From NCBI GenBank assembly GCA_025363455.1, contig JANYDW010000052.1, positions 1 to 64,000 of the forward strand: DNA of 64,000 nt, written 5' to 3'. Of this stretch, positions 1-64,000 are shown piece after piece. Both the position numbers and the translations under genes were made by a program. Source of the stretch: Oleiharenicola sp. Lineage in GTDB: Bacteria; Verrucomicrobiota; Verrucomicrobiia; Opitutales; Opitutaceae. Numbering within the stretch: the first letter of the stretch is position 1; each line of letters begins with the position of its first letter. Under the pieces are notes generated by a model that had not been told where the DNA came from, did not search any database, and was given only the letters and a program-made list of their open reading frames with translations.

Positions 1-298
1 CCGGGATGGTGCGGGCCTGAGCGCCCGCCGCGGCCGCGGTGTGTCCGGACCCCGCGACAACGCCGCCAAAACCATGCGGACCGCGCAGAAACCGGCGCGA
101 AAGCAAAGCCCGCAGCTCGCGCTCGCGGCCCAAAATCACCCAACGGAGCACCAAAATCTCAAAACGGGCGGTTTTTCAGCAGCCTGTTAGTGGTTAATCG
201 CTGGATTGGTTCATCGCCTGAATATTTTGTGTTTCTTGTGCTTTTTGTGGCCAATGCTTGCCTCTGTGTCTTTGTGCCTTGGTGGTTAATTTGATCCC

Positions 299-1582
299 AT
301 GAACCCCAACATCGCCGCCAACCAGCAGCGCCTGTTCCTCACCTTCGTGGCCGAGCTGCGGCCGCACATCGGCCGCGACAGCGCCCTGCCGCGGCGCATC
401 AAGGAACTGTTCGCCCGCCACCGCGCCATCGGCTCCCGCGATCGCAAACTCTACCGCGAACTCGTCTACACTTACCTGCGATTTTTCCCGTGGATCGATC
501 CGCTGCTCGACACAACGCCCGACCTCGCCGCGAAAATCACCGCCTGGCTCGCCCCCGAGTTGAAGCCTACCTCCCCTTACCGCGCCGCCCACTGCGCCGA
601 CTGGCCTGCCGTCCCCGCCACCCTCGAGGAGAAGTCCGAGACACTTCGACAACTCCTGCAGCAAGGTGGAGCGCGGCCTCTGGACGCGCTTTCTTCAACC
701 CGTCCAGAGGCCGGGTTCCACCAGTTCTCCCCGGAAGCATTGCTGCCACACTGGTTCAAGGAGCATTGTCCGGAGGCTTTTGCCTCCCCGCACCTCGACA
801 CCCTTAACAGCCGCGCCGGCGTCTGGGTCCGCATTCAGTGCAACGAGCGCGCCTTGGTGCTCGACGAGTTCCGGGCCCGGCAATGGACCTTCGAGCAGCC
901 CGCCGATTTCCCCGACGCCGTCTGCCTGCCGCCCAACGCCGAGGTCGCCGGCTCCGACGCCTATCGTCGCGGCTTCATCGAGATCCAGGACCTCGGCTCG
1001 CAACTTGTGCTCGCTTGCGCCCCGATCATGCCCGGCGGTCGCTGGCTCGACGCCTGCGCTGGGGCGGGTGGGAAGACCCTCCAACTCGCCCGCATGCTCG
1101 GCGACGCCGGCCACGTAGACGCCACCGATATTCGCTCCGACATCCTCGACGAACTCGATGACCGAGCCAAGCGCGCCCGGCTCACCAATATCACCATCGT
1201 CCGCGAGCCCGCCGACGCCTACGATGGCGTCCTCGTGGACGCCCCCTGCTCCGGCTCGGGTACCTGGCGCCGCCAGCCGCACCTCAAGTGGTACGTGAAG
1301 CCCGAGAGCATCACCGCGTTCACCAAGACCCAACTCGAAATTCTTCAAGCCCACGCCCCACGCGTGAAACCGGGTGGACTCCTCATCTACGCCACCTGTT
1401 CGTTGAGCCAGCACGAGAACCACGACGTCGTCGCCACGTTCCTGAAATCTCATGCTGGCTTCAAGCCCGAGCCCTCCGCCGATACCCACGGCGGCACTTT
1501 CGACGGCTTAGGCACGTTGCTCCTTCCTGGTACCCGCAACACCGACGGTTTCTATGTAGCCCTGCTGCGAAGAGTTTTGTGA
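299..1582 (+). CDS. RsmB/NOL1/NOP2-family 16S rRNA (cytosine-C5) methyltransferase
   Basis: ORF with SAM-binding motif LDACAGAGGKTLQLA and catalytic motifs VDAPCSGSGTWRR and YATCSLSQHEN, typical of m5C RNA methyltransferases. Confidence 0.88.
   Translation: MNPNIAANQQRLFLTFVAELRPHIGRDSALPRRIKELFARHRAIGSRDRKLYRELVYTYLRFFPWIDPLLDTTPDLAAKITAWLAPELKPTSPYRAAHCADWPAVPATLEEKSETLRQLLQQGGARPLDALSSTRPEAGFHQFSPEALLPHWFKEHCPEAFASPHLDTLNSRAGVWVRIQCNERALVLDEFRARQWTFEQPADFPDAVCLPPNAEVAGSDAYRRGFIEIQDLGSQLVLACAPIMPGGRWLDACAGAGGKTLQLARMLGDAGHVDATDIRSDILDELDDRAKRARLTNITIVREPADAYDGVLVDAPCSGSGTWRRQPHLKWYVKPESITAFTKTQLEILQAHAPRVKPGGLLIYATCSLSQHENHDVVATFLKSHAGFKPEPSADTHGGTFDGLGTLLLPGTRNTDGFYVALLRRVL
664..723. repeat. 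Palindromic repeat family A, inside the rsmB-like CDS
   Basis: aggtggagcgcggcctctggacgcg...cgtccagaggccgggttccacca; near-identical arms at 7656-7730 and 21675-21750. Confidence 0.8.
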
Positions 1583-1637
1583 GTCGTCCGAGTTTTTCGC
1601 GGCCAACCCCAACTATCGCCTTCATCTAATCTATTCT

Positions 1638-2144
1638 ATGAAATCCCTCCCTTGTTGTGTGCTGTTTTTGCTTCTGTGGGGGTGCTGTAATGCGGCGCCG
1701 TTTTCACCACTTATGCCGGAGAATCATTACGGCGTTATGGCTTCCAATTGGCGTTTTGCCTCGTCCCTCTCTGCCGACGCCACCGGAACCATCGAATTCG
1801 TAGTGATAACTGCCAATGGCCCGGAACGAATAGTTGGGCGGGTCGAAGTGCGTCCGTTTCAAAGCTCCGAAAGCAAAATCCCCGATTTGCATGTGCTCTT
1901 AACCACGGCAGTTGTGGCTGGCCGCAAGCAGGCGGTCTTGATTGCTGGCTACGGAATTCGCTCAGGTGCGTTTGTCGTGGATGACGCAGACCTGACGACT
2001 AAGTCACGTATCGTGGATGGAACACCTGCAACCGATGCGAAAGGAGAACATGCCCTCTTGGTATTTGGCGGAGACTCGATGAATTTGAGTTCGGGAGAAG
2101 GCATCACAGGTCGCTTGCTGCTGCGCTACCGAGGTGGCCGGTAA
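1638..2144 (+). CDS. Hypothetical secreted/lipoprotein-like protein
   Basis: ORF with N-terminal hydrophobic signal MKSLPCCVLFLLLWGCCNAAP; no recognised domain. Confidence 0.55.
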   Translation: MKSLPCCVLFLLLWGCCNAAPFSPLMPENHYGVMASNWRFASSLSADATGTIEFVVITANGPERIVGRVEVRPFQSSESKIPDLHVLLTTAVVAGRKQAVLIAGYGIRSGAFVVDDADLTTKSRIVDGTPATDAKGEHALLVFGGDSMNLSSGEGITGRLLLRYRGGR

Positions 2145-2155
2145 AGCTAGAGAGC

Positions 2156-2863
2156 ATGATGAGCCGGACTTTTAGCGCAGCCCTCCTCTGCTTCATGATT
2201 ATTGCCAGCGTCGCTTCAGCTAAGGAAGCCGTCATCCTGCTCCACGGCTTGGCTCGGACGGACAAGTCGATGGCGAAGATGGCCGCCGCACTCGAAGCCG
2301 AGGGTTTCACGGTCCTGAATGTCGACTATCCCTCCCGCGAAGCCACGGTCGAAGCCCTGGCCAACAAGGTCATCCCCGCCGCGTTGGCCGATCCCAAGCT
2401 CAAGGACGCCGAGCGACTTCATTTTGTTACCCACTCGTTGGGTGGCATTCTGGTTCGACAGTATCTCAAGACCGAGCACCCCACCAATCTCGGCCGCGTG
2501 GTCATGCTCGGACCGCCCAACCAAGGCAGTGAGGTTGTGGACCGGATCGGCGACTGGCGCGCGTTCTCTGCCATCAACGGCCCGGCCGGCAAACAACTCG
2601 GCACCGGACCTGACTCCGTGCCGAACCAACTCGGTCCGGTTGACTTCGAGCTGGGAGTGATCGCCGGCGACCGGTCCATCAACTGGATCAACAGCCTCAT
2701 GATTCCCGGCCCGGACGACGGCAAGGTCTCGGTCGAACGCACCAAGGTCGCCGGCATGAAGGCCCACCTCATCCTCCACGCCACCCATCCCTATCTGATG
2801 AAAAACGCCCGCGCCATCCGTGAGACTATCAACTTCCTGCGCCACGGCCAGTTCACCCGCTAA
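2156..2863 (+). CDS. Alpha/beta-hydrolase, lipase/PGAP1-like, secreted
   Basis: Signal peptide; ILLHGLART oxyanion region; THSLGG nucleophile elbow; C-terminal HATHPYLM. Confidence 0.8.
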   Translation: MMSRTFSAALLCFMIIASVASAKEAVILLHGLARTDKSMAKMAAALEAEGFTVLNVDYPSREATVEALANKVIPAALADPKLKDAERLHFVTHSLGGILVRQYLKTEHPTNLGRVVMLGPPNQGSEVVDRIGDWRAFSAINGPAGKQLGTGPDSVPNQLGPVDFELGVIAGDRSINWINSLMIPGPDDGKVSVERTKVAGMKAHLILHATHPYLMKNARAIRETINFLRHGQFTR

Positions 2864-2884
2864 GTGTGCTTCATTTTCTACAGA

Positions 2885-3036
2885 CAGTTAACCGCTAATC
2901 GTCGCTAATCAGCGCTAATGGAGCGAACAACCGGTTTTGTCCTTCACCCTTCGTTCACCGATCAGGTGAACTGCCCGGCCTCCGGTTCTGGAGCATTTTT
3001 GTGCTTAGCGCTCATTAGCGTGAATTAGCGGTTACT
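2885..3036. repeat. Nested inverted repeat ('ctaatc' family) with inner hairpin
   Basis: agttaaccgctaatcgtcgctaatcagcgctaat / gcgctcattagcgtgaattagcggttact; inner gttcacc-gatca-ggtgaac (2953-2971). Confidence 0.75.
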
Positions 3037-3136
3037 CCGCTGGGCTTTCTCGATTGAACCTGTTGCCACAACCCACTCAGAGATCAGCCTTGGCCCACAA
3101 TACTTGAACGATAGGCTGGCCGGAAACAACACCCAC

Positions 3137-3388
3137 ATGGCCCTCGAACTCCGACCCAACTGTGAATGCTGCGACAAGGACCTCCCGCCTGCGTCAGAGG
3201 AGGCCTACATCTGCACTTTCGAGTGCACCTTCTGCCTCGATAGCGCCCGCGACAAACTCGGCTACATCTGCGCCAACTGTGGCGGCGAACTCGTGCGTCG
3301 CCCCATCCGCCCGGCCGCCAAGCTGGTCAAGAACCCACCCTCCACGGTCCGTGTTCTCCGCGACAAGCCCTGCGCGCCAGCCTCGTGA
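3137..3388 (+). CDS. DUF1272-like small cysteine-rich (zinc-binding) protein
   Basis: MALELRPNCECCDKDLPPASEEAYICTFECTFCLDS..CANCGGELVRRP; multiple Cys pairs. Start trimmed from 3104. Confidence 0.8.
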   Translation: MALELRPNCECCDKDLPPASEEAYICTFECTFCLDSARDKLGYICANCGGELVRRPIRPAAKLVKNPPSTVRVLRDKPCAPAS

Positions 3389-3408
3389 GGTAAGTTTGTT
3401 TTCGGAAT

Positions 3409-3482
3409 GTGGGAGGGGCTTTATGCCCCGACGGTTTGATGCAGACCTAGGGTGTGACGGGGCATAAAGCCGCTCCCACACA
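3409..3482. repeat. Palindromic repeat (gtgggaggggctttatgccccg / cggggcataaagccgctcccacac)
   Basis: Inverted arms read directly, between the DUF1272-like gene and the MBL gene. Confidence 0.8.
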
Positions 3483-3540
3483 CCAACCACGAACCAACGC
3501 CGCACTTGCGAACGGCCCGCGGCGCGATTGGCTCTCGTCC

Positions 3541-4368
3541 ATGCCCCGCATCCCGCTTGAGGACAATTTCACCGACGTCATCGGCAAGGCCCAACGCGGG
3601 CACCAACTGACCGACGCCGCTCTTGCCGCCAAGGCCGGCGTCAGCGTCGAGGAGGTGAAGGCCGTCAAGGGCGGTGAAATCCGCGAACCCGTCCTCCGCG
3701 CCCTCGCCAAGCCGCTCCACCTCGAGCGCGAGACCCTTGTCGCCCTCGCTCACCGCAAGTGGTATCCCGAGCAACCGCTGTTTCCGCGTGGCTTCGCTAT
3801 GTTCAACACCCCGCACGAGGACATGACCGTCAACGCCTACCTCGTATGGGACGGCAAGACGCGCCAGGCCGCCGCTTTCGACACCGGCTCCGACGCCCAG
3901 CCAATCCTCGACACAATCGCCGGTGAGAACCTGACCCTACGTTATGTTTTCCTCACCCACACGCACGACGACCACATCGCCGACCTGCCCCACCTCGCCT
4001 CCACGGGCGCCGAAGTCTGGGCGAGCGAGCTCGAGCCCGCACCCCATGCCGGCGCGAAGACCTTTCAGGAAAACGCCCACTTCCATCTCGGCGAACTAGC
4101 GATCAAGACCCTTTTCACGTGGGGCCATTCGCCCGGCCAGACGTCGTTCTATGTCACCGGCCTCGCCTGGCCGCTCGCCATCGTCGGGGACTCCCTTTTC
4201 GCCAGCTCGATGGGCGGCGGGCTTGTCTCCTACGACATGCAGCTGAGGAACAACAAGCAGAAGTTGATGACGCTCCCGGGCGACACGGTCTTCGCCTGCG
4301 GCCACGGCCCCCTCACCACCCTCAAGCAGGAGAAGAAGCACAATCCCTTCTTCGCCCGCGGATCCTGA
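3541..4368 (+). CDS. MBL-fold metallohydrolase with N-terminal HTH-like segment
   Basis: MBL motif LTHTHDDHIADL plus GHSPGQ and GDSLF; N-terminus LTDAALAAKAGVSVEEVKAVKGG resembles an XRE-type HTH. Confidence 0.82.
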   Translation: MPRIPLEDNFTDVIGKAQRGHQLTDAALAAKAGVSVEEVKAVKGGEIREPVLRALAKPLHLERETLVALAHRKWYPEQPLFPRGFAMFNTPHEDMTVNAYLVWDGKTRQAAAFDTGSDAQPILDTIAGENLTLRYVFLTHTHDDHIADLPHLASTGAEVWASELEPAPHAGAKTFQENAHFHLGELAIKTLFTWGHSPGQTSFYVTGLAWPLAIVGDSLFASSMGGGLVSYDMQLRNNKQKLMTLPGDTVFACGHGPLTTLKQEKKHNPFFARGS

Positions 4369-4378
4369 AGGGACGGAA

Positions 4379-4544
4379 TGGCCACGAAAAACACGAGAAA
4401 CATAAACCATCCTCCAACGTCATCCTGAGCGTAGCGAAGGATCCACACGCAAGATGCAGCCTTCACCGTCCCCTTGGATCCTTCGCTACGTTCAGGATGA
4501 CAGGTCTCCGTAGTGAATTTCCAATTATTGTGTTTTTCGTGGCC
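4379..4544. repeat. Nested composite inverted repeat
   Basis: Outer tggccacgaaaaacac / gtgtttttcgtggcc; inner gtcatcctgagcgtagcgaaggatcc (4419-4444) / ggatccttcgctacgttcaggatgac (4476-4501). Confidence 0.85.
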
Positions 4545-4576
4545 CAAACTCCGGGGCGTGAGGTTTGCGGGGTAGC

Positions 4577-5944
4577 ATGAGCACCACCGCCCATGATCCC
4601 TACGCTGCGTTGCGGCATGCTGGCTACCGGCGGTTCCTCGCCGGCAATTTCCTCTCCAACATCGGTCGCCAAGCCTTGAGCGTGGCCGCGGCGTGGCAGA
4701 TCTACCAGTGGACCAACTCGGCCACGGCTCTCGGCCTCGTCGGCCTCGTCAATGTCCTGCCGCTCCTCGCCCTCGTGTTGCCCGCCGGCGTCCTCGCTGA
4801 CCGGTATGATCGGCGGCTCCTCATCCTGCGGAGCGCCACAGTCTCGACGCTGTTGTCGGTCGCCCTCGCCGCGACTGCTTACTACCACGCTCGCATCCCG
4901 CATTTGGCGGTGCTCAACCAGGCCAACAACCTCCTGCGTCACATTGCCGTCGTCTTCGAGCGCCACGCCGACCCGGCTTCGCTGCACTTCGATCATGCGG
5001 CGCTGCCGTTGCTCTACTTGCTCCTGTTTCTGCAGGCGACCGTCCGCGTACTGGCCGGGCCCTCCCGCGCTGCCATCGTGCCTCTGCTGATTCCGCCCTC
5101 GGCCCTGAGCAACGCCGTCAACTGGAGCGCCAGTACCTTCGAGCTCTCCACCGTCGTGGGACCGGCCCTCGGCGGCCTGATCGTGGCCTACTGGGATTAC
5201 TCCGCCGTGTACCTGCTCGACGTGTTCACCTCGCTCTCCCTCGCCCTGCTCCTCATTGGCGTGAAGCTCGCGGCCCAGCCTGATGCCAGCATGCGACCCG
5301 CCGTCGGCATGTTCGCCGGCATCGAGTTCATGTGGCGCAACCAGACCGTCCTCGCCGCCATGTCGCTCGACCTTTTTGCGGTGATTCTGGGCGGAGCCAC
5401 CGCCCTGCTGCCCATCTACGCCGACCAGATCCTTCACGTCGGCCCGGCCGGACTCGGCTGGCTGCGCGCCGCGCCCTCCGCCGGGGCGATCTGCATGGCG
5501 ATGTTCACGGCGCACCGGCCCAGCGCCAAGCGCCCGGGCCTGATCATGCTCTGGTCCGTCGCCGGTTTCGGCGCCGCGATCAGCCTGTTTAGCTATTCGA
5601 CCGTCATCTGGCTCTCGCTCCTCGCCCTGTTCCTGAGCGGAGCCTTCGACAACTACAGCGTCGTGGTGCGGCACTCGCTGGTGCAGCTCATGACCCCCGA
5701 CGCCCTCCGCGGTCGCGTGACCGCCGTGAACCAGCTCTTCATCGGCTCCTCCAACGAAATCTCCGCCCTGCGCGCCGGGCTGAGCGCTGCGCTCTTCGGC
5801 CCGGTCATGGCCGCCGGCGTCGGGGGCTTGGCCACCATCGCCGTGACCGGCCTCATCGCCCTGCTCGCGCCGTCGCTCAAGCATGTCCCGCCGTTGCACC
5901 AGATTCAGGCCCAATCTGACGAATTGGAAAAAGCTCCAGTTTAG
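4577..5944 (+). CDS. MFS transporter (EntS-like exporter type)
   Basis: About 12 hydrophobic segments; N-terminal YRRFLAGNFLSNIGRQALSVAAAWQIYQ is typical of the EntS/MFS_3 family. Confidence 0.82.
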   Translation: MSTTAHDPYAALRHAGYRRFLAGNFLSNIGRQALSVAAAWQIYQWTNSATALGLVGLVNVLPLLALVLPAGVLADRYDRRLLILRSATVSTLLSVALAATAYYHARIPHLAVLNQANNLLRHIAVVFERHADPASLHFDHAALPLLYLLLFLQATVRVLAGPSRAAIVPLLIPPSALSNAVNWSASTFELSTVVGPALGGLIVAYWDYSAVYLLDVFTSLSLALLLIGVKLAAQPDASMRPAVGMFAGIEFMWRNQTVLAAMSLDLFAVILGGATALLPIYADQILHVGPAGLGWLRAAPSAGAICMAMFTAHRPSAKRPGLIMLWSVAGFGAAISLFSYSTVIWLSLLALFLSGAFDNYSVVVRHSLVQLMTPDALRGRVTAVNQLFIGSSNEISALRAGLSAALFGPVMAAGVGGLATIAVTGLIALLAPSLKHVPPLHQIQAQSDELEKAPV

Positions 5945-6213
5945 AGCTATTTGAAAATTGAAGGAGATGGAGCGCGTAGCCCGCTCGACAAGCTCAGGGC
6001 CCTTTCGGCTTTGGCTCAAGGCTTGAGCGAGTCGAACGGCTTAAGCCTGCCGAAACGGCTCCTCAACGCGCGTGGCTCGAAAACGCAGTCGGGAGCAGCG
6101 CGTTCCACCTTAGCCGCAGCCCATACCATTTTGAACCCTCTAGTCCGGAGCTGGAAACGGGGAAACGCATCCAAGGATAACGCTGAAAGCATTTGGTCAT
6201 GTCCCGGGTTGAA

Positions 6214-6329
6214 TTGTCATCGCGAGGCTGGCGAGACCAGCCGTGGCGATCCATCAAGCCAGCCCACTCCCGGCCAGGCTGCGGCTGGATTGCCTCGTGC
6301 TCGCTTCGTGTGCCTCCTCGCAATGACAA
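6214..6329. repeat. Palindromic repeat ('ttgtcatcgcgaggctggcgag' family)
   Basis: Arms ttgtcatcgcgaggct... / ...gcctcctcgcaatgacaa; related copy at 14448-14555. Confidence 0.7.
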
Positions 6330-6387
6330 ATCAGGATGATACCAGCTTTCAGCTCGAAAGCGGACCAGCGTGGCATTACCAAATACC

Positions 6388-7488
6388 ATGGTCACACGAA
6401 ACCGTTCCCTGCTGGGAGTATTTTCGGTCATCGGCTTGGGCGTCGCATTAACCGCCTGCCGCACCCCAGCCGCCAAGCTGTCCCCGGCGACGCCATGCAT
6501 GGCCGTGCTCGACCGCTTCACGGCGCCGGACGTGCCGGAATTCGCCGCCAGCGAAACGCTGTCTCCCGTCGGCAAACGGACTGTTGCAATGCCGCCCGCG
6601 GATTTGCCCGGCAAAGGTCTCGCGGAGCATCCCATGCTCTACGTCGGCGAAAATTTCACCAAGATGTTTCTGGTCAACGCTGGCAAGGTGACCTGGACCT
6701 TTCAGACCGGGCCGGGCTACGAGTATGACGACGTGTGGATGCTTTCCAACGGCAACATACTTTTCACCCGGATGACGTATATCGCCGAGATCACGCCCGA
6801 CAAAAAAGTGGTGTGGCGGTACGATTGCTCCATTCCCCCCGGACTGAAACACACGGAGGTTCACACCTGCCAGCCGATCGGCTTGGACAAGGTTATGTTC
6901 GTCGTGAACGGTCTGCCGCCCCGGATGATGGTGGTTAACACCAAGACCGGCGCGGTCGAGATCGACCATGAGCTTCCCCTTGGCCAGGCCGCCAACCCCG
7001 GCTCCATTCATGGGCAGTTTCGCCGGGCGCGGTACACCGCCCAGGGAACGTATCTCGTGTCCTACCTGAGCGAGGGCAAGGTCGTGGAATTTGATAAAGA
7101 TTTCCACGAAACCTGGAGTTACAAGATCAGGTCACCATGGGCTGCGATCCGCCTGAAGAACGGCAATACCCTGGTCACCGATGAACGCGACAGCCTCACC
7201 CGCGAGGTGGACCCGCACGGGGAAACAGTCTGGGAGTTCAAGTCGAGTGAACTGCCGGAGGTTTACCGGTTGGTCGATCCGCCGCAGACCTGCACCCGCC
7301 TGGCCAATGGCAACACCATCTTCTGTTCCCGCGGTGGCCGGGGCAAGGGCCCGCAACTCGTCGAAATCACACCGGACAAAAAAGTCGTCTGGGTGCTGCA
7401 GGATTGGCAGGCGCTTGGCGATGCCACCGCCGTCCAAATCCTCGACGACCCCGGCATCCCGGAAATCCCCGGAGAATCTGGACACTGA
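6388..7488 (+). CDS. Lipoprotein with beta-propeller / PQQ-like repeats
   Basis: Lipobox-like GVALTAC; repeated blade motif EITPDKKVVW; GNTLVTDE, GNTIFCS. Confidence 0.65.
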   Translation: MVTRNRSLLGVFSVIGLGVALTACRTPAAKLSPATPCMAVLDRFTAPDVPEFAASETLSPVGKRTVAMPPADLPGKGLAEHPMLYVGENFTKMFLVNAGKVTWTFQTGPGYEYDDVWMLSNGNILFTRMTYIAEITPDKKVVWRYDCSIPPGLKHTEVHTCQPIGLDKVMFVVNGLPPRMMVVNTKTGAVEIDHELPLGQAANPGSIHGQFRRARYTAQGTYLVSYLSEGKVVEFDKDFHETWSYKIRSPWAAIRLKNGNTLVTDERDSLTREVDPHGETVWEFKSSELPEVYRLVDPPQTCTRLANGNTIFCSRGGRGKGPQLVEITPDKKVVWVLQDWQALGDATAVQILDDPGIPEIPGESGH

Positions 7489-7655
7489 TCCTGTCACCCC
7501 GGTTGCCAGCCTGGTTTCGATTGGCGCCCGCCCCACCAAGGTTCTTCTCGCATCTCTGTCCGCCTGACAGTGACACGGCGGAAGTTGTGGTGCCTCCGCT
7601 ATTCGCTGCTGTCGCTCGATATGGCCTCCGTCATCCGGAATCATTCGATCGAATT

Positions 7656-7730
7656 GGGTGGAACGCGGCCTCTGGACGCGTTTCCTCCTCCGTGCATTCT
7701 GCGAACCCGTCCGGAGGCCGGGTTCCACCA
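7656..7730. repeat. Palindromic repeat family A (intergenic copy)
   Basis: ggtggaacgcggcctctggacgcg...cgtccggaggccgggttccacca; matches 664-723. Confidence 0.8.
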
Positions 7731-7931
7731 TTTAGTCCGGACACCGCGAATAATAACACGCCTTAACTGAATGCTTCCGGCTTCATAGGCCGGGCTATGT
7801 CCTTTCGGCTCTTCCTGCGACCGCGGTTCGTGGGCCACAATGCCGGCGCTTTCCTGCCTCTGCCGCAAAGGCGGGCTTGTCGTTAGCCTCCAACTGCGGC
7901 ACCTCAGGTCACTGCCCCAATGCTTTCACCC

Positions 7932-9203
7932 ATGGACCACACCCCACGTCTGTTCACCGCCGCGGCCGTCGCCGTGTTCGCCATCGTTTCGACCCACGCT
8001 CAGGTCAACAACAACCCGCCCGGCGGCAGCGGACCCGGCCGTGGACGCGGCCCCGGCGTCGAGGCCAGCGTCGTCACTGCCGCCCGCTCTCCCGACGTGA
8101 ATGCCGCGGACGGCACCATCACATTTCGGTTGCAGGCCCCGAACGCGAAGACGGTGCGCGTGTTCACGGATTTCCCGAAACTCGGCGCTGTGCCCGTGAA
8201 CGGCTCGGCCGGTTTCGATATGGCCAAGGACACCAACGGGGTCTGGGCCTATACATCCCCGAAGCTCGCCCCGGGTTACTACCAATATTGGTTCGTGATG
8301 GACGGGTTCACGCTGCCCGATCCGCAGAACACGTTTGTCCGGCCGGCGTCGGGCGTGTACAAAAGCATCGTCGCTTTGCCCGGCAAGGAAGCCGAGTGGA
8401 TGATGTTTCGCGACGTGCCCCACGGCAATCTCATCGAGCACCACTACCTCAATCCCGAAAACAAGACCGCGCGCCGGGTCGTGATCTACACGCCACCGGA
8501 TTACGGCACGAGCGGCAAAAGTTATCCGGTGCTCTACCTGCTCCACGGGGCCAACGACTATGAACGCGGCTGGACGCAAACCGGCATGGCGAACAACATC
8601 ATGGACAATCTCATCGCCGACGGCCAGGCCGTGCCCGCGATCATCGTGATGCCTTTCGGCCACGACACCACCGGCTCCAGCGGCAAATTGCCCGAGGTGC
8701 GCGCGCTCCAGGCCTCGCTCGGCTACACGCCGCCGCCGGGCGCCAGCGGCGCACCGGGCGGCGCACGGAGCCCCGCCCCGGCCGGCCCGAGTTACATGGA
8801 AAAGGATCTGTTGGGAATCGTAATACACTACGTCGAAAGTGAATTTCGCGTCATCAAGGACAAGGATCACCGCGCGATCATGGGCTACTCCATGGGTGGC
8901 GGGCACAGCACCGCGATCGGCTTCAGACATCCCGAGCTGTTCGCCTACGTCGGTGGCTTCAGTGGCTACGGCTCCGGCGCGCTGCTCACTGCCGACCCGG
9001 CGAAGACCAACCAGAACTACAAAATGATCTTCTTCGGATCCGGCACCGAGGACAACGCCGTCAACGGCGGCCGCACCCTGCATGCGACTCTCACCGAAAA
9101 AGGCGTGAATCACATCTGGAGCGAAGACCCCGGCTACGGCCACGATTACCAAATCTGGCGCATTTATCTCCACCGTTTACTACAAAAAACCTTCCGGGAT
9201 TGA
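7932..9203 (+). CDS. CE1-type carbohydrate esterase (XynZ/feruloyl-esterase-like) with N-terminal CBM48/E-set-like domain
   Basis: Signal peptide; FRLQAPNAKTVRVFTDF...; VVIYTPPDYGTSGKSYPVLYLLHG; nucleophile GYSMGG; GYGHDYQIWR. Confidence 0.85.
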   Translation: MDHTPRLFTAAAVAVFAIVSTHAQVNNNPPGGSGPGRGRGPGVEASVVTAARSPDVNAADGTITFRLQAPNAKTVRVFTDFPKLGAVPVNGSAGFDMAKDTNGVWAYTSPKLAPGYYQYWFVMDGFTLPDPQNTFVRPASGVYKSIVALPGKEAEWMMFRDVPHGNLIEHHYLNPENKTARRVVIYTPPDYGTSGKSYPVLYLLHGANDYERGWTQTGMANNIMDNLIADGQAVPAIIVMPFGHDTTGSSGKLPEVRALQASLGYTPPPGASGAPGGARSPAPAGPSYMEKDLLGIVIHYVESEFRVIKDKDHRAIMGYSMGGGHSTAIGFRHPELFAYVGGFSGYGSGALLTADPAKTNQNYKMIFFGSGTEDNAVNGGRTLHATLTEKGVNHIWSEDPGYGHDYQIWRIYLHRLLQKTFRD

Positions 9204-9226
9204 GGTTCCGACCGTCGCAGAGACCT

Positions 9227-9432
9227 ACCACTAATGCTTCGCCTAACGGCTGCGCTTTAACCTCCCCTTCGCCTAATTGGCTCCGGCCTTGGTTCCGGGG
9301 CGCGGCTAATCGCCGCTGAGGGCAGTAAAACTCGATTCTCAGTCGGCGATTAGCCGACCCCCGAACCCCCCGTGGAGCCGATCTGGCGGAACTCTCAATG
9401 TAGCGCAGCCGTTAGGCGAAGCATGAGTGGTT
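9227..9432. repeat. 206-bp MITE-like element with 30-bp terminal inverted repeats and nested inner palindrome
   Basis: accactaatgcttcgcctaacggctgcgct / agcgcagccgttaggcgaagcatgagtggt (1 mismatch in 30); inner arms 9293-9320 / 9338-9365. Confidence 0.85.
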
Positions 9433-9629
9433 AAAACCGGACCGGTTCTTCTCTGCCTCGGCCTTGCACGATGGGATTTGGTGGTTTGAACGCACGCCCT
9501 AGGCGCGCTGAAATTACATGACCGGACAGTAAAGATGGGTATCGACCCAATCCTCTGCTACCATTGTCTGGTTCCGACGGTATCGCAGCGGCGAACCGGT
9601 CGTAAAATCCCCGCCCTCTACCCCTGAGC

Positions 9630-12600
9630 ATGAAAACAAGATCTGGTTTTGTCGTCACCATAACGGCAGCGCTCCTCCTGCCAATTGTCACCTTGAAGAT
9701 CGCTGCCGAGGTGGCCGCTGCACGCGCCCCCGCCCAAGCCCGGCCCCAAGGTCCGTGCGATGTCTACGCTGCCGCGGGCACGCCTTGCGTCGCAGCCCAC
9801 AGCTCGACGCGCGCCTTGTCCGCCGCCTACCACGGCCCGCTCTACCAAGTCATGCGCCAGTCGGACAGCAAGACGCTCGATATTGGCGTCGTTCCCGCCT
9901 CCGCGACCGACGCCGGGGGCTACGCCGATTCCGCTGCCCAGGACGCGTTTTGCGCAAATACCTACTGCTGGATTACCACGCTCTACGATCAATCCGGCAA
10001 GGCCAACCACCTGGTCCAAGCTCCGCGCGGTGGGTTCAGCGGACCGGCGATGGGCGGGTTCAACAATCTTCCACTCGCCGACATGGCTCCCATCACCGTC
10101 ATGGGGCACAGGGCGTACGGCGTCTTCATCGCGCCGGGCATGGGCCTCCGTTGGAACGACGCCCACGGCACCGCCGTCGATGACCAGGCTGAAGGACAAT
10201 ACTGGGTCATCAGTGGCCATCACTATAACTCCGGTTGCTGTTTCGACTACGGTAACGCCGAGACCGACAGCCGGGACAACGGCGACGGCACCATGGAGAC
10301 CACCTACTTTGGCAATGCCACTCCCTGGTATCACGGCCCGGCCCCGGGACCCTGGATCATGACCGATCAGGAAAATAACCTGGTGGGCTGCGTGACCGAT
10401 TCCCCGACCAACAAGAACTGCGACCTGCCGATCATCACGTGGCGATTCGTCACCGCCACAGCCGATGGCGAGCCTCATCACTGGCGATCGATGGGGGGCG
10501 ACGCGCAAAAGGGGGAAATGAAAATCATGTTCGACGGACCGCGTGTCCAAAATCCGCGTAACAGCTACGACCCGATGCGGAAGGAAGGCGCCATTCTCCT
10601 CGGCAACGGCGGCGACAACAGTGTCGGCTCCCAAGGCACCTTCTATGAAGGTGCGATGACCGCGGCGGGCACGTTCCCTTCGCTGGAGACGAACCAAAAG
10701 CTTCAGGCCAACATCGTTGGGGCGAAATATGATGTCGCGCGCCTGACTGTGGCACCGGCGTCCGCCGTCGCCACCCCGCCCGGCCTCCAGACTTTTTCGC
10801 CGGGCTCCTCCCATGAGACCACCGTGACATTTACCAATACGACCGGGGCCCCGGTGACGGGCCTGAAGCTGAGCCTGGTTGCGCCGGCGGGCTGGAATTC
10901 CACTTTGTCCGGCGGCACCGGAGCATCCAAGACCATTGGAGAGGCCGTCGCCCCCGGGGCGAGCGTGAACGCGACTTTCAAGATCACCTCGGGTGCTGCG
11001 ACCTTCAACGGCGATCTCGTCGGCAACGCCTCGTGGAAAACTTCCAGTGGTCAGGCCGGGTCGGAATCCGCGACGGAAAAGGTGCGCAACGTCAGCCCGA
11101 TCACGATCAACGAGTTCGCGGTGAGTTCGGGTTCACCCGCCAACTCCAGCAATTCGTTCATCGAACTTTTCAACGGTAGCGACAGCGCCATCGATATTTC
11201 GAACTGGACGCTCACGCAGCACCCAACGCAGCAGGCAATTTTTTCATCGGTCAAAATCCCAGCCGGCACGAAACTCGCCGCAAAAGGCTTCTACCTGCTC
11301 GGCCTGGCGAATTCCGGACTGGCCATCCCGGCCCACAAAGGTGACACCACACTGCATGTGCGCAGCACCGCTGACATGAAGGTCGGAGATACGATTGAAA
11401 TCGACACTGGCACCGCCGTGGAAACGCGCAAAATCGCATGCATCGGAACCGCGGCCAGCAACAGCACGACGTTGTGGCAGCCGCTACCCGACGGGCCAGT
11501 GATTACGATCCCCGCCGGCGCAACCAACGTGCCGGTCACGAGCGTGGCGAACTTTGAAGTCGGTCAAAAAATCGGTATCGGCCATGGCGCCACTTACCCT
11601 GCGGTCGCCGGCACGCTGGAAAAATACGAGGTCGTTACCGTGACCGCCGTGGGAAAACCGGGGACGCAAGCCTGGCTGGCCGCCGACGCGAAGCCCGGCG
11701 ACACCAACATCAAGGTTTCGTCCCTCCTCAACATTTCCGTCGGCGACCAAATCCGGTTGGACATCGACAGCATGGGACACGGCATCGAAACCGTCACGGT
11801 CACGAGTGTCGGCACACCCTCGGCCACCCGGCCGGGGGCCGGGCCGGTCGCGAACCCCGGCACCGGACTCGAACTGGCCGCGCCCCTCAAGTTCATGCAC
11901 GCGGCGAACACGCCATTCAGCGCGCGGGGCACAGGCATCAGCTTCGAGCCGGCGACCGGGGTCGCCCACTCCAGCAACGAACCGGCTCAGCCGCTGGGCA
12001 CCGGCCTTACCATCGACCAGCCGTTGGAACGCGATCACGCGATCGAATCGGTGGTGCGGGACGCGGCGGTCACCACGGCGGGCTATCAAGGAACCGCCAC
12101 ACCCAACCAATGGTTCGGCGGTCCCGTGCTCTCGACGGGCGCGGGCAACATGGTGCTGCGCGATGCCGGCGGTTTGGTGGCCGACAGCTTGAACTACGGC
12201 CTGCTCGTTGATCCATGGGCGTCGGAAGGCTATCAGGCGACCTCCGGTGCGGGCGAGAGTGGTTGCCGGGTCCCGTCGCCATCCGCCAGTCGCGGTGGAT
12301 TCGGCGGACCCGGCCCGCAAGCCGCCACCGCGCTCAATCGCAGCGCCGGGCGATTTCCCGACGGGGCCGACTCGGACAGCAATTGCCGCGATTTCCAATT
12401 ACAGGCGGCTACTACGTTGCCGGTTGAATCGGCGGCCGGGGCGAAAAACATCAAGGTGAACAGCGTGGCCGATTTCGCCGTCGGGCAAACCCTCACCCTC
12501 GATTCCGGCGCGAATCTTGAGACCGCGGTGATCGCGACGCTCGGAACTCCCGGCAGCACGACGGTGGGCACCGCTACCAGCGCGGGTGCCACCGTTATCC

Positions 12601-12893
12601 CGGTTTCAAGCGCAGCCGGCTTTGGCGTCGGACAAACCATCACCATCGACAATGGGGAGAATCTTGAGTCTGCGGTGATTGCCTCAATCAACCCGGGCGG
12701 TCGCAACCGCGGGAGTCCCGCCCTCACCGTGACCGCTCCACTCAAAAATGCTCACGCCGCCGCGGTACAGGTGTCGGGCAGCGGCATCACGTTCGCAACC
12801 GCGTTGAACCACGCGCATGAATCCGGAACGGCGATCGCTAATGACGCTCCGACGCCCGGCGCTGCCAATCGCTATGCCCGGCGCGTGCAGTGA
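9630..12893 (+). CDS. GH54-like alpha-L-arabinofuranosidase with NEW3-like, lamin-tail-like and repeat C-terminal modules
   Basis: GPCDVYAAAGTPCVAAHSSTRAL, CCFDYGNAE, GPWIMTDQENN and GAILLGNGGDNS resemble the fungal AbfB catalytic domain; then NEW3-like (FSPGSSHETTVTFTNTTGAPVTGLKLSL), LTD-like (INEFAVSSGSPANSSNSFIELFNGSDSAIDISNW) and VGQT(L/I)T(L/I)D repeats. Confidence 0.85.
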   Translation: MKTRSGFVVTITAALLLPIVTLKIAAEVAAARAPAQARPQGPCDVYAAAGTPCVAAHSSTRALSAAYHGPLYQVMRQSDSKTLDIGVVPASATDAGGYADSAAQDAFCANTYCWITTLYDQSGKANHLVQAPRGGFSGPAMGGFNNLPLADMAPITVMGHRAYGVFIAPGMGLRWNDAHGTAVDDQAEGQYWVISGHHYNSGCCFDYGNAETDSRDNGDGTMETTYFGNATPWYHGPAPGPWIMTDQENNLVGCVTDSPTNKNCDLPIITWRFVTATADGEPHHWRSMGGDAQKGEMKIMFDGPRVQNPRNSYDPMRKEGAILLGNGGDNSVGSQGTFYEGAMTAAGTFPSLETNQKLQANIVGAKYDVARLTVAPASAVATPPGLQTFSPGSSHETTVTFTNTTGAPVTGLKLSLVAPAGWNSTLSGGTGASKTIGEAVAPGASVNATFKITSGAATFNGDLVGNASWKTSSGQAGSESATEKVRNVSPITINEFAVSSGSPANSSNSFIELFNGSDSAIDISNWTLTQHPTQQAIFSSVKIPAGTKLAAKGFYLLGLANSGLAIPAHKGDTTLHVRSTADMKVGDTIEIDTGTAVETRKIACIGTAASNSTTLWQPLPDGPVITIPAGATNVPVTSVANFEVGQKIGIGHGATYPAVAGTLEKYEVVTVTAVGKPGTQAWLAADAKPGDTNIKVSSLLNISVGDQIRLDIDSMGHGIETVTVTSVGTPSATRPGAGPVANPGTGLELAAPLKFMHAANTPFSARGTGISFEPATGVAHSSNEPAQPLGTGLTIDQPLERDHAIESVVRDAAVTTAGYQGTATPNQWFGGPVLSTGAGNMVLRDAGGLVADSLNYGLLVDPWASEGYQATSGAGESGCRVPSPSASRGGFGGPGPQAATALNRSAGRFPDGADSDSNCRDFQLQAATTLPVESAAGAKNIKVNSVADFAVGQTLTLDSGANLETAVIATLGTPGSTTVGTATSAGATVIPVSSAAGFGVGQTITIDNGENLESAVIASINPGGRNRGSPALTVTAPLKNAHAAAVQVSGSGITFATALNHAHESGTAIANDAPTPGAANRYARRVQ

Positions 12894-13060
12894 GGACGCC
12901 GCGAACGTTGGAACCTGCGATCACTGAAAGGTGGAACGCGCTGACCCCAGCGCGTTGCGGCGAGGCTGCACCGAAAGGTGGTCGCCGATTGCTAAATCCG
13001 TCTATTTAGACTCGCCTATTTAACTGACACAGATTCGCCGGAATGAAACGCAACGCGCCG

Positions 13061-13161
13061 ACACACCCCGCCCTGCGGGCACCCCTCTCCCAGAGGGGAT
13101 TTTCGATTGCCCAGGTCAGGGTCCCCTCTGGAGAGGGGTGGCGCGTCGCGCCGGGGTGTGT
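13061..13161. repeat. Palindromic repeat acacaccccg...ccggggtgtgt with inner cccctctcc / ggagaggg arms
   Basis: Read directly; about 40 bp upstream of the VKOR-fusion start. Confidence 0.7.
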
Positions 13162-13200
13162 AAGGCTGATTGGCGAGGCTCAATAGAAGCGCGAACTCTG

Positions 13201-14391
13201 ATGTCGGACAAATCTGTCTCCCCCTCTCGCGAAGGTCGACCCTGGTGGAATTGGGCCACGACCAGCGTGAGCGCGCTCGCCCTGGCCTTGAGCACCTATC
13301 TCGGCTGGCACTCATTGCGCGGGGGGCACGTCATCGGTTGCGATGGTGGCAGACCGTGCGACCAGGTGTTGAGCAGTCGTTGGTCCACCATCGGTGGGGT
13401 TTTGCCGGTGAGCGGGTTGGCCGCCGGCGTGTACCTGGCCATGTTGATTGCGAGCCTTTCCGTTGGGCCGTCAGGGGTGCTGGCGGTGCGACAACTCGCG
13501 TGGCGGGCGATGCTGCTCCTGGCCGGTGCCATCGCTGGAAGCGCGGTTTGGTTTATCATTGTCCAGCTGTGGCTGGTGAAAGCGTTTTGCCCTTACTGCA
13601 TGGCCACGCATCTCGCGGGCCTCACGCTATCAGCCCTGGTGTTCTGGCAGGCTCCCAAACGGTTCGCGAGTACGCTGGCAAACGCCGGTCCGCCCATCCG
13701 CCGCCTCGGCGCCATGGGCGCGGCGATGGCAGGTCTGTTGGCCGTCATCCAGACGAACATCACGCCACCCGCGACGTATCTCGGTGGTGAGTCGCGGAGC
13801 AATGTAGCGAATGCCGGCGCGCCTGCCATGCCTATCACCGGACCGGCAGATGCGCGCTATGTCGTCAGGCTGCTGTTCGACTACGAATGCCCGCACTGCC
13901 AGCGATTGCATTTCATGCTCGCTGAGGCGGTTCGCCGCTACCACGGGCAACTGGCGTTCGCCTTGTTCCCGACCCCGCTCAACAGCCGATGCAACTCCTA
14001 CGTCCTGCAGGACGTCGAGCAATTCAAGGATTCCTGCGAGCTGGCCCGCGTTGCCCTCGCCGTGTGGTTGGCGAACCGCGAGGCTTTTTCGGAGTTCGAC
14101 CAGTGGATGTTCCTGCTCGAATCGGGTGACTCCTGGCATCCTCGCGGGCCCGACGCCGCCAAGGCGAAAGCGATCGAATTGGTCGGTGCCGAGAAATTCG
14201 ACGCCGCCCTCGTCGATCCGCGAATCGATCAATGCCTGCAAGCTGCCGTTCGACTTTACGGCAGCACGATCCAAGGCAGCAGCGCCGTGCCCAAACTCAT
14301 CTTCGGCTCTCGCTGGGTGGTTCCCGAGCCACCCGACGCCGACCAGCTTGTTTCGATCCTGCAGGAAGCCCTAATGCTTCCCAAACCTTAG
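13201..14391 (+). CDS. VKOR-domain / DsbA-thioredoxin-like fusion
   Basis: VKOR-like TM region with paired Cys (CDGGRPCDQVLSSRWSTIGGVLPVSGLAAGVYLA, FCPYCMATH); C-terminal thioredoxin-like FDYECPHCQRLHF. Confidence 0.82.
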   Translation: MSDKSVSPSREGRPWWNWATTSVSALALALSTYLGWHSLRGGHVIGCDGGRPCDQVLSSRWSTIGGVLPVSGLAAGVYLAMLIASLSVGPSGVLAVRQLAWRAMLLLAGAIAGSAVWFIIVQLWLVKAFCPYCMATHLAGLTLSALVFWQAPKRFASTLANAGPPIRRLGAMGAAMAGLLAVIQTNITPPATYLGGESRSNVANAGAPAMPITGPADARYVVRLLFDYECPHCQRLHFMLAEAVRRYHGQLAFALFPTPLNSRCNSYVLQDVEQFKDSCELARVALAVWLANREAFSEFDQWMFLLESGDSWHPRGPDAAKAKAIELVGAEKFDAALVDPRIDQCLQAAVRLYGSTIQGSSAVPKLIFGSRWVVPEPPDADQLVSILQEALMLPKP

Positions 14392-14447
14392 TCGTGGTGG
14401 CCACCAAGGACGCGGCGCAAGCATCTCCCTCCCGGTCGTGTCCTAGT

Positions 14448-14555
14448 TTGTCGTTGCGAGGAGTCGCGCGAAGCGCGCGACGAAGCAATCCAGCCCTGCG
14501 ACTGGCTCTGGGCCTTGGCTCGCCACGGCTGGCTTCGCCAGCCTCGCGATGACAG
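14448..14555. repeat. Palindromic repeat ('ttgtcgttgcgag...ctcgcgatgacag' family)
   Basis: Same family as 6214-6329. Confidence 0.7.
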
Positions 14556-14704
14556 GTCATATTAGGAGACTACCTCCCTCTCCTGCATCAGATCGAGGCC
14601 GTGTCGGAAGAAGATGACCGGCCGATCTAGCAACCATCGAAATAGGAACGTCCCGCCAGCTTAGTTAGTCGGCTCGGAACGCCTCGTTGGGCGGTTAAAA
14701 GGGG

Positions 14705-16063
14705 TTGTCTCCACGCCGTAAAGCGGGGGGTTTACCTACTGCCCAGACGGTGAAATTCCGGCAGACTGGGAAGTACACCAATCTCGTCGTGAACAGCACC
14801 ATCATTTTCCCCACCTCAGCAGACACGGGGAAAACTCATTACTTTAGATCGTTGGAATCGCTCCGGGGCGTTGCCGCGCTGGTGGTGGTCCTCTTTCACG
14901 TGGGGTGGCTCACACCACTCTATAACCTCGGCCTGGTGAGGAATGGTTATTTGATGGTCGACTGCTTCTTCATCCTGTCCGGGTTTGTCATTTGTCACAG
15001 TTATGGCAGCAAGATCCAGACAGGAACGCACATCGCCAAATTTGTGTGGCTGAGGATTGGGCGGCTTTATCCTCTGCATTTCGTGCTCATCTTCGTGGCT
15101 CTGGCCATGGAGTGCGCCAAATACTATGCGGAAAGAAAATACGGCATCGTTTCTGTTTACGGGGCATTTGCGGCCACCAACGGATATTCCCTTATTACGA
15201 ACCTGCTGCTGGTTCATGACTGGGGATTCCATCATTTGACCAACTACAATACTCCCAGCTGGAGCATCAGCGCGGAGTTCTTTGTGAACATTCTCTTTTG
15301 TCTTATTTTGTTTGTCGCGAAGTCACCCCGGACACTGGTGCTGGTTTCAATCGCCTTGATCGGCTTCAGCACGTTCATACTTACCAGCTGCAGCTCTGGC
15401 CTCACCACGACAATGGATTACGGGGTATTTCGATGCCTGCTGGGATTTTTCGTTGGGGTACTCGTGTATCAGCTCTATCGCGCCCGGGGTAAGAAGCAGG
15501 AACAGCCTGCGCCTCAAAATACTTTTCTGTCGAATGCCCTGCCGTTCGTATTCGGTTTTCTTCTGGTGGCTTTACTCTCCGTCAAAATTCCCGGCACCTC
15601 GGACTTCCTATTGCTGCCGATTGTCGCGTGTTTTTTGCTCTTCCTGGTGAGGGCGCCGGGCGGGGTGGCCGACCGTTGCCTGACCTGCAAGCCCCTCTCA
15701 TGGTTGGGCAAGGTATCGTATTCAATTTATTTGGTCCATTACCCGATCCTCTGGGCCTATTTGCAGACCGTCCGGGTGGTCCTAAAGGCGCCGGTCGTGA
15801 TGATCGAAAATGAAAAAGTCCCGGTCCCCCACTGGTTCGTGGCCAACGTTCTCCTCGTGAGCGCCATCGGGACGGTGCTCGTAGTCTCTCATTTTAGTTT
15901 TAGATGGATAGAGGAGCCTTTTCGAAAGAGGTCCAAGGCACTCGCGGCGCGATGGTTTCTGGAAAGCAATGATACAAAGGCAGCTGAAACTCTGGGCTGG
16001 ACCCCGGCCATTGGCCAGTGGATCGGATACCAGGTCCGTAAAGCTCTACGTGCCGCCACTTGA
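14705..16063 (+). CDS. Acyltransferase 3 family (OafA/YrhL-type O-acyltransferase)
   Basis: RSLESLRGVAALVVVLFHVGWL, FFILSGFVI, multiple TMs, SYSIYLVHYPIL. A GTG near 14789 is a possible start. Confidence 0.88.
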   Translation: MSPRRKAGGLPTAQTVKFRQTGKYTNLVVNSTIIFPTSADTGKTHYFRSLESLRGVAALVVVLFHVGWLTPLYNLGLVRNGYLMVDCFFILSGFVICHSYGSKIQTGTHIAKFVWLRIGRLYPLHFVLIFVALAMECAKYYAERKYGIVSVYGAFAATNGYSLITNLLLVHDWGFHHLTNYNTPSWSISAEFFVNILFCLILFVAKSPRTLVLVSIALIGFSTFILTSCSSGLTTTMDYGVFRCLLGFFVGVLVYQLYRARGKKQEQPAPQNTFLSNALPFVFGFLLVALLSVKIPGTSDFLLLPIVACFLLFLVRAPGGVADRCLTCKPLSWLGKVSYSIYLVHYPILWAYLQTVRVVLKAPVVMIENEKVPVPHWFVANVLLVSAIGTVLVVSHFSFRWIEEPFRKRSKALAARWFLESNDTKAAETLGWTPAIGQWIGYQVRKALRAAT

Positions 16064-16354
16064 AAAGTTCGCCTCTTGGAGGGACGCGGCTTCATCATTC
16101 TGGCTCTTGTGCCGTCATATTCCGATTTTTCACCTGTTACTCCGACCGCGCGCCGGGTTAGGCTGGCTCGTGTTTTGACGGCATGCCTGCCACCGCGACG
16201 ATAACCAAAACCGTTCCTCCGGGATGGCCCTCTCCGAAGTGCTGCCTAGCAGGGTGGAGCATTCAGTTGTTTCTGCCTAGGAACGACGCAACTCTGGATT
16301 CTGGCGCTTGTTATGGATGACTGTTTTGAAAGGCACACTCCGGCATTGAAATAC

Positions 16355-16380
16355 GATAACAAGTTACGTAACGTTTTATC
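16355..16380. promoter_or_regulatory. 26-bp imperfect palindrome (core GTTACGTAAC), candidate autoregulatory operator
   Basis: GATAACAAGTTACGTAACGTTTTATC abuts the ATG at 16381; reverse complement GATAAAACGTTACGTAACTTGTTATC. Confidence 0.6.
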
Positions 16381-16929
16381 ATGCCGTATGAATCGCTTAG
16401 CCGAAACCGTATAATTCAAGCCCTCCGCCGCTTAGGCGAGCTGGCGCATAAGCAGAAGGTGACCCTCGAACTTTCCCTCTACGGTGGCGCGGTGTTCACG
16501 TTGGTTTATGGCTCGCGCGATGCGACCCGGGACGTGGACGCCGTGGTACGCCAGAGCGATATTGGCAAAACGTTAGCCGCGAAGGTAGCCGCCGAGCTGG
16601 GCCTGCCTGACGACTGGCTGAACGACGACGTGAAGCAATTTCTAGCCGAGAAAGAGGCCAAGCGCAGCCTCCCAGAAGACGATTTCGGCAAGGGCATCCG
16701 GATTGCCGTCCCTACTGCCGCTTATCTTTTGGCCATGAAGCTTCGCGCCTGTCGTCCGCCCTTGCCCGGCTATGCGGGCGACTACGCCGATATTCGTTTT
16801 CTGGTGCAAAAAATGGGGATTGGCTCGGTCGAGGAGGCCGAGGCCTATCATGATAACTTTTTCCCGCACGATGCGCTCACGGCCGAGGCCCGGGAGGTCG
16901 TCAAAGGCGCAATCAAGCCCCGCACATGA
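16381..16929 (+). CDS. DUF6036-like nucleotidyltransferase-fold protein
   Basis: Minimal NTase motif LYGGAVFTLVYGSRDATRDVDAVV. Confidence 0.75.
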   Translation: MPYESLSRNRIIQALRRLGELAHKQKVTLELSLYGGAVFTLVYGSRDATRDVDAVVRQSDIGKTLAAKVAAELGLPDDWLNDDVKQFLAEKEAKRSLPEDDFGKGIRIAVPTAAYLLAMKLRACRPPLPGYAGDYADIRFLVQKMGIGSVEEAEAYHDNFFPHDALTAEAREVVKGAIKPRT

Positions 16930-17459
16930 TCACACGCCCAAAATCATTGAAGGACGTAGCCGAGCAGTCCGCCTCGCTCAGCGAGTTCGGCCTGAACCTG
17001 CGCGACTGGCTGCACGAGCTGCGCCGCGCATCTTCGCGCACCCAAGCCGCGGCCACCATTGTCGACGAACCGCCCCGGCTACGGGAGAAATTTCCGCAAG
17101 GCTACGTCGCCGATGCCTGGCTGGGGGCCTATGCGGAGCACTTGGCGCGGAAGGTTGATCGCACGGCGCCGGCATGGGCTTTCGCGCCCGAGCGCGTTGC
17201 GACCGACCCCGTTTTTGACGAGGGCTCCGATAGTCCGACCTTGCGCGCGCTGGCGCTGGCCCATGCTCCCGCAGCCTTCAAGCGCCGGAATATCTTCACA
17301 CCTTATGTGGATCTCCCGCTACGGTTGCGCGCCGGAAGGCCCACAAAATCGCTCGAAGAGAAGCGCAAAAATAACGCCGAGCGCCAGCGCCGCTTCCGGA
17401 AAGCGCGACTCGAAGAGCTGGCAACGCTGCGAAGACTGGCACGCAAGCACTCCAAATGA
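16926..17459 (+). CDS. Uncharacterised protein paired with the NTase gene, basic C-terminus
   Basis: Overlaps the upstream stop (ATGA); motif AAFKRRNIFTPYVDLPLRLRAGRPTKS; Lys/Arg-rich tail. Confidence 0.7.
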   Translation: MITRPKSLKDVAEQSASLSEFGLNLRDWLHELRRASSRTQAAATIVDEPPRLREKFPQGYVADAWLGAYAEHLARKVDRTAPAWAFAPERVATDPVFDEGSDSPTLRALALAHAPAAFKRRNIFTPYVDLPLRLRAGRPTKSLEEKRKNNAERQRRFRKARLEELATLRRLARKHSK

Positions 17460-17719
17460 AGCGGATGATGGGAGAGTCATTCCCCGTAACGCCCAATTCT
17501 TCCGGAGTGGAAAATCTGGTGTCAGTTTTGGTGTCCGGTCCGTCTCGAGATTTCGGGCCGCCTTCGTCCCGCGCCTGCGGGACTACGGCGTGGCATTTAT
17601 CGGCTTCCGATAAGTGGCCTGCCAGCCGTAGCCACGTGAGTTTCGCATCGGGTGTGAAACGCCGTCCGTCGCCAAGCCTATGGACGGCAGCCTTCGCTCT
17701 CGCTTCGCTCGGCGAAGGC

Positions 17720-17794
17720 TGGAGGTGCGGGGCGGAATCGAACCGCCGAATAGAGCTTTTGCAGAGCTCGGCCTTACCACTTGGCTACCGCACC
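17720..17794 (-). tRNA. tRNA-Cys (GCA)
   Basis: Reverse complement GGTGCGGTAGCCAAGTGGTAAGGCCGAGCTCTGCAAAAGCTCTATTCGGCGGTTCGATTCCGCCCCGCACCTCCA; cloverleaf, anticodon GCA, encoded CCA. Confidence 0.95.
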
Positions 17795-17884
17795 GGACCA
17801 AAACGAGCGCGCAACTTGGGTCAATTTCCGGGCTTCCGCAAGAACTGAAATCATGCGCAAAACCAGGAGGATTTCCCTGAGCAA

Positions 17885-18067
17885 TTGGCCACAAAAAGCA
17901 CAAAACACGCAAAAAAGAATGCCCCGCTGCCTCCATCTTCACTCCATTCCGCCGTGTTTCCGCCGCTCGATGGCGCGTCCTCGGCGCATGGCGGAATGGC
18001 GGTAAGTAGAACCCGCTTTCGGTTCATTCCGTCTCTGGTTTTGCGTTTTTTGTGATTTTTGTGGCCA
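17885..18067. repeat. Nested composite inverted repeat
   Basis: Outer ttggccacaaaaagcacaaaacacgcaaaaaa / ttttgcgttttttgtgatttttgtggccaa; inner ccattccgcc / ggcggaatgg. Confidence 0.8.
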
Positions 18068-18143
18068 ACCTCCGGTGGTTCGATTCCCGGCGGGTGGCTA
18101 CTTCGCGCTAGACTCCCCCGCTTCCTTTCCGGTTAATCGCCCC

Positions 18144-18932
18144 ATGGCCTGCACCGTTTTCACCATCGCCAACCAGAAGGGCGGCGTCGGCAAGACCACC
18201 ACGGCGGTCAACCTCGCCGCCGCCCTCGCCGAACGCAAGGTCCACACCCTCGTCGTCGACCTTGACCCGCAAGCCAACGCCACCAGCGCGCTGGGCGTCG
18301 AGAAGTTCGAGGGCAAGAGTCTTTACGGCCCCCTCCGCGGCGAAGGCAGCGCGTTCGAGATGCTGACCCCCACCGCCTGGCCGCACCTCGCGCTCATCCC
18401 CTCCGAGGTCGACCTCGCCGCCATCGAGATCGAGCTGGCCCAGCAGCCCAATTACCTCATGCGCCTGCGCTCGGTGCTCGAACCACTCCGCAGCTCCGGC
18501 GGCTATCGCGCCATCATCATTGATTGCCCGCCCGCCCTGGGCATGCTCTCGATGAATTCCCTCGCCGCCGCCGATCACCTGCTCATCGCGCTGCAATGCG
18601 AATACATGGCCCTCGAGGGCCTTGGCCAGATTCTCAAGGTCGTCGAGCGCCTCAAGAGCGCCGGCGTCAACCCCACCCTCGATGTCGGCGGCATCATCAT
18701 GACGATGTACGACAGCCGCACCAACCTCTCGAAGCAGGTCGTGGACGAGGTCCGGCAGCATCTGTCGAACAAGATTTTCGACACTCTCATCCCCCGCACC
18801 GTCCGGCTCAGTGAGGCGCCCAGCTTCGGCAAACCGATCTTCGCCTACGATCCGCAGGGTCCCGGCGCCATCGCCTACAAGGCCCTCGGCAAGGAAGTCG
18901 CCGAGCGCTTCGGTTTGAAGGGTTCAGATTGA
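18144..18932 (+). CDS. ParA/Soj-family ATPase
   Basis: Deviant Walker A KGGVGKTTTAVNLAAALA; DLDPQANATSALG; IIDCPPALGMLSMNSLAAAD. Confidence 0.93.
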   Translation: MACTVFTIANQKGGVGKTTTAVNLAAALAERKVHTLVVDLDPQANATSALGVEKFEGKSLYGPLRGEGSAFEMLTPTAWPHLALIPSEVDLAAIEIELAQQPNYLMRLRSVLEPLRSSGGYRAIIIDCPPALGMLSMNSLAAADHLLIALQCEYMALEGLGQILKVVERLKSAGVNPTLDVGGIIMTMYDSRTNLSKQVVDEVRQHLSNKIFDTLIPRTVRLSEAPSFGKPIFAYDPQGPGAIAYKALGKEVAERFGLKGSD

Positions 18933-19001
18933 TGGAGGGCCCCGCATCCCTGCGGGCCGTGGCGCGTTCTCGAACCGGCTCGCAGGGACGCGAGCCCTCC
19001 A
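18933..19001. repeat. Palindromic repeat tggagggcccc...gagccctcca
   Basis: Starts at the base after the parA-like stop codon. Confidence 0.65.
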
Positions 19002-19055
19002 CCTGACAGCCTGCTTGCGATTTTCCCGTCTGTCCTCTGACTTCTGTCCTCTGCT

Positions 19056-19868
19056 ATGCTCTCCACCCTGAACAAATACCGCGCCGTCTTCTCCGTCGGG
19101 CTGCAGAGCAACCTGGTCTACCGGATGAACTTCGCCATTCGCGGTTTCTTTTCGTTCTTCCACCTGATCGTGGTGTTCATCCTCTGGACCGCCGCGTACA
19201 CGGGCAGCAAGGCCATCGGCGGCTTCAGCTTCGCCCAGACCTTCACCTACTTCGTGGCGCTCATCGTCGTGCAGTTCATGATCGGCGCGTTCAACGAGGA
19301 CTACCAGATCAGCGAGGACATTCGCAATGGCCTGATCAACCAGTTCCTGCTCAAGCCGGTCAACTACTTCGCCTACCGCTTCAGCATCTACCTGTCGGCC
19401 CGGCTTGTCACCGGCCTGCTCATCCTGCTGCCGGTGCTCCTCAGTTATCCTTTGCTCAAGGACTACCTCGTGCTGCCCACGGACCTCTGGCGCCTCACCC
19501 TCGGCCTGCCCGCCCTGGCCATGTCAGCGCTCATCCAGTTTGGCATCGCCTACTGTTTCGGCTTGATGAGCTTCTGGTTCCTCGAGATCCAGGGCCTCGT
19601 GATCCTCTCGATGGCCCTTGAGTCGGTGCTCGGCGGACAGATCTTCCCGCTCGACCTGATGCCCGAGTGGCTCTTCCGCATCTCGCAATACCTGCCGTAT
19701 TACTACCAGATGTATTTCCCCGTCGCGATCTTCACCGGTCGCATCAACGACCCGACCCTGGTGCTCAACGGCCTCCTGATCCAAGCCTGCTGGGTCCTGG
19801 TGATCATGGCCCTCGGCCAGGTCCTCTGGCGCCGCGGACTGAGGCTGCATACTGCAGTCGGCGGCTGA
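19056..19868 (+). CDS. ABC-2 type transporter permease
   Basis: About six TM segments; DYQISEDIRNGLINQFLLKPVNYFAYRF is typical of this ABC-2 subfamily. Confidence 0.82.
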   Translation: MLSTLNKYRAVFSVGLQSNLVYRMNFAIRGFFSFFHLIVVFILWTAAYTGSKAIGGFSFAQTFTYFVALIVVQFMIGAFNEDYQISEDIRNGLINQFLLKPVNYFAYRFSIYLSARLVTGLLILLPVLLSYPLLKDYLVLPTDLWRLTLGLPALAMSALIQFGIAYCFGLMSFWFLEIQGLVILSMALESVLGGQIFPLDLMPEWLFRISQYLPYYYQMYFPVAIFTGRINDPTLVLNGLLIQACWVLVIMALGQVLWRRGLRLHTAVGG

Positions 19869-19968
19869 ATCAAATTAAGAATTAGGAATTATGAAGTAAG
19901 AAAATCCCCGAAACCCGCACCTTCGCTGCCTCCGCCTTCTTCCTTCTTAATTCATCCTTCTTCCTTCG

Positions 19969-20757
19969 ATGAACCACTACTTCCGCCTCTGGCTCACCTC
20001 CGCCCGCTATTCCATCATGCGGGCACTGATGTTCCGCGGGGATTTCTTCATCTGGGCGCTGGTCGAGCTGTTCTGGATGTCGGTCAACCTGCTGATGATC
20101 TCCGTCATCTACGACCACACCAAGCTGGTCGCCGGGTGGAGCAAATACGAGATGATGCTTCTCGTCGGCACCTCCATGCTGATCCAACGCTTCCTGATGG
20201 GATTTTTCTGGAGCAGCATCTTCGAGATGGGCCGCAACATCCGCAGCGGCCACTTCGACTTCTTCCTCGCCCAGCCCGGCAACGTCATGTTCATGGCCAC
20301 GACCCGGAAGATCGATCCCGACAGCCTGATCAACTCCGCCGTCGCCATGGCGGTCGTCATCTACTCAGTGCGCCAGCTTGGCCTGCATCCGAGCACCGCT
20401 GATCTCGCGCTCTATGTGCTGCTGGTGGCCTGCGGCGTCGTCATTCACTACAGCATGCTGGTGCTGTGCATCACGCCGGCCTTCTGGATCACGAGCGCAC
20501 AGGGCATCGAGGGCAGCTATTTCACGCTCAGCGAATTCTCCCGGCTGCCCCGCCAGGCCTTCCACGGCCTGGCCAACATTGCCTTTGTCTGGGTCCTGCC
20601 GGTCGTCGTCGTGAGCAATGCCCCGGCCAGCACTCTCCTTCATGGCTTTGACCTCAAGGTCGTCGGCTGGCTGCTGGTCATCACCGTGGTGTGGTTCAGC
20701 CTCGCCGTGATCCTCTTTCACCGCGGCCTGCGGCGCTATTCGAGCGCATCCAGCTGA
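19969..20757 (+). CDS. ABC-2 type transporter permease
   Basis: About six TMs; EMGRNIRSGHFDFFLAQPGNVMFM; paralogous partner of the preceding gene. Confidence 0.82.
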   Translation: MNHYFRLWLTSARYSIMRALMFRGDFFIWALVELFWMSVNLLMISVIYDHTKLVAGWSKYEMMLLVGTSMLIQRFLMGFFWSSIFEMGRNIRSGHFDFFLAQPGNVMFMATTRKIDPDSLINSAVAMAVVIYSVRQLGLHPSTADLALYVLLVACGVVIHYSMLVLCITPAFWITSAQGIEGSYFTLSEFSRLPRQAFHGLANIAFVWVLPVVVVSNAPASTLLHGFDLKVVGWLLVITVVWFSLAVILFHRGLRRYSSASS

Positions 20758-20769
20758 ACTTCGTTCAGT

Positions 20770-20959
20770 AAATGCCAAAGGCCAAACTCCAAATGCCAAA
20801 CATACGCCTCCGTCATTCTGATCCCGCAGCCGCGGGAGAAGCATCCACGAACAAGTTGCCCGGTCCGACTGCGTGGATCCTTCGTTCCACTCAGGATGAC
20901 TATCAGTTATTTGCTGAAGCTCAGGGTGTGATTTATTTGGCCATTGGCCTTTGGCGTTT
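20770..20959. repeat. Nested composite inverted repeat
   Basis: Outer aaatgccaaaggccaaactccaaa / tttggccattggcctttggcgttt; inner gtcattctgatcc... / ...ggatccttcgttccactcaggatgac (20812-20900). Confidence 0.8.
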
Positions 20960-20970
20960 GTGATCTGGCC

Positions 20971-21678
20971 ATGCCCTCACACCTCAATAAAATTGCCGAA
21001 TTGGAAAAACGCCTGGGCTACGCGTTTCGCCAGCCGGCCCTCCTCGCCGAGGCCCTGACGCACGGCTCCTACCTGCAGGACGATCCCGCCGCTGCACCGC
21101 ACAACCAACGCCTGGAATTTCTCGGCGACTCTGTGCTGCAGTTCATCCTGACCGACGCGCTCTACCGCGACTATCCGGCCGAGCGCGAGGGTGTGCTCAG
21201 CCGCCGCCGGGCTGTGCTGTCGAAAGGCGAGTTCCTGACCAGGATGGCCCGCGACCTCGGCCTCGACGCCAGCCTGCGGCTGAGCAAGAGCGAGGAAGAT
21301 GCCGGCGGCCGCAACCGCGCCTCGATTCTGGAAGACTCCTTCGAAGCGCTGGTCGGAGCCATCTATCTCGACAGCGATCTCGCCACCACGCAGGCGCTGG
21401 TGCTTGGTTGGTATGGCCCGCTGGGCGAGCGGCTCCTGGTCTCGGAGGACGCCGAGAATCCCAAGGGTAGCCTGCAGGAGCTGGTGCAGCCGGAACACGG
21501 CAACGTTGCTCTACGCTACGAGGTCACCACCACCAGCGGACCTAAACATGCCCGCATCTTCGAGGTCGATGTATTCCTCAACGATAAGAAGCTCGGCACC
21601 GGTTCCGGTCCATCGAAGAAAGTGGCCGAGGAAGCCGCCGCGCGAGTGGCGCTGGCGGTGTTGCGCTCGGAAAAGTAG
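20971..21678 (+). CDS. rnc: Ribonuclease III
   Basis: RLEFLGDSVLQFILTDALY; EDSFEALVGAIYLD; C-terminal dsRBD (GSLQELVQPEHG..GTGSGPSKKVAEEAAARVAL). Confidence 0.95.
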   Translation: MPSHLNKIAELEKRLGYAFRQPALLAEALTHGSYLQDDPAAAPHNQRLEFLGDSVLQFILTDALYRDYPAEREGVLSRRRAVLSKGEFLTRMARDLGLDASLRLSKSEEDAGGRNRASILEDSFEALVGAIYLDSDLATTQALVLGWYGPLGERLLVSEDAENPKGSLQELVQPEHGNVALRYEVTTTSGPKHARIFEVDVFLNDKKLGTGSGPSKKVAEEAAARVALAVLRSEK

Positions 21679-21750
21679 GTCGAGCGCGGCCTCCGGACGC
21701 GCCCTTCGCTACGGGAATCCAACAACGCGTCCGGAGGCCGCGTTCCACCT
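21675..21750. repeat. Palindromic repeat family A overlapping the rnc stop codon
   Basis: gtaggtcgagcgcggcctccggacgcg...cgcgtccggaggccgcgttccacct. Confidence 0.75.
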
Positions 21751-21833
21751 GTAGCCAATCGTCAACTTGAATTGCGCTGGCGCTGCCGGGTAATCTGGCA
21801 ATCGTTCCGTCTTTCCGCGTTTCCGCGATAGAT

Positions 21834-24800
21834 TTGTCAGAAGAAACTTCCGTTCCGCGTGTCAGGATCACCGGAGTTTGTCCGGCAGCGCACCCCCATG
21901 CCCTGACGGAACTGGTTCGGACACACCCCGCCCCGGTCTGGCTCGTGCTCCACGAGGACGCCACCCAGGCCGATTCAATCGCCGAGGACCTCGCCCTGTT
22001 TCACTCCGCCAGTGGCAACCCGGTCGCACTGGAAATTCTTTCCTTCCCCGAGGCTCGGGTCGAAAACCGCGAGCTTCGCGAGACCTTCAACCATGCCAGC
22101 GACCGCCTGGCCGTGCTCTCGCGCCTTCGCGCCGTTCCCCCTGGCTCTCAGCTCTCAACTCTTGCCCCGCAGAATCGCGATCCCGCGGCCGCGGGACGCG
22201 CGAGTTCTGCGGAAGCATCCCGGGCGGCAAGCATGCCGCAACGGGACAGCTCTCAGCTAGTGATCCTGGCTACGCCAGGATCACTTCTTCAGCCCGTGCC
22301 GGCACCGGCTGACTTCGCCTCGCGCGAGACCGGGCTGCGACGAGGCGAGACGCGCCCGTTCAAGGCCCTCCTCGAATTGCTGCACACTTACGACTATGAC
22401 AGCGAGGCCGTGTGCGAGTCGCCCGGCCAATACGCCGTGCGCGGCGGCATTGTAGACGTCTATCCCATCACGGCCCACCAACCCTACCGGCTGGATTTCT
22501 TCGGCGACACGCTCGAGGACATCCGGACGCTTGACCCTGTCACCCAGCGCTCAGGTGAATCCGTGGCGGAAGTCATGCTCACGGCCGCGCCGCGCGATCA
22601 CACCCACGTGCCCACCGGCAGCCTGCTGGACTACCTGAATCCGGCCACGCATGCCGTTTTGCTGGAGCCCAAGGCACTGGAGGAAGTGTTTGATTTGCAG
22701 GAAGCAGGAAGTCCGCCGCAACCGCCGGGCCGGCCGCAACCCATTCCCGGCGGGCCCAGCGGTCCCGCCCTACCCCAATTCCTGTCCGAGCTGGCCAAAT
22801 CCTGCGCCGGCCTGTTCGGGCTCGGCGATCTCGACCTTGCCAGTGACCTCTTCGACCACGCGACGAGCGAAGAAACCTGGGACACCGAATCGCTGGCGCA
22901 TCACCGCTCTTATCCCCAGGAGAGGCTCATCGCGCACGAACGCCTCCAGGCCGAGGATGAGGCCCGGCGCCAGTTCCTCGAGAAAGTCGCCACGTGGCAG
23001 CGAGAGGGCTACGCCGTCGATTTCGTAATTTCAAAGGAAGGTGAGGAGCAGCGGGTCCGCGAGCTGCTGGCCGAGGACAAGGCCCTGAAGAAGCTCACGC
23101 CCCGCTTTCTGCGCGGCACGCTGAGCGAGGGATTCAGAGTGACATATCGCACAGGTAGGGCGCGGACTCCGCTCCGCGCCGATGAGGACACGGCGGCGAA
23201 GGGACTCGCCGCCCTACCTTCCCTACCCAAGGGCTTGGTCGTCGTCTCCGAAACCGAAATCTTCGGCCGACGGCGTATCCGGCGGTCCGCCCCGAAGCGC
23301 GCCATCGCCGTCCAATCCGCGGTGGATCAGCTGCTCGACTTCTCCGAGCTGGTCGAGGGCGACTTCGTCGTCCACCTCCAGCACGGCATCGCCCAATACC
23401 GCGGGCTGACCAAGCTCGAGACGCAGGACGGCGTGCGCGAGGTCATCTCGCTGGAGTTCGACGACAAGGTCACGCTCCACGTGCCGCTCCAGGAGTCGCA
23501 TCTGATCAGCCGTTACGTCGGCCTCTCCAAGGCCAAGCCCCAGCTCGGCCGCGTCGGGTCGGGCCGCTGGGAAAAGGCCCGGCAGGCCGCCGAGCGTTCG
23601 ACGCTCGATTTCGCCGCCGAGTTGTTGGCGATCCAGGCCAAGCGCGAGGCCCAACCCGGTCACGCCTTCGCCGAGGACACGGTGTGGCAGCGGGAGTTTG
23701 AGGCGGCCTTTCCCTTCACGGAGACGCCCGACCAGTTGAAGGCCATCGTCGATGCCAAAGCCGACATGGAACGCACGCGGCCGATGGACCGGTTGTTGTG
23801 CGGTGATGTTGGCTTTGGCAAGACCGAGGTGGCGATCCGCGCCGCGTTCAAGGCCGTCATGGGCGGCCGACAGGTCGCGGTGATGGTGCCGACCACCGTG
23901 TTGGCGCAGCAGCACCTGAACACCTTCCGCGAGCGCATGGCCGGCTACCCGGTCGCCATCGAGATGCTCAGCCGCTTCCGCACCCGCAAGGAGCAGGCTG
24001 GCATCCTGACAGCCCTGGCCGAGGGCAAGATCGACATCATCATCGGCACGCACCGGCTCATACAGGACGACGTGAAGTTCCGCGAAATCGGCCTCGTGGT
24101 CGTCGACGAGGAGCAGCGCTTCGGCGTCAAGCACAAGGAGGTCTTCAAGCGCTGGCGGGCTCACGTGGACATGCTCTCGATGAGCGCCACGCCCATCCCG
24201 CGCACCCTCTACCTCGCCCTCACCGGCGCGCGCGACCTCAGCACGATCGAGACCGCCCCGGTCAACCGTCTCCCGATCCAGACCATCGTCAAAAGCTACG
24301 ACGAGAAGCTGGTCGTCGAGGCGATCCAGCACGAGATCCGGCGCGGCGGCCAGGTGTTCTACCTGCACAACCGGGTCATGACGATCGACCATGTCGCCGG
24401 CCGCCTGCGCCAGTTGCTGCCGGACCTGACCATCGGCGTCGGCCACGGCAAGATGGGCGCGGACGGGCTGGAGCGAATGATGACGGATTTTGTGGCGGGC
24501 AAATACCAGGTGCTCGTCTGCACCACCATCATTGAGAGCGGCCTGGACATTCCGAACTGCAACACGCTCATTATCGAGGGAGCGGACCGTTTCGGCTTGT
24601 CCCAGCTCTACCAGCTGCGGGGACGCGTCGGCCGGTTCAAACATCAGGCCTATGCTTACCTGCTGTTGCACCGGCACGCGCGGGTGCTCGACCTCGCCCG
24701 GCAACGTTTGACTGCCATCCGCCAGCACAACCAGCTCGGCGCAGGTTTCCGCATCGCCATGCGCGACCTCGAGCTGCGCGGCGCCGGCAACCTCCTTGGC

Positions 24801-25397
24801 GCGGAACAGAGTGGTCACATCGTCGGCGTAGGCTTCGAGTTGTATTGCCAGCTGCTCCGGCAAAGCGTGGCGCGGCTCAAGGGCGACAAAGCGGCGGCCC
24901 GGGTGCGCGCGAGCGTGAAGCTCGACTTCGTCTTCGTCGGCGAGGGCGTCGATTCCTCGCGCACCGAGGCCACCGACAGCTTCAGCGCCCTGCGGCAAGC
25001 GGAGCGCAGCGAAGGGGTGATTGACCGTGTTCAGGCGCGGCTGACGCCGGACTATATCGGCGAGACGCGTTTGCGCATCGATGTCTACCGGCGGCTGGCG
25101 CTGGCCGAAAGCCCCAAGCAGGTCCGCGACCTTGAGCAGGAGCTGCGGGACCGTTTCGGCAAGTTCGGCGAACCCGTCCGCGCCCTGCTGCTCGTGACCG
25201 AAATCCGCGTTCGGGCGGAACAAAAGGGCCTCCTATCCGTCGAAACCGAGGGCAACCGCCTGAAGTGCCTCCGAAATTCAGGCCGGCACGATGATTACAT
25301 CCAGTTAAGCAGTCGGTTTCCCCGCTTGACCGCTCCCACCCCCCTTGCAAGGTTGAAAGAAATAATCACATTCCTGCACAATCTCCCCGCTTCATGA
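21834..25397 (+). CDS. mfd: Transcription-repair coupling factor Mfd
   Basis: CarD-like RID (LVEGDFVVHLQHGIAQYRGL), helicase motifs GDVGFGKTEVAIRAAFKAV, VVDEEQRFGVKHKE, SATPIPRTLYLALTGARDLS, GRVGR. TTG start at 21834. Confidence 0.96.
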   Translation: MSEETSVPRVRITGVCPAAHPHALTELVRTHPAPVWLVLHEDATQADSIAEDLALFHSASGNPVALEILSFPEARVENRELRETFNHASDRLAVLSRLRAVPPGSQLSTLAPQNRDPAAAGRASSAEASRAASMPQRDSSQLVILATPGSLLQPVPAPADFASRETGLRRGETRPFKALLELLHTYDYDSEAVCESPGQYAVRGGIVDVYPITAHQPYRLDFFGDTLEDIRTLDPVTQRSGESVAEVMLTAAPRDHTHVPTGSLLDYLNPATHAVLLEPKALEEVFDLQEAGSPPQPPGRPQPIPGGPSGPALPQFLSELAKSCAGLFGLGDLDLASDLFDHATSEETWDTESLAHHRSYPQERLIAHERLQAEDEARRQFLEKVATWQREGYAVDFVISKEGEEQRVRELLAEDKALKKLTPRFLRGTLSEGFRVTYRTGRARTPLRADEDTAAKGLAALPSLPKGLVVVSETEIFGRRRIRRSAPKRAIAVQSAVDQLLDFSELVEGDFVVHLQHGIAQYRGLTKLETQDGVREVISLEFDDKVTLHVPLQESHLISRYVGLSKAKPQLGRVGSGRWEKARQAAERSTLDFAAELLAIQAKREAQPGHAFAEDTVWQREFEAAFPFTETPDQLKAIVDAKADMERTRPMDRLLCGDVGFGKTEVAIRAAFKAVMGGRQVAVMVPTTVLAQQHLNTFRERMAGYPVAIEMLSRFRTRKEQAGILTALAEGKIDIIIGTHRLIQDDVKFREIGLVVVDEEQRFGVKHKEVFKRWRAHVDMLSMSATPIPRTLYLALTGARDLSTIETAPVNRLPIQTIVKSYDEKLVVEAIQHEIRRGGQVFYLHNRVMTIDHVAGRLRQLLPDLTIGVGHGKMGADGLERMMTDFVAGKYQVLVCTTIIESGLDIPNCNTLIIEGADRFGLSQLYQLRGRVGRFKHQAYAYLLLHRHARVLDLARQRLTAIRQHNQLGAGFRIAMRDLELRGAGNLLGAEQSGHIVGVGFELYCQLLRQSVARLKGDKAAARVRASVKLDFVFVGEGVDSSRTEATDSFSALRQAERSEGVIDRVQARLTPDYIGETRLRIDVYRRLALAESPKQVRDLEQELRDRFGKFGEPVRALLLVTEIRVRAEQKGLLSVETEGNRLKCLRNSGRHDDYIQLSSRFPRLTAPTPLARLKEIITFLHNLPAS
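22143..22260. repeat. Composite palindromic insertion in mfd
   Basis: ggctctcagctctcaactcttg [cgcagaatcgcgatcccgcggccgcgggacgcgcgagttctgcg]... gacagctctcagctag. Confidence 0.65.
23152..23220. repeat. 'gtagggcg...cgccctac' palindromic repeat inside mfd
   Basis: ggtagggcgcggactccgctccgcgccg...ggcggcgaagggactcgccgccctacc; resembles 27167-27222. Confidence 0.75.
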
Positions 25398-26401
25398 GTC
25401 TCCGCTGTTTTCGTCCCGCCATCCTCACCTCCGCCTTACTTTTCGGAGCCGGCCTGGCCGCCAATGCTCAATTGGCATCAACGCCGCAGGACAATCTTAA
25501 CTTGCGTTATGCCAATGGCATCGTGGCGATTGCCGAAGAGAAAATCATCACGGTGGACGACGTACGCCGCGAAATCGGCCCGCTCGTGCCGGAGATCCAA
25601 AAACAGAGTCGCAGCGAGCAGGAGTTCAATGAAAAGCTCGAGTCGCTGCAGGAAGACGTCATTCAAAATCTCATCGACCGCGTCCTGATCGTGAAGGAAT
25701 TCTATAAGGACGAGAAGCGCAAGGTACCCGCCAGCTACATCGACAATCAGCTGGCCGAGACGATCATCACCCAGTTCGATGGCGACCGCAGCAAGTACCT
25801 CGCTTACCTCCGCTCGCGCGGCATCTCGCAGAAGGACTACCGCCGGGAGATCGAGGAGGACATGATTTACAGCTACATGCGCCAGCAGCAGACCAAGACG
25901 GGCAGCACGGTCAGCCCGGTACGCATCGAGGCTTTCTATAACGAGAACAAGGAGCGTTTCAACCAGGAGGATAGCGTGAAGTTGCGCCTGATCCAAATCG
26001 CCCGTGCGCCGGATGATACGGACGAAGGCTTGAAGGCCAGGGCCGATGCAATCCTGGCCGAGCTCACAGCCGGTGCCGACTTCGGCGACCTCGCCCGCAA
26101 ATACAGCCAGGATTCCCGCAAGGGCAAGGGCGGCGACTGGGGCTGGCAGCGCCGCTCCGACCTGCGCAAGGAATTCAGCGATGTCATCTTCACCCTCAAC
26201 AAGGGTGAGCGCAGCCAGCCGCTGATCACTCCGGAGGGCGCATTTTTATTTTTCGCCGAGGACCGCAAGTTTGCCGGCACCCTGCCCATTGACGAGGTCC
26301 GCCCGGAAATCGAGAAGGCCCTCATCCAGCAAGGTTCCCGCAAGGCCACCGAGCGGTGGCTCGAGAAGCTGCGGCGCAACGCCTACGTCAAGCACTTCTA
26401 A
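25394..26401 (+). CDS. Periplasmic peptidylprolyl isomerase, SurA/PpiC parvulin type
   Basis: Signal peptide; SurA-like N-terminus; parvulin core VKLRLIQIARAPDDTD...GADFGDLARKYSQDSRKGKGGDWGW. Confidence 0.88.
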   Translation: MSLRCFRPAILTSALLFGAGLAANAQLASTPQDNLNLRYANGIVAIAEEKIITVDDVRREIGPLVPEIQKQSRSEQEFNEKLESLQEDVIQNLIDRVLIVKEFYKDEKRKVPASYIDNQLAETIITQFDGDRSKYLAYLRSRGISQKDYRREIEEDMIYSYMRQQQTKTGSTVSPVRIEAFYNENKERFNQEDSVKLRLIQIARAPDDTDEGLKARADAILAELTAGADFGDLARKYSQDSRKGKGGDWGWQRRSDLRKEFSDVIFTLNKGERSQPLITPEGAFLFFAEDRKFAGTLPIDEVRPEIEKALIQQGSRKATERWLEKLRRNAYVKHF

Positions 26402-26446
26402 GACACAAACAGCTCGCGGGCCGGCGAGCGAAAAGCACCCCGGCCC

Positions 26447-27166
26447 ATGAAATCCACCCCCTATCCCGCGCCGCGCGTCAAGGATCTTGCCACGAGCGAG
26501 CGACCGCAGGAGCGCTTGGAGAAACACGGTGCCACCACGCTGAGCGACACCGAACTGCTGGCGATGTTGCTCCGCAGCGGTTCCAAGGGGCTAAGCGTGG
26601 TCGGCATGAGCCAGCAGTTGATCACCGAGGCGGGATCGCTGGCCGGACTCACGCGCTGGCGCGAGGCGGACTTCCGCAAAATCAAAGGCATCGGTCGCAT
26701 CAAGGCCCTCCAGCTCATCACCGTTATGGAAATCGCCCGCCGCGTGATGGGCGCGCCTGCAGATCCCAATCCAGTGCTTAACCGCCCGGAGCTAATATTT
26801 GCTCACTTTCGTCCGTTGGTCACCGGCCTGGCCGTGGAAAAATTCTGGGTGCTCTGCCTCAATCGGAAGAACCGCCTGCTCAAGCAGGTTGAAATCACTT
26901 CCGGTACTGCCACGAGCAGCCTGGCCCATCCCCGGGAAGTTTTTCGTGAAGTCATCCACCACGGCGCGACGGCGGTCGTGTGTGTGCATAACCACCCGAG
27001 CGGCGACCCCGCGCCCAGTGCAGCCGATGTGCAGGTCACCCGTCAGCTCCGCGAGGCGGCCAGAACCCTCGATATTGACCTCCAAGATCATGTGATCATC
27101 GGCCAGACAGCCACTGATCCACGGGGTACCGGCTACTACAGCTTTCGTGAGGCCGGGGTGATTTAA
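26447..27166 (+). CDS. radC: RadC family JAB-domain protein
   Basis: PRERL-like N-terminus, HhH, VCVHNHPSGDPAPSAADVQVTRQL, DHVIIG. Confidence 0.93.
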   Translation: MKSTPYPAPRVKDLATSERPQERLEKHGATTLSDTELLAMLLRSGSKGLSVVGMSQQLITEAGSLAGLTRWREADFRKIKGIGRIKALQLITVMEIARRVMGAPADPNPVLNRPELIFAHFRPLVTGLAVEKFWVLCLNRKNRLLKQVEITSGTATSSLAHPREVFREVIHHGATAVVCVHNHPSGDPAPSAADVQVTRQLREAARTLDIDLQDHVIIGQTATDPRGTGYYSFREAGVI

Positions 27167-27222
27167 GGTAGGGCGGTGACTCCGATCACCGCCGCGGCGC
27201 GGAGCGGAATCCGCGCCCTACC
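27167..27222. repeat. 'gtagggcg...cgccctac' palindromic repeat
   Basis: ggtagggcggtgactccgatcaccgccgcggcgcggagcggaatccgcgccctacc, starts directly after the radC stop codon. Confidence 0.75.
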
Positions 27223-27288
27223 ATTTTGCAAAAAACCGCTTGGCAAAGGTCAAAACGCCCCCATACCTTCACCGTTCGTTTGTTTGAT

Positions 27289-27375
27289 GGTGGAGTATCC
27301 AAGTGGTCAAAGGACGATGACTGTAAATCATTTCGGCTTTGCCGTTCACTGGTTCGACTCCAGTCTCCACCACCA
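27289..27375 (+). tRNA. tRNA-Tyr (GTA)
   Basis: GGTGGAGTATCCAAGTGGTCAAAGGACGATGACTGTAAATCATTTCGGCTTTGCCGTTCACTGGTTCGACTCCAGTCTCCACCACCA; long variable arm; encoded CCA. Confidence 0.95.
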
Positions 27376-27407
27376 ATCTTCGCCTCGACCAGGCGAAGGT
27401 AAAAATT

Positions 27408-27443
27408 GCCCTCCAACGTTTTAGCGAAGGAGGGCTTTTTTAT
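27408..27443 (+). terminator. Rho-independent terminator after tRNA-Tyr
   Basis: gccctcc aacgttttagcgaa ggagggc followed by ttttttatt. Confidence 0.8.
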
Positions 27444-27489
27444 TCCCTTTGGGTCCAATACGCCGGAGTTTGAGCCGGCCTGGTCGGAA

Positions 27490-27567
27490 TGTAGGAGCCT
27501 GCTTGCAGGCGATTCGGAACGCCCGCCACCCGACTAACTGCGGCATCGCTTGCAAGCAGCCTCCGAC
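27490..27567. repeat. 'tgtaggagcctgcttgcaggcg' palindromic repeat
   Basis: Near-identical left half to 29348-29426. Confidence 0.75.
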
Positions 27568-27573
27568 AAAAAT

Positions 27574-27635
27574 TGTAGGTCGGGCTTTATACCCGACGAC
27601 CAACGTCCATGTCGGGGATTAACCCCGACCTACAG
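27574..27635. repeat. 'tgtaggtcgggctttatacccga...tcggggattaaccccgacctaca' palindromic repeat
   Basis: Inverted arms read directly. Confidence 0.75.
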
Positions 27636-27726
27636 TATCCAAGCAGCGGTGGGAAACCCAATGGACCCACTACCATATTTTCGCCCCGCTTGCTAACTTC
27701 CTCCAGCCCGGCGAGTCTGATCTGTA

Positions 27727-29175
27727 ATGGATACCTTGCGGCAGTTTTACGATGCGGTGCGGGACCATCCTTTCACCAACGCCCTGCTGCCCCACCTGCT
27801 GACCGTGGCAGGTTTCCTTTTGGCTTTTTTGGCCATTGCCCGATTGATGAGCGAGCGCAAGCAACCGGGCAATACATTCGCCTGGTTGTTTGCCATCGCC
27901 TTCGTGCCCTGGCTCGGTGTGCCGTTTTACCTGCTCTTCGGCGGCCGCAAGGTCAAGAAGCTGGCCGCCCGCAAGGCCCAGCTCCGTCCCCTGCTGCCAG
28001 CTTGGCCGCCCGTGGCATCAGCCGAAACATTTGCCGCCCGGGTACTCACTCTTAACGGCGCCTGTCCGCCGGTTGGCGGCAACCGCGTGCATTTCATCAC
28101 CACGGGCGAGGAGGCCTTTGCCCAACTCGAGAGCAGCATCCGCGAGGCCAAGCACGCCATCCACGTCATGACCTTCATTCTCGGGCGTGACGCCGTGGGC
28201 AAACGCATCATCCGGCTCCTGGCCCAGCGCGCCCGCGACGGCGTCAAGGTGCGCCTGCTGCTCGACGCTCTCGGCTGTTTCCCCACCAGCGGCGGCTTTT
28301 GTGATCCGCTGCGCAAAGCCGGCGGCGAGGTCGCCAAATTCATGCCGGTGATGCCGCTCCAAACCCGCGGCTCCGCCAACCTGCGCAATCACCGCAAAAT
28401 TGCCATCTTCGACCACCGGATTGCCGCGCTGGGCGGGCGCAATCTCGCGGTCGAGTACATGGGTCCGACTCCGCTCAAGCGCCGGTGGCGCGACTTCGGC
28501 GCCGGAATCGAGGGACCAGCGGTCAGTGTGCTCAACGAGATATTTCTCACCGACTGGTGTTACGCGAGTGGCCAGTCCTTGGATCGTCTCCGCGCCGACC
28601 TGCCGCCCACCGTGCCCGCGGCCGCCGGCAAGAGCGAGATCCAGATCGTCACCAGCGGCCCCGACGTGGCGGGCGACCCGCTGTACGAGGGCATCCTGTC
28701 GCTGGTGCAGCAGGCCGAGCGCAGCATCTGGATTGTCACCCCCTACTTCATCCCCGACGAGGTGCTGCAGCGCTCCCTCATGGTGCAGGCGCGCGCCGGG
28801 ATCGACATCCGGCTCGTCGTGCCCGCGAAATCCAACCACCCCGTCACCGACCTCGCCCGCCGCTTTCACCTGCGCGAGTTGCAGGCTGCCGGCGTCAAGG
28901 TGCTGTTCTATGGCCCCGGAATGAACCACGCCAAGCTCATCGTCGTCGATGAGGCCGTGGGCCTGTGGGGTTCGGCCAACATGGACATGCGCAGCCTGTT
29001 CGTGAACTTCGAAATCGGTGCCCTCACCTACTCGGCGGCGGACACCCGCCAGCTCGCCCGATGGATGCAGGAGGTCTTTACCCAGGCCAAACCCATGCCC
29101 GCACCGGCTAAGCGGCAGTCCCTGCTGCCCACGATCGGCGAGGAAATCGCCCGCCTGCTTGCACCGATGCTGTAG
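27727..29175 (+). CDS. Cardiolipin synthase / PLD-family protein
   Basis: Two TM segments; two HKD-type motifs (LRNHRKIAIFDHRIAALGGRN; MNHAKLIVVDEAVGLWGSANMD). Confidence 0.92.
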   Translation: MDTLRQFYDAVRDHPFTNALLPHLLTVAGFLLAFLAIARLMSERKQPGNTFAWLFAIAFVPWLGVPFYLLFGGRKVKKLAARKAQLRPLLPAWPPVASAETFAARVLTLNGACPPVGGNRVHFITTGEEAFAQLESSIREAKHAIHVMTFILGRDAVGKRIIRLLAQRARDGVKVRLLLDALGCFPTSGGFCDPLRKAGGEVAKFMPVMPLQTRGSANLRNHRKIAIFDHRIAALGGRNLAVEYMGPTPLKRRWRDFGAGIEGPAVSVLNEIFLTDWCYASGQSLDRLRADLPPTVPAAAGKSEIQIVTSGPDVAGDPLYEGILSLVQQAERSIWIVTPYFIPDEVLQRSLMVQARAGIDIRLVVPAKSNHPVTDLARRFHLRELQAAGVKVLFYGPGMNHAKLIVVDEAVGLWGSANMDMRSLFVNFEIGALTYSAADTRQLARWMQEVFTQAKPMPAPAKRQSLLPTIGEEIARLLAPML

Positions 29176-29177
29176 GC

Positions 29178-29536
29178 TGTAGGGCGGGATCGCTGATCCC
29201 GCCATCCGAAGGATGGGCGCCGGTTTCCATGCCAGCACCATGTCGCCGATGTGGAAATCGGCGACCACCTAAGCTCAGTAAAGATCCTCGGGGCAAGCCC
29301 CGAGGCATTAGATCAGACCCGCCAGGCCGCTGTTTCTGGCCGTTTTTTGTAGGAGCCTGCTTGCAGGCGAATCGGAACGCCCGCCACCGGACCGACCGCA
29401 GAATCGCCTGCAAGCAGGCTCCTACATCCCGACCAAGCCGAAGCACCTGTCGGCCATAGGCCTGGCGACGGCCGAAGCTTCGGGGTATTGCACCCACAGC
29501 GAATAAAAAAGGCGGGATCAGCGATCCCGCCCTACA
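29178..29536. repeat. 359-bp composite element with exact 26-bp terminal inverted repeats and inner palindromes
   Basis: tgtagggcgggatcgctgatcccgcc (29178-29203) / ggcgggatcagcgatcccgccctaca (29511-29536); inner cctcggggcaagccccgagg (29286-29305) and 29348-29426. Confidence 0.85.
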
Positions 29537-29554
29537 TTTGAAGCCAGCCCAGCG

Positions 29555-30703
29555 TCAGGCCATCGCACCAGCGTGCTCCAGCAGGCGAAGGGCTTCCCGC
29601 ACTTCACGCCGCATCTCGGCCAGCGCCTCGCGGGCATCGTCAAACTGCGCCGTGGCCCGTTCGGCATACTCGGCCTTCATTGCGCCGGCCTTCTCGGCAT
29701 ACTGCGCCTTGACGGCCGTCCAGCGCTCGCCGATCGCGTGGAGCTTGGCGTCGGAGGCACGCAAAAGTTCATGGAGCCGGGCGTTGGCACTGACCTTCGG
29801 GCAGACCAATTTCTCGCCGAGACGGCGGCGGGCGTCGGCCAGCTGCGCGAGGAGGATCTTGTCCTCCGCCACGCGTCGCAAGCCATCCACCATGCCCAGT
29901 TTTTCCAGCGTCCAGATGGTCCACTTGGTCGGGTCCCACTGCCACCATTTCACGCCGTTGCGATAGTCGTGTTGGAACTCGTGGTGATAATTGTGATAGC
30001 CCTCGCCAAAGGTGAAGATCGCCATGAACCAGCTGTCCCGGGCGCTGCACTTGTTCGAATAGGGCTGGTTGCCCACCGTGTGGCAGAGCGAATTGATGAA
30101 GAAGGTCATGTGCTGCACCGCGACCACGCGGGCCACGCCGGCGAGCAAAAAGCCGCCGAGCGCGCCAGTCGCACCGCCGTGCCAGTAGCCGAGCAGGGCC
30201 GGAAGCACGAAGCCGAAGCCTACGGCGATCGCCACATAGTAGCGATCCTGCCATTGCACGAGCGCATCCTTGCGGAGATCGTTGACATTGTCATACGGCG
30301 GCTCGGGGTTGAGCTTGAAGAGGATCCAGCCGATGTGGGCATGCCAGAAACCCTTCGAGATGTCGTAGGGATCGTCGTCATGGTCCACGTGCTTGTGGTG
30401 ACGGCGGTGGTCGGAAACCCAAGCGAGAGCGCAGTTCTCGAAGGCGGTCGCGCCGAAAATCAACGTGATCAGTCGCACGGGCCACTTGGCCTGGAACGCC
30501 ATGTGGGCGAAAAGGCGGTGGTAGCCGAGCGTGATGCTCAGGCCGCTCGCGATGAAAAACAGGAGGAACATCGCCACTTGGAAGAGATCCACGCCGTAGT
30601 GCCACAGGTAGTAGGGCACGACGGTGCAGGTCACGAACGCCGTTCCCATGAGGAACGAGCTGTTGGTCCAGTTGATGCGGTCGGACGGTATGCGGAGTTT
30701 CAC
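29555..30703 (-). CDS. Acyl-CoA / fatty acid desaturase (stearoyl-CoA 9-desaturase type)
   Basis: His boxes GYHRLFAH, HRRHHKHVD and EGYHNYHHEF. GTG start at 30703 preferred over the long ORF start. Confidence 0.9.
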   Translation of the reverse strand: MKLRIPSDRINWTNSSFLMGTAFVTCTVVPYYLWHYGVDLFQVAMFLLFFIASGLSITLGYHRLFAHMAFQAKWPVRLITLIFGATAFENCALAWVSDHRRHHKHVDHDDDPYDISKGFWHAHIGWILFKLNPEPPYDNVNDLRKDALVQWQDRYYVAIAVGFGFVLPALLGYWHGGATGALGGFLLAGVARVVAVQHMTFFINSLCHTVGNQPYSNKCSARDSWFMAIFTFGEGYHNYHHEFQHDYRNGVKWWQWDPTKWTIWTLEKLGMVDGLRRVAEDKILLAQLADARRRLGEKLVCPKVSANARLHELLRASDAKLHAIGERWTAVKAQYAEKAGAMKAEYAERATAQFDDAREALAEMRREVREALRLLEHAGAMA

Positions 30704-30819
30704 GACCCGAAGAGTGAGAATCCAACGGCCGGGGGCGAGCGAAAATCTTTGGATAAATTTACAAGTCCAGCCTGATGATTTTGAACACCGAGTGCGCAAA
30801 AATTGTCCGGTTTTACGAC

Positions 30820-31563
30820 TCAGGCCGAAACCCGCCCGAGCCGGCCGGAGAGCGGCCACGAGATTTTCCTCGCCCCATCGCCCCAGAGCGGCGCCAGTTC
30901 CGCCTCCAGCGTGGCCACGGGATCGGATCCGTTCGCTTTGGCGAACCGGGCCACGGCGGACCAGCTGCGCAAGTAAGCCGTGAACTCGCCGAGAGCCCAA
31001 TCGAGTTCCATGGCGGCCTTGGGAAAAGGTTCTTCGGCGAAAGCAAAATCCAGTTCACGATAGCCGGTCTCCGGATGATGCCGCTCCGGGGGCCAGTAGG
31101 GCCCGATGGGCCCGCGATAGAAACGATCCACCACGGCATCGATCCCGGGAGCAATCACACTCAAGCCATAGGTCCACAGTGCCACGATACCACCCGGCCG
31201 CAGCACACGCTTCACCTCGTCATAGAATTTTGGCCGGTCGAACCAGTGCGCGGCCTGCGCCACCGTGACGAGATCAACCGAGGCGTCACCGAGCAACGGA
31301 GCTGTCTCTGCCGCCTGATGGTATTGTACGCGGGGATGCGGCACGGCCTGGGCCAGCTGGGCGGCGCTCGGCTCGGTCGCGACCACTCGTTCGAAATGCG
31401 CCGCCAGCGCCACGGCCGCCTGCCCGTTGCCCGTCCCCGCGTCCCACGCCAACGTCCGGCCGGGAGCCAGACGGGCGAGCTCGGTGAACAAGGCCGGCGG
31501 ATAGGTCGGCCGGGCTTTGGCATACGTCGCGGCCTGCTTGGAGAAATGATCCTGGAAACTCAT
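30820..31563 (-). CDS. Class I SAM-dependent methyltransferase
   Basis: TLAWDAGTGNGQAAVALA; AQAAHWFD; EVKRVLRPGGIVALW. Confidence 0.88.
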   Translation of the reverse strand: MSFQDHFSKQAATYAKARPTYPPALFTELARLAPGRTLAWDAGTGNGQAAVALAAHFERVVATEPSAAQLAQAVPHPRVQYHQAAETAPLLGDASVDLVTVAQAAHWFDRPKFYDEVKRVLRPGGIVALWTYGLSVIAPGIDAVVDRFYRGPIGPYWPPERHHPETGYRELDFAFAEEPFPKAAMELDWALGEFTAYLRSWSAVARFAKANGSDPVATLEAELAPLWGDGARKISWPLSGRLGRVSA

Positions 31564-31642
31564 GTGCACAGCCTCGCACAGAGGTGGTGGTTTTCTCCAG
31601 CGTCTTCAGCCTGTAGCGGCGCTCTATGAGCGTCGCTGATTT

Positions 31643-31673
31643 TGTAGGGCGGGGTCGGCGACCCCGCCCTACA
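31643..31673. repeat. Perfect 31-bp palindromic hairpin
   Basis: TGTAGGGCGGGGTCG G CGACCCCGCCCTACA; ends 3 bp from the thrC stop codon. Confidence 0.85.
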
Positions 31674-31675
31674 GT

Positions 31676-33034
31676 CTACACTGCCCGCTTCGTGATGAAC
31701 TCCTTGATCGCTGCAGCTTCCGCCGGCAGCCGGTGCTTGATGATCGGCCGGCTCTTCAGCTCTTCCAGGGCGGGTGCGGTCGGCACCTGGCCGGTGGCCG
31801 CCTGGATTGCGTCGGGGAACTTCGCCGGGTGTGCTGTGGCCAGCACGATGCTTACCCGTTGCGGATTGAGGTCCTTGAAAGCGCAGGCGGTGTGCGGATC
31901 GACGATGTAGCGGTAGCGCTCGTGTACCCGGCGGATGATGTTCGTGATCTCCTCGTCCGTCGCGGAGGACGAGCTGAAGACCGCCTTGTTGAGCAGGTCG
32001 AAGCGGTAGGCGCCGGTCGTCTTGATCTGCGCCATGACCGCACAGACCCGGGTCGGGTTCTCATCCAGCGCGTAGTAGAGGAAGCGCTCGAAGTTCGACG
32101 CCACCTGGATATCCATCGAGGGCGCGAGGCTCGGGTGCACCGGACCGCTGCGATACTCGGCGGTCGTGAACAACCGGTGCAGGATGTCGTTGCGATTCGT
32201 GGCCACTTTGAAGCCCATGATCGGCACGCCCATTTGCTGCAGCAGCCAGCCGGCGAAGACATTGCCGAAATTCCCCGTCGGTACGACGAACTCGACGTTC
32301 AACCGGTCGGACTCGGGCAGCCGCAGCCACGCATAGAGGTAGTAAACCGACTGCGCCAGCACGCGGGCGATGTTGATTGAGTTGACCGCGGAGAGCTGGT
32401 GCTGCGCCGCAAAGGTCTTGTTGGCAAAAATGTCCTTCAGGAGGTGCTGGGCGTCGTCGAAGCTGCCGTCGATGGCGATGGCGTGGACGTTGGCCGCCCC
32501 GGTGCAGGTCATCTGCCGCTCCTGCAGGGGCGAGACGCGACCGTCGGGATAGAGGATGAAAATGGCCGTGCGGGGTTTGCCGAGCAGTCCGTGGATGGCA
32601 GCGGCACCGGTGTCACCCGAGGTGGCGCCGAGCACGTTGATGCTGCGGCCGTTTTGCTCGCACTGCCAGCCGTAGAGGTTGCCGAGCAATTGGAGGGCAA
32701 AATCCTTGAAGGCCAGCGTCGGGCCATGGAACAGCTCTAGAACGTACAACCGGTCGTCAATCTTCCGAAGCGGGGCGATGTCCGGATGCGTGAAGGTCGC
32801 GTAGGACCGGTGGATCAGGCGCTCCAGCACGTCGGTGGGCACATCGGTGGCATACAGCGCCAGAAACTCGCGGCAAAGCTCGGCGTAGCTCAGGTTCTTC
32901 CACGCCGCGAGCCGCGGCGAGATGTCGGGCAGGCTCTCCGGGAGGAACAACCCGCCGTCGGGCGCGAGGCCAATGGCCACTGCCTCGGTGAAGCTGACGG
33001 GGTCGACCTGGCCTCTGGTGGAGATGAATCGCAT
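31676..33034 (-). CDS. thrC: Threonine synthase
   Basis: FISTRGQ, GPTLAFKDFALQLLG (PLP Lys), GATSGDTGAAAIHG, VPTGNFGNVFAG. Confidence 0.94.
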   Translation of the reverse strand: MRFISTRGQVDPVSFTEAVAIGLAPDGGLFLPESLPDISPRLAAWKNLSYAELCREFLALYATDVPTDVLERLIHRSYATFTHPDIAPLRKIDDRLYVLELFHGPTLAFKDFALQLLGNLYGWQCEQNGRSINVLGATSGDTGAAAIHGLLGKPRTAIFILYPDGRVSPLQERQMTCTGAANVHAIAIDGSFDDAQHLLKDIFANKTFAAQHQLSAVNSINIARVLAQSVYYLYAWLRLPESDRLNVEFVVPTGNFGNVFAGWLLQQMGVPIMGFKVATNRNDILHRLFTTAEYRSGPVHPSLAPSMDIQVASNFERFLYYALDENPTRVCAVMAQIKTTGAYRFDLLNKAVFSSSSATDEEITNIIRRVHERYRYIVDPHTACAFKDLNPQRVSIVLATAHPAKFPDAIQAATGQVPTAPALEELKSRPIIKHRLPAEAAAIKEFITKRAV

Positions 33035-33035
33035 G

Positions 33036-33239
33036 GCAGAAGACAGATGTCAGAAATCAGACGTCAGAGGGAGCTTTTTCCGGATCTTAAGGTAGGGCGC
33101 GACCGCTGGGCGCGCCGTTTGGACATTCGCGGACGGCCCGGCGGTCCGTCCCTACCAGCGCTGCCGCGCTAAGGTCAGAGAAGTGGCGGATCGGGCCTTT
33201 AATCTGTCCCCTAGTTTCTGACATCTGACCTCTCTGCCT
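33036..33239. repeat. Nested composite inverted repeat in the lysC-thrC gap
   Basis: Outer gcagaagacagatgtcagaaatcagacgtcagagg / tttctgacatctgacctctctgcc; inner ggtagggcgcgacc...gtccgtccctacc (33091-33156). Confidence 0.75.
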
Positions 33240-34452
33240 ATTTGCTCAGTCCAAAAACCTCGTGCGCGGCACGGGTCGCTTCGTCGGCCTTGGCCCGGTC
33301 GACGGCCACGGTGATCTTGATTTCCGAAGTGCCGATAAGCTGGATGTTGATGCCGGCCTCGCCGAGGGCGGTGAAGAGCGTCGCCGCCACGCCGGCATGC
33401 GTGCGCATGCCGACCCCGACCACCGAGAGCTTGGCGATGTTGTCGAAGGCTTTGACTTCGCCACCACCGAGTTTCTTGAGGACGGCCGGCAGCACCTTGA
33501 CCGCACTCTGGGCGTCGTCACGTTGCACGGTAAAGGTCAGGTCGACGCCACCGGTGTGGGCGACGTTCTGGACGATCATGTCCACGTTGATGCTGGCGTC
33601 GGCCAGCGCCGTGAAGATCGTGGCGGCCGAGGACGGTTTGTCCGGCAGGTTGCTGATGACAACCTTGGCCTGGTCCTTGTCGACTGCGACACCGCGGACG
33701 ACGACTTTTTCCATGTAAGCGACTTCTTCTTTCACGATGGTTCCTGGGTTTTGGTTAAAGCTGCTGCGGACCTCAAAGACGACGCCGTATTTCTTGGCGA
33801 ACTCGACGGAGCGGGACTGCATGACCTTGGAGCCGAGGCTGGCCAGCTCGAGCATCTCGTCGTAGCTGATCTCCTGGATTTTCTTCGCGTTCTTCACGAT
33901 ACGAGGATCGGCGGTGTAGACGCCGTCCACGTCGGTGTAGATCTCGCACTTGTCGGCCTTGCAGGCGGCCGCCAGTGCGATGGCAGTGAGGTCGGAGCCG
34001 CCGCGGCCGAGCGTCGTGATCTGGCCATCCTCGTTGATGCCTTGGAAACCGGCGACGATGACCACCTTGCCATCCTTGAGGTCCTTGAGGATCGGCTTGG
34101 GGTTGATCTTCTTGATCTTGGCCTTGGTGAAGACCTGGTCAGTGAAGATGCCGGCCTGCGCGCCGGTGTAGGAGACCGCGGCCACGCCGACAGCATGGAG
34201 CGCCATCGCGGTGAGCGCGATTGTCTCCTGCTCGCCGATGGCGAGAAGCATGTCCATCTCACGTGTGTCGGGCCGGTCGGTAATGGCTTTGGCCTTGGCG
34301 ATCAGCTCGTTGGTGACGCCGGAGCGGGCCGACACGACCACGACGAGGCTGTGGCCTTCCGCCTGGGATACCTTGATGCGCTGGGCGACGTTCTTGATCC
34401 GGTCGGTGTCGCCGACCGAGGTGCCGCCGTATTTCTGGACGATGAGAGCCAT
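33238..34452 (-). CDS. lysC: Aspartate kinase
   Basis: MALIVQKYGGTSVGDTDRIKNVA; GRGGSDLTAIALAAA; C-terminal ACT repeats. Confidence 0.95.
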   Translation of the reverse strand: MALIVQKYGGTSVGDTDRIKNVAQRIKVSQAEGHSLVVVVSARSGVTNELIAKAKAITDRPDTREMDMLLAIGEQETIALTAMALHAVGVAAVSYTGAQAGIFTDQVFTKAKIKKINPKPILKDLKDGKVVIVAGFQGINEDGQITTLGRGGSDLTAIALAAACKADKCEIYTDVDGVYTADPRIVKNAKKIQEISYDEMLELASLGSKVMQSRSVEFAKKYGVVFEVRSSFNQNPGTIVKEEVAYMEKVVVRGVAVDKDQAKVVISNLPDKPSSAATIFTALADASINVDMIVQNVAHTGGVDLTFTVQRDDAQSAVKVLPAVLKKLGGGEVKAFDNIAKLSVVGVGMRTHAGVAATLFTALGEAGINIQLIGTSEIKITVAVDRAKADEATRAAHEVFGLSK

Positions 34453-34559
34453 GGGATTAACCCTTTGTTATTGGCCCGCCGGGACGCGTCTTGGCAAGGC
34501 GCGATTGGCCACCTTGCGTCATATCGCAACCGTTGAACCACTTGCAGCAGGGCTGTACT

Positions 34560-34976
34560 TCAGAGCAGAAGCTTGCCGCCGGCCTTCTGCATCGCCTTGC
34601 GCAGCGAGCCATCCAACGTCGCCAGCGGCAGTCCCCGCCGCAAAGCCAATTCCAAGTAGGCTGCGTCGTAAACCGTCAACCCGTAGCTTTCAGCAAAGGA
34701 CAAGGTCTTGGACCAAGCCACGGCCATTGTCTCGGAATCCACCTCGATATCGTAAACGGCCAAAGCAGATAGAAATTGCTCGATGCCCGCTTTGTCGATG
34801 CGGCCCTTGCGTTGGGCCCCAAGGAGCACATTGCCCAACTCCAGATGCCAGAGCGCCGGCACCCGCGCCTTGGCCCCGGCAGCAAGACGGTCGAGCAACG
34901 CATCCGTCTCCGGCGTCGCCTCGGACGCGAACACCCAGGGAATGGTCGCGGAGCAATCGAGGACGAATTCCTTCAT
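34560..34976 (-). CDS. PIN-domain toxin (VapC-like)
   Basis: MKEFVLDCSATIPWVF; LSFAESYGLTVYDAAYLELALRRGLPLATLD. Confidence 0.88.
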   Translation of the reverse strand: MKEFVLDCSATIPWVFASEATPETDALLDRLAAGAKARVPALWHLELGNVLLGAQRKGRIDKAGIEQFLSALAVYDIEVDSETMAVAWSKTLSFAESYGLTVYDAAYLELALRRGLPLATLDGSLRKAMQKAGGKLLL

Positions 34977-35224
34977 TTGCGCCCCGCGTCAATCAAGGTG
35001 CGCACCGAAAGTCCCTTGAGACTGTAGCGCTGGCTCAGGGCCCGCAATTCCGCCGTGGCCTTCTTCCGCCGGTCCTTGGTCTGGGCGACGGCGGGGACCA
35101 GCCGGGCCACGGGCCGATTGTGCTTCGTAATTGTGATCTCCGCCCCACGCCCCACCCGCTCCAACAGCTCGGAGAACTTGTTCTTGGCCTCGAAGGCCCC
35201 CAGGGCGGTGTCGTGGGTTTTCAT
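34973..35224 (-). CDS. Phd/YefM-type antitoxin
   Basis: ALGAFEAKNKFSELLERVGRGAEITITKHNRPVARLVP; 4-nt overlap with the PIN gene. Confidence 0.88.
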   Translation of the reverse strand: MKTHDTALGAFEAKNKFSELLERVGRGAEITITKHNRPVARLVPAVAQTKDRRKKATAELRALSQRYSLKGLSVRTLIDAGRK

Positions 35225-35330
35225 GAGAACAGGCTAGAATAACAGGCCTGATTGTCAAGGTCTTGGACCGGGCTCCTTCTGCACGAAATCGCAAACCACA
35301 AAGCCAGATCCAATTTGCTTGGCCTGAACA

Positions 35331-35981
35331 TTACTTGCCGGGAACTCCGTTTATTTTCCTGAAGCGGTCTGACACTATTCGATTTCCGTGATCGTTGAGT
35401 AGGGCAAAGGAATATATTTCACGATCAAACCCGTTTACTGCACGATATTTGAATAGCCCATTGCTTATCACCCAATGTTCTTGGTCAAGAAAAGTGTAAT
35501 TTTCCGGAAAGGGCTCATCCGTTGCCAGAAAAGCGATCTCATATTCACCGCCTCCACCGTCGGGAGGATTATACTGCATCAGATATCCTTGATCTACCTT
35601 TTGGATAAGCTGCATATAACATAGACAGTATAGCGTCGAGGATGGGCACCGTTCACCCATTGCTATGGAAACTTTGTTGAGATAATAAAATAGCGTGACT
35701 CGCCCAAAAGGTGTCTCGTTTATGATTTTGTCGAAAATATCCTGTTGGGCAGGAGTTAATGGAGCATATCGTGGCTTCTCTTTTATACCCGCTTCTTTTG
35801 TAGAATTAGTCGCGATATCGACTGGCTTATGTGCCACGGCTTCTGCCTTATTTTGCTCCTTCTTATTTTCAATAAATACGAAGAACAAAGCCACGACAAT
35901 GAAAACGGCAAAGATGGATGCGTAAGCTCTTTTCACGCAAGCAGCGTGGTCGATCAGGATTTTTATGCAAGGGGTGAGCAA
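35331..35981 (-). CDS. Hypothetical single-TM membrane protein, AT-rich
   Basis: TM segment YASIFAVFIVVALFFVF; no recognised domain; GTG near 35936 is a possible start. Confidence 0.55.
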   Translation of the reverse strand: MLTPCIKILIDHAACVKRAYASIFAVFIVVALFFVFIENKKEQNKAEAVAHKPVDIATNSTKEAGIKEKPRYAPLTPAQQDIFDKIINETPFGRVTLFYYLNKVSIAMGERCPSSTLYCLCYMQLIQKVDQGYLMQYNPPDGGGGEYEIAFLATDEPFPENYTFLDQEHWVISNGLFKYRAVNGFDREIYSFALLNDHGNRIVSDRFRKINGVPGK

Positions 35982-36030
35982 ACAGGGTCTGGCTTTGTGC
36001 TTGTTGGCTCAAGCGAAGGCGGCGCCAACT

Positions 36031-36666
36031 TTACCCCGGCGGCTTCTTCGCGAACTTCGCTTCCGTGCCGGCCATGAGCCGCTTGATGTTCTCCCGGTGG
36101 CGCACGATCACGAACAGGCCGATGGCCGTGGCCACCAGGTTGAACGGCAGCGGGTTGCCCCGCAGCCAGCTGGCCGTCGGCACCGCCACGGCTGCCAGCA
36201 CGGAACCCAGCGACACATAGCGCGTCAAAGCGAAGGTCACGATCCACACCACCGCGCCCACGAGGCAGGCGACCGGCATCAGGACCACGAGGCCGCCGGC
36301 GGCGGTGGCCACGCCCTTCCCACCCTTGAACTTGGTGAAGACCGAAAACGAGTGGCCCAACACGGCGGCGATGACGCCGACCAGGCCCAGCAGGCGTTCC
36401 TCGGGCAACACGATGCCCGGGATCAGCGGCCAGCCGGCCGCCAGCGCGCCTTTCACGGCATCGAGGACGAAGACCAAGTTGCCGGCGCGCTTGCCCTTGG
36501 CGCCGAACTTCTCACCCAGTACCCGCTTGACGTTGGTGGCGCCGGGATTGCCGCTGCCCTCCTTGAAAATATCAACGCCGTGCGCCCGCGCGACGACATA
36601 GCCGAAAGGCAGTGACCCGAGCAAATAACCGATGAGAGCGGCAGCGAAGAACCAAACAGGTGACAT
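36031..36666 (-). CDS. plsY: Glycerol-3-phosphate acyltransferase PlsY
   Basis: GYLLGSLPFGYVVARAHGVDIFKEGSGNPGATNVKRVLG; FKGGKGVATAAG. Confidence 0.94.
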   Translation of the reverse strand: MSPVWFFAAALIGYLLGSLPFGYVVARAHGVDIFKEGSGNPGATNVKRVLGEKFGAKGKRAGNLVFVLDAVKGALAAGWPLIPGIVLPEERLLGLVGVIAAVLGHSFSVFTKFKGGKGVATAAGGLVVLMPVACLVGAVVWIVTFALTRYVSLGSVLAAVAVPTASWLRGNPLPFNLVATAIGLFVIVRHRENIKRLMAGTEAKFAKKPPG

Positions 36667-38255
36667 CAGAGGTTGACGACCAGAGCCTGTTTGATGGCTC
36701 GATGGCTGGTCAACTCCTTAAGGGCCGCCTCTGACGGGGCACTGTCGAGATTTAACACACAGAGGGCGATGCCGCCGGCGTTGTTACGGCTCAGTGACAT
36801 CGCGGCGATGTTCACCTTGTCCTTGCCGAGCAGCGTGCCGACCATGCCGATGATGCCCGGTTCGTCATGGTTCTCATAGACGAGCAGCACGCCCTTCGGC
36901 TCAGCCTCGACCTCGCGACCGTTGAGGGCGACAAGGCGCGGGCTGCTGGCTTTGCCGAGCAGCGTGCCCGTGGCCGAAAAGACCGCGCCCTTGGCCGTGA
37001 CGGCCTCCACCAGCATCAGCTCGGTGTAGTCGGTCTCGACGCTGGATTTCACGATCTCCACCTGCACGCCAAGCCGGTCCATGATGAACGGGGCGTTGAT
37101 GTAATTCAGGCTCTCGCCGCTGATGCGGCTGAGGAAACCGCGCTGGATGGCGCGGATGACGGCATTCGCGTCGAGCTCGAGAAGCTTGCCCCAATAAGTG
37201 ATGCGCAGCTTCTCGACGCGATCGGTCGCGAGTTGTTGCACGAGCGTGCCGAGCTTGGAGCCGAGCTCGAGGTAGGGCCCGATAACCTTGAGGGTCGCGG
37301 CGTCGAGCGCAGGCATGTTGACCGCGTTGCGGATGACACCGCCGCTAAGCACGTCGGCGATCTGCTCGGCGACCTCCACGCCCACGGCGTCCTGGGCCTC
37401 CGCCGTCGAGGCTCCGAGGTGCGGCGTGAGGGAGACATTGGGAAACTTGCGGAGCTCGCTGTCGGCGGCGAGAGGCTCCTCCTCGAACACGTCAAGGCCG
37501 GCGGCCGCGACGTGGCCGGACTTGAGGCCGGCGATGAGAGCCGCCTCCTTGATGATGCCGCCCCGGGCGCAGTTGAAGAGCCGCACGCCCTTCTTGCACT
37601 TCGCCAGTGCGGTCTCGTCGATCATGTATTGGGTCTGATCGGTCAGCGGCATGTGCACCGTGATGTAGTCCGCCTTGGCGAGTAGTTCGTCGAGCGTGAC
37701 CGCCTCGATCTGCATGGCCTTGGCACGGGCGGGAGCCAGGTAGGGGTCGAAGGCCACGACGGTCATGCCGAAGGCCTGGGCGCGCTTGGCGACCTCGGTG
37801 CCGATGCGGCCGAGGCCGACAATGCCGAGAGTCTTCTTGAAGAGCTCAATGCCGGAGAAGTTCTTCCGGTCCCACTTGCCGTCGCGCATGGAAGCGGCGG
37901 CCTGGGGCACCGGGCGTGCGCCGCAGAGGATATGCGTAAACGTGAGCTCGGCCGTCGCCACCGTGTTGCCCGAGGGCGTGTTCATCACGATGACGCCACG
38001 CTCGGTGGCGGCATCGACGTCGACATTATCCACGCCCACTCCGGCGCGACCCACGACCTTGAGCAGAGGCGCCGCGGCAATCACCTCGGCGGTGATCTTG
38101 GTCTCGGAACGCACGGCGATGGCGTGCACGTCCTTGACCAGCTCCAGCACCTTGGCCGGAGACGAGCCATAGGCCTCGACTACTTCAAAGCCCTTCTGCG
38201 CGCGCAGGTAGGCAACTCCCTTGGGTGAGATCTTGTCGGCGACGAGGATTTTCAT
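36666..38255 (-). CDS. serA: D-3-phosphoglycerate dehydrogenase
   Basis: MKILVADKISPKGV; GRAGVGVDNVDVDAATERGVIVMNTPSGNT; GLGRIGTEVAKRA; C-terminal ACT domain. Confidence 0.94.
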   Translation of the reverse strand: MKILVADKISPKGVAYLRAQKGFEVVEAYGSSPAKVLELVKDVHAIAVRSETKITAEVIAAAPLLKVVGRAGVGVDNVDVDAATERGVIVMNTPSGNTVATAELTFTHILCGARPVPQAAASMRDGKWDRKNFSGIELFKKTLGIVGLGRIGTEVAKRAQAFGMTVVAFDPYLAPARAKAMQIEAVTLDELLAKADYITVHMPLTDQTQYMIDETALAKCKKGVRLFNCARGGIIKEAALIAGLKSGHVAAAGLDVFEEEPLAADSELRKFPNVSLTPHLGASTAEAQDAVGVEVAEQIADVLSGGVIRNAVNMPALDAATLKVIGPYLELGSKLGTLVQQLATDRVEKLRITYWGKLLELDANAVIRAIQRGFLSRISGESLNYINAPFIMDRLGVQVEIVKSSVETDYTELMLVEAVTAKGAVFSATGTLLGKASSPRLVALNGREVEAEPKGVLLVYENHDEPGIIGMVGTLLGKDKVNIAAMSLSRNNAGGIALCVLNLDSAPSEAALKELTSHRAIKQALVVNL

Positions 38256-38353
38256 GGAAACTGCCAAAAAAGCAGTTCCCGGGCCGAAAAGGCAATCCCG
38301 CAGGCAAATTTTCCTGTCAGAACGGGCGGATAATTATGACAGTTCACGTGAAC

Positions 38354-38428
38354 AGTAGGGCGGGACCGCTGATCCCGCCAAGTTGCAACATGTTCCAAGA
38401 GGCGGGATCAGCGACCCCGCCCTACAGT
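38354..38428. repeat. 'agtagggcgggaccgctgatcccgcc...ggcgggatcagcgaccccgccctacagt' palindromic repeat
   Basis: Same family as 29178-29203, 29511-29536 and 31643-31673. Confidence 0.8.
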
Positions 38429-38432
38429 GATT

Positions 38433-39488
38433 TCAAGCCACCAAAGTCGGATAGTCCGTATACCCGACATGATTGCCGCCGTAGAAGGTCGCGGGCACCG
38501 CCGCATTGAGCGGGGCGCCGTATTCGAGCCGACGCGGCAGGTCGGGGTTGGCGATGAAGAGCTTGCCCCAGGCAACTGCGTCAGCCTCGCCCGCAGCCAC
38601 GACGGCCAATCCCGACTCGGGCGTGAAGCCTTCGTTGGCAATATAGACACCGCCAAAAGCCCTTTTCAGCTCCGGCCCGAACCGCGGCGCGCCGAGCGAC
38701 TCGCGGGCGCAGAGAAAAGCGATTTTCCGCCGGCCAAGTTCCCTCGCCAGATACCCGAAGGTCGCGGCCGGATTGCTGTCCTTGATGCCGTGCGAGCCAC
38801 CGCGCGGCGCGATGTGATAGCCGACGCGGTCGGCACCCCAGACCGCGATGGCAGCATCGGTGACCTCGAGCGCCAGCCGTGCGCGGTTCTCGATCGGGCC
38901 GCCGTAGCCGTCGGTGCGTACATTGGAGCCGTCCTGCAGGAACTGGTCGATCAGGTACCCGTTGGCTCCGTGAATCTCGACGCCCTCGAACCCCGCCCGC
39001 ATCGCGTTTTCCGCTCCGCGACGGAAAGCGGCCACAACGCCGGGCAACTCGGCGAGTTCCAACGCGCGCGGCACGACAAACGGCCGTTCCGGGCGCACCC
39101 CACTCACGTGCCCGGTCGCGGCGATCGGACTGGACGAGACGGGCAGGGCGCCGTTCAGATAGTAGGGATCTGAGATACGTCCGACATGCCAGAGCTGGAG
39201 AATCATTCGGCCGCCGGCCTCATGGACGGCTGCGGTGATTTTCTTCCAACCGGCCACCTGGTCATCCGTCCAGATGCCCGGCGTGTCCGAATAACCCACG
39301 CCCATCGAGTCAACGGCGGTGGCTTCTGTCAGGATCAGTCCCGCCGAGGCCCGCTGCACGTAATACTCCTTCATCAGGTCGTTCGGCACGCGCCCGGCGG
39401 AGGCGCGACACCGCGTGAGCGGCGCCATGATGATGCGGTTCGGCAGCGTGAGCGCGCCGACGCGGAGCGGAGTGTGCAGTTGAGACAT
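38433..39488 (-). CDS. Old yellow enzyme family alkene reductase
   Basis: LHTPLRVGALTLPNRIIMAPLTRCRA; LQLWHVGRIS; GFEGVEIHGANGYLIDQFLQDGSN. Confidence 0.92.
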   Translation of the reverse strand: MSQLHTPLRVGALTLPNRIIMAPLTRCRASAGRVPNDLMKEYYVQRASAGLILTEATAVDSMGVGYSDTPGIWTDDQVAGWKKITAAVHEAGGRMILQLWHVGRISDPYYLNGALPVSSSPIAATGHVSGVRPERPFVVPRALELAELPGVVAAFRRGAENAMRAGFEGVEIHGANGYLIDQFLQDGSNVRTDGYGGPIENRARLALEVTDAAIAVWGADRVGYHIAPRGGSHGIKDSNPAATFGYLARELGRRKIAFLCARESLGAPRFGPELKRAFGGVYIANEGFTPESGLAVVAAGEADAVAWGKLFIANPDLPRRLEYGAPLNAAVPATFYGGNHVGYTDYPTLVA

Positions 39489-39554
39489 GGGCGTGTAGAT
39501 AGCCAGCCGCGCCCGCTTCGCAACCGGTCGCGCAGGATTTCCGGAATTCACTTA

Positions 39555-39620
39555 CTGTAGCGGCGCTCAATGAGCGCCGTTTCGCGAACATCGGCGCTAT
39601 ACCATAGACCGACGCTACAG
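39555..39620. repeat. 'ctgtagcggcgctcaatgagcgccg...cggcgctat...gacgctacag' palindromic repeat
   Basis: Related to 31611-31640. Confidence 0.65.
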
Positions 39621-39621
39621 C

Positions 39622-41754
39622 TCATCGATCCGTGCCCGTACCGGTGAAATGCAGCGCGAAGGCCAGCTTGTCCGCGGTTTCCTCCACCTGCTTGGCGATG
39701 GGCTTGCCGGCGCCGTGACCGGCATTCACCTCGATGCGGATGTAGGTGGGGAACTTCGCGTTCGGGTTCGCCGCCTGCATGGCCGCGGCATACTTAAACG
39801 AATGACTGGGATGCACCCGGTCGTCGTGGTCCGCCGTCGTCACCAGCACCGCCGGGTAATCAACGCCCGCCTTCACGTTGTGGACCGGCGAGTAGGCCGA
39901 AAGATATTTGAAGCCCGCCGCGTCCTCGGCCGAGCCGTAATCGCTGGCCCAGGCCCAGCCGATGGTGAATTTGTGGAAGCGCAGCATGTCCATCACGCCG
40001 ACGGCGGGGAACGCCACGCGGGCCAGGTCGGGCCGCTGGTTGATGACCGCCCCGACCAACAGGCCGCCGTTGGAGCCGCCGCTGAGCACGAGTTTCGCCG
40101 AGGTGGTGTAGCCCGCTTTGATCAGGTATTCGCCCGCCGCGATGAAGTCGTCGAAGACATTCTGCTTCCGCTCCTTCATGCCGGCCTCGTGCCAGTCCTT
40201 GCCGTATTCGCCCCCTCCGCGCAGGTTGGGCACGGCGTAGACCCCGCCGAGTTCGAGCCAGGCGAGGTTGGACGTCGAGAACGACGGCTGGAGCGAGATA
40301 TTGAAGCCGCCGTAGCCGTAGAGCAGCGTGGGGTGCGAGCCGTCGAGCTTCAGCCCCTTGCGGTGCGTGATGAACATGGGGACCTTCGTGCCGTCCTTCG
40401 AGGCGTAGAAGACCTGTTTCGTTTCGTAGAGGGCGGGATCGAACGCGACCTTCGGCGCCTGGAACATCTCGGCCTTGCCCGTGGCGAGATCGACCCGGAA
40501 GTTGGTCGTCGGGTAGGTGAAGGAGGTGAAATTGAAGAACATCTCGCTCTCCGTCTCGCGGCCGCTGACCTTCGCCACGGTGCCGATGCCGGGCAGGGCG
40601 ATGTCACCCAGCGGCTTTCCGTCCCCGGTAAACAGCGCGAGCCGGCTCCGTGCGTCCTGCATGTAGTTCACCACCAGTTTGCCCCCGATGTGGTGGGCGG
40701 AATCGATGACCGCGGTGGCCTCGGGCACCAGCGTTCGCCAGTTGGCGCGGGCGGGTTTCGCCAGGTCGATGGCGATTACCTTGTTTCGCGGCGCGTCCAG
40801 GTCGGTCTTCACCAGGAGCGTCGAACCGTCGCTGCCGATCACCTTGTAGTTGGCCTCCAAGACATCGATCAGCTTGACGATCTCACCGCCGAGGTCCGGT
40901 TTCAGCGGATCCTTGAGGTCGACGTAATACAGCCGGTTGCGGATGTCGGTCCCCTGGTTGACCACGATGAGGAGGTAGCGGCCGTCCTCCGTCACCCCGG
41001 CGCCCAGGCTCCACTTGGGTTCGTCGGGCCGTGCATACACCAGTATGTCGTCGGCCTGCACAGTGCCGAGGCGGTGATAGTAGATCTTGTGGTTCGAAAG
41101 ATCGCTGAACACCTGGTTGCCCTCCCGGCGGGGCTCGGGGTAGCGCGAGTAGAAGAAACCGCGGCCGTCCTTCGTCCAGCTGAAGCCCGAGAACTTGACC
41201 CAGTGGATCACGTCGGCCGTTTCCTCCCCCGTGGCGAGGTTCCGCACGTGAAATTCGTTCCAGTCGGAGCCGGCGCGTGCGATCCCATAGCCGAGCCATT
41301 TGCCGTCATCGCTGGCGGTGGTGGCGGTGAGGGCCGCCGTACCGTCATGCGCCATGGTGTTGGGGTCGATGATGACCCGGCCCTCGGCGTTGAGGCTGTC
41401 CTTCATGTAGAGGGGCGATTGGTTCTGCAGGCCCGTGTTGTAGGTGTAGAAATAGCGGCCGCCCTCCTTCGCGGGCAGGCTGAAACGCGGGTAATTCAAC
41501 AGCTCGAGGAGACGCTGCTTGATCGCGTCGCGCTTTGGCAGGGTCGCCAGGAAATCAAAGGTCACCTTGTTTTCCGCGCCCACCCAGGCCTTCGTGTCGG
41601 TGGAATCGACGTCCTCCTGCCAGCGGTAGGGATCGGCGACCTTGATGCCGAAGAAATCATCGGCCTGCGGCGTAGTGGCAGCGGGCGGATAGAGGGCGGC
41701 GGCGGCGAGAGCCGGCAGCAGGGTCAGGAGGGGGAGGCAACGGGTGATTTGCAT
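39622..41754 (-). CDS. Prolyl oligopeptidase (S9A), secreted
   Basis: Signal peptide; [57 protein letters not shown]. Confidence 0.93.
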
Positions 41755-41843
41755 GGCGAATGCAAAGCTCCTGCGCCGCCCCGTGCAAGCTGTGAACCGA
41801 CTCCCGAGTTGCGCGGGCGGACTTCTCGTGCTCATTTGCCCGC

Positions 41844-42524
41844 GTGAAACTTCCTGCCCGACCCCGGCTCCTTGTCTTCACCCTCACCCTGCTGGCGACT
41901 TTGCTCGCTCCCGCGCCGACGGCGGCCGCCCCGGTATCCTGGGCGAATGACATCGACCAGCTCACCGCTGTCGATGCGACCAAGCCGCCCGCGCCCGACG
42001 GCGTGGTCTTTGTCGGCAGTTCCTCGATCCGCCGCTGGACGACCCTTGCAGAGGATTTTCCCGCCGTCGCGACGATCAACCGCGGCTTCGGCGGGTCAGA
42101 GCTGGCCGACAGCGTCTTCTACGCCGAGCGCATCGTGATTCCCTACCATCCAAGGCTCGTCGTCCTTTTCGCCGGCACCAACGATCTCTGGGCGGGCAAG
42201 ACGCCCGAGACCGTTGCCGCTGATTTCACGACCTTCCGCACCAAGCTGCACGCCGCCCTGCCGGAAACCAAGTTGATCTATATCGCCATCACCCTGGCCC
42301 CATCCCGGGCGCGCATTCATGAACAGATGCGCACGGCCAACCGCCTCATCGCCGCCGACTGCGCCACCGCCCCGCGCTGCCGTTTTCTCGACATCAACCC
42401 GTCGATGCTCGGGCCGGGCGGCGGCACGCCCCGATCCGAACTTTTCGTCGCCGACCAGCTGCACCTGAACCCCGCCGGCTACGCCATCTGGACCAAGGTC
42501 CTCGCCCCCTATTTGAAACCGTAG
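41844..42524 (+). CDS. SGNH/GDSL hydrolase, secreted
   Basis: VVFVGSSSIRRW, NRGFGGSELAD, VLFAGTNDLWAG, DQLHLNPAGY; GTG start. Confidence 0.86.
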   Translation: MKLPARPRLLVFTLTLLATLLAPAPTAAAPVSWANDIDQLTAVDATKPPAPDGVVFVGSSSIRRWTTLAEDFPAVATINRGFGGSELADSVFYAERIVIPYHPRLVVLFAGTNDLWAGKTPETVAADFTTFRTKLHAALPETKLIYIAITLAPSRARIHEQMRTANRLIAADCATAPRCRFLDINPSMLGPGGGTPRSELFVADQLHLNPAGYAIWTKVLAPYLKP

Positions 42525-42649
42525 GGTCGGGCCAGACTGGTAGGGCGCACCAGTTCGGTGCGCCGCGGCGGAGCGGGCCGCTCCGCTCCGCCATTTCATC
42601 TCTTTCCTGCATTGCCCCACCGCGTTCCGTGTGTTCCGTGTGTTCCGTG

Positions 42650-43270
42650 GTGACCAACCCCTCCGCTCTCTCCCCCGCCGAACGTCTCCGCCGCCAGATC
42701 GCCTTCATTACGGAAGTCGATAAGTTGAAGGAAGTCTTCCGCCAGACCATCCTGACCCAGAGCCGCCGCGCCGAGAACAGCGCCGAGCATTCCTGGCACT
42801 TCGCGCTGATGATCATCGTGCTCGCTGAGCACTCCAACCACCAGCCGCTCGACGTTCTGCGTATCCTGAAGATGGTCCTCATCCACGATCTCGTGGAGAT
42901 CGACGCCGGCGATACCTTTGCCTACGACACAAAGAACATGGCCGACCAGCATGCCCGCGAGGCCGTGGCCGCCACCCGTATCTTCGGCCTGCTCCCACCT
43001 GACCAGACCTCCGAATTCCGCGCCCTCTGGGACGAGTTCGAAGAACAGCGGACGCCGGAGGCCCGCTTTGCGATGGCCTGCGATCGTTTCCACCCAATGC
43101 TCCTCAACTGCCTCACCGACGGGCACGCCTGGCAGAAGCACGGCGTCACGCATGACCGCGTGCTCGCGCGCAATGCCCATGTCGCCAATGGCTCGCAGGC
43201 CATCTGGGAATACGCCGTGCGTATGATCGACGACGCCGTGGCGAAAGGGCATTTGCTGCCCAAACCCTGA
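42650..43270 (+). CDS. HD-domain phosphohydrolase (YfbR/HDDC2-like)
   Basis: RRAENSAEHSWHFALM, ILKMVLIHDLVEIDAGDTFAYD; GTG start. Confidence 0.85.
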   Translation: MTNPSALSPAERLRRQIAFITEVDKLKEVFRQTILTQSRRAENSAEHSWHFALMIIVLAEHSNHQPLDVLRILKMVLIHDLVEIDAGDTFAYDTKNMADQHAREAVAATRIFGLLPPDQTSEFRALWDEFEEQRTPEARFAMACDRFHPMLLNCLTDGHAWQKHGVTHDRVLARNAHVANGSQAIWEYAVRMIDDAVAKGHLLPKP

Positions 43271-43416
43271 GTCGGCCCCGACGGCCCCCCAATAGCCGAC
43301 CCACGCGGGGATGTCAGCGCGTCTTTCGAATGATCAAATTTGCCTTGCGGACGCTGTTGGCGCAATGTCCTCTGCAATGCGGTCCGGGCCCCCGCACCAA
43401 ACTCGATCTACGAGCG

Positions 43417-44376
43417 ATGATGATAATCCCCTTAAGCCTAATGCGTGGTGCGCTTTTATCCGGATTCTTGCTGGGCAGCGTGTCGATGTCTGGTTCGGCG
43501 GATTCTGTCGTGACCGCGGTATTTTCCAGCCTCCACAACGGCTACACCCGCCAGAAGCTGCCTGACGGCACTTTCAAGCAAGAATTCTATGCCATCGCCA
43601 ACGGTGCTTATGCGCCGGGCATGGCAAAGAACACCTCAATCGACAAGGTGCCCTTCCCGACCATCGCCGGCTTGGTGGCCCAACATCTTGCCAGTCAGAA
43701 TTATTTCCTGGCCGAGAGTTCAAAATCCGCCGATCTGCTGCTCCTCATCACGTGGGGCACGTCGATTCCGTTTGGTGACGGCTCCTACCGAGCCTCGATG
43801 GACAATTTGATGGGGGCGATGAACCGGTTCCAGGAGGCGGGCGGTTCGGGGTCGGGACGCTTGGGCATGGGCAACACGAGGGCGGCGGCCGACGCCGCCG
43901 TGGCGGCCGCGGCCGCTGACGAGCTCGAAGGCCAGCTGTTTGAGATGCAAATGTTCAATGACATGCGGAGGAAAGCCGATGAGCGGAACGCCCAGCTGCT
44001 CGGCTACGTGCAGGAGGTGAACGACCGGGACAATCCCAGTCAGTTTGCCGGGGGCGGCACCTATTTTCATGATTTGATATCTGACCTGGAGGAAGAGCGC
44101 TACTATGTGATCGTGCAGGCCTTCGATTTCCGGGCCGCCACCAAGGAGAACAAGCGCAAACTTCTGTGGGCCACCCGCGTCAGTATCTCCGCTCATGGAA
44201 ACAAATTTAACGAGCAACTAGCGGAGATGCTGGCGCAGGCGGGCCGGCGGTTTGGCCAAAACTCGGGTCGGCTGATCCGCCAGTATCAGCCGGGCAGTGT
44301 AAGATTAGGAGATCTGAAAATGCTCGGGGTTGTGCCGGCGTCTGGCATGCCCAAGGAGCCTCCGAAAACAAAATAA
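43417..44376 (+). CDS. Hypothetical secreted protein
   Basis: N-terminal hydrophobic signal; no recognised domain. Confidence 0.55.
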   Translation: MMIIPLSLMRGALLSGFLLGSVSMSGSADSVVTAVFSSLHNGYTRQKLPDGTFKQEFYAIANGAYAPGMAKNTSIDKVPFPTIAGLVAQHLASQNYFLAESSKSADLLLLITWGTSIPFGDGSYRASMDNLMGAMNRFQEAGGSGSGRLGMGNTRAAADAAVAAAAADELEGQLFEMQMFNDMRRKADERNAQLLGYVQEVNDRDNPSQFAGGGTYFHDLISDLEEERYYVIVQAFDFRAATKENKRKLLWATRVSISAHGNKFNEQLAEMLAQAGRRFGQNSGRLIRQYQPGSVRLGDLKMLGVVPASGMPKEPPKTK

Positions 44377-44504
44377 GGTGGTGCCGGACAGCACGGCTCA
44401 GAAAATGGGTCCAGACCTGTCTGCGCTCTGTGTACCCGTTTGGTTACGCCGGCCTTGGCATTCGTGTACCTTCGTGTTCATTTGTGGTTAAATCTTCTTT
44501 CCCC

Positions 44505-44990
44505 ATGCTCCGTCCCGCCAAGCCCGCTGACGCCGCCGCCATTGCCGTCATCTACAATTACTACGTAGCGCACACCATCATCACGTTTGAAGAGGAGAAG
44601 ATTACGGCGAGGGAGATGGCCCAGCGGATCACCGAAACGAAAAAGGCGGGCCTGCCCTGGTTCGTGTGGGACGAGAGCGGCCGGGTGCTGGGCTACAGCT
44701 ATGCCAACAAGTGGAAATCCCGGTGTTCCTACCGCTTCTCGGTCGAGGCGACGGTCTACCTCGACAAGGACGCCACCCGCCGCGGGCTGGGCACCAAGCT
44801 TTACTCGGCCCTGATCGACGCCCTGAGGTCCACCCGCATTCACGCCATCATCGGCGGCGTGGCCCTGCCCAACGCCGGCAGCGCCGCCCTGCACGAGAAA
44901 CTCGGCTTCCAGAAAATCGCCCACTTCAAGGAAGTCGGCTGGAAATTCGACCAGTGGATCGACGTCGGATATTGGGAACTGATTCTCTGA
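44505..44990 (+). CDS. GNAT acetyltransferase (phosphinothricin acetyltransferase-like)
   Basis: RPAKPADAAAIAVIYNYYVAHTIITFEEE; GYSYANKWKSRCSYRFSVEATVYLDKDATRRGLGTKLYSALI. Confidence 0.88.
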   Translation: MLRPAKPADAAAIAVIYNYYVAHTIITFEEEKITAREMAQRITETKKAGLPWFVWDESGRVLGYSYANKWKSRCSYRFSVEATVYLDKDATRRGLGTKLYSALIDALRSTRIHAIIGGVALPNAGSAALHEKLGFQKIAHFKEVGWKFDQWIDVGYWELIL

Positions 44991-44996
44991 TACTCG

Positions 44997-45104
44997 GCAC
45001 CACTAATCCACCCTAAGCATTCACTAATGGAGAAACCACAAGCGAAGAAGATCTCATAAGAAATCTTCCTGACTAGTGACCCATGAGTGGAGGTTAGTGG
45101 TTAA
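44997..45104. repeat. Nested inverted repeat ('cactaatcca' family)
   Basis: caccactaatccaccctaagcattcactaatgg / gactagtgacccatgagtggaggttagtgg; inner gaagatctcataagaaatcttc. Confidence 0.65.
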
Positions 45105-45268
45105 ACCGGTATTGATTCATCCCGCCATCGGACGGCCAAGCTCCTGCGCGGCCGTGCTCCGCAATCTTGAGGTCCGTGGTCCCGTTGTCTGCGCCCGCCC
45201 GCCTCGCCGCGCCCTACTCCGGGATTGCACGCCTGCGATCACACCAGCATCGTGCCCGTACCCTCGCC

Positions 45269-47371
45269 GTGGACCCAGCATCACCCGCCTCCTCCGGCAA
45301 TACCGGATCAAACGCCAGTCCGGCCCAGCGGCGCCTCTCGGTCATCATGTTCACGGACATGGTGGGCTACAGCTCCCTCACCCAGCGGGATGAGCGGCTC
45401 GCCCTGCAGCTCCTCGAGGAACACCGACGGCTGGTCCGGCCGCTCCTGGCCCAGCACGGCGGACGCGAAATCAAGACCATCGGTGACGCCTTTCTCGTCG
45501 AATTCTCCAGCGCCCTCGCCGCCGTCACTTGCGCCATCGCCATCCAGCAGGCCCTGCACGATTACAACCACACGGCCGAGCCGGACCACCGCGTGATGTT
45601 GCGCATCGGGTTGCACGCCGGCGACGTCGTCTATCAGGAAAACGACGTGCTCGGCGACGGCGTCAACATCGCGGCGCGCATCGAACCGCTGGCGGAGCCC
45701 GGCGGCATCTGCGTCTCGGAAGATGTCGCTCGACAGATCCAGAACAAGGCCGGCCATCCCCTCGTCAAGCTCGGCACGGGAGACCTGAAGAACATCTCGA
45801 TGCCGGTGGACATCTACCGCGTGGTCCTGCCCTGGTCGAAAGCGCAGACGCCGTTCGCCGGCCGCCTTGGGTTTTTCTTCCGCCGGAAGGCCGTGCGCCG
45901 TACCCTCGGAGCGGTCCTCATTGCGCTTGCCCTCATCGCCGTCGGCCTGCTCCGGCATCCTGCCGCCCCGGCAACTGCGGCGCCGGTCAACCGCCTGGCG
46001 GTGCTGCCACTGGTAAACTTCAGTGGCGATCCCAAGGACGAATATTTTGCCGACGGCATGACCGAGGAACTGATCTCCTCCCTCACCACGATCCGCGAGC
46101 TCAACGTCATCGCGCGCACCTCCGTCATCAAGTTCAAGGGCACCCGCCTCGACATCGCGGAAATCGGCCGGGCGCTCACCGTCGGCTCGGTGCTGGAAGG
46201 CACCGTCCGGGTGGCCGGCGAGGAGGCCCGTATCAACGTGAGCCTTGTCGAGGTCGCGACCCAGCGGACGATCTGGACCAAGGAATACACCGGGATGATC
46301 AAGAACGTGTTCGCCATGCAGTCCACCATCGCCGCGAGCGTGACCGACGCGCTCAAGGTGCAGTTCCTCTCCGGCGAACGCGACCTGCTCGCACGGCGGG
46401 CCGTCGGCAACAGCGAGGCCTTCCGCCAGTATCTGCTCGGACGGTCCCACCTCAACCAGCGGACCGGCGACGAGGTGCTGAAAGCCATCGAGTGCTTTTC
46501 CGTCTCGATCGGGCTGGATGACAAGTTCGCCCTCGCCTATGCCGGGCTCGCCGAGGCTTACACTCTGGCGGGCAGCGGGGGCTACGGCCCGCTGGCCCGC
46601 GCGGAGTCGAACGAGTGCGCCCGCACCGCCGCGCGCCGGGCCGTCGCGCTCGACGACTCGCTCGCCGAGGCCCACGCCGCGCTCGCCTACGTGAAATTCC
46701 GCATCGACTGGGACTGGCCGGGCGCCGAGGCCGAGTTCAAGCAGGCGCTGGCGCTCAAGCCGGGCTACGCCCGCGCGCACGAGACCTACGGGCTCTTCCT
46801 CGCGATCCGCCGGCGCTTCGCCGAGGCGACCGCGGAGATGCAGCAGGCCCGCCAGCTCGACCCGCTCTCCGCCGGCGTGAACAACGGCCTCGGGCGCATC
46901 CTGCACTTCGAGCGCAAATACGACGAGGCCCTGCTCCAGTTCCAGAAAACCCTCGAGCTCGAGCCCGGTTATGCCGAGGCGTATTTCAGCATTGGGATGA
47001 CCCAGCTGGCCCAGCGGCGGTACGACGATGCCGTGGCGACGCTGCAGACCGCCATCAAGAAGTCCGGGCGCCGGCCGGTGATCATCGCCATGCTCGGCCT
47101 GACTCTGGGCCAGGCCGGCCGGAAGGACGAGGCGCGGCAGATTTACGCCGAGATGGTGGAAATGGCGAAGACCACACCGGTGTCACCCTACTACCTCGCC
47201 ATTATCGTGTTTGGTCTGGGCGAGACGGACCGGGCATTCGAGCTCCTGCAGCAGGCCTACGCTGAACGCGACGGCATTTTGATCTACGTTCCCATCGACC
47301 CCGTTACCGAGCAGTTCGCCTCGGACCCCCGCTTCACGTCGATCGCGCAAAAGATGGACCTGCCGCACTGA
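45269..47371 (+). CDS. Class III adenylate/guanylate cyclase domain + TolB-like + TPR protein
   Basis: RLSVIMFTDMVGYSSLTQRDE..GDAFLVEF; RLAVLPLVNFSGDPKDEYFADGMTEELISSL; C-terminal TPRs. Start uncertain (GTG 45269 or upstream to 45167). Confidence 0.86.
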   Translation: MDPASPASSGNTGSNASPAQRRLSVIMFTDMVGYSSLTQRDERLALQLLEEHRRLVRPLLAQHGGREIKTIGDAFLVEFSSALAAVTCAIAIQQALHDYNHTAEPDHRVMLRIGLHAGDVVYQENDVLGDGVNIAARIEPLAEPGGICVSEDVARQIQNKAGHPLVKLGTGDLKNISMPVDIYRVVLPWSKAQTPFAGRLGFFFRRKAVRRTLGAVLIALALIAVGLLRHPAAPATAAPVNRLAVLPLVNFSGDPKDEYFADGMTEELISSLTTIRELNVIARTSVIKFKGTRLDIAEIGRALTVGSVLEGTVRVAGEEARINVSLVEVATQRTIWTKEYTGMIKNVFAMQSTIAASVTDALKVQFLSGERDLLARRAVGNSEAFRQYLLGRSHLNQRTGDEVLKAIECFSVSIGLDDKFALAYAGLAEAYTLAGSGGYGPLARAESNECARTAARRAVALDDSLAEAHAALAYVKFRIDWDWPGAEAEFKQALALKPGYARAHETYGLFLAIRRRFAEATAEMQQARQLDPLSAGVNNGLGRILHFERKYDEALLQFQKTLELEPGYAEAYFSIGMTQLAQRRYDDAVATLQTAIKKSGRRPVIIAMLGLTLGQAGRKDEARQIYAEMVEMAKTTPVSPYYLAIIVFGLGETDRAFELLQQAYAERDGILIYVPIDPVTEQFASDPRFTSIAQKMDLPH

Positions 47372-47459
47372 GGCCCGGCGGCGTGGAGCAGGAACGCAGC
47401 TTGCCAGCTCCCGCGCCTTGTGGAGGGCCCAGCTCCGCTGGGCCGTATAGCCCCACGCA

Positions 47460-47759
47460 TCAGCCCAAGCGTTCACGCCAAGCAGGGTCGTCGCGCCGGC
47501 GATGCATGACTGCGAATACGATCAGCTTCTCTCCATCAATCAGGTAAAGCATCCGGTGCGGAAACTTGCGTAGCAAAGCCCGCCGGGCACCGGTTTTCAC
47601 ATCCACGACAACCTGTGAAGTCGGTTGTGCCGCGATACGGGCAAATGCGACCCCAACGGCGAGCAGGAACCGCTCAGCTGCTTTATGGCTGCGTGCGCGA
47701 TACCAAGCCGCCGCTTCAGCGACATCTGCTTTGGCCTCTGCCGTGAGCAGGACCGTCAC
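47460..47759 (-). CDS. RelE/ParE-type toxin
   Basis: AKADVAEAAAWYRARSHKAAERFLLAV; FPHRMLYLIDGEKLIVFAVMHRRRDDPAW. Confidence 0.88.
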   Translation of the reverse strand: MTVLLTAEAKADVAEAAAWYRARSHKAAERFLLAVGVAFARIAAQPTSQVVVDVKTGARRALLRKFPHRMLYLIDGEKLIVFAVMHRRRDDPAWRERLG

Positions 47760-47974
47760 ATCCCGAGCTGCTTGCGAATATCGGCTTCGGCCACGGCCCA
47801 GGACATGGCGGCACCTGGATTCTGCCGGTAGGCGGCCACGCGCTCGGTTATGAGTCGCTGTTCATCGGAGGTGAGCGGCGCAGCCGCATCAATATCGTCC
47901 AATCGCATGCGGACCGCCTCCCGTTCCGCGGCGGTGAGCCGGGGCAATTGATCGAGAATCTCCGTCGTGCTCAT
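47756..47974 (-). CDS. Putative cognate antitoxin (addiction-module type)
   Basis: MSTTEILDQLPRLTAAEREAVRMRLDDID; overlaps the RelE/ParE start by 4 nt. Confidence 0.75.
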   Translation of the reverse strand: MSTTEILDQLPRLTAAEREAVRMRLDDIDAAAPLTSDEQRLITERVAAYRQNPGAAMSWAVAEADIRKQLGM

Positions 47975-48255
47975 GCTGGTTTGATAGCTGAAAACTCGCT
48001 TCGGGCAAGCCCTCTCCTCAGATGGCCGACAAGTGGGCATGGATGAATCGACCAGCGATTCTGTCAGTCAAGACCTGACGTACTGGATTGCCTCAGCTCG
48101 ATATCACAATCCGCGACCCGTTTGGACTGCCACAAGATCTCCGATAACGAACCCTTACTGTTCGATGCTGGACCAAGTCGGCGAGCGCAAGGGCGCGCAA
48201 TTTCATTGCCGAGGGCCGGCCGGAAGGTTTGAGTCCTGTCCGGGCCACACCGCGC

Positions 48256-49590
48256 ATGGACAATCAAATCCGCTGGCTGCTGGCCGAAATCGAACACTGG
48301 ACGACGGACGGCCTCGTGTCGGCGGAGCAGGCGGACCAGCTCAGGCAACGTTACGCCCAGCCGGCCGTTGCGGCCAAAGAAGGCGGATCGTGGGGCTTGA
48401 TTGTTTTCACTAGCGCCGGCGCGGTGGTCATCGGCCTCGGGGTCATCCTGCTTTTCGCCTACAATTGGGATGACATCCCCAAGTTCGGCAAACTGGCGCT
48501 GATTCTCGGGGCCACCATTGGGGCGCACTGGGCCGGGTTGCGTTGCCGCGAACGCGACGACTGGCGGAAACCGCTCGGCGCCGTGCTGCACTTGCTCGGG
48601 ACGATGATGTACGGCGCCGGCATCTGGCTCATCGCGCAGATCTACAATATCAACGAGCATTTCCCGAATGGCTTCCTGCTCTGGGCGCTCGGGGCGTTGC
48701 TCCTAGCCTGGGTGCTGGATTCCATCGTGCAAGGGCTGCTCGCCACCGTGCTGCTGGCCATCTGGGGCGGGTCGGAACTGTACAGCTTCCGCGAGCCGCA
48801 GATGCTCTCCCTGCTGCTGATTGTGTTCGGTGTGGGCCCGCTGGCGTGGCGCCGCCGCTCCGGCGTGCTGCTGTGTTTCGTGCTACTGGCCGTGCAATTC
48901 CTGTTGATGAGCTACCTCGGCCTGCTGGGCACGGGCGCGCACGTCTTCACCACCGCATTCGCCCTCGGGGCGTTCTGGATTGCGCTGGCGCGGCTTACCA
49001 CAGACACGATGGGCTTCCCTAGCGGCGTGGCGGTGATGAGTTTCATGGGCTACACGGGCTACATCCTCTGCTCCTACCTGATCAGCTTCCGCTGGCTGAA
49101 CAGCGCGGTTTTCAACTGGGACCGGGCGGCCGCGCAGCCCACTTATGCCACGGCCATGCTCTGCAACTGGAGTGTGTTCGCCCTGGCGATCGCCGCGTGG
49201 CTGATCGTGGTCGTCCGCACCATTTCCCGCCGGGTGCTGCGCCCCCCGGTCGAGGAATGGTTGGTGCCGCTGGCTCTCGCTTATTGCTTCGCCATCATCT
49301 GGGGCCGCTATCCCGCGCTAACCCCGCTCGGCACCCGCCCCTTCAACCTGTTCCTGCTCGGCCTGGCCGCCGCGTGGATGTGGCGCGGCAGCCGGACGGG
49401 CGCACTGCGCCAGACCGTGCTGGGCCTGGTGCTGCTCAGCGCCGTGGTGCTTGCCCGCTATTTCGACCTGTTCCAGAGCCTCGCCGCGCGCGGCCTTGCC
49501 TTCGTGGTGCTCGGCGTCGTCCTGCTCAGCGTGGTATTCTTGCGCCGTCGGGCCCGGAGCGCACCGCCGCCGCAAGGAGGTGCCGCGTGA
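48256..49590 (+). CDS. DUF2157 multi-TM membrane protein
   Basis: EIEHWTTDGLVSAEQADQLRQRY N-terminus then about 12 TMs. Confidence 0.82.
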   Translation: MDNQIRWLLAEIEHWTTDGLVSAEQADQLRQRYAQPAVAAKEGGSWGLIVFTSAGAVVIGLGVILLFAYNWDDIPKFGKLALILGATIGAHWAGLRCRERDDWRKPLGAVLHLLGTMMYGAGIWLIAQIYNINEHFPNGFLLWALGALLLAWVLDSIVQGLLATVLLAIWGGSELYSFREPQMLSLLLIVFGVGPLAWRRRSGVLLCFVLLAVQFLLMSYLGLLGTGAHVFTTAFALGAFWIALARLTTDTMGFPSGVAVMSFMGYTGYILCSYLISFRWLNSAVFNWDRAAAQPTYATAMLCNWSVFALAIAAWLIVVVRTISRRVLRPPVEEWLVPLALAYCFAIIWGRYPALTPLGTRPFNLFLLGLAAAWMWRGSRTGALRQTVLGLVLLSAVVLARYFDLFQSLAARGLAFVVLGVVLLSVVFLRRRARSAPPPQGGAA

Positions 49591-50714
49591 GAACCCGCCT
49601 GATCGCCCTCGCGGCGACACTGCAGGTGCTGGTCCTGGTTTTCATGGCCGCCGAGCGCGAATGGATCGTGCAAGCTGGCCGGGTGATCCTGCTGCGCACC
49701 GCCCCGATTGACCCCAATGACCCGATGCGCGGCTATTACGCTCGCTTCAACTACGACATCACCAATGTGCCGAAGTCACTGTGGCGGGACGGACTGCCTG
49801 CCATGGCCGCGAGGGCCGCCACTTCCGGCTCTTATAACCAGCCGCTCCGCGACCTGCGCGTCTACGCTACCCTAAAGCTGGACGACGCCGGCATTGCGAC
49901 GCTGGCCTCGGTCAGCGACCAGCAGCCCGCCAGCGGACTTTACCTGCAAGGCCGGGTCAATGCGGCCAACAACCAGCAGACACTCGACGTGCGCTACGGC
50001 ATCGAGGCGCTCTTCATGCAGCAGGGCGAATCGCTGAAGCTGGAGCAGGCTCGCGCCCGCGAACGCCCCGGCGCCGCGATCGATGCCGAGATCGCCGTCA
50101 GTCCCTATGGCGTGGCCGTGCTCAAAGGCTACCAGTGGGAACCTCTCGGGCTCATCGCCACGTTCGAGCAAACGCCCTTCCCGCCCCCTGAGCCGGTGCC
50201 GCCTCCCGCGGCCGCGGCTGCCAGCCACGCGGGCGCGAGGCCGAGCCCTACTGCGCCGCGGCCGCAACGCCGGGGCCAATTCATCAGCGCAGTGAAGATC
50301 GAACTGAAAAACTACGGCACCGAGGACATCGCCATCGTGGACCTACCCATCGGCGGCTCCTTCCGACTGGTGTCGAATGACCGCGGCCAGGAAATCCGCT
50401 ATCGCTGGACCGGGCAGGAACGCGCCGCCGTCTCGCCGCCGCCCGACCAAGTGTTTGTCTTGAAGCCAGGGCAAAGCCGCACGACGCGGATTGACCTCAC
50501 GCAACCGCCGTGGTTCGTGATCGACCTGAAAGCCAAGCCCGACCAGGCCCAACCGATTCCCCTGCGTGATATCACCGACCCTTGGTCAGCCAGCTTCCGC
50601 CTTGAATACACCCCGCCCGCCAAATCGGACATCACCGGCCTGCCCCATGCCGATCTGATCCGGTTCTACCGGGTCCGCTCCCGCGCCTTTAATCCGACTC
50701 AGGGGATGGATTGA
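49587..50714 (+). CDS. GDYXXLXY-type membrane-anchored protein
   Basis: TM anchor then DPNDPMRGYYARFNYDI; GTGA overlap with the DUF2157 gene. Confidence 0.78.
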   Translation: MRTRLIALAATLQVLVLVFMAAEREWIVQAGRVILLRTAPIDPNDPMRGYYARFNYDITNVPKSLWRDGLPAMAARAATSGSYNQPLRDLRVYATLKLDDAGIATLASVSDQQPASGLYLQGRVNAANNQQTLDVRYGIEALFMQQGESLKLEQARARERPGAAIDAEIAVSPYGVAVLKGYQWEPLGLIATFEQTPFPPPEPVPPPAAAAASHAGARPSPTAPRPQRRGQFISAVKIELKNYGTEDIAIVDLPIGGSFRLVSNDRGQEIRYRWTGQERAAVSPPPDQVFVLKPGQSRTTRIDLTQPPWFVIDLKAKPDQAQPIPLRDITDPWSASFRLEYTPPAKSDITGLPHADLIRFYRVRSRAFNPTQGMD

Positions 50715-50733
50715 ACACTCCACTCCACAGAAT

Positions 50734-51564
50734 ATGGCTATTCCCACCTACGATAATCTATTTAATCCGCTCTTGGCTGCCATTCGTCAGCTTGGAGGAT
50801 CAGCATCAATTCCTGAACAGGAGCGCGTCGTCGCAGAGTTGCTTTCACTCAGCGAAAAGGAGGTGAACGAAATCCATCGAGGTAATCGGACGAAATTGAG
50901 TTATCGCCTGGCTTGGGCCAGAAATTACCTGAAACGCTATGAACTACTTGAGAACTCAGAGCGCGGTATTTGGTCACTAACCCCAAAAGGCCTAAAGACA
51001 TCAACCGTGGACAAAGAGAGTGTGAAGCGCACCGTTCAGGCACAGGAGCGGAGCCAGAAAAAGAAAAATGACAGCGAAGAATCAAGCGAACCTAAGACGA
51101 TTTGGGAGGATGATCTTCTTGAATTAGTAAAAAGCATTGCCCCAAGTGCTTTTGAGCGACTTTGCCAACGGCTACTCCGGGAATCTGGCTTCATTCAGGT
51201 CGAAGTTACAGGTAGATCTGGCGATGGGGGCATTGATGGGAAAGGTGTGGTTAGAATCGGCGGAGTCCTCTCCTTCCATGTTCTTTTTCAATGCAAACGT
51301 TATCGAGGAAGTGTCTCACCTTCTGTTGTCCGCGATTTTCGAGGAGCTTTAGTCGGGCGCGCCGACAAAGGCCTGATTCTGACCACCGGTGTTTTTAGTA
51401 AAGATGCACGACTCGAAGCTCAACGCGACGGTGCAACACCAATCGATTTAATCGATGGTGAAGAATTGATGGAAAAATTGAAAGAACTCCGCATTGGCGT
51501 CGAAGTGAAGCAACGTGTCGTCGAAGAGATCATCATACATCGAAGCTACTTTGATGAACTGTAG
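50734..51564 (+). CDS. mrr: Mrr-type restriction endonuclease
   Basis: N-terminal Mrr winged-helix region; FERLCQRLLRESGFIQVEVTGRSGDGGIDGKGVV..VLFQCKRYRGSVSPSVVRDFRGALVGRADKGLILTTG. Confidence 0.9.
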   Translation: MAIPTYDNLFNPLLAAIRQLGGSASIPEQERVVAELLSLSEKEVNEIHRGNRTKLSYRLAWARNYLKRYELLENSERGIWSLTPKGLKTSTVDKESVKRTVQAQERSQKKKNDSEESSEPKTIWEDDLLELVKSIAPSAFERLCQRLLRESGFIQVEVTGRSGDGGIDGKGVVRIGGVLSFHVLFQCKRYRGSVSPSVVRDFRGALVGRADKGLILTTGVFSKDARLEAQRDGATPIDLIDGEELMEKLKELRIGVEVKQRVVEEIIIHRSYFDEL

Positions 51565-51584
51565 CATTCACTCTTCTTTCAGAA

Positions 51585-52856
51585 TCAATTCAAGTCTCTG
51601 AAGCTCCCGAACTCCGCATCGAACAGCCGCCGATATGTCCGCACCACCATGCCGTCGGTCTGGCCGGCGAGGTAGTCGCAGATGCGGCGGGCCTTTCCGT
51701 CCTGGGTCTTTTCGGCCTCGATCAGGCGACTGACGTTGGCGGGCAGGATGCGGATGACGCGCTCGTTGCGCTCGGCGTAGTTCTCCCAGATCGCGTTGTA
51801 GAGGGCGTTGAGGATGGTGCGCGCCTTGTATTCCAGCTGCTCGAGCTGCGGGCTCTCGAAGATGATGTCGTTGGCCATCTTCTTGAAAAACGCCGCTTCG
51901 TTGAGCGCCGACTCGTCGATGATGAGGTCGTAGGCGTAGCGATGGGACTTCTCGGCCATGAAATTATCTCGCGGTTTCAGTCGGCAGGCCTGGATGAATG
52001 TGCCGATCTTCTGCGAGAAGGTGTTCTCCAGCCGGTCGCGGCGTAGCGCGTCGAACAGGGTGTCGAGTAGTCGCTGCTCGGCGGCACCGATGGTCTCGCC
52101 GTCGGCCCAGCGTTCCACCCGCTCCACGGTCAGGAAGCCGGCGCGCACGCCGTCCACGATGTCGTTGAGCGAGTAGGCCGCGTCATCAGCCCAGTCCATG
52201 ATCAGGCACTCGACACTCTTGAAATCGTTGATTGCCTCGCCGCGCATCAGCGGCCCGGGAATCTTGGCTCCACCAAAAACCCACTCGCGAACCGGAACCT
52301 GCGAATCGTAGATGAAGTGGTTGATCGGCGGCGTGGCAAACTCCGTGTAGAGCTTCTTGTACTTGAGCACGCCATCGAGGAGCGCGCGGGTGGGCTGCAT
52401 GCCCTTCACGCCGGATTCATTCTGGTACATCGTCTCGCACAGCAGGTGCAGGGTCTGCGCATTGCCTTCAAAGCCACCCCGGCGCTTCATCAACTCTTGC
52501 AGCGTGCGCTCGCCACTGTGACCAAAGGGCGGATGCCCCATGTCGTGCGCCAGGCTGCAAGCCTCGACAAGGTCGGAATCGATGTAGAAATCGTCCTGCA
52601 ACGGGTCACCCCGGCTGAGGAGCCAGGAACAGATGGACCGACCGATCTGCGCGACCTCCATCGAGTGGGTGAGACGCGTCCGATAGAAATCGTATTCGCC
52701 GCTGAGGAACACCTGCGTCTTGGACTGGAGCTTGCGGAAGGCGTGCGCATGGATGATGCGGTCGCGGTCGATCTGGAAGGGGCTCCGGTAATCGGGCTTC
52801 CGCGCGCTGTCCCACTCCTGCATGTCGAAGGCGTTGTAGAATCGGTTTTGCGGCAT
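51585..52856 (-). CDS. dgt: Deoxyguanosinetriphosphate triphosphohydrolase (dGTPase)
   Basis: RSPFQIDRDRIIHAHAFRKLQSKTQVFLSGEYDFYRTRLTHSMEVAQIGRSI; HDMGHPPFGHSGE. MPQNRF start chosen, upstream Met possible. Confidence 0.92.
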   Translation of the reverse strand: MPQNRFYNAFDMQEWDSARKPDYRSPFQIDRDRIIHAHAFRKLQSKTQVFLSGEYDFYRTRLTHSMEVAQIGRSICSWLLSRGDPLQDDFYIDSDLVEACSLAHDMGHPPFGHSGERTLQELMKRRGGFEGNAQTLHLLCETMYQNESGVKGMQPTRALLDGVLKYKKLYTEFATPPINHFIYDSQVPVREWVFGGAKIPGPLMRGEAINDFKSVECLIMDWADDAAYSLNDIVDGVRAGFLTVERVERWADGETIGAAEQRLLDTLFDALRRDRLENTFSQKIGTFIQACRLKPRDNFMAEKSHRYAYDLIIDESALNEAAFFKKMANDIIFESPQLEQLEYKARTILNALYNAIWENYAERNERVIRILPANVSRLIEAEKTQDGKARRICDYLAGQTDGMVVRTYRRLFDAEFGSFRDLN

Positions 52857-53223
52857 GGGGAAGTGGCGGAAGAAAGCAGGAGTGGCCGCACGAAGCCAGC
52901 CGAATGGACGGAACTCAATCAGTCTTCTTTTACCGCTAATGGGATTCATCAAGGATGAATCCTTCAAGGTGTGCGGTGACTGATCGTCACCGCGTCTTCG
53001 ATTGGGGCCGGTTGATCGCCGGCTTTGACCAGTCTGCGATCAGCAGACCCTTCAATGCTAGCCCGGAGCCGATCAGGTGGAGGGGCGCACCAAGGTTTCG
53101 CCTTGGGCGAAACCCGACTAGCAGTCGATCACTTGATCGAATTAGACGCCCGATTTACGCCCTCGTGAGTCGGCTCACGGCTGCAAGCTTGCGCCGATGA
53201 TACTGCCACCTAGCTTCACGCCC

Positions 53224-53748
53224 ATGCCGCACATCCTCTTTCCCACGGCCTTTGGCACCTGCGGCCTGGCGTGGAACGACACCGGACTCACCGGCTTCCA
53301 GTTTCCCGAGGAAACGGAGACGTTGACCGATCAGCAACTGGCCACCAAGGCCCGCAGCCTGCCGGCCACCGAAGCGGTTCCGGAGTGGGTGCAACAGACC
53401 ATCGTAAGGGTGCAGCAGCACCTCGAGGGCAAGGTGCAAGATTTCACGGGCACCAAACTGGATTGGTCCCGGGTCAGTGATTTCCAAGAGGCCGTTTACT
53501 TGCACGCTCAGGCCATCAAGCCCGGCTACAAGAAGAGCTACGGGGAGATCGCCAAGCTCATGGCCCTCGGCAACGAGGCCGCCCGGGCCGTCGGCGCGGC
53601 CCTCGCCACCAATCCTTGGCCGCTCATTGTGCCCTGCCACCGGGTCGTGTCCGCCAGCGACAAGATGACGGGCTTCTCCGCGCCGGGCGGGGTGCGCACC
53701 AAGACGCGCCTGCTGACCTTGGAAGGCGCGGAGCTGCTGTCGGAATGA
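53224..53748 (+). CDS. ogt: Methylated-DNA-[protein]-cysteine S-methyltransferase
   Basis: KSYGEIAKLMALGNEAARAVGAALATNPWPLIVPCHRVVSA. Confidence 0.93.
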   Translation: MPHILFPTAFGTCGLAWNDTGLTGFQFPEETETLTDQQLATKARSLPATEAVPEWVQQTIVRVQQHLEGKVQDFTGTKLDWSRVSDFQEAVYLHAQAIKPGYKKSYGEIAKLMALGNEAARAVGAALATNPWPLIVPCHRVVSASDKMTGFSAPGGVRTKTRLLTLEGAELLSE

Positions 53749-53758
53749 TGCCCTCTTT

Positions 53759-53831
53759 TGTAGGGGCGCAGCTTGACTGCGCCCTCAACCGTGATGCCGC
53801 CCACGACGGGCGCCGTCGAGCTGCGCCCCTA
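53759..53831. repeat. 'tgtaggggcgcagctt...gagctgcgcccctac' palindromic repeat
   Basis: Fills the ogt to AlkA-like gap. Confidence 0.75.
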
Positions 53832-53842
53832 CCCAAGCAGCC

Positions 53843-54475
53843 ATGAAGCCCAAATTCCAGTTCGACCCCGCCATGGCCGTCGCCCATCTCTGCGCCGCCG
53901 ACCCGGCCCTGGCGAACCTGATCAAAAAGGTCGGTCCGTTCGCGTTGAAGGTGACGCCGACCAAAAGTCTGTTCGAGGCGCTCTTGCGCTCGATTGCTTA
54001 CCAGCAGCTCCACGGCAAGGCTGCGGCCGCAATCCATGGCCGAGTTCTTGCCGTACTGGCGCAACACGGCGGCACCAGCCCCGAGGCCACCGAACAGGCT
54101 ACAGACGACGCCCTGCGCGGCGCCGGACTTTCCCGCAACAAGCTCGTCGCCATCCGCGATCTCGCGTCCAAGTGCCGGGCCGGCACGGTGCCCTCGCTCG
54201 CCGTGGCCCGGAAGCTCGGCGACGACGAACTGGTCGACCGCCTGACCGAGGTGCGTGGCATCGGGCCCTGGACGGTGCACATGCTTCTTCTTTTTCATCT
54301 CGGACGGCCCGATGTGATACCCACGGGTGACTTCGCCATACGGCTCGCCTTTCAAAAACTCTACCGCAAGCGCCGGAGCCCGTCGCCCGAAGCGATCCTC
54401 AGGCATGCGGCCTGCTGGCAGCCCTACCGCTCCATCGCGAGCTGGTATCTCTGGCGTTCGCTCGACACACCCTGA
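53843..54475 (+). CDS. DNA-3-methyladenine glycosylase II (AlkA-like HhH-GPD)
   Basis: LLRSIAYQQLHGKAAAAI; LTEVRGIGPWTVHMLLLFHLGRPDVIPTGDFAI. Confidence 0.92.
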   Translation: MKPKFQFDPAMAVAHLCAADPALANLIKKVGPFALKVTPTKSLFEALLRSIAYQQLHGKAAAAIHGRVLAVLAQHGGTSPEATEQATDDALRGAGLSRNKLVAIRDLASKCRAGTVPSLAVARKLGDDELVDRLTEVRGIGPWTVHMLLLFHLGRPDVIPTGDFAIRLAFQKLYRKRRSPSPEAILRHAACWQPYRSIASWYLWRSLDTP

Positions 54476-54507
54476 ACTATTGCTAGCGTGCGCGGAATCA
54501 CACCGCC

Positions 54508-55524
54508 ATGAATTCGACCTCTGCTCCGTTCGATCCGCTGAATTATCCCGAACACAGCGTCAGCCGGCTGATGGAGCCGCCGATCGCCGTGTTCCTCCCC
54601 ATGCTCACCGTGGGTGAAGCCACCGAGATCGTCCGCGACCTCGCCGCCAACACCCGGGTGTTCACCTATGGTTACATCGTGGACGCCACCGGCATTTTGG
54701 TCGGTGTCGTCACGATGCGCGACCTGCTGCTGAGTCCGCCGGCCGCGGAGCTGGAAACCATCATGCTGAAAGAGCCCTTTGCGCTGGGCGTGAACGACAC
54801 CATCATCGAGGCCATCCGGTCGACCGTTCAAAAACACTATCCCTCCTACCCCGTGTGCGACGACCGCGGTGTCCTGGTCGGCATCGTGCGCGGTTCGAAA
54901 TTATTCGAAGAACAGGCCATTGAGATCAGCGCGCAAGCTGGCGCCATGGTCGGTGTCGAACGTGAGGAGCGGGCCGCCACTTCCTTCTGGCAATGCCTCA
55001 AGTTCCGGCACCCGTGGCTGCAATTTAATCTGCTGACCGCTTTCGTCGCCGCCGGCGTCGTCGGCGTGTTCGAGGGCACCATCGAGAAAATTGTCGTGCT
55101 GGCCGTCTTCCTGCCCGTGCTGGCCGGCCAGTCGGGCAACACCGGCTGCCAGGCGCTCGCCGTTTCGCTCCGTAGCCTGACGCTGGGAGACCTGAAGCCG
55201 GGGACGGAGAAGCGCCAGTTCATGAAGGAAGCCGCGCTGGGTCTCGCCAACGGCGCGCTGGTCGGTATCACCGCAGGCATTGGCATGTATTTCTATGCCG
55301 TCTGGCAGCATGTCGGCCAGTCCCCCCTCAAGCTGGCCACGATCGTGTTTTTCGCCATGACCACCAGTTGCTTTCTCAGCGGGATCGCCGGGGTCATGAT
55401 ACCGGTGACCCTCAAGAAGCTGGGGGCCGACCCCGCCACGGCCTCGAGTATCTTCCTCACCACCGCCACCGATGTGACCAGCATGGGGTTCTTCCTCGGC
55501 ATCGCCACCATCTGGCTGATGTGA
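54508..55524 (+). CDS. MgtE-like divalent cation transporter (CBS pair + integral domain, no obvious MgtE_N)
   Basis: Two CBS motifs; VFLPVLAGQSGNTGCQALAVSLRSL; C-terminal TMs. Confidence 0.87.
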   Translation: MNSTSAPFDPLNYPEHSVSRLMEPPIAVFLPMLTVGEATEIVRDLAANTRVFTYGYIVDATGILVGVVTMRDLLLSPPAAELETIMLKEPFALGVNDTIIEAIRSTVQKHYPSYPVCDDRGVLVGIVRGSKLFEEQAIEISAQAGAMVGVEREERAATSFWQCLKFRHPWLQFNLLTAFVAAGVVGVFEGTIEKIVVLAVFLPVLAGQSGNTGCQALAVSLRSLTLGDLKPGTEKRQFMKEAALGLANGALVGITAGIGMYFYAVWQHVGQSPLKLATIVFFAMTTSCFLSGIAGVMIPVTLKKLGADPATASSIFLTTATDVTSMGFFLGIATIWLM

Positions 55525-55739
55525 CCCGCCTTCGTCCGCAGTTGCGGACTACGGCGCGGCAAGGACGCGGCGGCGGGCGGAAACCTGAAATTCCTGGAAA
55601 ACACCAAGCTGTCTAGAAATGCACTTTGCTGTTTGGCTCCTTTGTGTTCATTCCGACCGGAATTAAGCGTTCACTGTTGTGTCATAAGGCTCCGCGCCTA
55701 GTCTCCTGTCTGTCCTCTGACTTCCGCTCTCCGTCCCCC

Positions 55740-56780
<1,041 letters not shown>

Positions 56781-56792
56781 GGCCCCGATCTG

Positions 56793-56885
56793 TGAACCAC
56801 TAATTCACACTAAGTGGACACTAATCCGAGCGCCTTCCTGTCTGATCAGAAAATTAGTGAGTCATTAGTGTGGATTAGTGGTTAA
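56793..56885. repeat. Inverted repeat ('gaaccactaattcacactaa' family)
   Basis: gaaccactaattcacactaagtggacactaat / attagtgagtcattagtgtggattagtggtta. Confidence 0.75.
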
Positions 56886-56895
56886 CCCTGTTTTC

Positions 56896-58086
56896 ATGAA
56901 TCCAAATTTCACCGTCCACCTCAAGCAGACCCTCGCCGAGATTGACTCGGCCGGCCTCTACAAGCGCGAGCGCGTCATCACCACGCACCAGACCGCGCAC
57001 ATCGCCGTGGCCTCGGGTCAAAAGGTTTTGAACCTCTGCGCGAACAACTACCTCGGCCTCGCCGACCATCCCGAGCTCATCGCCGCCGCCCACGCCGCTC
57101 TCGATCGCTGGGGCTACGGTCTGGCCTCGGTCCGCTTCATCTGCGGCACGCAACAGATCCACAAGGACCTCGAGGCGGCGATCGCCCGCTTCCTCGGTAC
57201 CGACGACGCCCTGCTCTACTCTTCCTGCTTCGACGCCAACGGCGGTCTCTTCGAAACCCTGCTCGGCGCTGAAGACGCTGTCATCTCCGACGAGTTGAAC
57301 CACGCCTCGATCATCGACGGTGTTCGACTGTGCAAAGCGCAACGCTACCGCTACAAGAATAATGACCTCGCCGACCTCGAGGCCCGGTTAAAGGAAGCGG
57401 ACGCCGCCAACGCCCGGTTCAAGCTGATCGCCACCGACGGCGTGTTCTCGATGGATGGCACTATCGCCAACCTGAAGGGCATCTGCGACCTCGCCGACAA
57501 ATATGGCGCGCTCGTCATGGTGGATGACAGTCACGCCGTGGGATTCATGGGGGCGACCGGTCGCGGATCGCATGAACATTACGGCGTCATGGGTCGCGTG
57601 GATATTTTCACCGGCACGTTGGGCAAGGCGCTCGGTGGCGCGAGCGGCGGTTACACCTCGGGACGCCAGGAGATCATCGACCTGCTTCGGCAACGTTCCC
57701 GGCCCTACCTGTTCTCCAACACCATTCCACCGGCCATTGCCGGGGCTACCCTCAAATGCCTGGAGCTGCTCACCGTCTCGCCGGCGCTCCGCGACAAGCT
57801 TCAGGCCAACACCCGCTTCTACCGTGATGGCCTGGTGAAGGCCGGACTTACCATCAAACCAGGCGCACACCCCATCGTACCGATCATGCTGGGTGACGCC
57901 CAACTGGCCCAAAAGGTCTCGGCCCGCCTGCTGGAGAAGGGCATTTTCGCCATCGGCTTCTTTTTCCCCGTGGTGGCCCAGGGCCAGGCCCGCATCCGCA
58001 CGCAAGTGTCTGCCGCCCACAGCCGGGAAGACCTGGCGTTTGCGATTGAGAAATTTGCCGAAGTGAAACAGGAATTCAGTTTCTGA
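56896..58086 (+). CDS. kbl: Glycine C-acetyltransferase (2-amino-3-ketobutyrate CoA ligase)
   Basis: [57 protein letters not shown]. Confidence 0.95.
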
Positions 58087-58490
58087 TGCCCTCGCCCGCC
58101 CAACTCCGGAAGCTCAAGACCTTGGCCAAGGCGGCGGCCGGTCACGCCTACGCCCCCTACTCCAGATTCCGGGTCGGCGCCGCGGTGCTCACCGAGTCCG
58201 GCAAGATTTTCTCCGGGTGCAACGTGGAGAACGCCTCGTATGGCCTGTGCAATTGTGCCGAACGCACCGCCATATTCAGCGCGGTGGCTGCAGGCGAAAA
58301 AAAGCTCAAGTGTGTCGCTGTCTACACACCCACCAAGACCGCCACCGCACCCTGCGGGGCATGCCGGCAGGTCATCTTCGAGTTCGGTCCGACCGTGCGC
58401 GTTGTCTCCAATTGCGACAGTCGCGACCAGATTGACGGCTCCATCCGTTCTCTGCTGCCGGCGGCCTTTGGTCCGGATGATCTGAAATAA
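58086..58490 (+). CDS. cdd: Cytidine deaminase
   Basis: AYAPYSRFRVGAAVLTESGKIFSGCNVENASYGLCNCAERTAIF; APCGACRQVIFEF. Confidence 0.95.
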   Translation: MPSPAQLRKLKTLAKAAAGHAYAPYSRFRVGAAVLTESGKIFSGCNVENASYGLCNCAERTAIFSAVAAGEKKLKCVAVYTPTKTATAPCGACRQVIFEFGPTVRVVSNCDSRDQIDGSIRSLLPAAFGPDDLK

Positions 58491-58567
58491 ATTTCCTGCA
58501 GGGTCGCGGCTTGCCGGCGGACCGAGGCCCGGCGACCAGCGCCGGCCCTACCAAACGGAATAAGTTC

Positions 58568-59365
58568 CTACAACGAATCGGTGAACTTCCTTAGCTCCTC
58601 CCAATAGTGAGGACCGGTGAAATTGGCCAGGCCGGTATGCGGACCGCCTGCCACAAAAAGGGAGGTTTTCCGCGACGTGATCGCCTCGTAAATCTTAACG
58701 CCATGCCAGAACGGGACCGTGCCATCCGCCGTGCCATGGATTACCATGATGGGACAGCGTAGTTGGGGCACCTTGGACAGATTCACGAACTTATCCCAAG
58801 GAAAGAGCGGAATGCGCGTCAGGGTCCGATACACGCTGACATACACGCCTTGCAGCACAAGGCCCGCCACCGGCTGATGCAAAGCCAGTTCGACCGCCGG
58901 CCCACTACCGAGGGAATAGCCAAAGATGATGATCCGGTCAGCCGGCACCCCTAGCTTGGTGCGCAGATAGTCGTAGGCCAGCTGGGTGTCGGCGCAGAGG
59001 TTGGCCTCATTTGGACTGCCTTCGCTGCGTCCGTATCCCCGATAATCGATCGCGAAAACCGCGTAACCCGCTGTCACGAAGCTGGGGATGTATTCCCCGA
59101 GGCCGCCGAGTTGCTCGTAGTTGCCGTGCAGGTAGAGTACCGTGTACTTCGCCTGCGGATTCGTCCAGTGTCGGGCGGCAATTTTCGCCCCGTCGGGTGC
59201 GGTCAGCTGCAGGTAGTCTGCGCCCAGCTGGTAGGTCACCGGTGGCCGGGGAAACATCAAGCCCAGCGACAGGAAGTGGGCCCCAACGGCCAGCAGAAGG
59301 TAGATCGCCGCCAGCAATGCCACGAGGCGGCCTAGACTGAAAAGAAGGTCGGGCATTTTTGTCAT
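58568..59365 (-). CDS. Alpha/beta hydrolase, membrane-anchored
   Basis: N-terminal TM; VLYLHGNYEQLGGL; FGYSLGSGPAVELA; PIMVIHGTADGTVPFWHG. Confidence 0.88.
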   Translation of the reverse strand: MTKMPDLLFSLGRLVALLAAIYLLLAVGAHFLSLGLMFPRPPVTYQLGADYLQLTAPDGAKIAARHWTNPQAKYTVLYLHGNYEQLGGLGEYIPSFVTAGYAVFAIDYRGYGRSEGSPNEANLCADTQLAYDYLRTKLGVPADRIIIFGYSLGSGPAVELALHQPVAGLVLQGVYVSVYRTLTRIPLFPWDKFVNLSKVPQLRCPIMVIHGTADGTVPFWHGVKIYEAITSRKTSLFVAGGPHTGLANFTGPHYWEELRKFTDSL

Positions 59366-59458
59366 GTCATCCTGTATAGGGCGGAGAATCCATCATGAAC
59401 TACGATTTGGTTCTCATGTTGGATTCCGGCGGCAGGCAGAATGAGCCGCGGGGAATAT

Positions 59459-60772
59459 CTAGTCGCCCGAGAGTGAATCCCGGACCGCCGCGATCACCTG
59501 GTTCTTCGGCACCTCATGCTCGGTGCGATCGGTCAAATTGCGGACCTTGACAATGCCCTTGGCCAGCTCATCCCCGCCATAAATGAGCGCCAGTTTCGCG
59601 CCCGATTCAGACGCCGCCTTGAACTGCTTGCCGAAAGCCAGCTCCCTGAATGGATACTCGGCCTTGAAACCGGCGGCGCGCAGCGCATGGATGTCGGCAA
59701 AGGCCGCCTTCCGCTCTGCCTCGCCACCGATGACGACGTAGACATCCGGCGCCGTCACGTGGGCTGGCGCCAGTCCGCGCTGCTCGAGCAGCAGGCCGGT
59801 TGTTACATCACCGATGGCAAAGCCCACGGCGGGCAGGTCCGGGCCGCCGAGTTTCTTCACGAGGTCATTGTAGCGTCCGCCACCGGCCAAAGCCCGCAGG
59901 TCACCCTTGCGGTCAAAGGCCTCGAACACAAAACCGGTGTAGTAGGCCAGGCCGCGAACGACGGCCAGATCAACACAAACGAAATCGCCCAGGCCCATCG
60001 CTGCCAGACCGGCGAGCACCTTACGCCAGTCGGTGAGGCGAGCGGACAGTTTGTCGGACTTGAATGGTGCGAGAGTGGCCTCCAATTCGGCGAGACCCTT
60101 GACCTTCAGGAAAGCCAGCACCTTGTCCTTCTGGTCTGCCGGCAGAGCCCCGTGAGCCTCAGCATAGCCCTTGAAAGCATCGTCACCCATTTTCTCAAAA
60201 CGATCGACCGCCGTGAGCAGGGCTCGTGATTGCTCCTCATTAAAGCCCAGAGCCTCAAGATAAAAGAACCACAGGTCGCGATCGCTCAGCCGCACATAGA
60301 AGTCATCCTTGGTCAGGCCAAAGCCCGCGAGGCATTGTACGAGCAGGGCGATCAACTCGATCTCGGCCTCCGGTCCGGCTTCGCCAAAGATATCGGCGTT
60401 GAACTGGTGGAAAGCTCTCAGCCGGCCTTTTTGCGCGCGCTCGTAACGGTAAAACTCCGCGATGCTGAACCACTTGATCGGACGCTTGAGCGCGCCGGCC
60501 TTGGCGCCGACCATCCGGCAGACTGTCGGGGTCATCTCGGGCCGGAGTGACACCTCGCGGTCTCCCTTGTCCTTGAAGCTGAAGAGCTGTGCCTCGATCT
60601 CGTCGCCCGACTTGGTCTTGTAGAGCTCGAGCGGCTCCAGAACCGGCGCATCATACTCCTGAAAGCCGAAAGCGGAGGCAGTCTGCCGCCAGACGCGGAA
60701 AATGTGCTGACGCCGGGAAAAATCCTCGGGGTAGAAATCCCGGAAGCCGGGAAGCGACTGAAAACCGGCCAT
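59459..60772 (-). CDS. hisS: Histidine-tRNA ligase
   Basis: LPGFRDFYPEDFSRRQHIF; SLRPEMTPTVCRMV; GLAYYTGFVFEAFD; AGGGRYNDLVKKLG. Confidence 0.95.
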   Translation of the reverse strand: MAGFQSLPGFRDFYPEDFSRRQHIFRVWRQTASAFGFQEYDAPVLEPLELYKTKSGDEIEAQLFSFKDKGDREVSLRPEMTPTVCRMVGAKAGALKRPIKWFSIAEFYRYERAQKGRLRAFHQFNADIFGEAGPEAEIELIALLVQCLAGFGLTKDDFYVRLSDRDLWFFYLEALGFNEEQSRALLTAVDRFEKMGDDAFKGYAEAHGALPADQKDKVLAFLKVKGLAELEATLAPFKSDKLSARLTDWRKVLAGLAAMGLGDFVCVDLAVVRGLAYYTGFVFEAFDRKGDLRALAGGGRYNDLVKKLGGPDLPAVGFAIGDVTTGLLLEQRGLAPAHVTAPDVYVVIGGEAERKAAFADIHALRAAGFKAEYPFRELAFGKQFKAASESGAKLALIYGGDELAKGIVKVRNLTDRTEHEVPKNQVIAAVRDSLSGD

Positions 60773-60795
60773 GCCTCGCTGCGACTAGCGCGCGC

Positions 60796-61134
60796 TCAGG
60801 CCGTGGCCGGAGGCGGCGGATTGCTGCGCAATTTCTCGAGGCTGAGTTGCTTGATCTTCTGCTTGAGAATCTTGCCCGACTTAAACTTGACGACAGCCCG
60901 CTCGGGAATAACGACCTCGGTCTCTGGCTTGTTCGGGTTGCGGCCGACCCGGGCCTTGCGCACCTGGACCTCGAGGACACCGAAGTTGCGTAACTCGACG
61001 TTCCGGCCTGCAGCCAGCGCATCCATCACGATATCAAGTGTCATCTGGACCGTATCTTGGATTTGTTTCTGCGGAAACCCGGTCTTCTCGTAGATTTCCA
61101 GCACGATCTCGCGTTTGGTCAGGTTGGTCGACAT
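60796..61134 (-). CDS. HU/IHF-family DNA-binding protein
   Basis: NLTKREIVLEIYEKTGFPQKQIQDTVQMTLDIVMDALAAGRNVELRNFGVLEVQVRKARVGRNPNKPE. Confidence 0.93.
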   Translation of the reverse strand: MSTNLTKREIVLEIYEKTGFPQKQIQDTVQMTLDIVMDALAAGRNVELRNFGVLEVQVRKARVGRNPNKPETEVVIPERAVVKFKSGKILKQKIKQLSLEKLRSNPPPPATA

Positions 61135-61241
61135 GGCTTGGCGGGGGTTAAAATTTAAACCGTGGAAGTTTCAGGCACAAATAATTCACTACCCAGTGCT
61201 TGCGTCAACCGCAAAGCCGCACAAAGGCTACCTCCCTTCCC

Positions 61242-61937
61242 ATGCCTGATCCAAAGGCAGTAAACAGCTTGTTCGCCCGGATTGCGGGGCGATATGACCT
61301 CGCCAACCACCTTTTGAGTGGAGGAGTGGATTTCTGTTGGCGGCAACGGCTGGTTCGAGCGGTCCATGATGCGCATCCGGCCGACATTCTCGATCTGGCC
61401 ACTGGCAGTGGCGACGTCGCCTTTGCCCTGGCCGATGGCCTCCCTGCCCAAGTCGTTGTGACCGGCATGGATTTTTGCCAACCCATGCTCGACGAGGCAG
61501 TTAAGAAGCGTTCTGCCAACCAACGTTGGAGTGAAATCGAGTTCAAACAAGGTGACGGCATGGCCCTGCCCGTGCCCGACAAGAGTTTCGACGCGATCAC
61601 CATTTCGTTTGGCCTGCGCAACATGGCTGACCGGCACAAATCGTTATGCGAAATGCGCCGGGTGCTTCGGCCCGGCGGACGACTCTTCGTGCTGGAGTTC
61701 TCACAGCCTTATTTCTGGTTCCGGCCTTTTTACTACGCCTACCTGAAATTCCTCCTGCCGGCTATCGCCAGTCTGGTGACAGGCGACCGGTCCGCCTACG
61801 AATATCTCTGCGGCTCGATCGAACTCTTTCCCGGCCGGCAGGCGATGGCCGAGGAAATCCGCCAGGCTGGTTTCACTTCGGTCCGTGCGACATCAATGAC
61901 TTTTGGCATCGTGGCTTTGCACGAGGCGCAGGCATAG
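61242..61937 (+). CDS. ubiE: Demethylmenaquinone/ubiquinone methyltransferase UbiE/MenG
   Basis: FARIAGRYDLANHLLSGGVDFCWRQRLVR; LDLATGSGDVAFAL; ITISFGLRNMADR. Confidence 0.93.
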   Translation: MPDPKAVNSLFARIAGRYDLANHLLSGGVDFCWRQRLVRAVHDAHPADILDLATGSGDVAFALADGLPAQVVVTGMDFCQPMLDEAVKKRSANQRWSEIEFKQGDGMALPVPDKSFDAITISFGLRNMADRHKSLCEMRRVLRPGGRLFVLEFSQPYFWFRPFYYAYLKFLLPAIASLVTGDRSAYEYLCGSIELFPGRQAMAEEIRQAGFTSVRATSMTFGIVALHEAQA

Positions 61938-62003
61938 GATCGGCTCGACTGCAGGGTGGGATCACTGTCCCACGTTAATGTCTCGGAAAAAAACGCTCCG
62001 CTC

Positions 62004-62321
62004 TCAATTGAACGACTTGCCGCAACCGCAGGTGCTCTGAGCATTGGGGTTCCTGATCTCAAAGCCTTTGCCCTGCAAGCCATCGTCAAAATCGATACTG
62101 GTTCCTGTGAGGTAGGCCAGGCTCGTCTGATCCACCAGCACCTGCACCCCCTCGGTCTCAAAGGTTTGATCGTCGGCCTTGGGCAGATCAAAGGACATGC
62201 CGTATTGAAATCCTGAGCAGCCGCCATCCTCGATCAGGACCCGCAGCCGTTTCTGGGCATCGCCTTGCGCGGCATGCATGGACTGCACCTGACGGGCGGC
62301 GCGGGCGGTAAGCGTGATCAT
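62004..62321 (-). CDS. HesB/IscA/ErpA-type iron-sulfur cluster insertion protein
   Basis: [21 protein letters not shown]-terminal STCGCGKSF. Confidence 0.93.
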
Positions 62322-62453
62322 AGGCGAAACCTACGTCCGTACCCCCCACTGTCAACCCACCCAAACAGGCATAAATCAAGCTTGAAGCAGGAAGCGTGCA
62401 AATATCCCCGCAGAGTTCTTGCCACAACCCAAGCTCGCCGTTTTTCTGCAGTC

Positions 62454-63443
62454 GTGGCTACGTCCTCCTTAAAACATATTTCCAACGAACTCGAATATGA
62501 GCTGACCCGCAAGCTCGCGGAAGGTGGCATGGGGCTGGTCTACGAAGCCGTCCAGAAGGGCTCGGGCAATTTCCGCAAGACCGTCGCCATCAAACTTATT
62601 CGGGAGGAGTATTCCAGCATCCCGGAGTTCCAGAAAAACTTCATCGGCGAAGCCCGCCTGGTGGCCGACCTGATCCACACCAACATTGTCCAGACCTACC
62701 ATCTGGGCCAGATCGGCGGGCAGTATTTCATGACCATGGAGTTTGTCAGCGGCGTGAACCTCGAGCAGTTCATCGAGCGTCATGCCGAGCTCGGCAAACA
62801 GGTCCCCATCGACATGGCGGTCTTCATCGCCTCCCGGGTCTGCCGCGGCCTCAGTTACGCCCATACCAAACGCGACCGCGATGGCCGGCTGCTCGGCATC
62901 GTACACCGGGACGTCAACCCCAAGAACGTCATGCTGGCCATCGAGGGCGACGTGAAGCTCACGGACTTCGGCATCGCGAAAGCCCTCGATCTGATGTACA
63001 ATGAGGAAGGCAAGGTGATTCCCGGCAAGGACGAGTATCTCTCCACCGAGGGTGCCAGCTACGCCGTCACCGACGGCCGCTCTGATCTGTTCTCCCTGGG
63101 CATCGTGCTTACCGAGATCCTGCTTGGGCGAAACATTTTCCGGGGCGCCACGCGCCTGGATTCCCGCCGCAACATCCTCACGATGCCGCTGCCCAAGTTC
63201 CATACCCTGCGCGCCGACGTCGATCCCAAGCTCGAGACCATCCTGGACAAGGCCCTCCAACGCGACCGGGACCAGCGCTACCAGTCGGCCTACGAGATGT
63301 TGACCGATCTCGAACTTTACCTTTACAGCGATCGCTACGGTCCCACCAACGAGAAACTGGCCGTCTACCTGGCCGAAATCTTTCCTCCCGGCAACCTGGG
63401 CCCCAATCCGTCGCTCCCGACCACATTCCAGGCGCGCGTGTAA
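62454..63443 (+). CDS. Serine/threonine protein kinase
   Basis: [42 protein letters not shown]. Probable GTG start at 62454. Confidence 0.9.
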
Positions 63444-63464
63444 GCGGGTTGTCTCCTCCTTCGC

Positions 63465-64000
63465 ATGAGCGGCCCAGGACTCAACCAGAGTTTCCAACAG
63501 CGGCAGACGCAACAGCTCATGCTGGCGCCGCAGATGCGGCAGTCGCTCAAGATCCTCCAGGTCGCCGCCCTGGATCTCCGTGCCACCATCCAGGAAGAAT
63601 TGCAGGCCAATCCCACCTTGGAAGAGATGCCCATGGATGACGTCAGTCTCGAGAAATCCGCCACCAGCGGCGATGAAAAGTCCGGCCATGACAGCGACGA
63701 TCCACGCGAGGAGATGAATTTCGACAACAAGGATCGCCAGATGCTCGAACGCATCGGGCAGGACTGGCGGGACCATATGTCCGACACCGGCGGGGTGCGC
63801 CAGACCACCGGTGAGGAGGACGAGCGCCGCCAGCACTTCTATGACTCGCTCACCACCGAGACCTCCCTGCAACAGCACCTGATGCAGCAGGCAGAGGTGG
63901 CGGAATGCCTGCCGCCCGTCCTGGAGGCACTGCGCTACCTCATCGGTAGCCTGGATGACCGCGGCTACCTGACCGCCACCCTGCCCGACCTCGCCCTGCT
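63465..64000 (+). CDS. rpoN: RNA polymerase sigma-54 factor, N-terminal part (runs off window)
   Basis: Manual translation: MSGPGLNQSFQQRQTQQLMLAPQMRQSLKILQVAALDLRATIQEELQANPTLEE... LRYLIGSLDDRGYLTATLPDLALL; open at the window end. Confidence 0.92.
   Translation, partial: MSGPGLNQSFQQRQTQQLMLAPQMRQSLKILQVAALDLRATIQEELQANPTLEEMPMDDVSLEKSATSGDEKSGHDSDDPREEMNFDNKDRQMLERIGQDWRDHMSDTGGVRQTTGEEDERRQHFYDSLTTETSLQQHLMQQAEVAECLPPVLEALRYLIGSLDDRGYLTATLPDLAL

What the first reader, a model, noticed from the sequence alone, without database searches (positions are those of the whole stretch)
16355..17459. Two-gene nucleotidyltransferase cassette behind a 26-bp palindrome: candidate undescribed NTase toxin-antitoxin or defence pair
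Seen: GATAACAAGTTACGTAACGTTTTATC (core GTTACGTAAC) is a 26-bp imperfect palindrome that abuts the ATG at 16381 with no evident Shine-Dalgarno. The two ORFs overlap by ATGA. Gene 1 carries the minimal NTase signature GG..DVDAVV. Gene 2 has the motif AAFKRRNIF...LRLRAGRP and a Lys/Arg-rich tail. Knowledge: minimal NTases (MNT of MNT/HEPN, AbiEii, MenT) are toxin or antitoxin components, often with coupled genes and palindromic operators. Inference: gene 2 is the partner, plausibly the nucleic-acid-binding or operator-binding component. I recall similar unnamed gene pairs but cannot cite function.
Basis: partly seen in the sequence, partly recalled or inferred. Interest (0 to 1): 0.8.

Follow-up and report, generated by a model that had tools for sequence, protein, structure and literature searches.

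The report
Toxin-antitoxin pair with bZIP-like repressor
A two-gene bacterial cassette, most likely a toxin enzyme and its antidote, appears to be switched off at a palindrome by an antidote whose DNA-reading tail resembles the one fungi and animals use (bZIP) and is predicted to read the same sequence, TTACGTAA, which would be a rare bacterial use of that DNA-reading device.

Summary
Gene 1 (16381-16929) is a pol-beta-fold nucleotidyltransferase with AbiEii/MenT-type catalytic motifs. Gene 2 (16926-17459) belongs to no Pfam, NCBIfam or PADLOC family. The pair recurs across Verrucomicrobiota. The palindrome is conserved before gene 1 in 67 of 70 relatives whose gene 2 has the basic tail, in 0 of 18 without it, and in 1 of 4204 control segments. 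The tail, predicted as one straight helix, carries KxxxNxxRQxxFR; the fungal Pap1 bZIP signature is RxxxNxxAQxxFR and binds TTACGTAA, the core of this operator. Tail and operator covary in the bZIP register: residues 158, 154, 150 with half-site bases 1, 2, 3, each top of 291 columns by normalised mutual information. Gene 1 is almost never found without gene 2; the one full-length solo copy has lost its active site. Solo gene 2 is common. Deep relatives carry an XRE helix-turn-helix instead of the tail. Best reading: an NTase toxin with an antitoxin that is also a bZIP-like autorepressor. Toxicity, neutralisation, dimerisation and DNA binding are untested; homology to eukaryotic bZIPs is unsupported (convergence likelier). 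RptR and TodS are bacterial precedents.

The parts
16346..16351 (+). -35-like element TTGAAA of the operon promoter
   Evidence: TTG[AC] lies within the window 26 to 14 bases before the operator centre in 52 of 64 loci against 5.8% background; promoter role is inference from position.
16355..16380 (.). Palindromic operator GATAACAAGTTACGTAACGTTTTATC; core GTTACGTAAC at 16363-16372, centre 16367/16368; overlaps the inferred -10 (TAACGT, 16369-16374)
   Evidence: Above 5 bits in 67/70 tail-bearing loci, 0/18 tail-less loci, 1/4204 null segments; only such site with at most 1 mismatch in the genome.
16381..16929 (+). Gene 1: pol-beta-fold nucleotidyltransferase, probable toxin; conserved G35, G36, R46, T49, D51, D53, K120, D134, D137; probably leaderless
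   Evidence: AlphaFold2 pLDDT 93.3; Foldseek lists pol-beta NTases including TglT/MenT3, weakly; catalytic residues near-invariant in 87 copies; no Shine-Dalgarno.
16926..17459 (+). Gene 2: probable antitoxin and autorepressor, 177 aa
   Evidence: No Pfam, NCBIfam or PADLOC family; adjacent to gene 1 in 47 of 51 gene 1 places; AlphaFold2 pLDDT 91.9.
16926..17327 (+). Gene 2 N-terminal all-helical partner domain (about residues 1-134), inferred to neutralise the NTase
   Evidence: Its second half is shared with deep relatives that carry an XRE HTH instead of the tail (hhalign 97.2%, E 3.1e-11), and the domain is shared with tail-less relatives; no PDB fold match for the whole model.
17334..17342 (+). 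GRP (residues 137-139), AT-hook-like linker before the basic helix
   Evidence: G137 and R138 invariant, P139 nearly so, in alignment A1; an AT-hook function is inference.
17352..17453 (+). bZIP-like basic helix (residues 143-176): K146xxxN150xxR153Q154xxF157R158, then hydrophobic +7 and +10 (L165, L168)
   Evidence: Single helix in the model; residues 158/154/150 rank first of 291 columns for half-site bases 1/2/3; zipper register.

Best explanation
The cassette is a self-regulated toxin-antitoxin operon. Gene 1 is a nucleotidyltransferase toxin of the AbiEii/MenT mechanistic kind; its target, perhaps tRNA 3' ends, is inferred only. Gene 2 is the antitoxin: its N-terminal helical domain neutralises gene 1 (inferred), and its C-terminal helix binds the GTTACGTAAC palindrome as a dimer, each helix entering the major groove like a bZIP basic region, with residue 158 reading the central base pair, 154 the next and 150 the third (covariation shown, binding inferred). 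The operator overlaps the promoter and the start of a probably leaderless message, so binding shuts off both genes. Loss of gene 2 would release both transcription and toxin.
For: Conserved pair. Operator tied to the tail: 67/70 against 0/18. Four tail types with four operator types: N150/Q154/R158 with GTTACGTAAC; A or S150 with (A/G)TAACGTTA(T/C); Q158 with GTTAGCTAAC; D154 with GTCGYGC(T/G)A(T/C). Residues 158, 154 and 150 are the top columns for bases 1, 2 and 3 by MI over joint entropy, also below 80% identity. The published Pap1 signature RxxxNxxAQxxFR contacts TTAC half-sites of TTACGTAA and its first Arg the flanking G (PMC7261193). One straight helix. Hydrophobic residues at +7 (91%) and +10 (69%) after residue 158. 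Catalytic residues near-invariant in 87 paired gene 1 copies and lost in the one full-length solo copy; many solo gene 2 copies. Same partner domain fused to an XRE HTH, with the palindrome TTGACATATTATAATATGTCAA over a promoter-like stretch.
Against: No experiment. No statistical similarity to bZIP models or to the sequences of bZIP structures. Zipper far shorter than in bZIPs. Independent switches are few (residue 150 changes 4 times; concordant pairs 2, discordant 0, ties 2; not significant alone), so ancestry could inflate the covariation. Raw MI does not rank these residues first. Exceptions: L003, L005, L013, L014, L087, L089, L168. No complex or DNA-bound model could be run.
Confidence: 0.7

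Rival explanations
1. Gene 2 is a DNA-binding autorepressor, but the pair is not toxin-antitoxin: gene 1 is a regulated housekeeping or defence NTase (for example modifying RNA or a small molecule) with its own repressor.
For: The operator and covariation evidence needs no toxin. No toxicity data. Solo gene 2 persists in a syntenic clade as an apparent stand-alone regulator.
Against: Gene 1 with an intact active site is not seen without gene 2, contig ends aside; patchy distribution, 64 of 373 genomes in the order; position beside a tRNA gene; XRE-NTase arrangement in deep relatives.
Confidence: 0.2
2. Reversed roles: gene 1 is a minimal-NTase antitoxin (as in MNT-HEPN) and gene 2 is the toxin.
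For: MNT antitoxins are NTases paired with helical HEPN toxins (own knowledge); gene 2's N-domain is all-helical.
Against: Gene 2 often stands alone and gene 1 does not, the opposite of the expectation. No Rx4-6H motif: R26 and H30 are three residues apart and neither is conserved across the family. No fold match in the PDB. Gene 1's motif is GGx14DxD with motif III/IV-like K120 and D134xxD137.
Confidence: 0.04
3. The tail binds the operator, but not in bZIP fashion: an AT-hook plus a basic helix, or another arrangement, and the similarity to Pap1 is coincidence.
For: GRP linker; no profile match to bZIP; A89 of Pap1 is R153 here; short zipper.
Against: Residues at i, i+4, i+8 couple to bases 3, 2, 1 in order; same core sequence as Pap1 and NFIL3 (PMC7261193, PMC10941009); +7/+10 hydrophobic register.
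Confidence: 0.2
4. The operator is recognised by a host regulator or by gene 1, and covariation with gene 2 is shared ancestry.
For: Few independent switches; many columns in both genes correlate with operator class.
Against: Operator absent in all 18 loci whose gene 2 lacks the tail; the three predicted residues outrank all 291 columns for their own base; single site in the genome.
Confidence: 0.06

Closest known systems
AbiE type IV toxin-antitoxin (AbiEi/AbiEii; PMC3985639, PMC7319586)
   Same: Bicistronic; DUF1814-like NTase with motifs I-IV; antitoxin that also represses its promoter through inverted repeats.
   Different: Gene order reversed; gene 2 has no winged HTH and no AbiEi domain; gene 1 is below the AbiEii Pfam cut-off (16.9 against 22.5 bits).
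MenAT family (MenT1/MenT3/TglT; PMC10435456)
   Same: Catalytic T/S, D, K, D positions match T49, D51, K120, D134; Foldseek lists TglT and MenT3, weakly.
   Different: No sequence match to PDB chains; gene 2 was not compared with MenA1 or MenA3 but has a DNA-reading tail of its own; tRNA activity unknown.
RptR, bacterial repressor described by its authors as bZIP-like (PMC12255303)
   Same: Short palindrome read by two splayed helices; TAGCTA is the core of the operator found with Q158 tails (GTTAGCTAAC).
   Different: RptR's sequence was not compared.
Fungal AP-1/Pap1 and vertebrate NFIL3 and C/EBP bZIP factors (PMC7261193, PMC10941009)
   Same: RxxxNxxAQxxFR (Pap1) against KxxxNxxRQxxFR; preferred site TTACGTAA.
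   Different: A to R at one contact position; no long leucine zipper; no detectable homology; bacterial operon setting.

Membership tests
AbiE type IV toxin-antitoxin | Toxin motifs I-IV: G[G/S]...DhD, K in motif III, +DxxD in motif IV | tested here: met
   G35/G36, D51/D53, K120 (KLRAxR), D134xxD137 near-invariant in 87 copies; motif definitions from PMC3985639. The leading basic residue of motif IV is G here.
AbiE type IV toxin-antitoxin | AbiEii profile above curated cut-off | tested here: not met
   16.9 bits against 22.5; PADLOC AbiEii E 0.002, 15.8 bits.
AbiE type IV toxin-antitoxin | AbiEi antitoxin with winged HTH and AbiEi domain | tested here: not met
   No family for gene 2; model has no winged HTH.
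AbiE type IV toxin-antitoxin | Inverted-repeat operator in the operon promoter | tested here: met
   (binding itself not tested).
MenAT | Catalytic T/S-x-D, K, D set | tested here: met
   T49/D51/K120/D134 conserved; MenT1 T39/D41/K137/D152 from PMC10435456.
MenAT | tRNA acceptor-stem extension | not testable with these tools
   Needs biochemistry.
Toxin-antitoxin (behaviour) | Toxin not found without antitoxin; antitoxin may stand alone | tested here: met
   51 gene 1 places: 47 with gene 2, 2 contig ends, 1 pseudogene, 1 with active site lost; at least 15 solo full-length gene 2.
Toxin-antitoxin (behaviour) | Toxicity and neutralisation | not testable with these tools
   Needs an expression assay.
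DUF6036 (PF19502) | Profile above gathering score | tested here: not met
   12.1 bits (window) and up to 22.9 (relatives) against 23.6; several mycobacterial homologues are annotated DUF6036.
bZIP transcription factors | Basic-region signature NxxAQxxFR (Pap1 subfamily) | tested here: inconclusive
   N, Q, F and R match; A is R.
bZIP transcription factors | Residue-base register (R with base 1, A/Q with base 2, N with base 3) | tested here: met
   By covariation only.
bZIP transcription factors | Leucine zipper of several heptads | tested here: not met
   Hydrophobic only at +7, +10 and partly +13.
bZIP transcription factors | Profile or sequence match to the bZIP family | tested here: not met
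   No bZIP hit in Pfam or among PDB sequences.
MNT-HEPN | HEPN partner with Rx4-6H | tested here: not met
   R26-x3-H30, not conserved; no PDB fold match.
RptR | Sequence homology to RptR | not tested
   RptR's sequence was not compared.

The most novel reading that the evidence does not exclude
A bacterial antitoxin has converged on the eukaryotic bZIP way of reading DNA: one basic helix per monomer, with the Pap1 contact residues in the same register, reads the same TTACGTAA site, and natural switches at three residues (150, 154, 158) give a legible residue-to-base code, on a protein domain whose relatives use an XRE helix-turn-helix instead.
Probability: 0.6. Interest if true: 0.85.

Novelty: new variant of a known kind. 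Interest (0 to 1): 0.77.

Why it matters
bZIP factors are usually described as eukaryotic; bacterial parallels are few (TodS, RptR). A family in which tail and operator vary together across a phylum gives a natural experiment on how one helix reads DNA, with single-residue swaps that predict operator swaps and can be tested by gel shift. It also adds a probable toxin-antitoxin family that has no model in PADLOC and whose antitoxin has exchanged its DNA-binding module (N-terminal XRE, C-terminal XRE, C-terminal basic helix).

Tried and rejected
MNT-HEPN with gene 2 as toxin: rejected (no HEPN motif, wrong direction of gene loss). Homology to eukaryotic bZIPs: not supported, so convergence is preferred. 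Phage-borne element: no homologue of gene 2 confirmed in viral contigs. Regulon beyond this operon: only one good site in the genome. Other proteins bearing the tail: only gene 2 homologues plus two weak, unexamined hits in 289 genomes. Structural neighbours of gene 2: none in the PDB. The first null models for the operator had a slicing error (falsely high null) and were redone. The second class search covered the same genome set as and added nothing. The tree-based pair test has too few events to be significant.

Full report
What is there. A 182-residue ORF (16381-16929) and a 177-residue ORF (16926-17459) overlap by ATGA. The sequence GATAACAAGTTACGTAACGTTTTATC (16355-16380) abuts the first ATG. 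Gene 1 gives only sub-threshold matches to AbiEii and DUF6036; gene 2 matches nothing in Pfam, NCBIfam or PADLOC.

The pair is real and recurrent. Gene 2 was found in 34 of 388 Verrucomicrobiota genomes and in 64 of 373 genomes of the order, patchily even within the genus. An 80-locus set came from the GTDB species collection. In most loci gene 1 lies directly upstream, most often with the same 4-base overlap. No homologue was confirmed in viral contigs.

Gene 1. AlphaFold2 gives a confident model (pLDDT 93.3). Foldseek lists pol-beta nucleotidyltransferases including TglT/MenT3, but weakly (TglT E 0.03, probability 0.96). Over 87 paired copies G35, G36, T49, D51, D53, K120, D134 and D137 are almost invariant. 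These correspond to AbiEii motifs I-IV (PMC3985639) and to the MenT catalytic positions, three of which (D, K, D) abolish MenT1 toxicity when mutated (PMC10435456).

Direction of dependence. Of 51 places encoding gene 1 in the order, 47 have gene 2 adjacent, two lie at contig ends, one is a pseudogene with five stops, and one is full-length but alone. That solo copy (L209:1437-2009) has lost G35, R46, T49, D51 and D53. In contrast 31 of 126 non-redundant gene 2 loci lack an adjacent gene 1; some are contig edges or false hits, but at least 15 are full-length genes with readable upstream sequence. This asymmetry is what a toxin (gene 1) and antitoxin (gene 2) would give. It is inference; no toxicity was measured.

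Operator. A symmetric 24-bp motif, ATAAAaCGTTACGTAACGtTTTAT, was learned from the loci. It scores above 5 bits in 67 of 70 loci whose gene 2 bears the basic tail, in 0 of 18 whose gene 2 lacks it, and in 1 of 4204 73-bp control segments; 64 of 67 remain above 5 in leave-one-out scoring. The three failing loci have shortened gene 1 frames. The centre typically lies 12-17 bases before the start. A TTGA/C element lies about 21 bases before the centre in 52 of 64 loci against 5.8% background, and none of 67 gene 1 starts has a Shine-Dalgarno-like motif against 31 of 67 for gene 2. I infer a promoter whose -10 is covered by the operator and a message starting at or near the ATG (leaderless). The window's genome has no second good site.

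The tail. AlphaFold2 predicts gene 2 as an all-helical domain (about 1-125), a linker with GRP (137-139) and one straight helix, residues 143-176 (pLDDT 91.9). No PDB fold resembles it. The helix reads K146xxxN150xxR153Q154xxF157R158. The fungal Pap1 subfamily of bZIP proteins has RxxxNxxAQxxFR, whose N, A, Q, F, R contact the TTAC half-site of TTACGTAA and whose first R contacts the flanking G (PMC7261193). NFIL3 and C/EBP also prefer TTACGTAA (PMC10941009). The window's operator core is GTTACGTAAC. Hydrophobic residues occur at 158+7 (91%) and 158+10 (69%), which from memory are the first zipper a and d positions of GCN4; beyond that there is no long zipper.

A residue-to-base code. Grouped by residues 150, 154 and 158, the operators fall into four main types: N/Q/R with GTTACGTAAC and close variants (33 loci); A or S at 150 with (A/G)TAACGTTA(T/C) (14 loci, two exceptions, one of them with a poor site); Q at 158 with GTTAGCTAAC (5 of 7; one GTTATCTAAC, one GTTACGTAAC); D at 154 with GTCGYGC(T/G)A(T/C) (10 of 11). 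Over 291 variable columns of both proteins, the top column by MI over joint entropy is residue 158 for half-site base 1, 154 for base 2 and 150 for base 3, the order I expect from bZIP-DNA complexes. This holds below 80% identity; Cramer's V ranks them 1, 1 and 7-8; raw MI, which favours high-entropy columns, does not put them first; at under 65% identity only residue 154 stays first. I had noticed the pattern by eye before computing it, so the ranking is a check rather than a blind test. On a tree built without the tail, residue 150 changes four times and the concordant pairs are few (2 against 0, with 2 ties): the direction is consistent, the number of events too small for significance. Among near relatives the switch recurs: L098 and L107 (S150) have TAACGTTA operators beside L009 (N150, TTACGTAA).

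Module swapping. Deep relatives L253, L254 and L263 have reversed order: a gene 2 homologue comes first, with an N-terminal XRE-like helix-turn-helix, then the NTase; L254 and L263 have the palindrome TTGACATATTATAATATGTCAA (L263 with one or two changed bases) over a promoter-like stretch. The shared partner domain aligns with gene 2 residues 64-124 at 97.2% probability, E 3.1e-11. L018 has an XRE domain at the C-terminus, and L022 and L165 look alike by eye. L023-L029 have no DNA-binding module and no operator. The partner domain is thus the constant part and the basic tail one of several interchangeable DNA-binding modules.

Relation to known systems. It works like AbiE and MenAT, but gene 2 is not AbiEi and gene 1 fails the AbiEii cut-off, so I do not file it as a member. 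It reads DNA like a bZIP as far as sequence can show, but fails the zipper and profile tests, so I call it bZIP-like. RptR (PMC12255303) is the nearest bacterial precedent; its authors compare it to bZIPs, and its site TAGCTA is the core of the Q158-type operator here. TodS is the other precedent they cite. The paper searches found no description of this family; the library holds open-licence papers only.

Verdict. Confident that gene 2's tail and the operator belong together (about 0.9), fairly confident that the helix reads the site in bZIP fashion (about 0.65-0.7) and that the pair is toxin-antitoxin (about 0.75).

Noticed in passing
L016, L090, L097, L108, L146, L156, L159 (upstream of gene 2): A clade of gene 2 stands alone; in most of these loci it lies downstream of an engB-like GTPase, and most keep a CGTTACGTA-like half-operator about 50 bases upstream. 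It looks like an antitoxin-derived regulator kept without its toxin; D27 and H30 of the partner domain are lost in L016.
   Followed up: partly
L253-L263: Deep relatives with reversed gene order; those read in full have, or retain part of, an N-terminal XRE domain, and L254 and L263 carry a different palindromic operator: apparently an undescribed XRE-NTase toxin-antitoxin family.
   Followed up: partly
window 16197-16230 and 17460-17794; L219, L221, L223: Relatives without the cassette share the sequence just after gene 2 beside tRNA-Cys and have what looks like the start of an integrase-like ORF there: probable insertion hotspot.
   Followed up: partly
window 17885-17914 and 18039-18068: A 30-bp inverted repeat (93%) brackets about 125 bases between tRNA-Cys and a parA gene.
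   Followed up: no
L106 and L147, gene 1: Gene 1 copies with one catalytic aspartate changed (TRGVD, TRDVV) although gene 2 and operator are intact: possibly inactivated toxins.
   Followed up: no
L042: Gene 2 65% identical to the window's in a MAG labelled Acidobacteria, grouping with Opitutaceae in the tree: misbinning or transfer.
   Followed up: no
L082, L132, L145: N150 tails with an asymmetric operator GTTACGTTAC, half TTAC type and half TAAC type.
   Followed up: no
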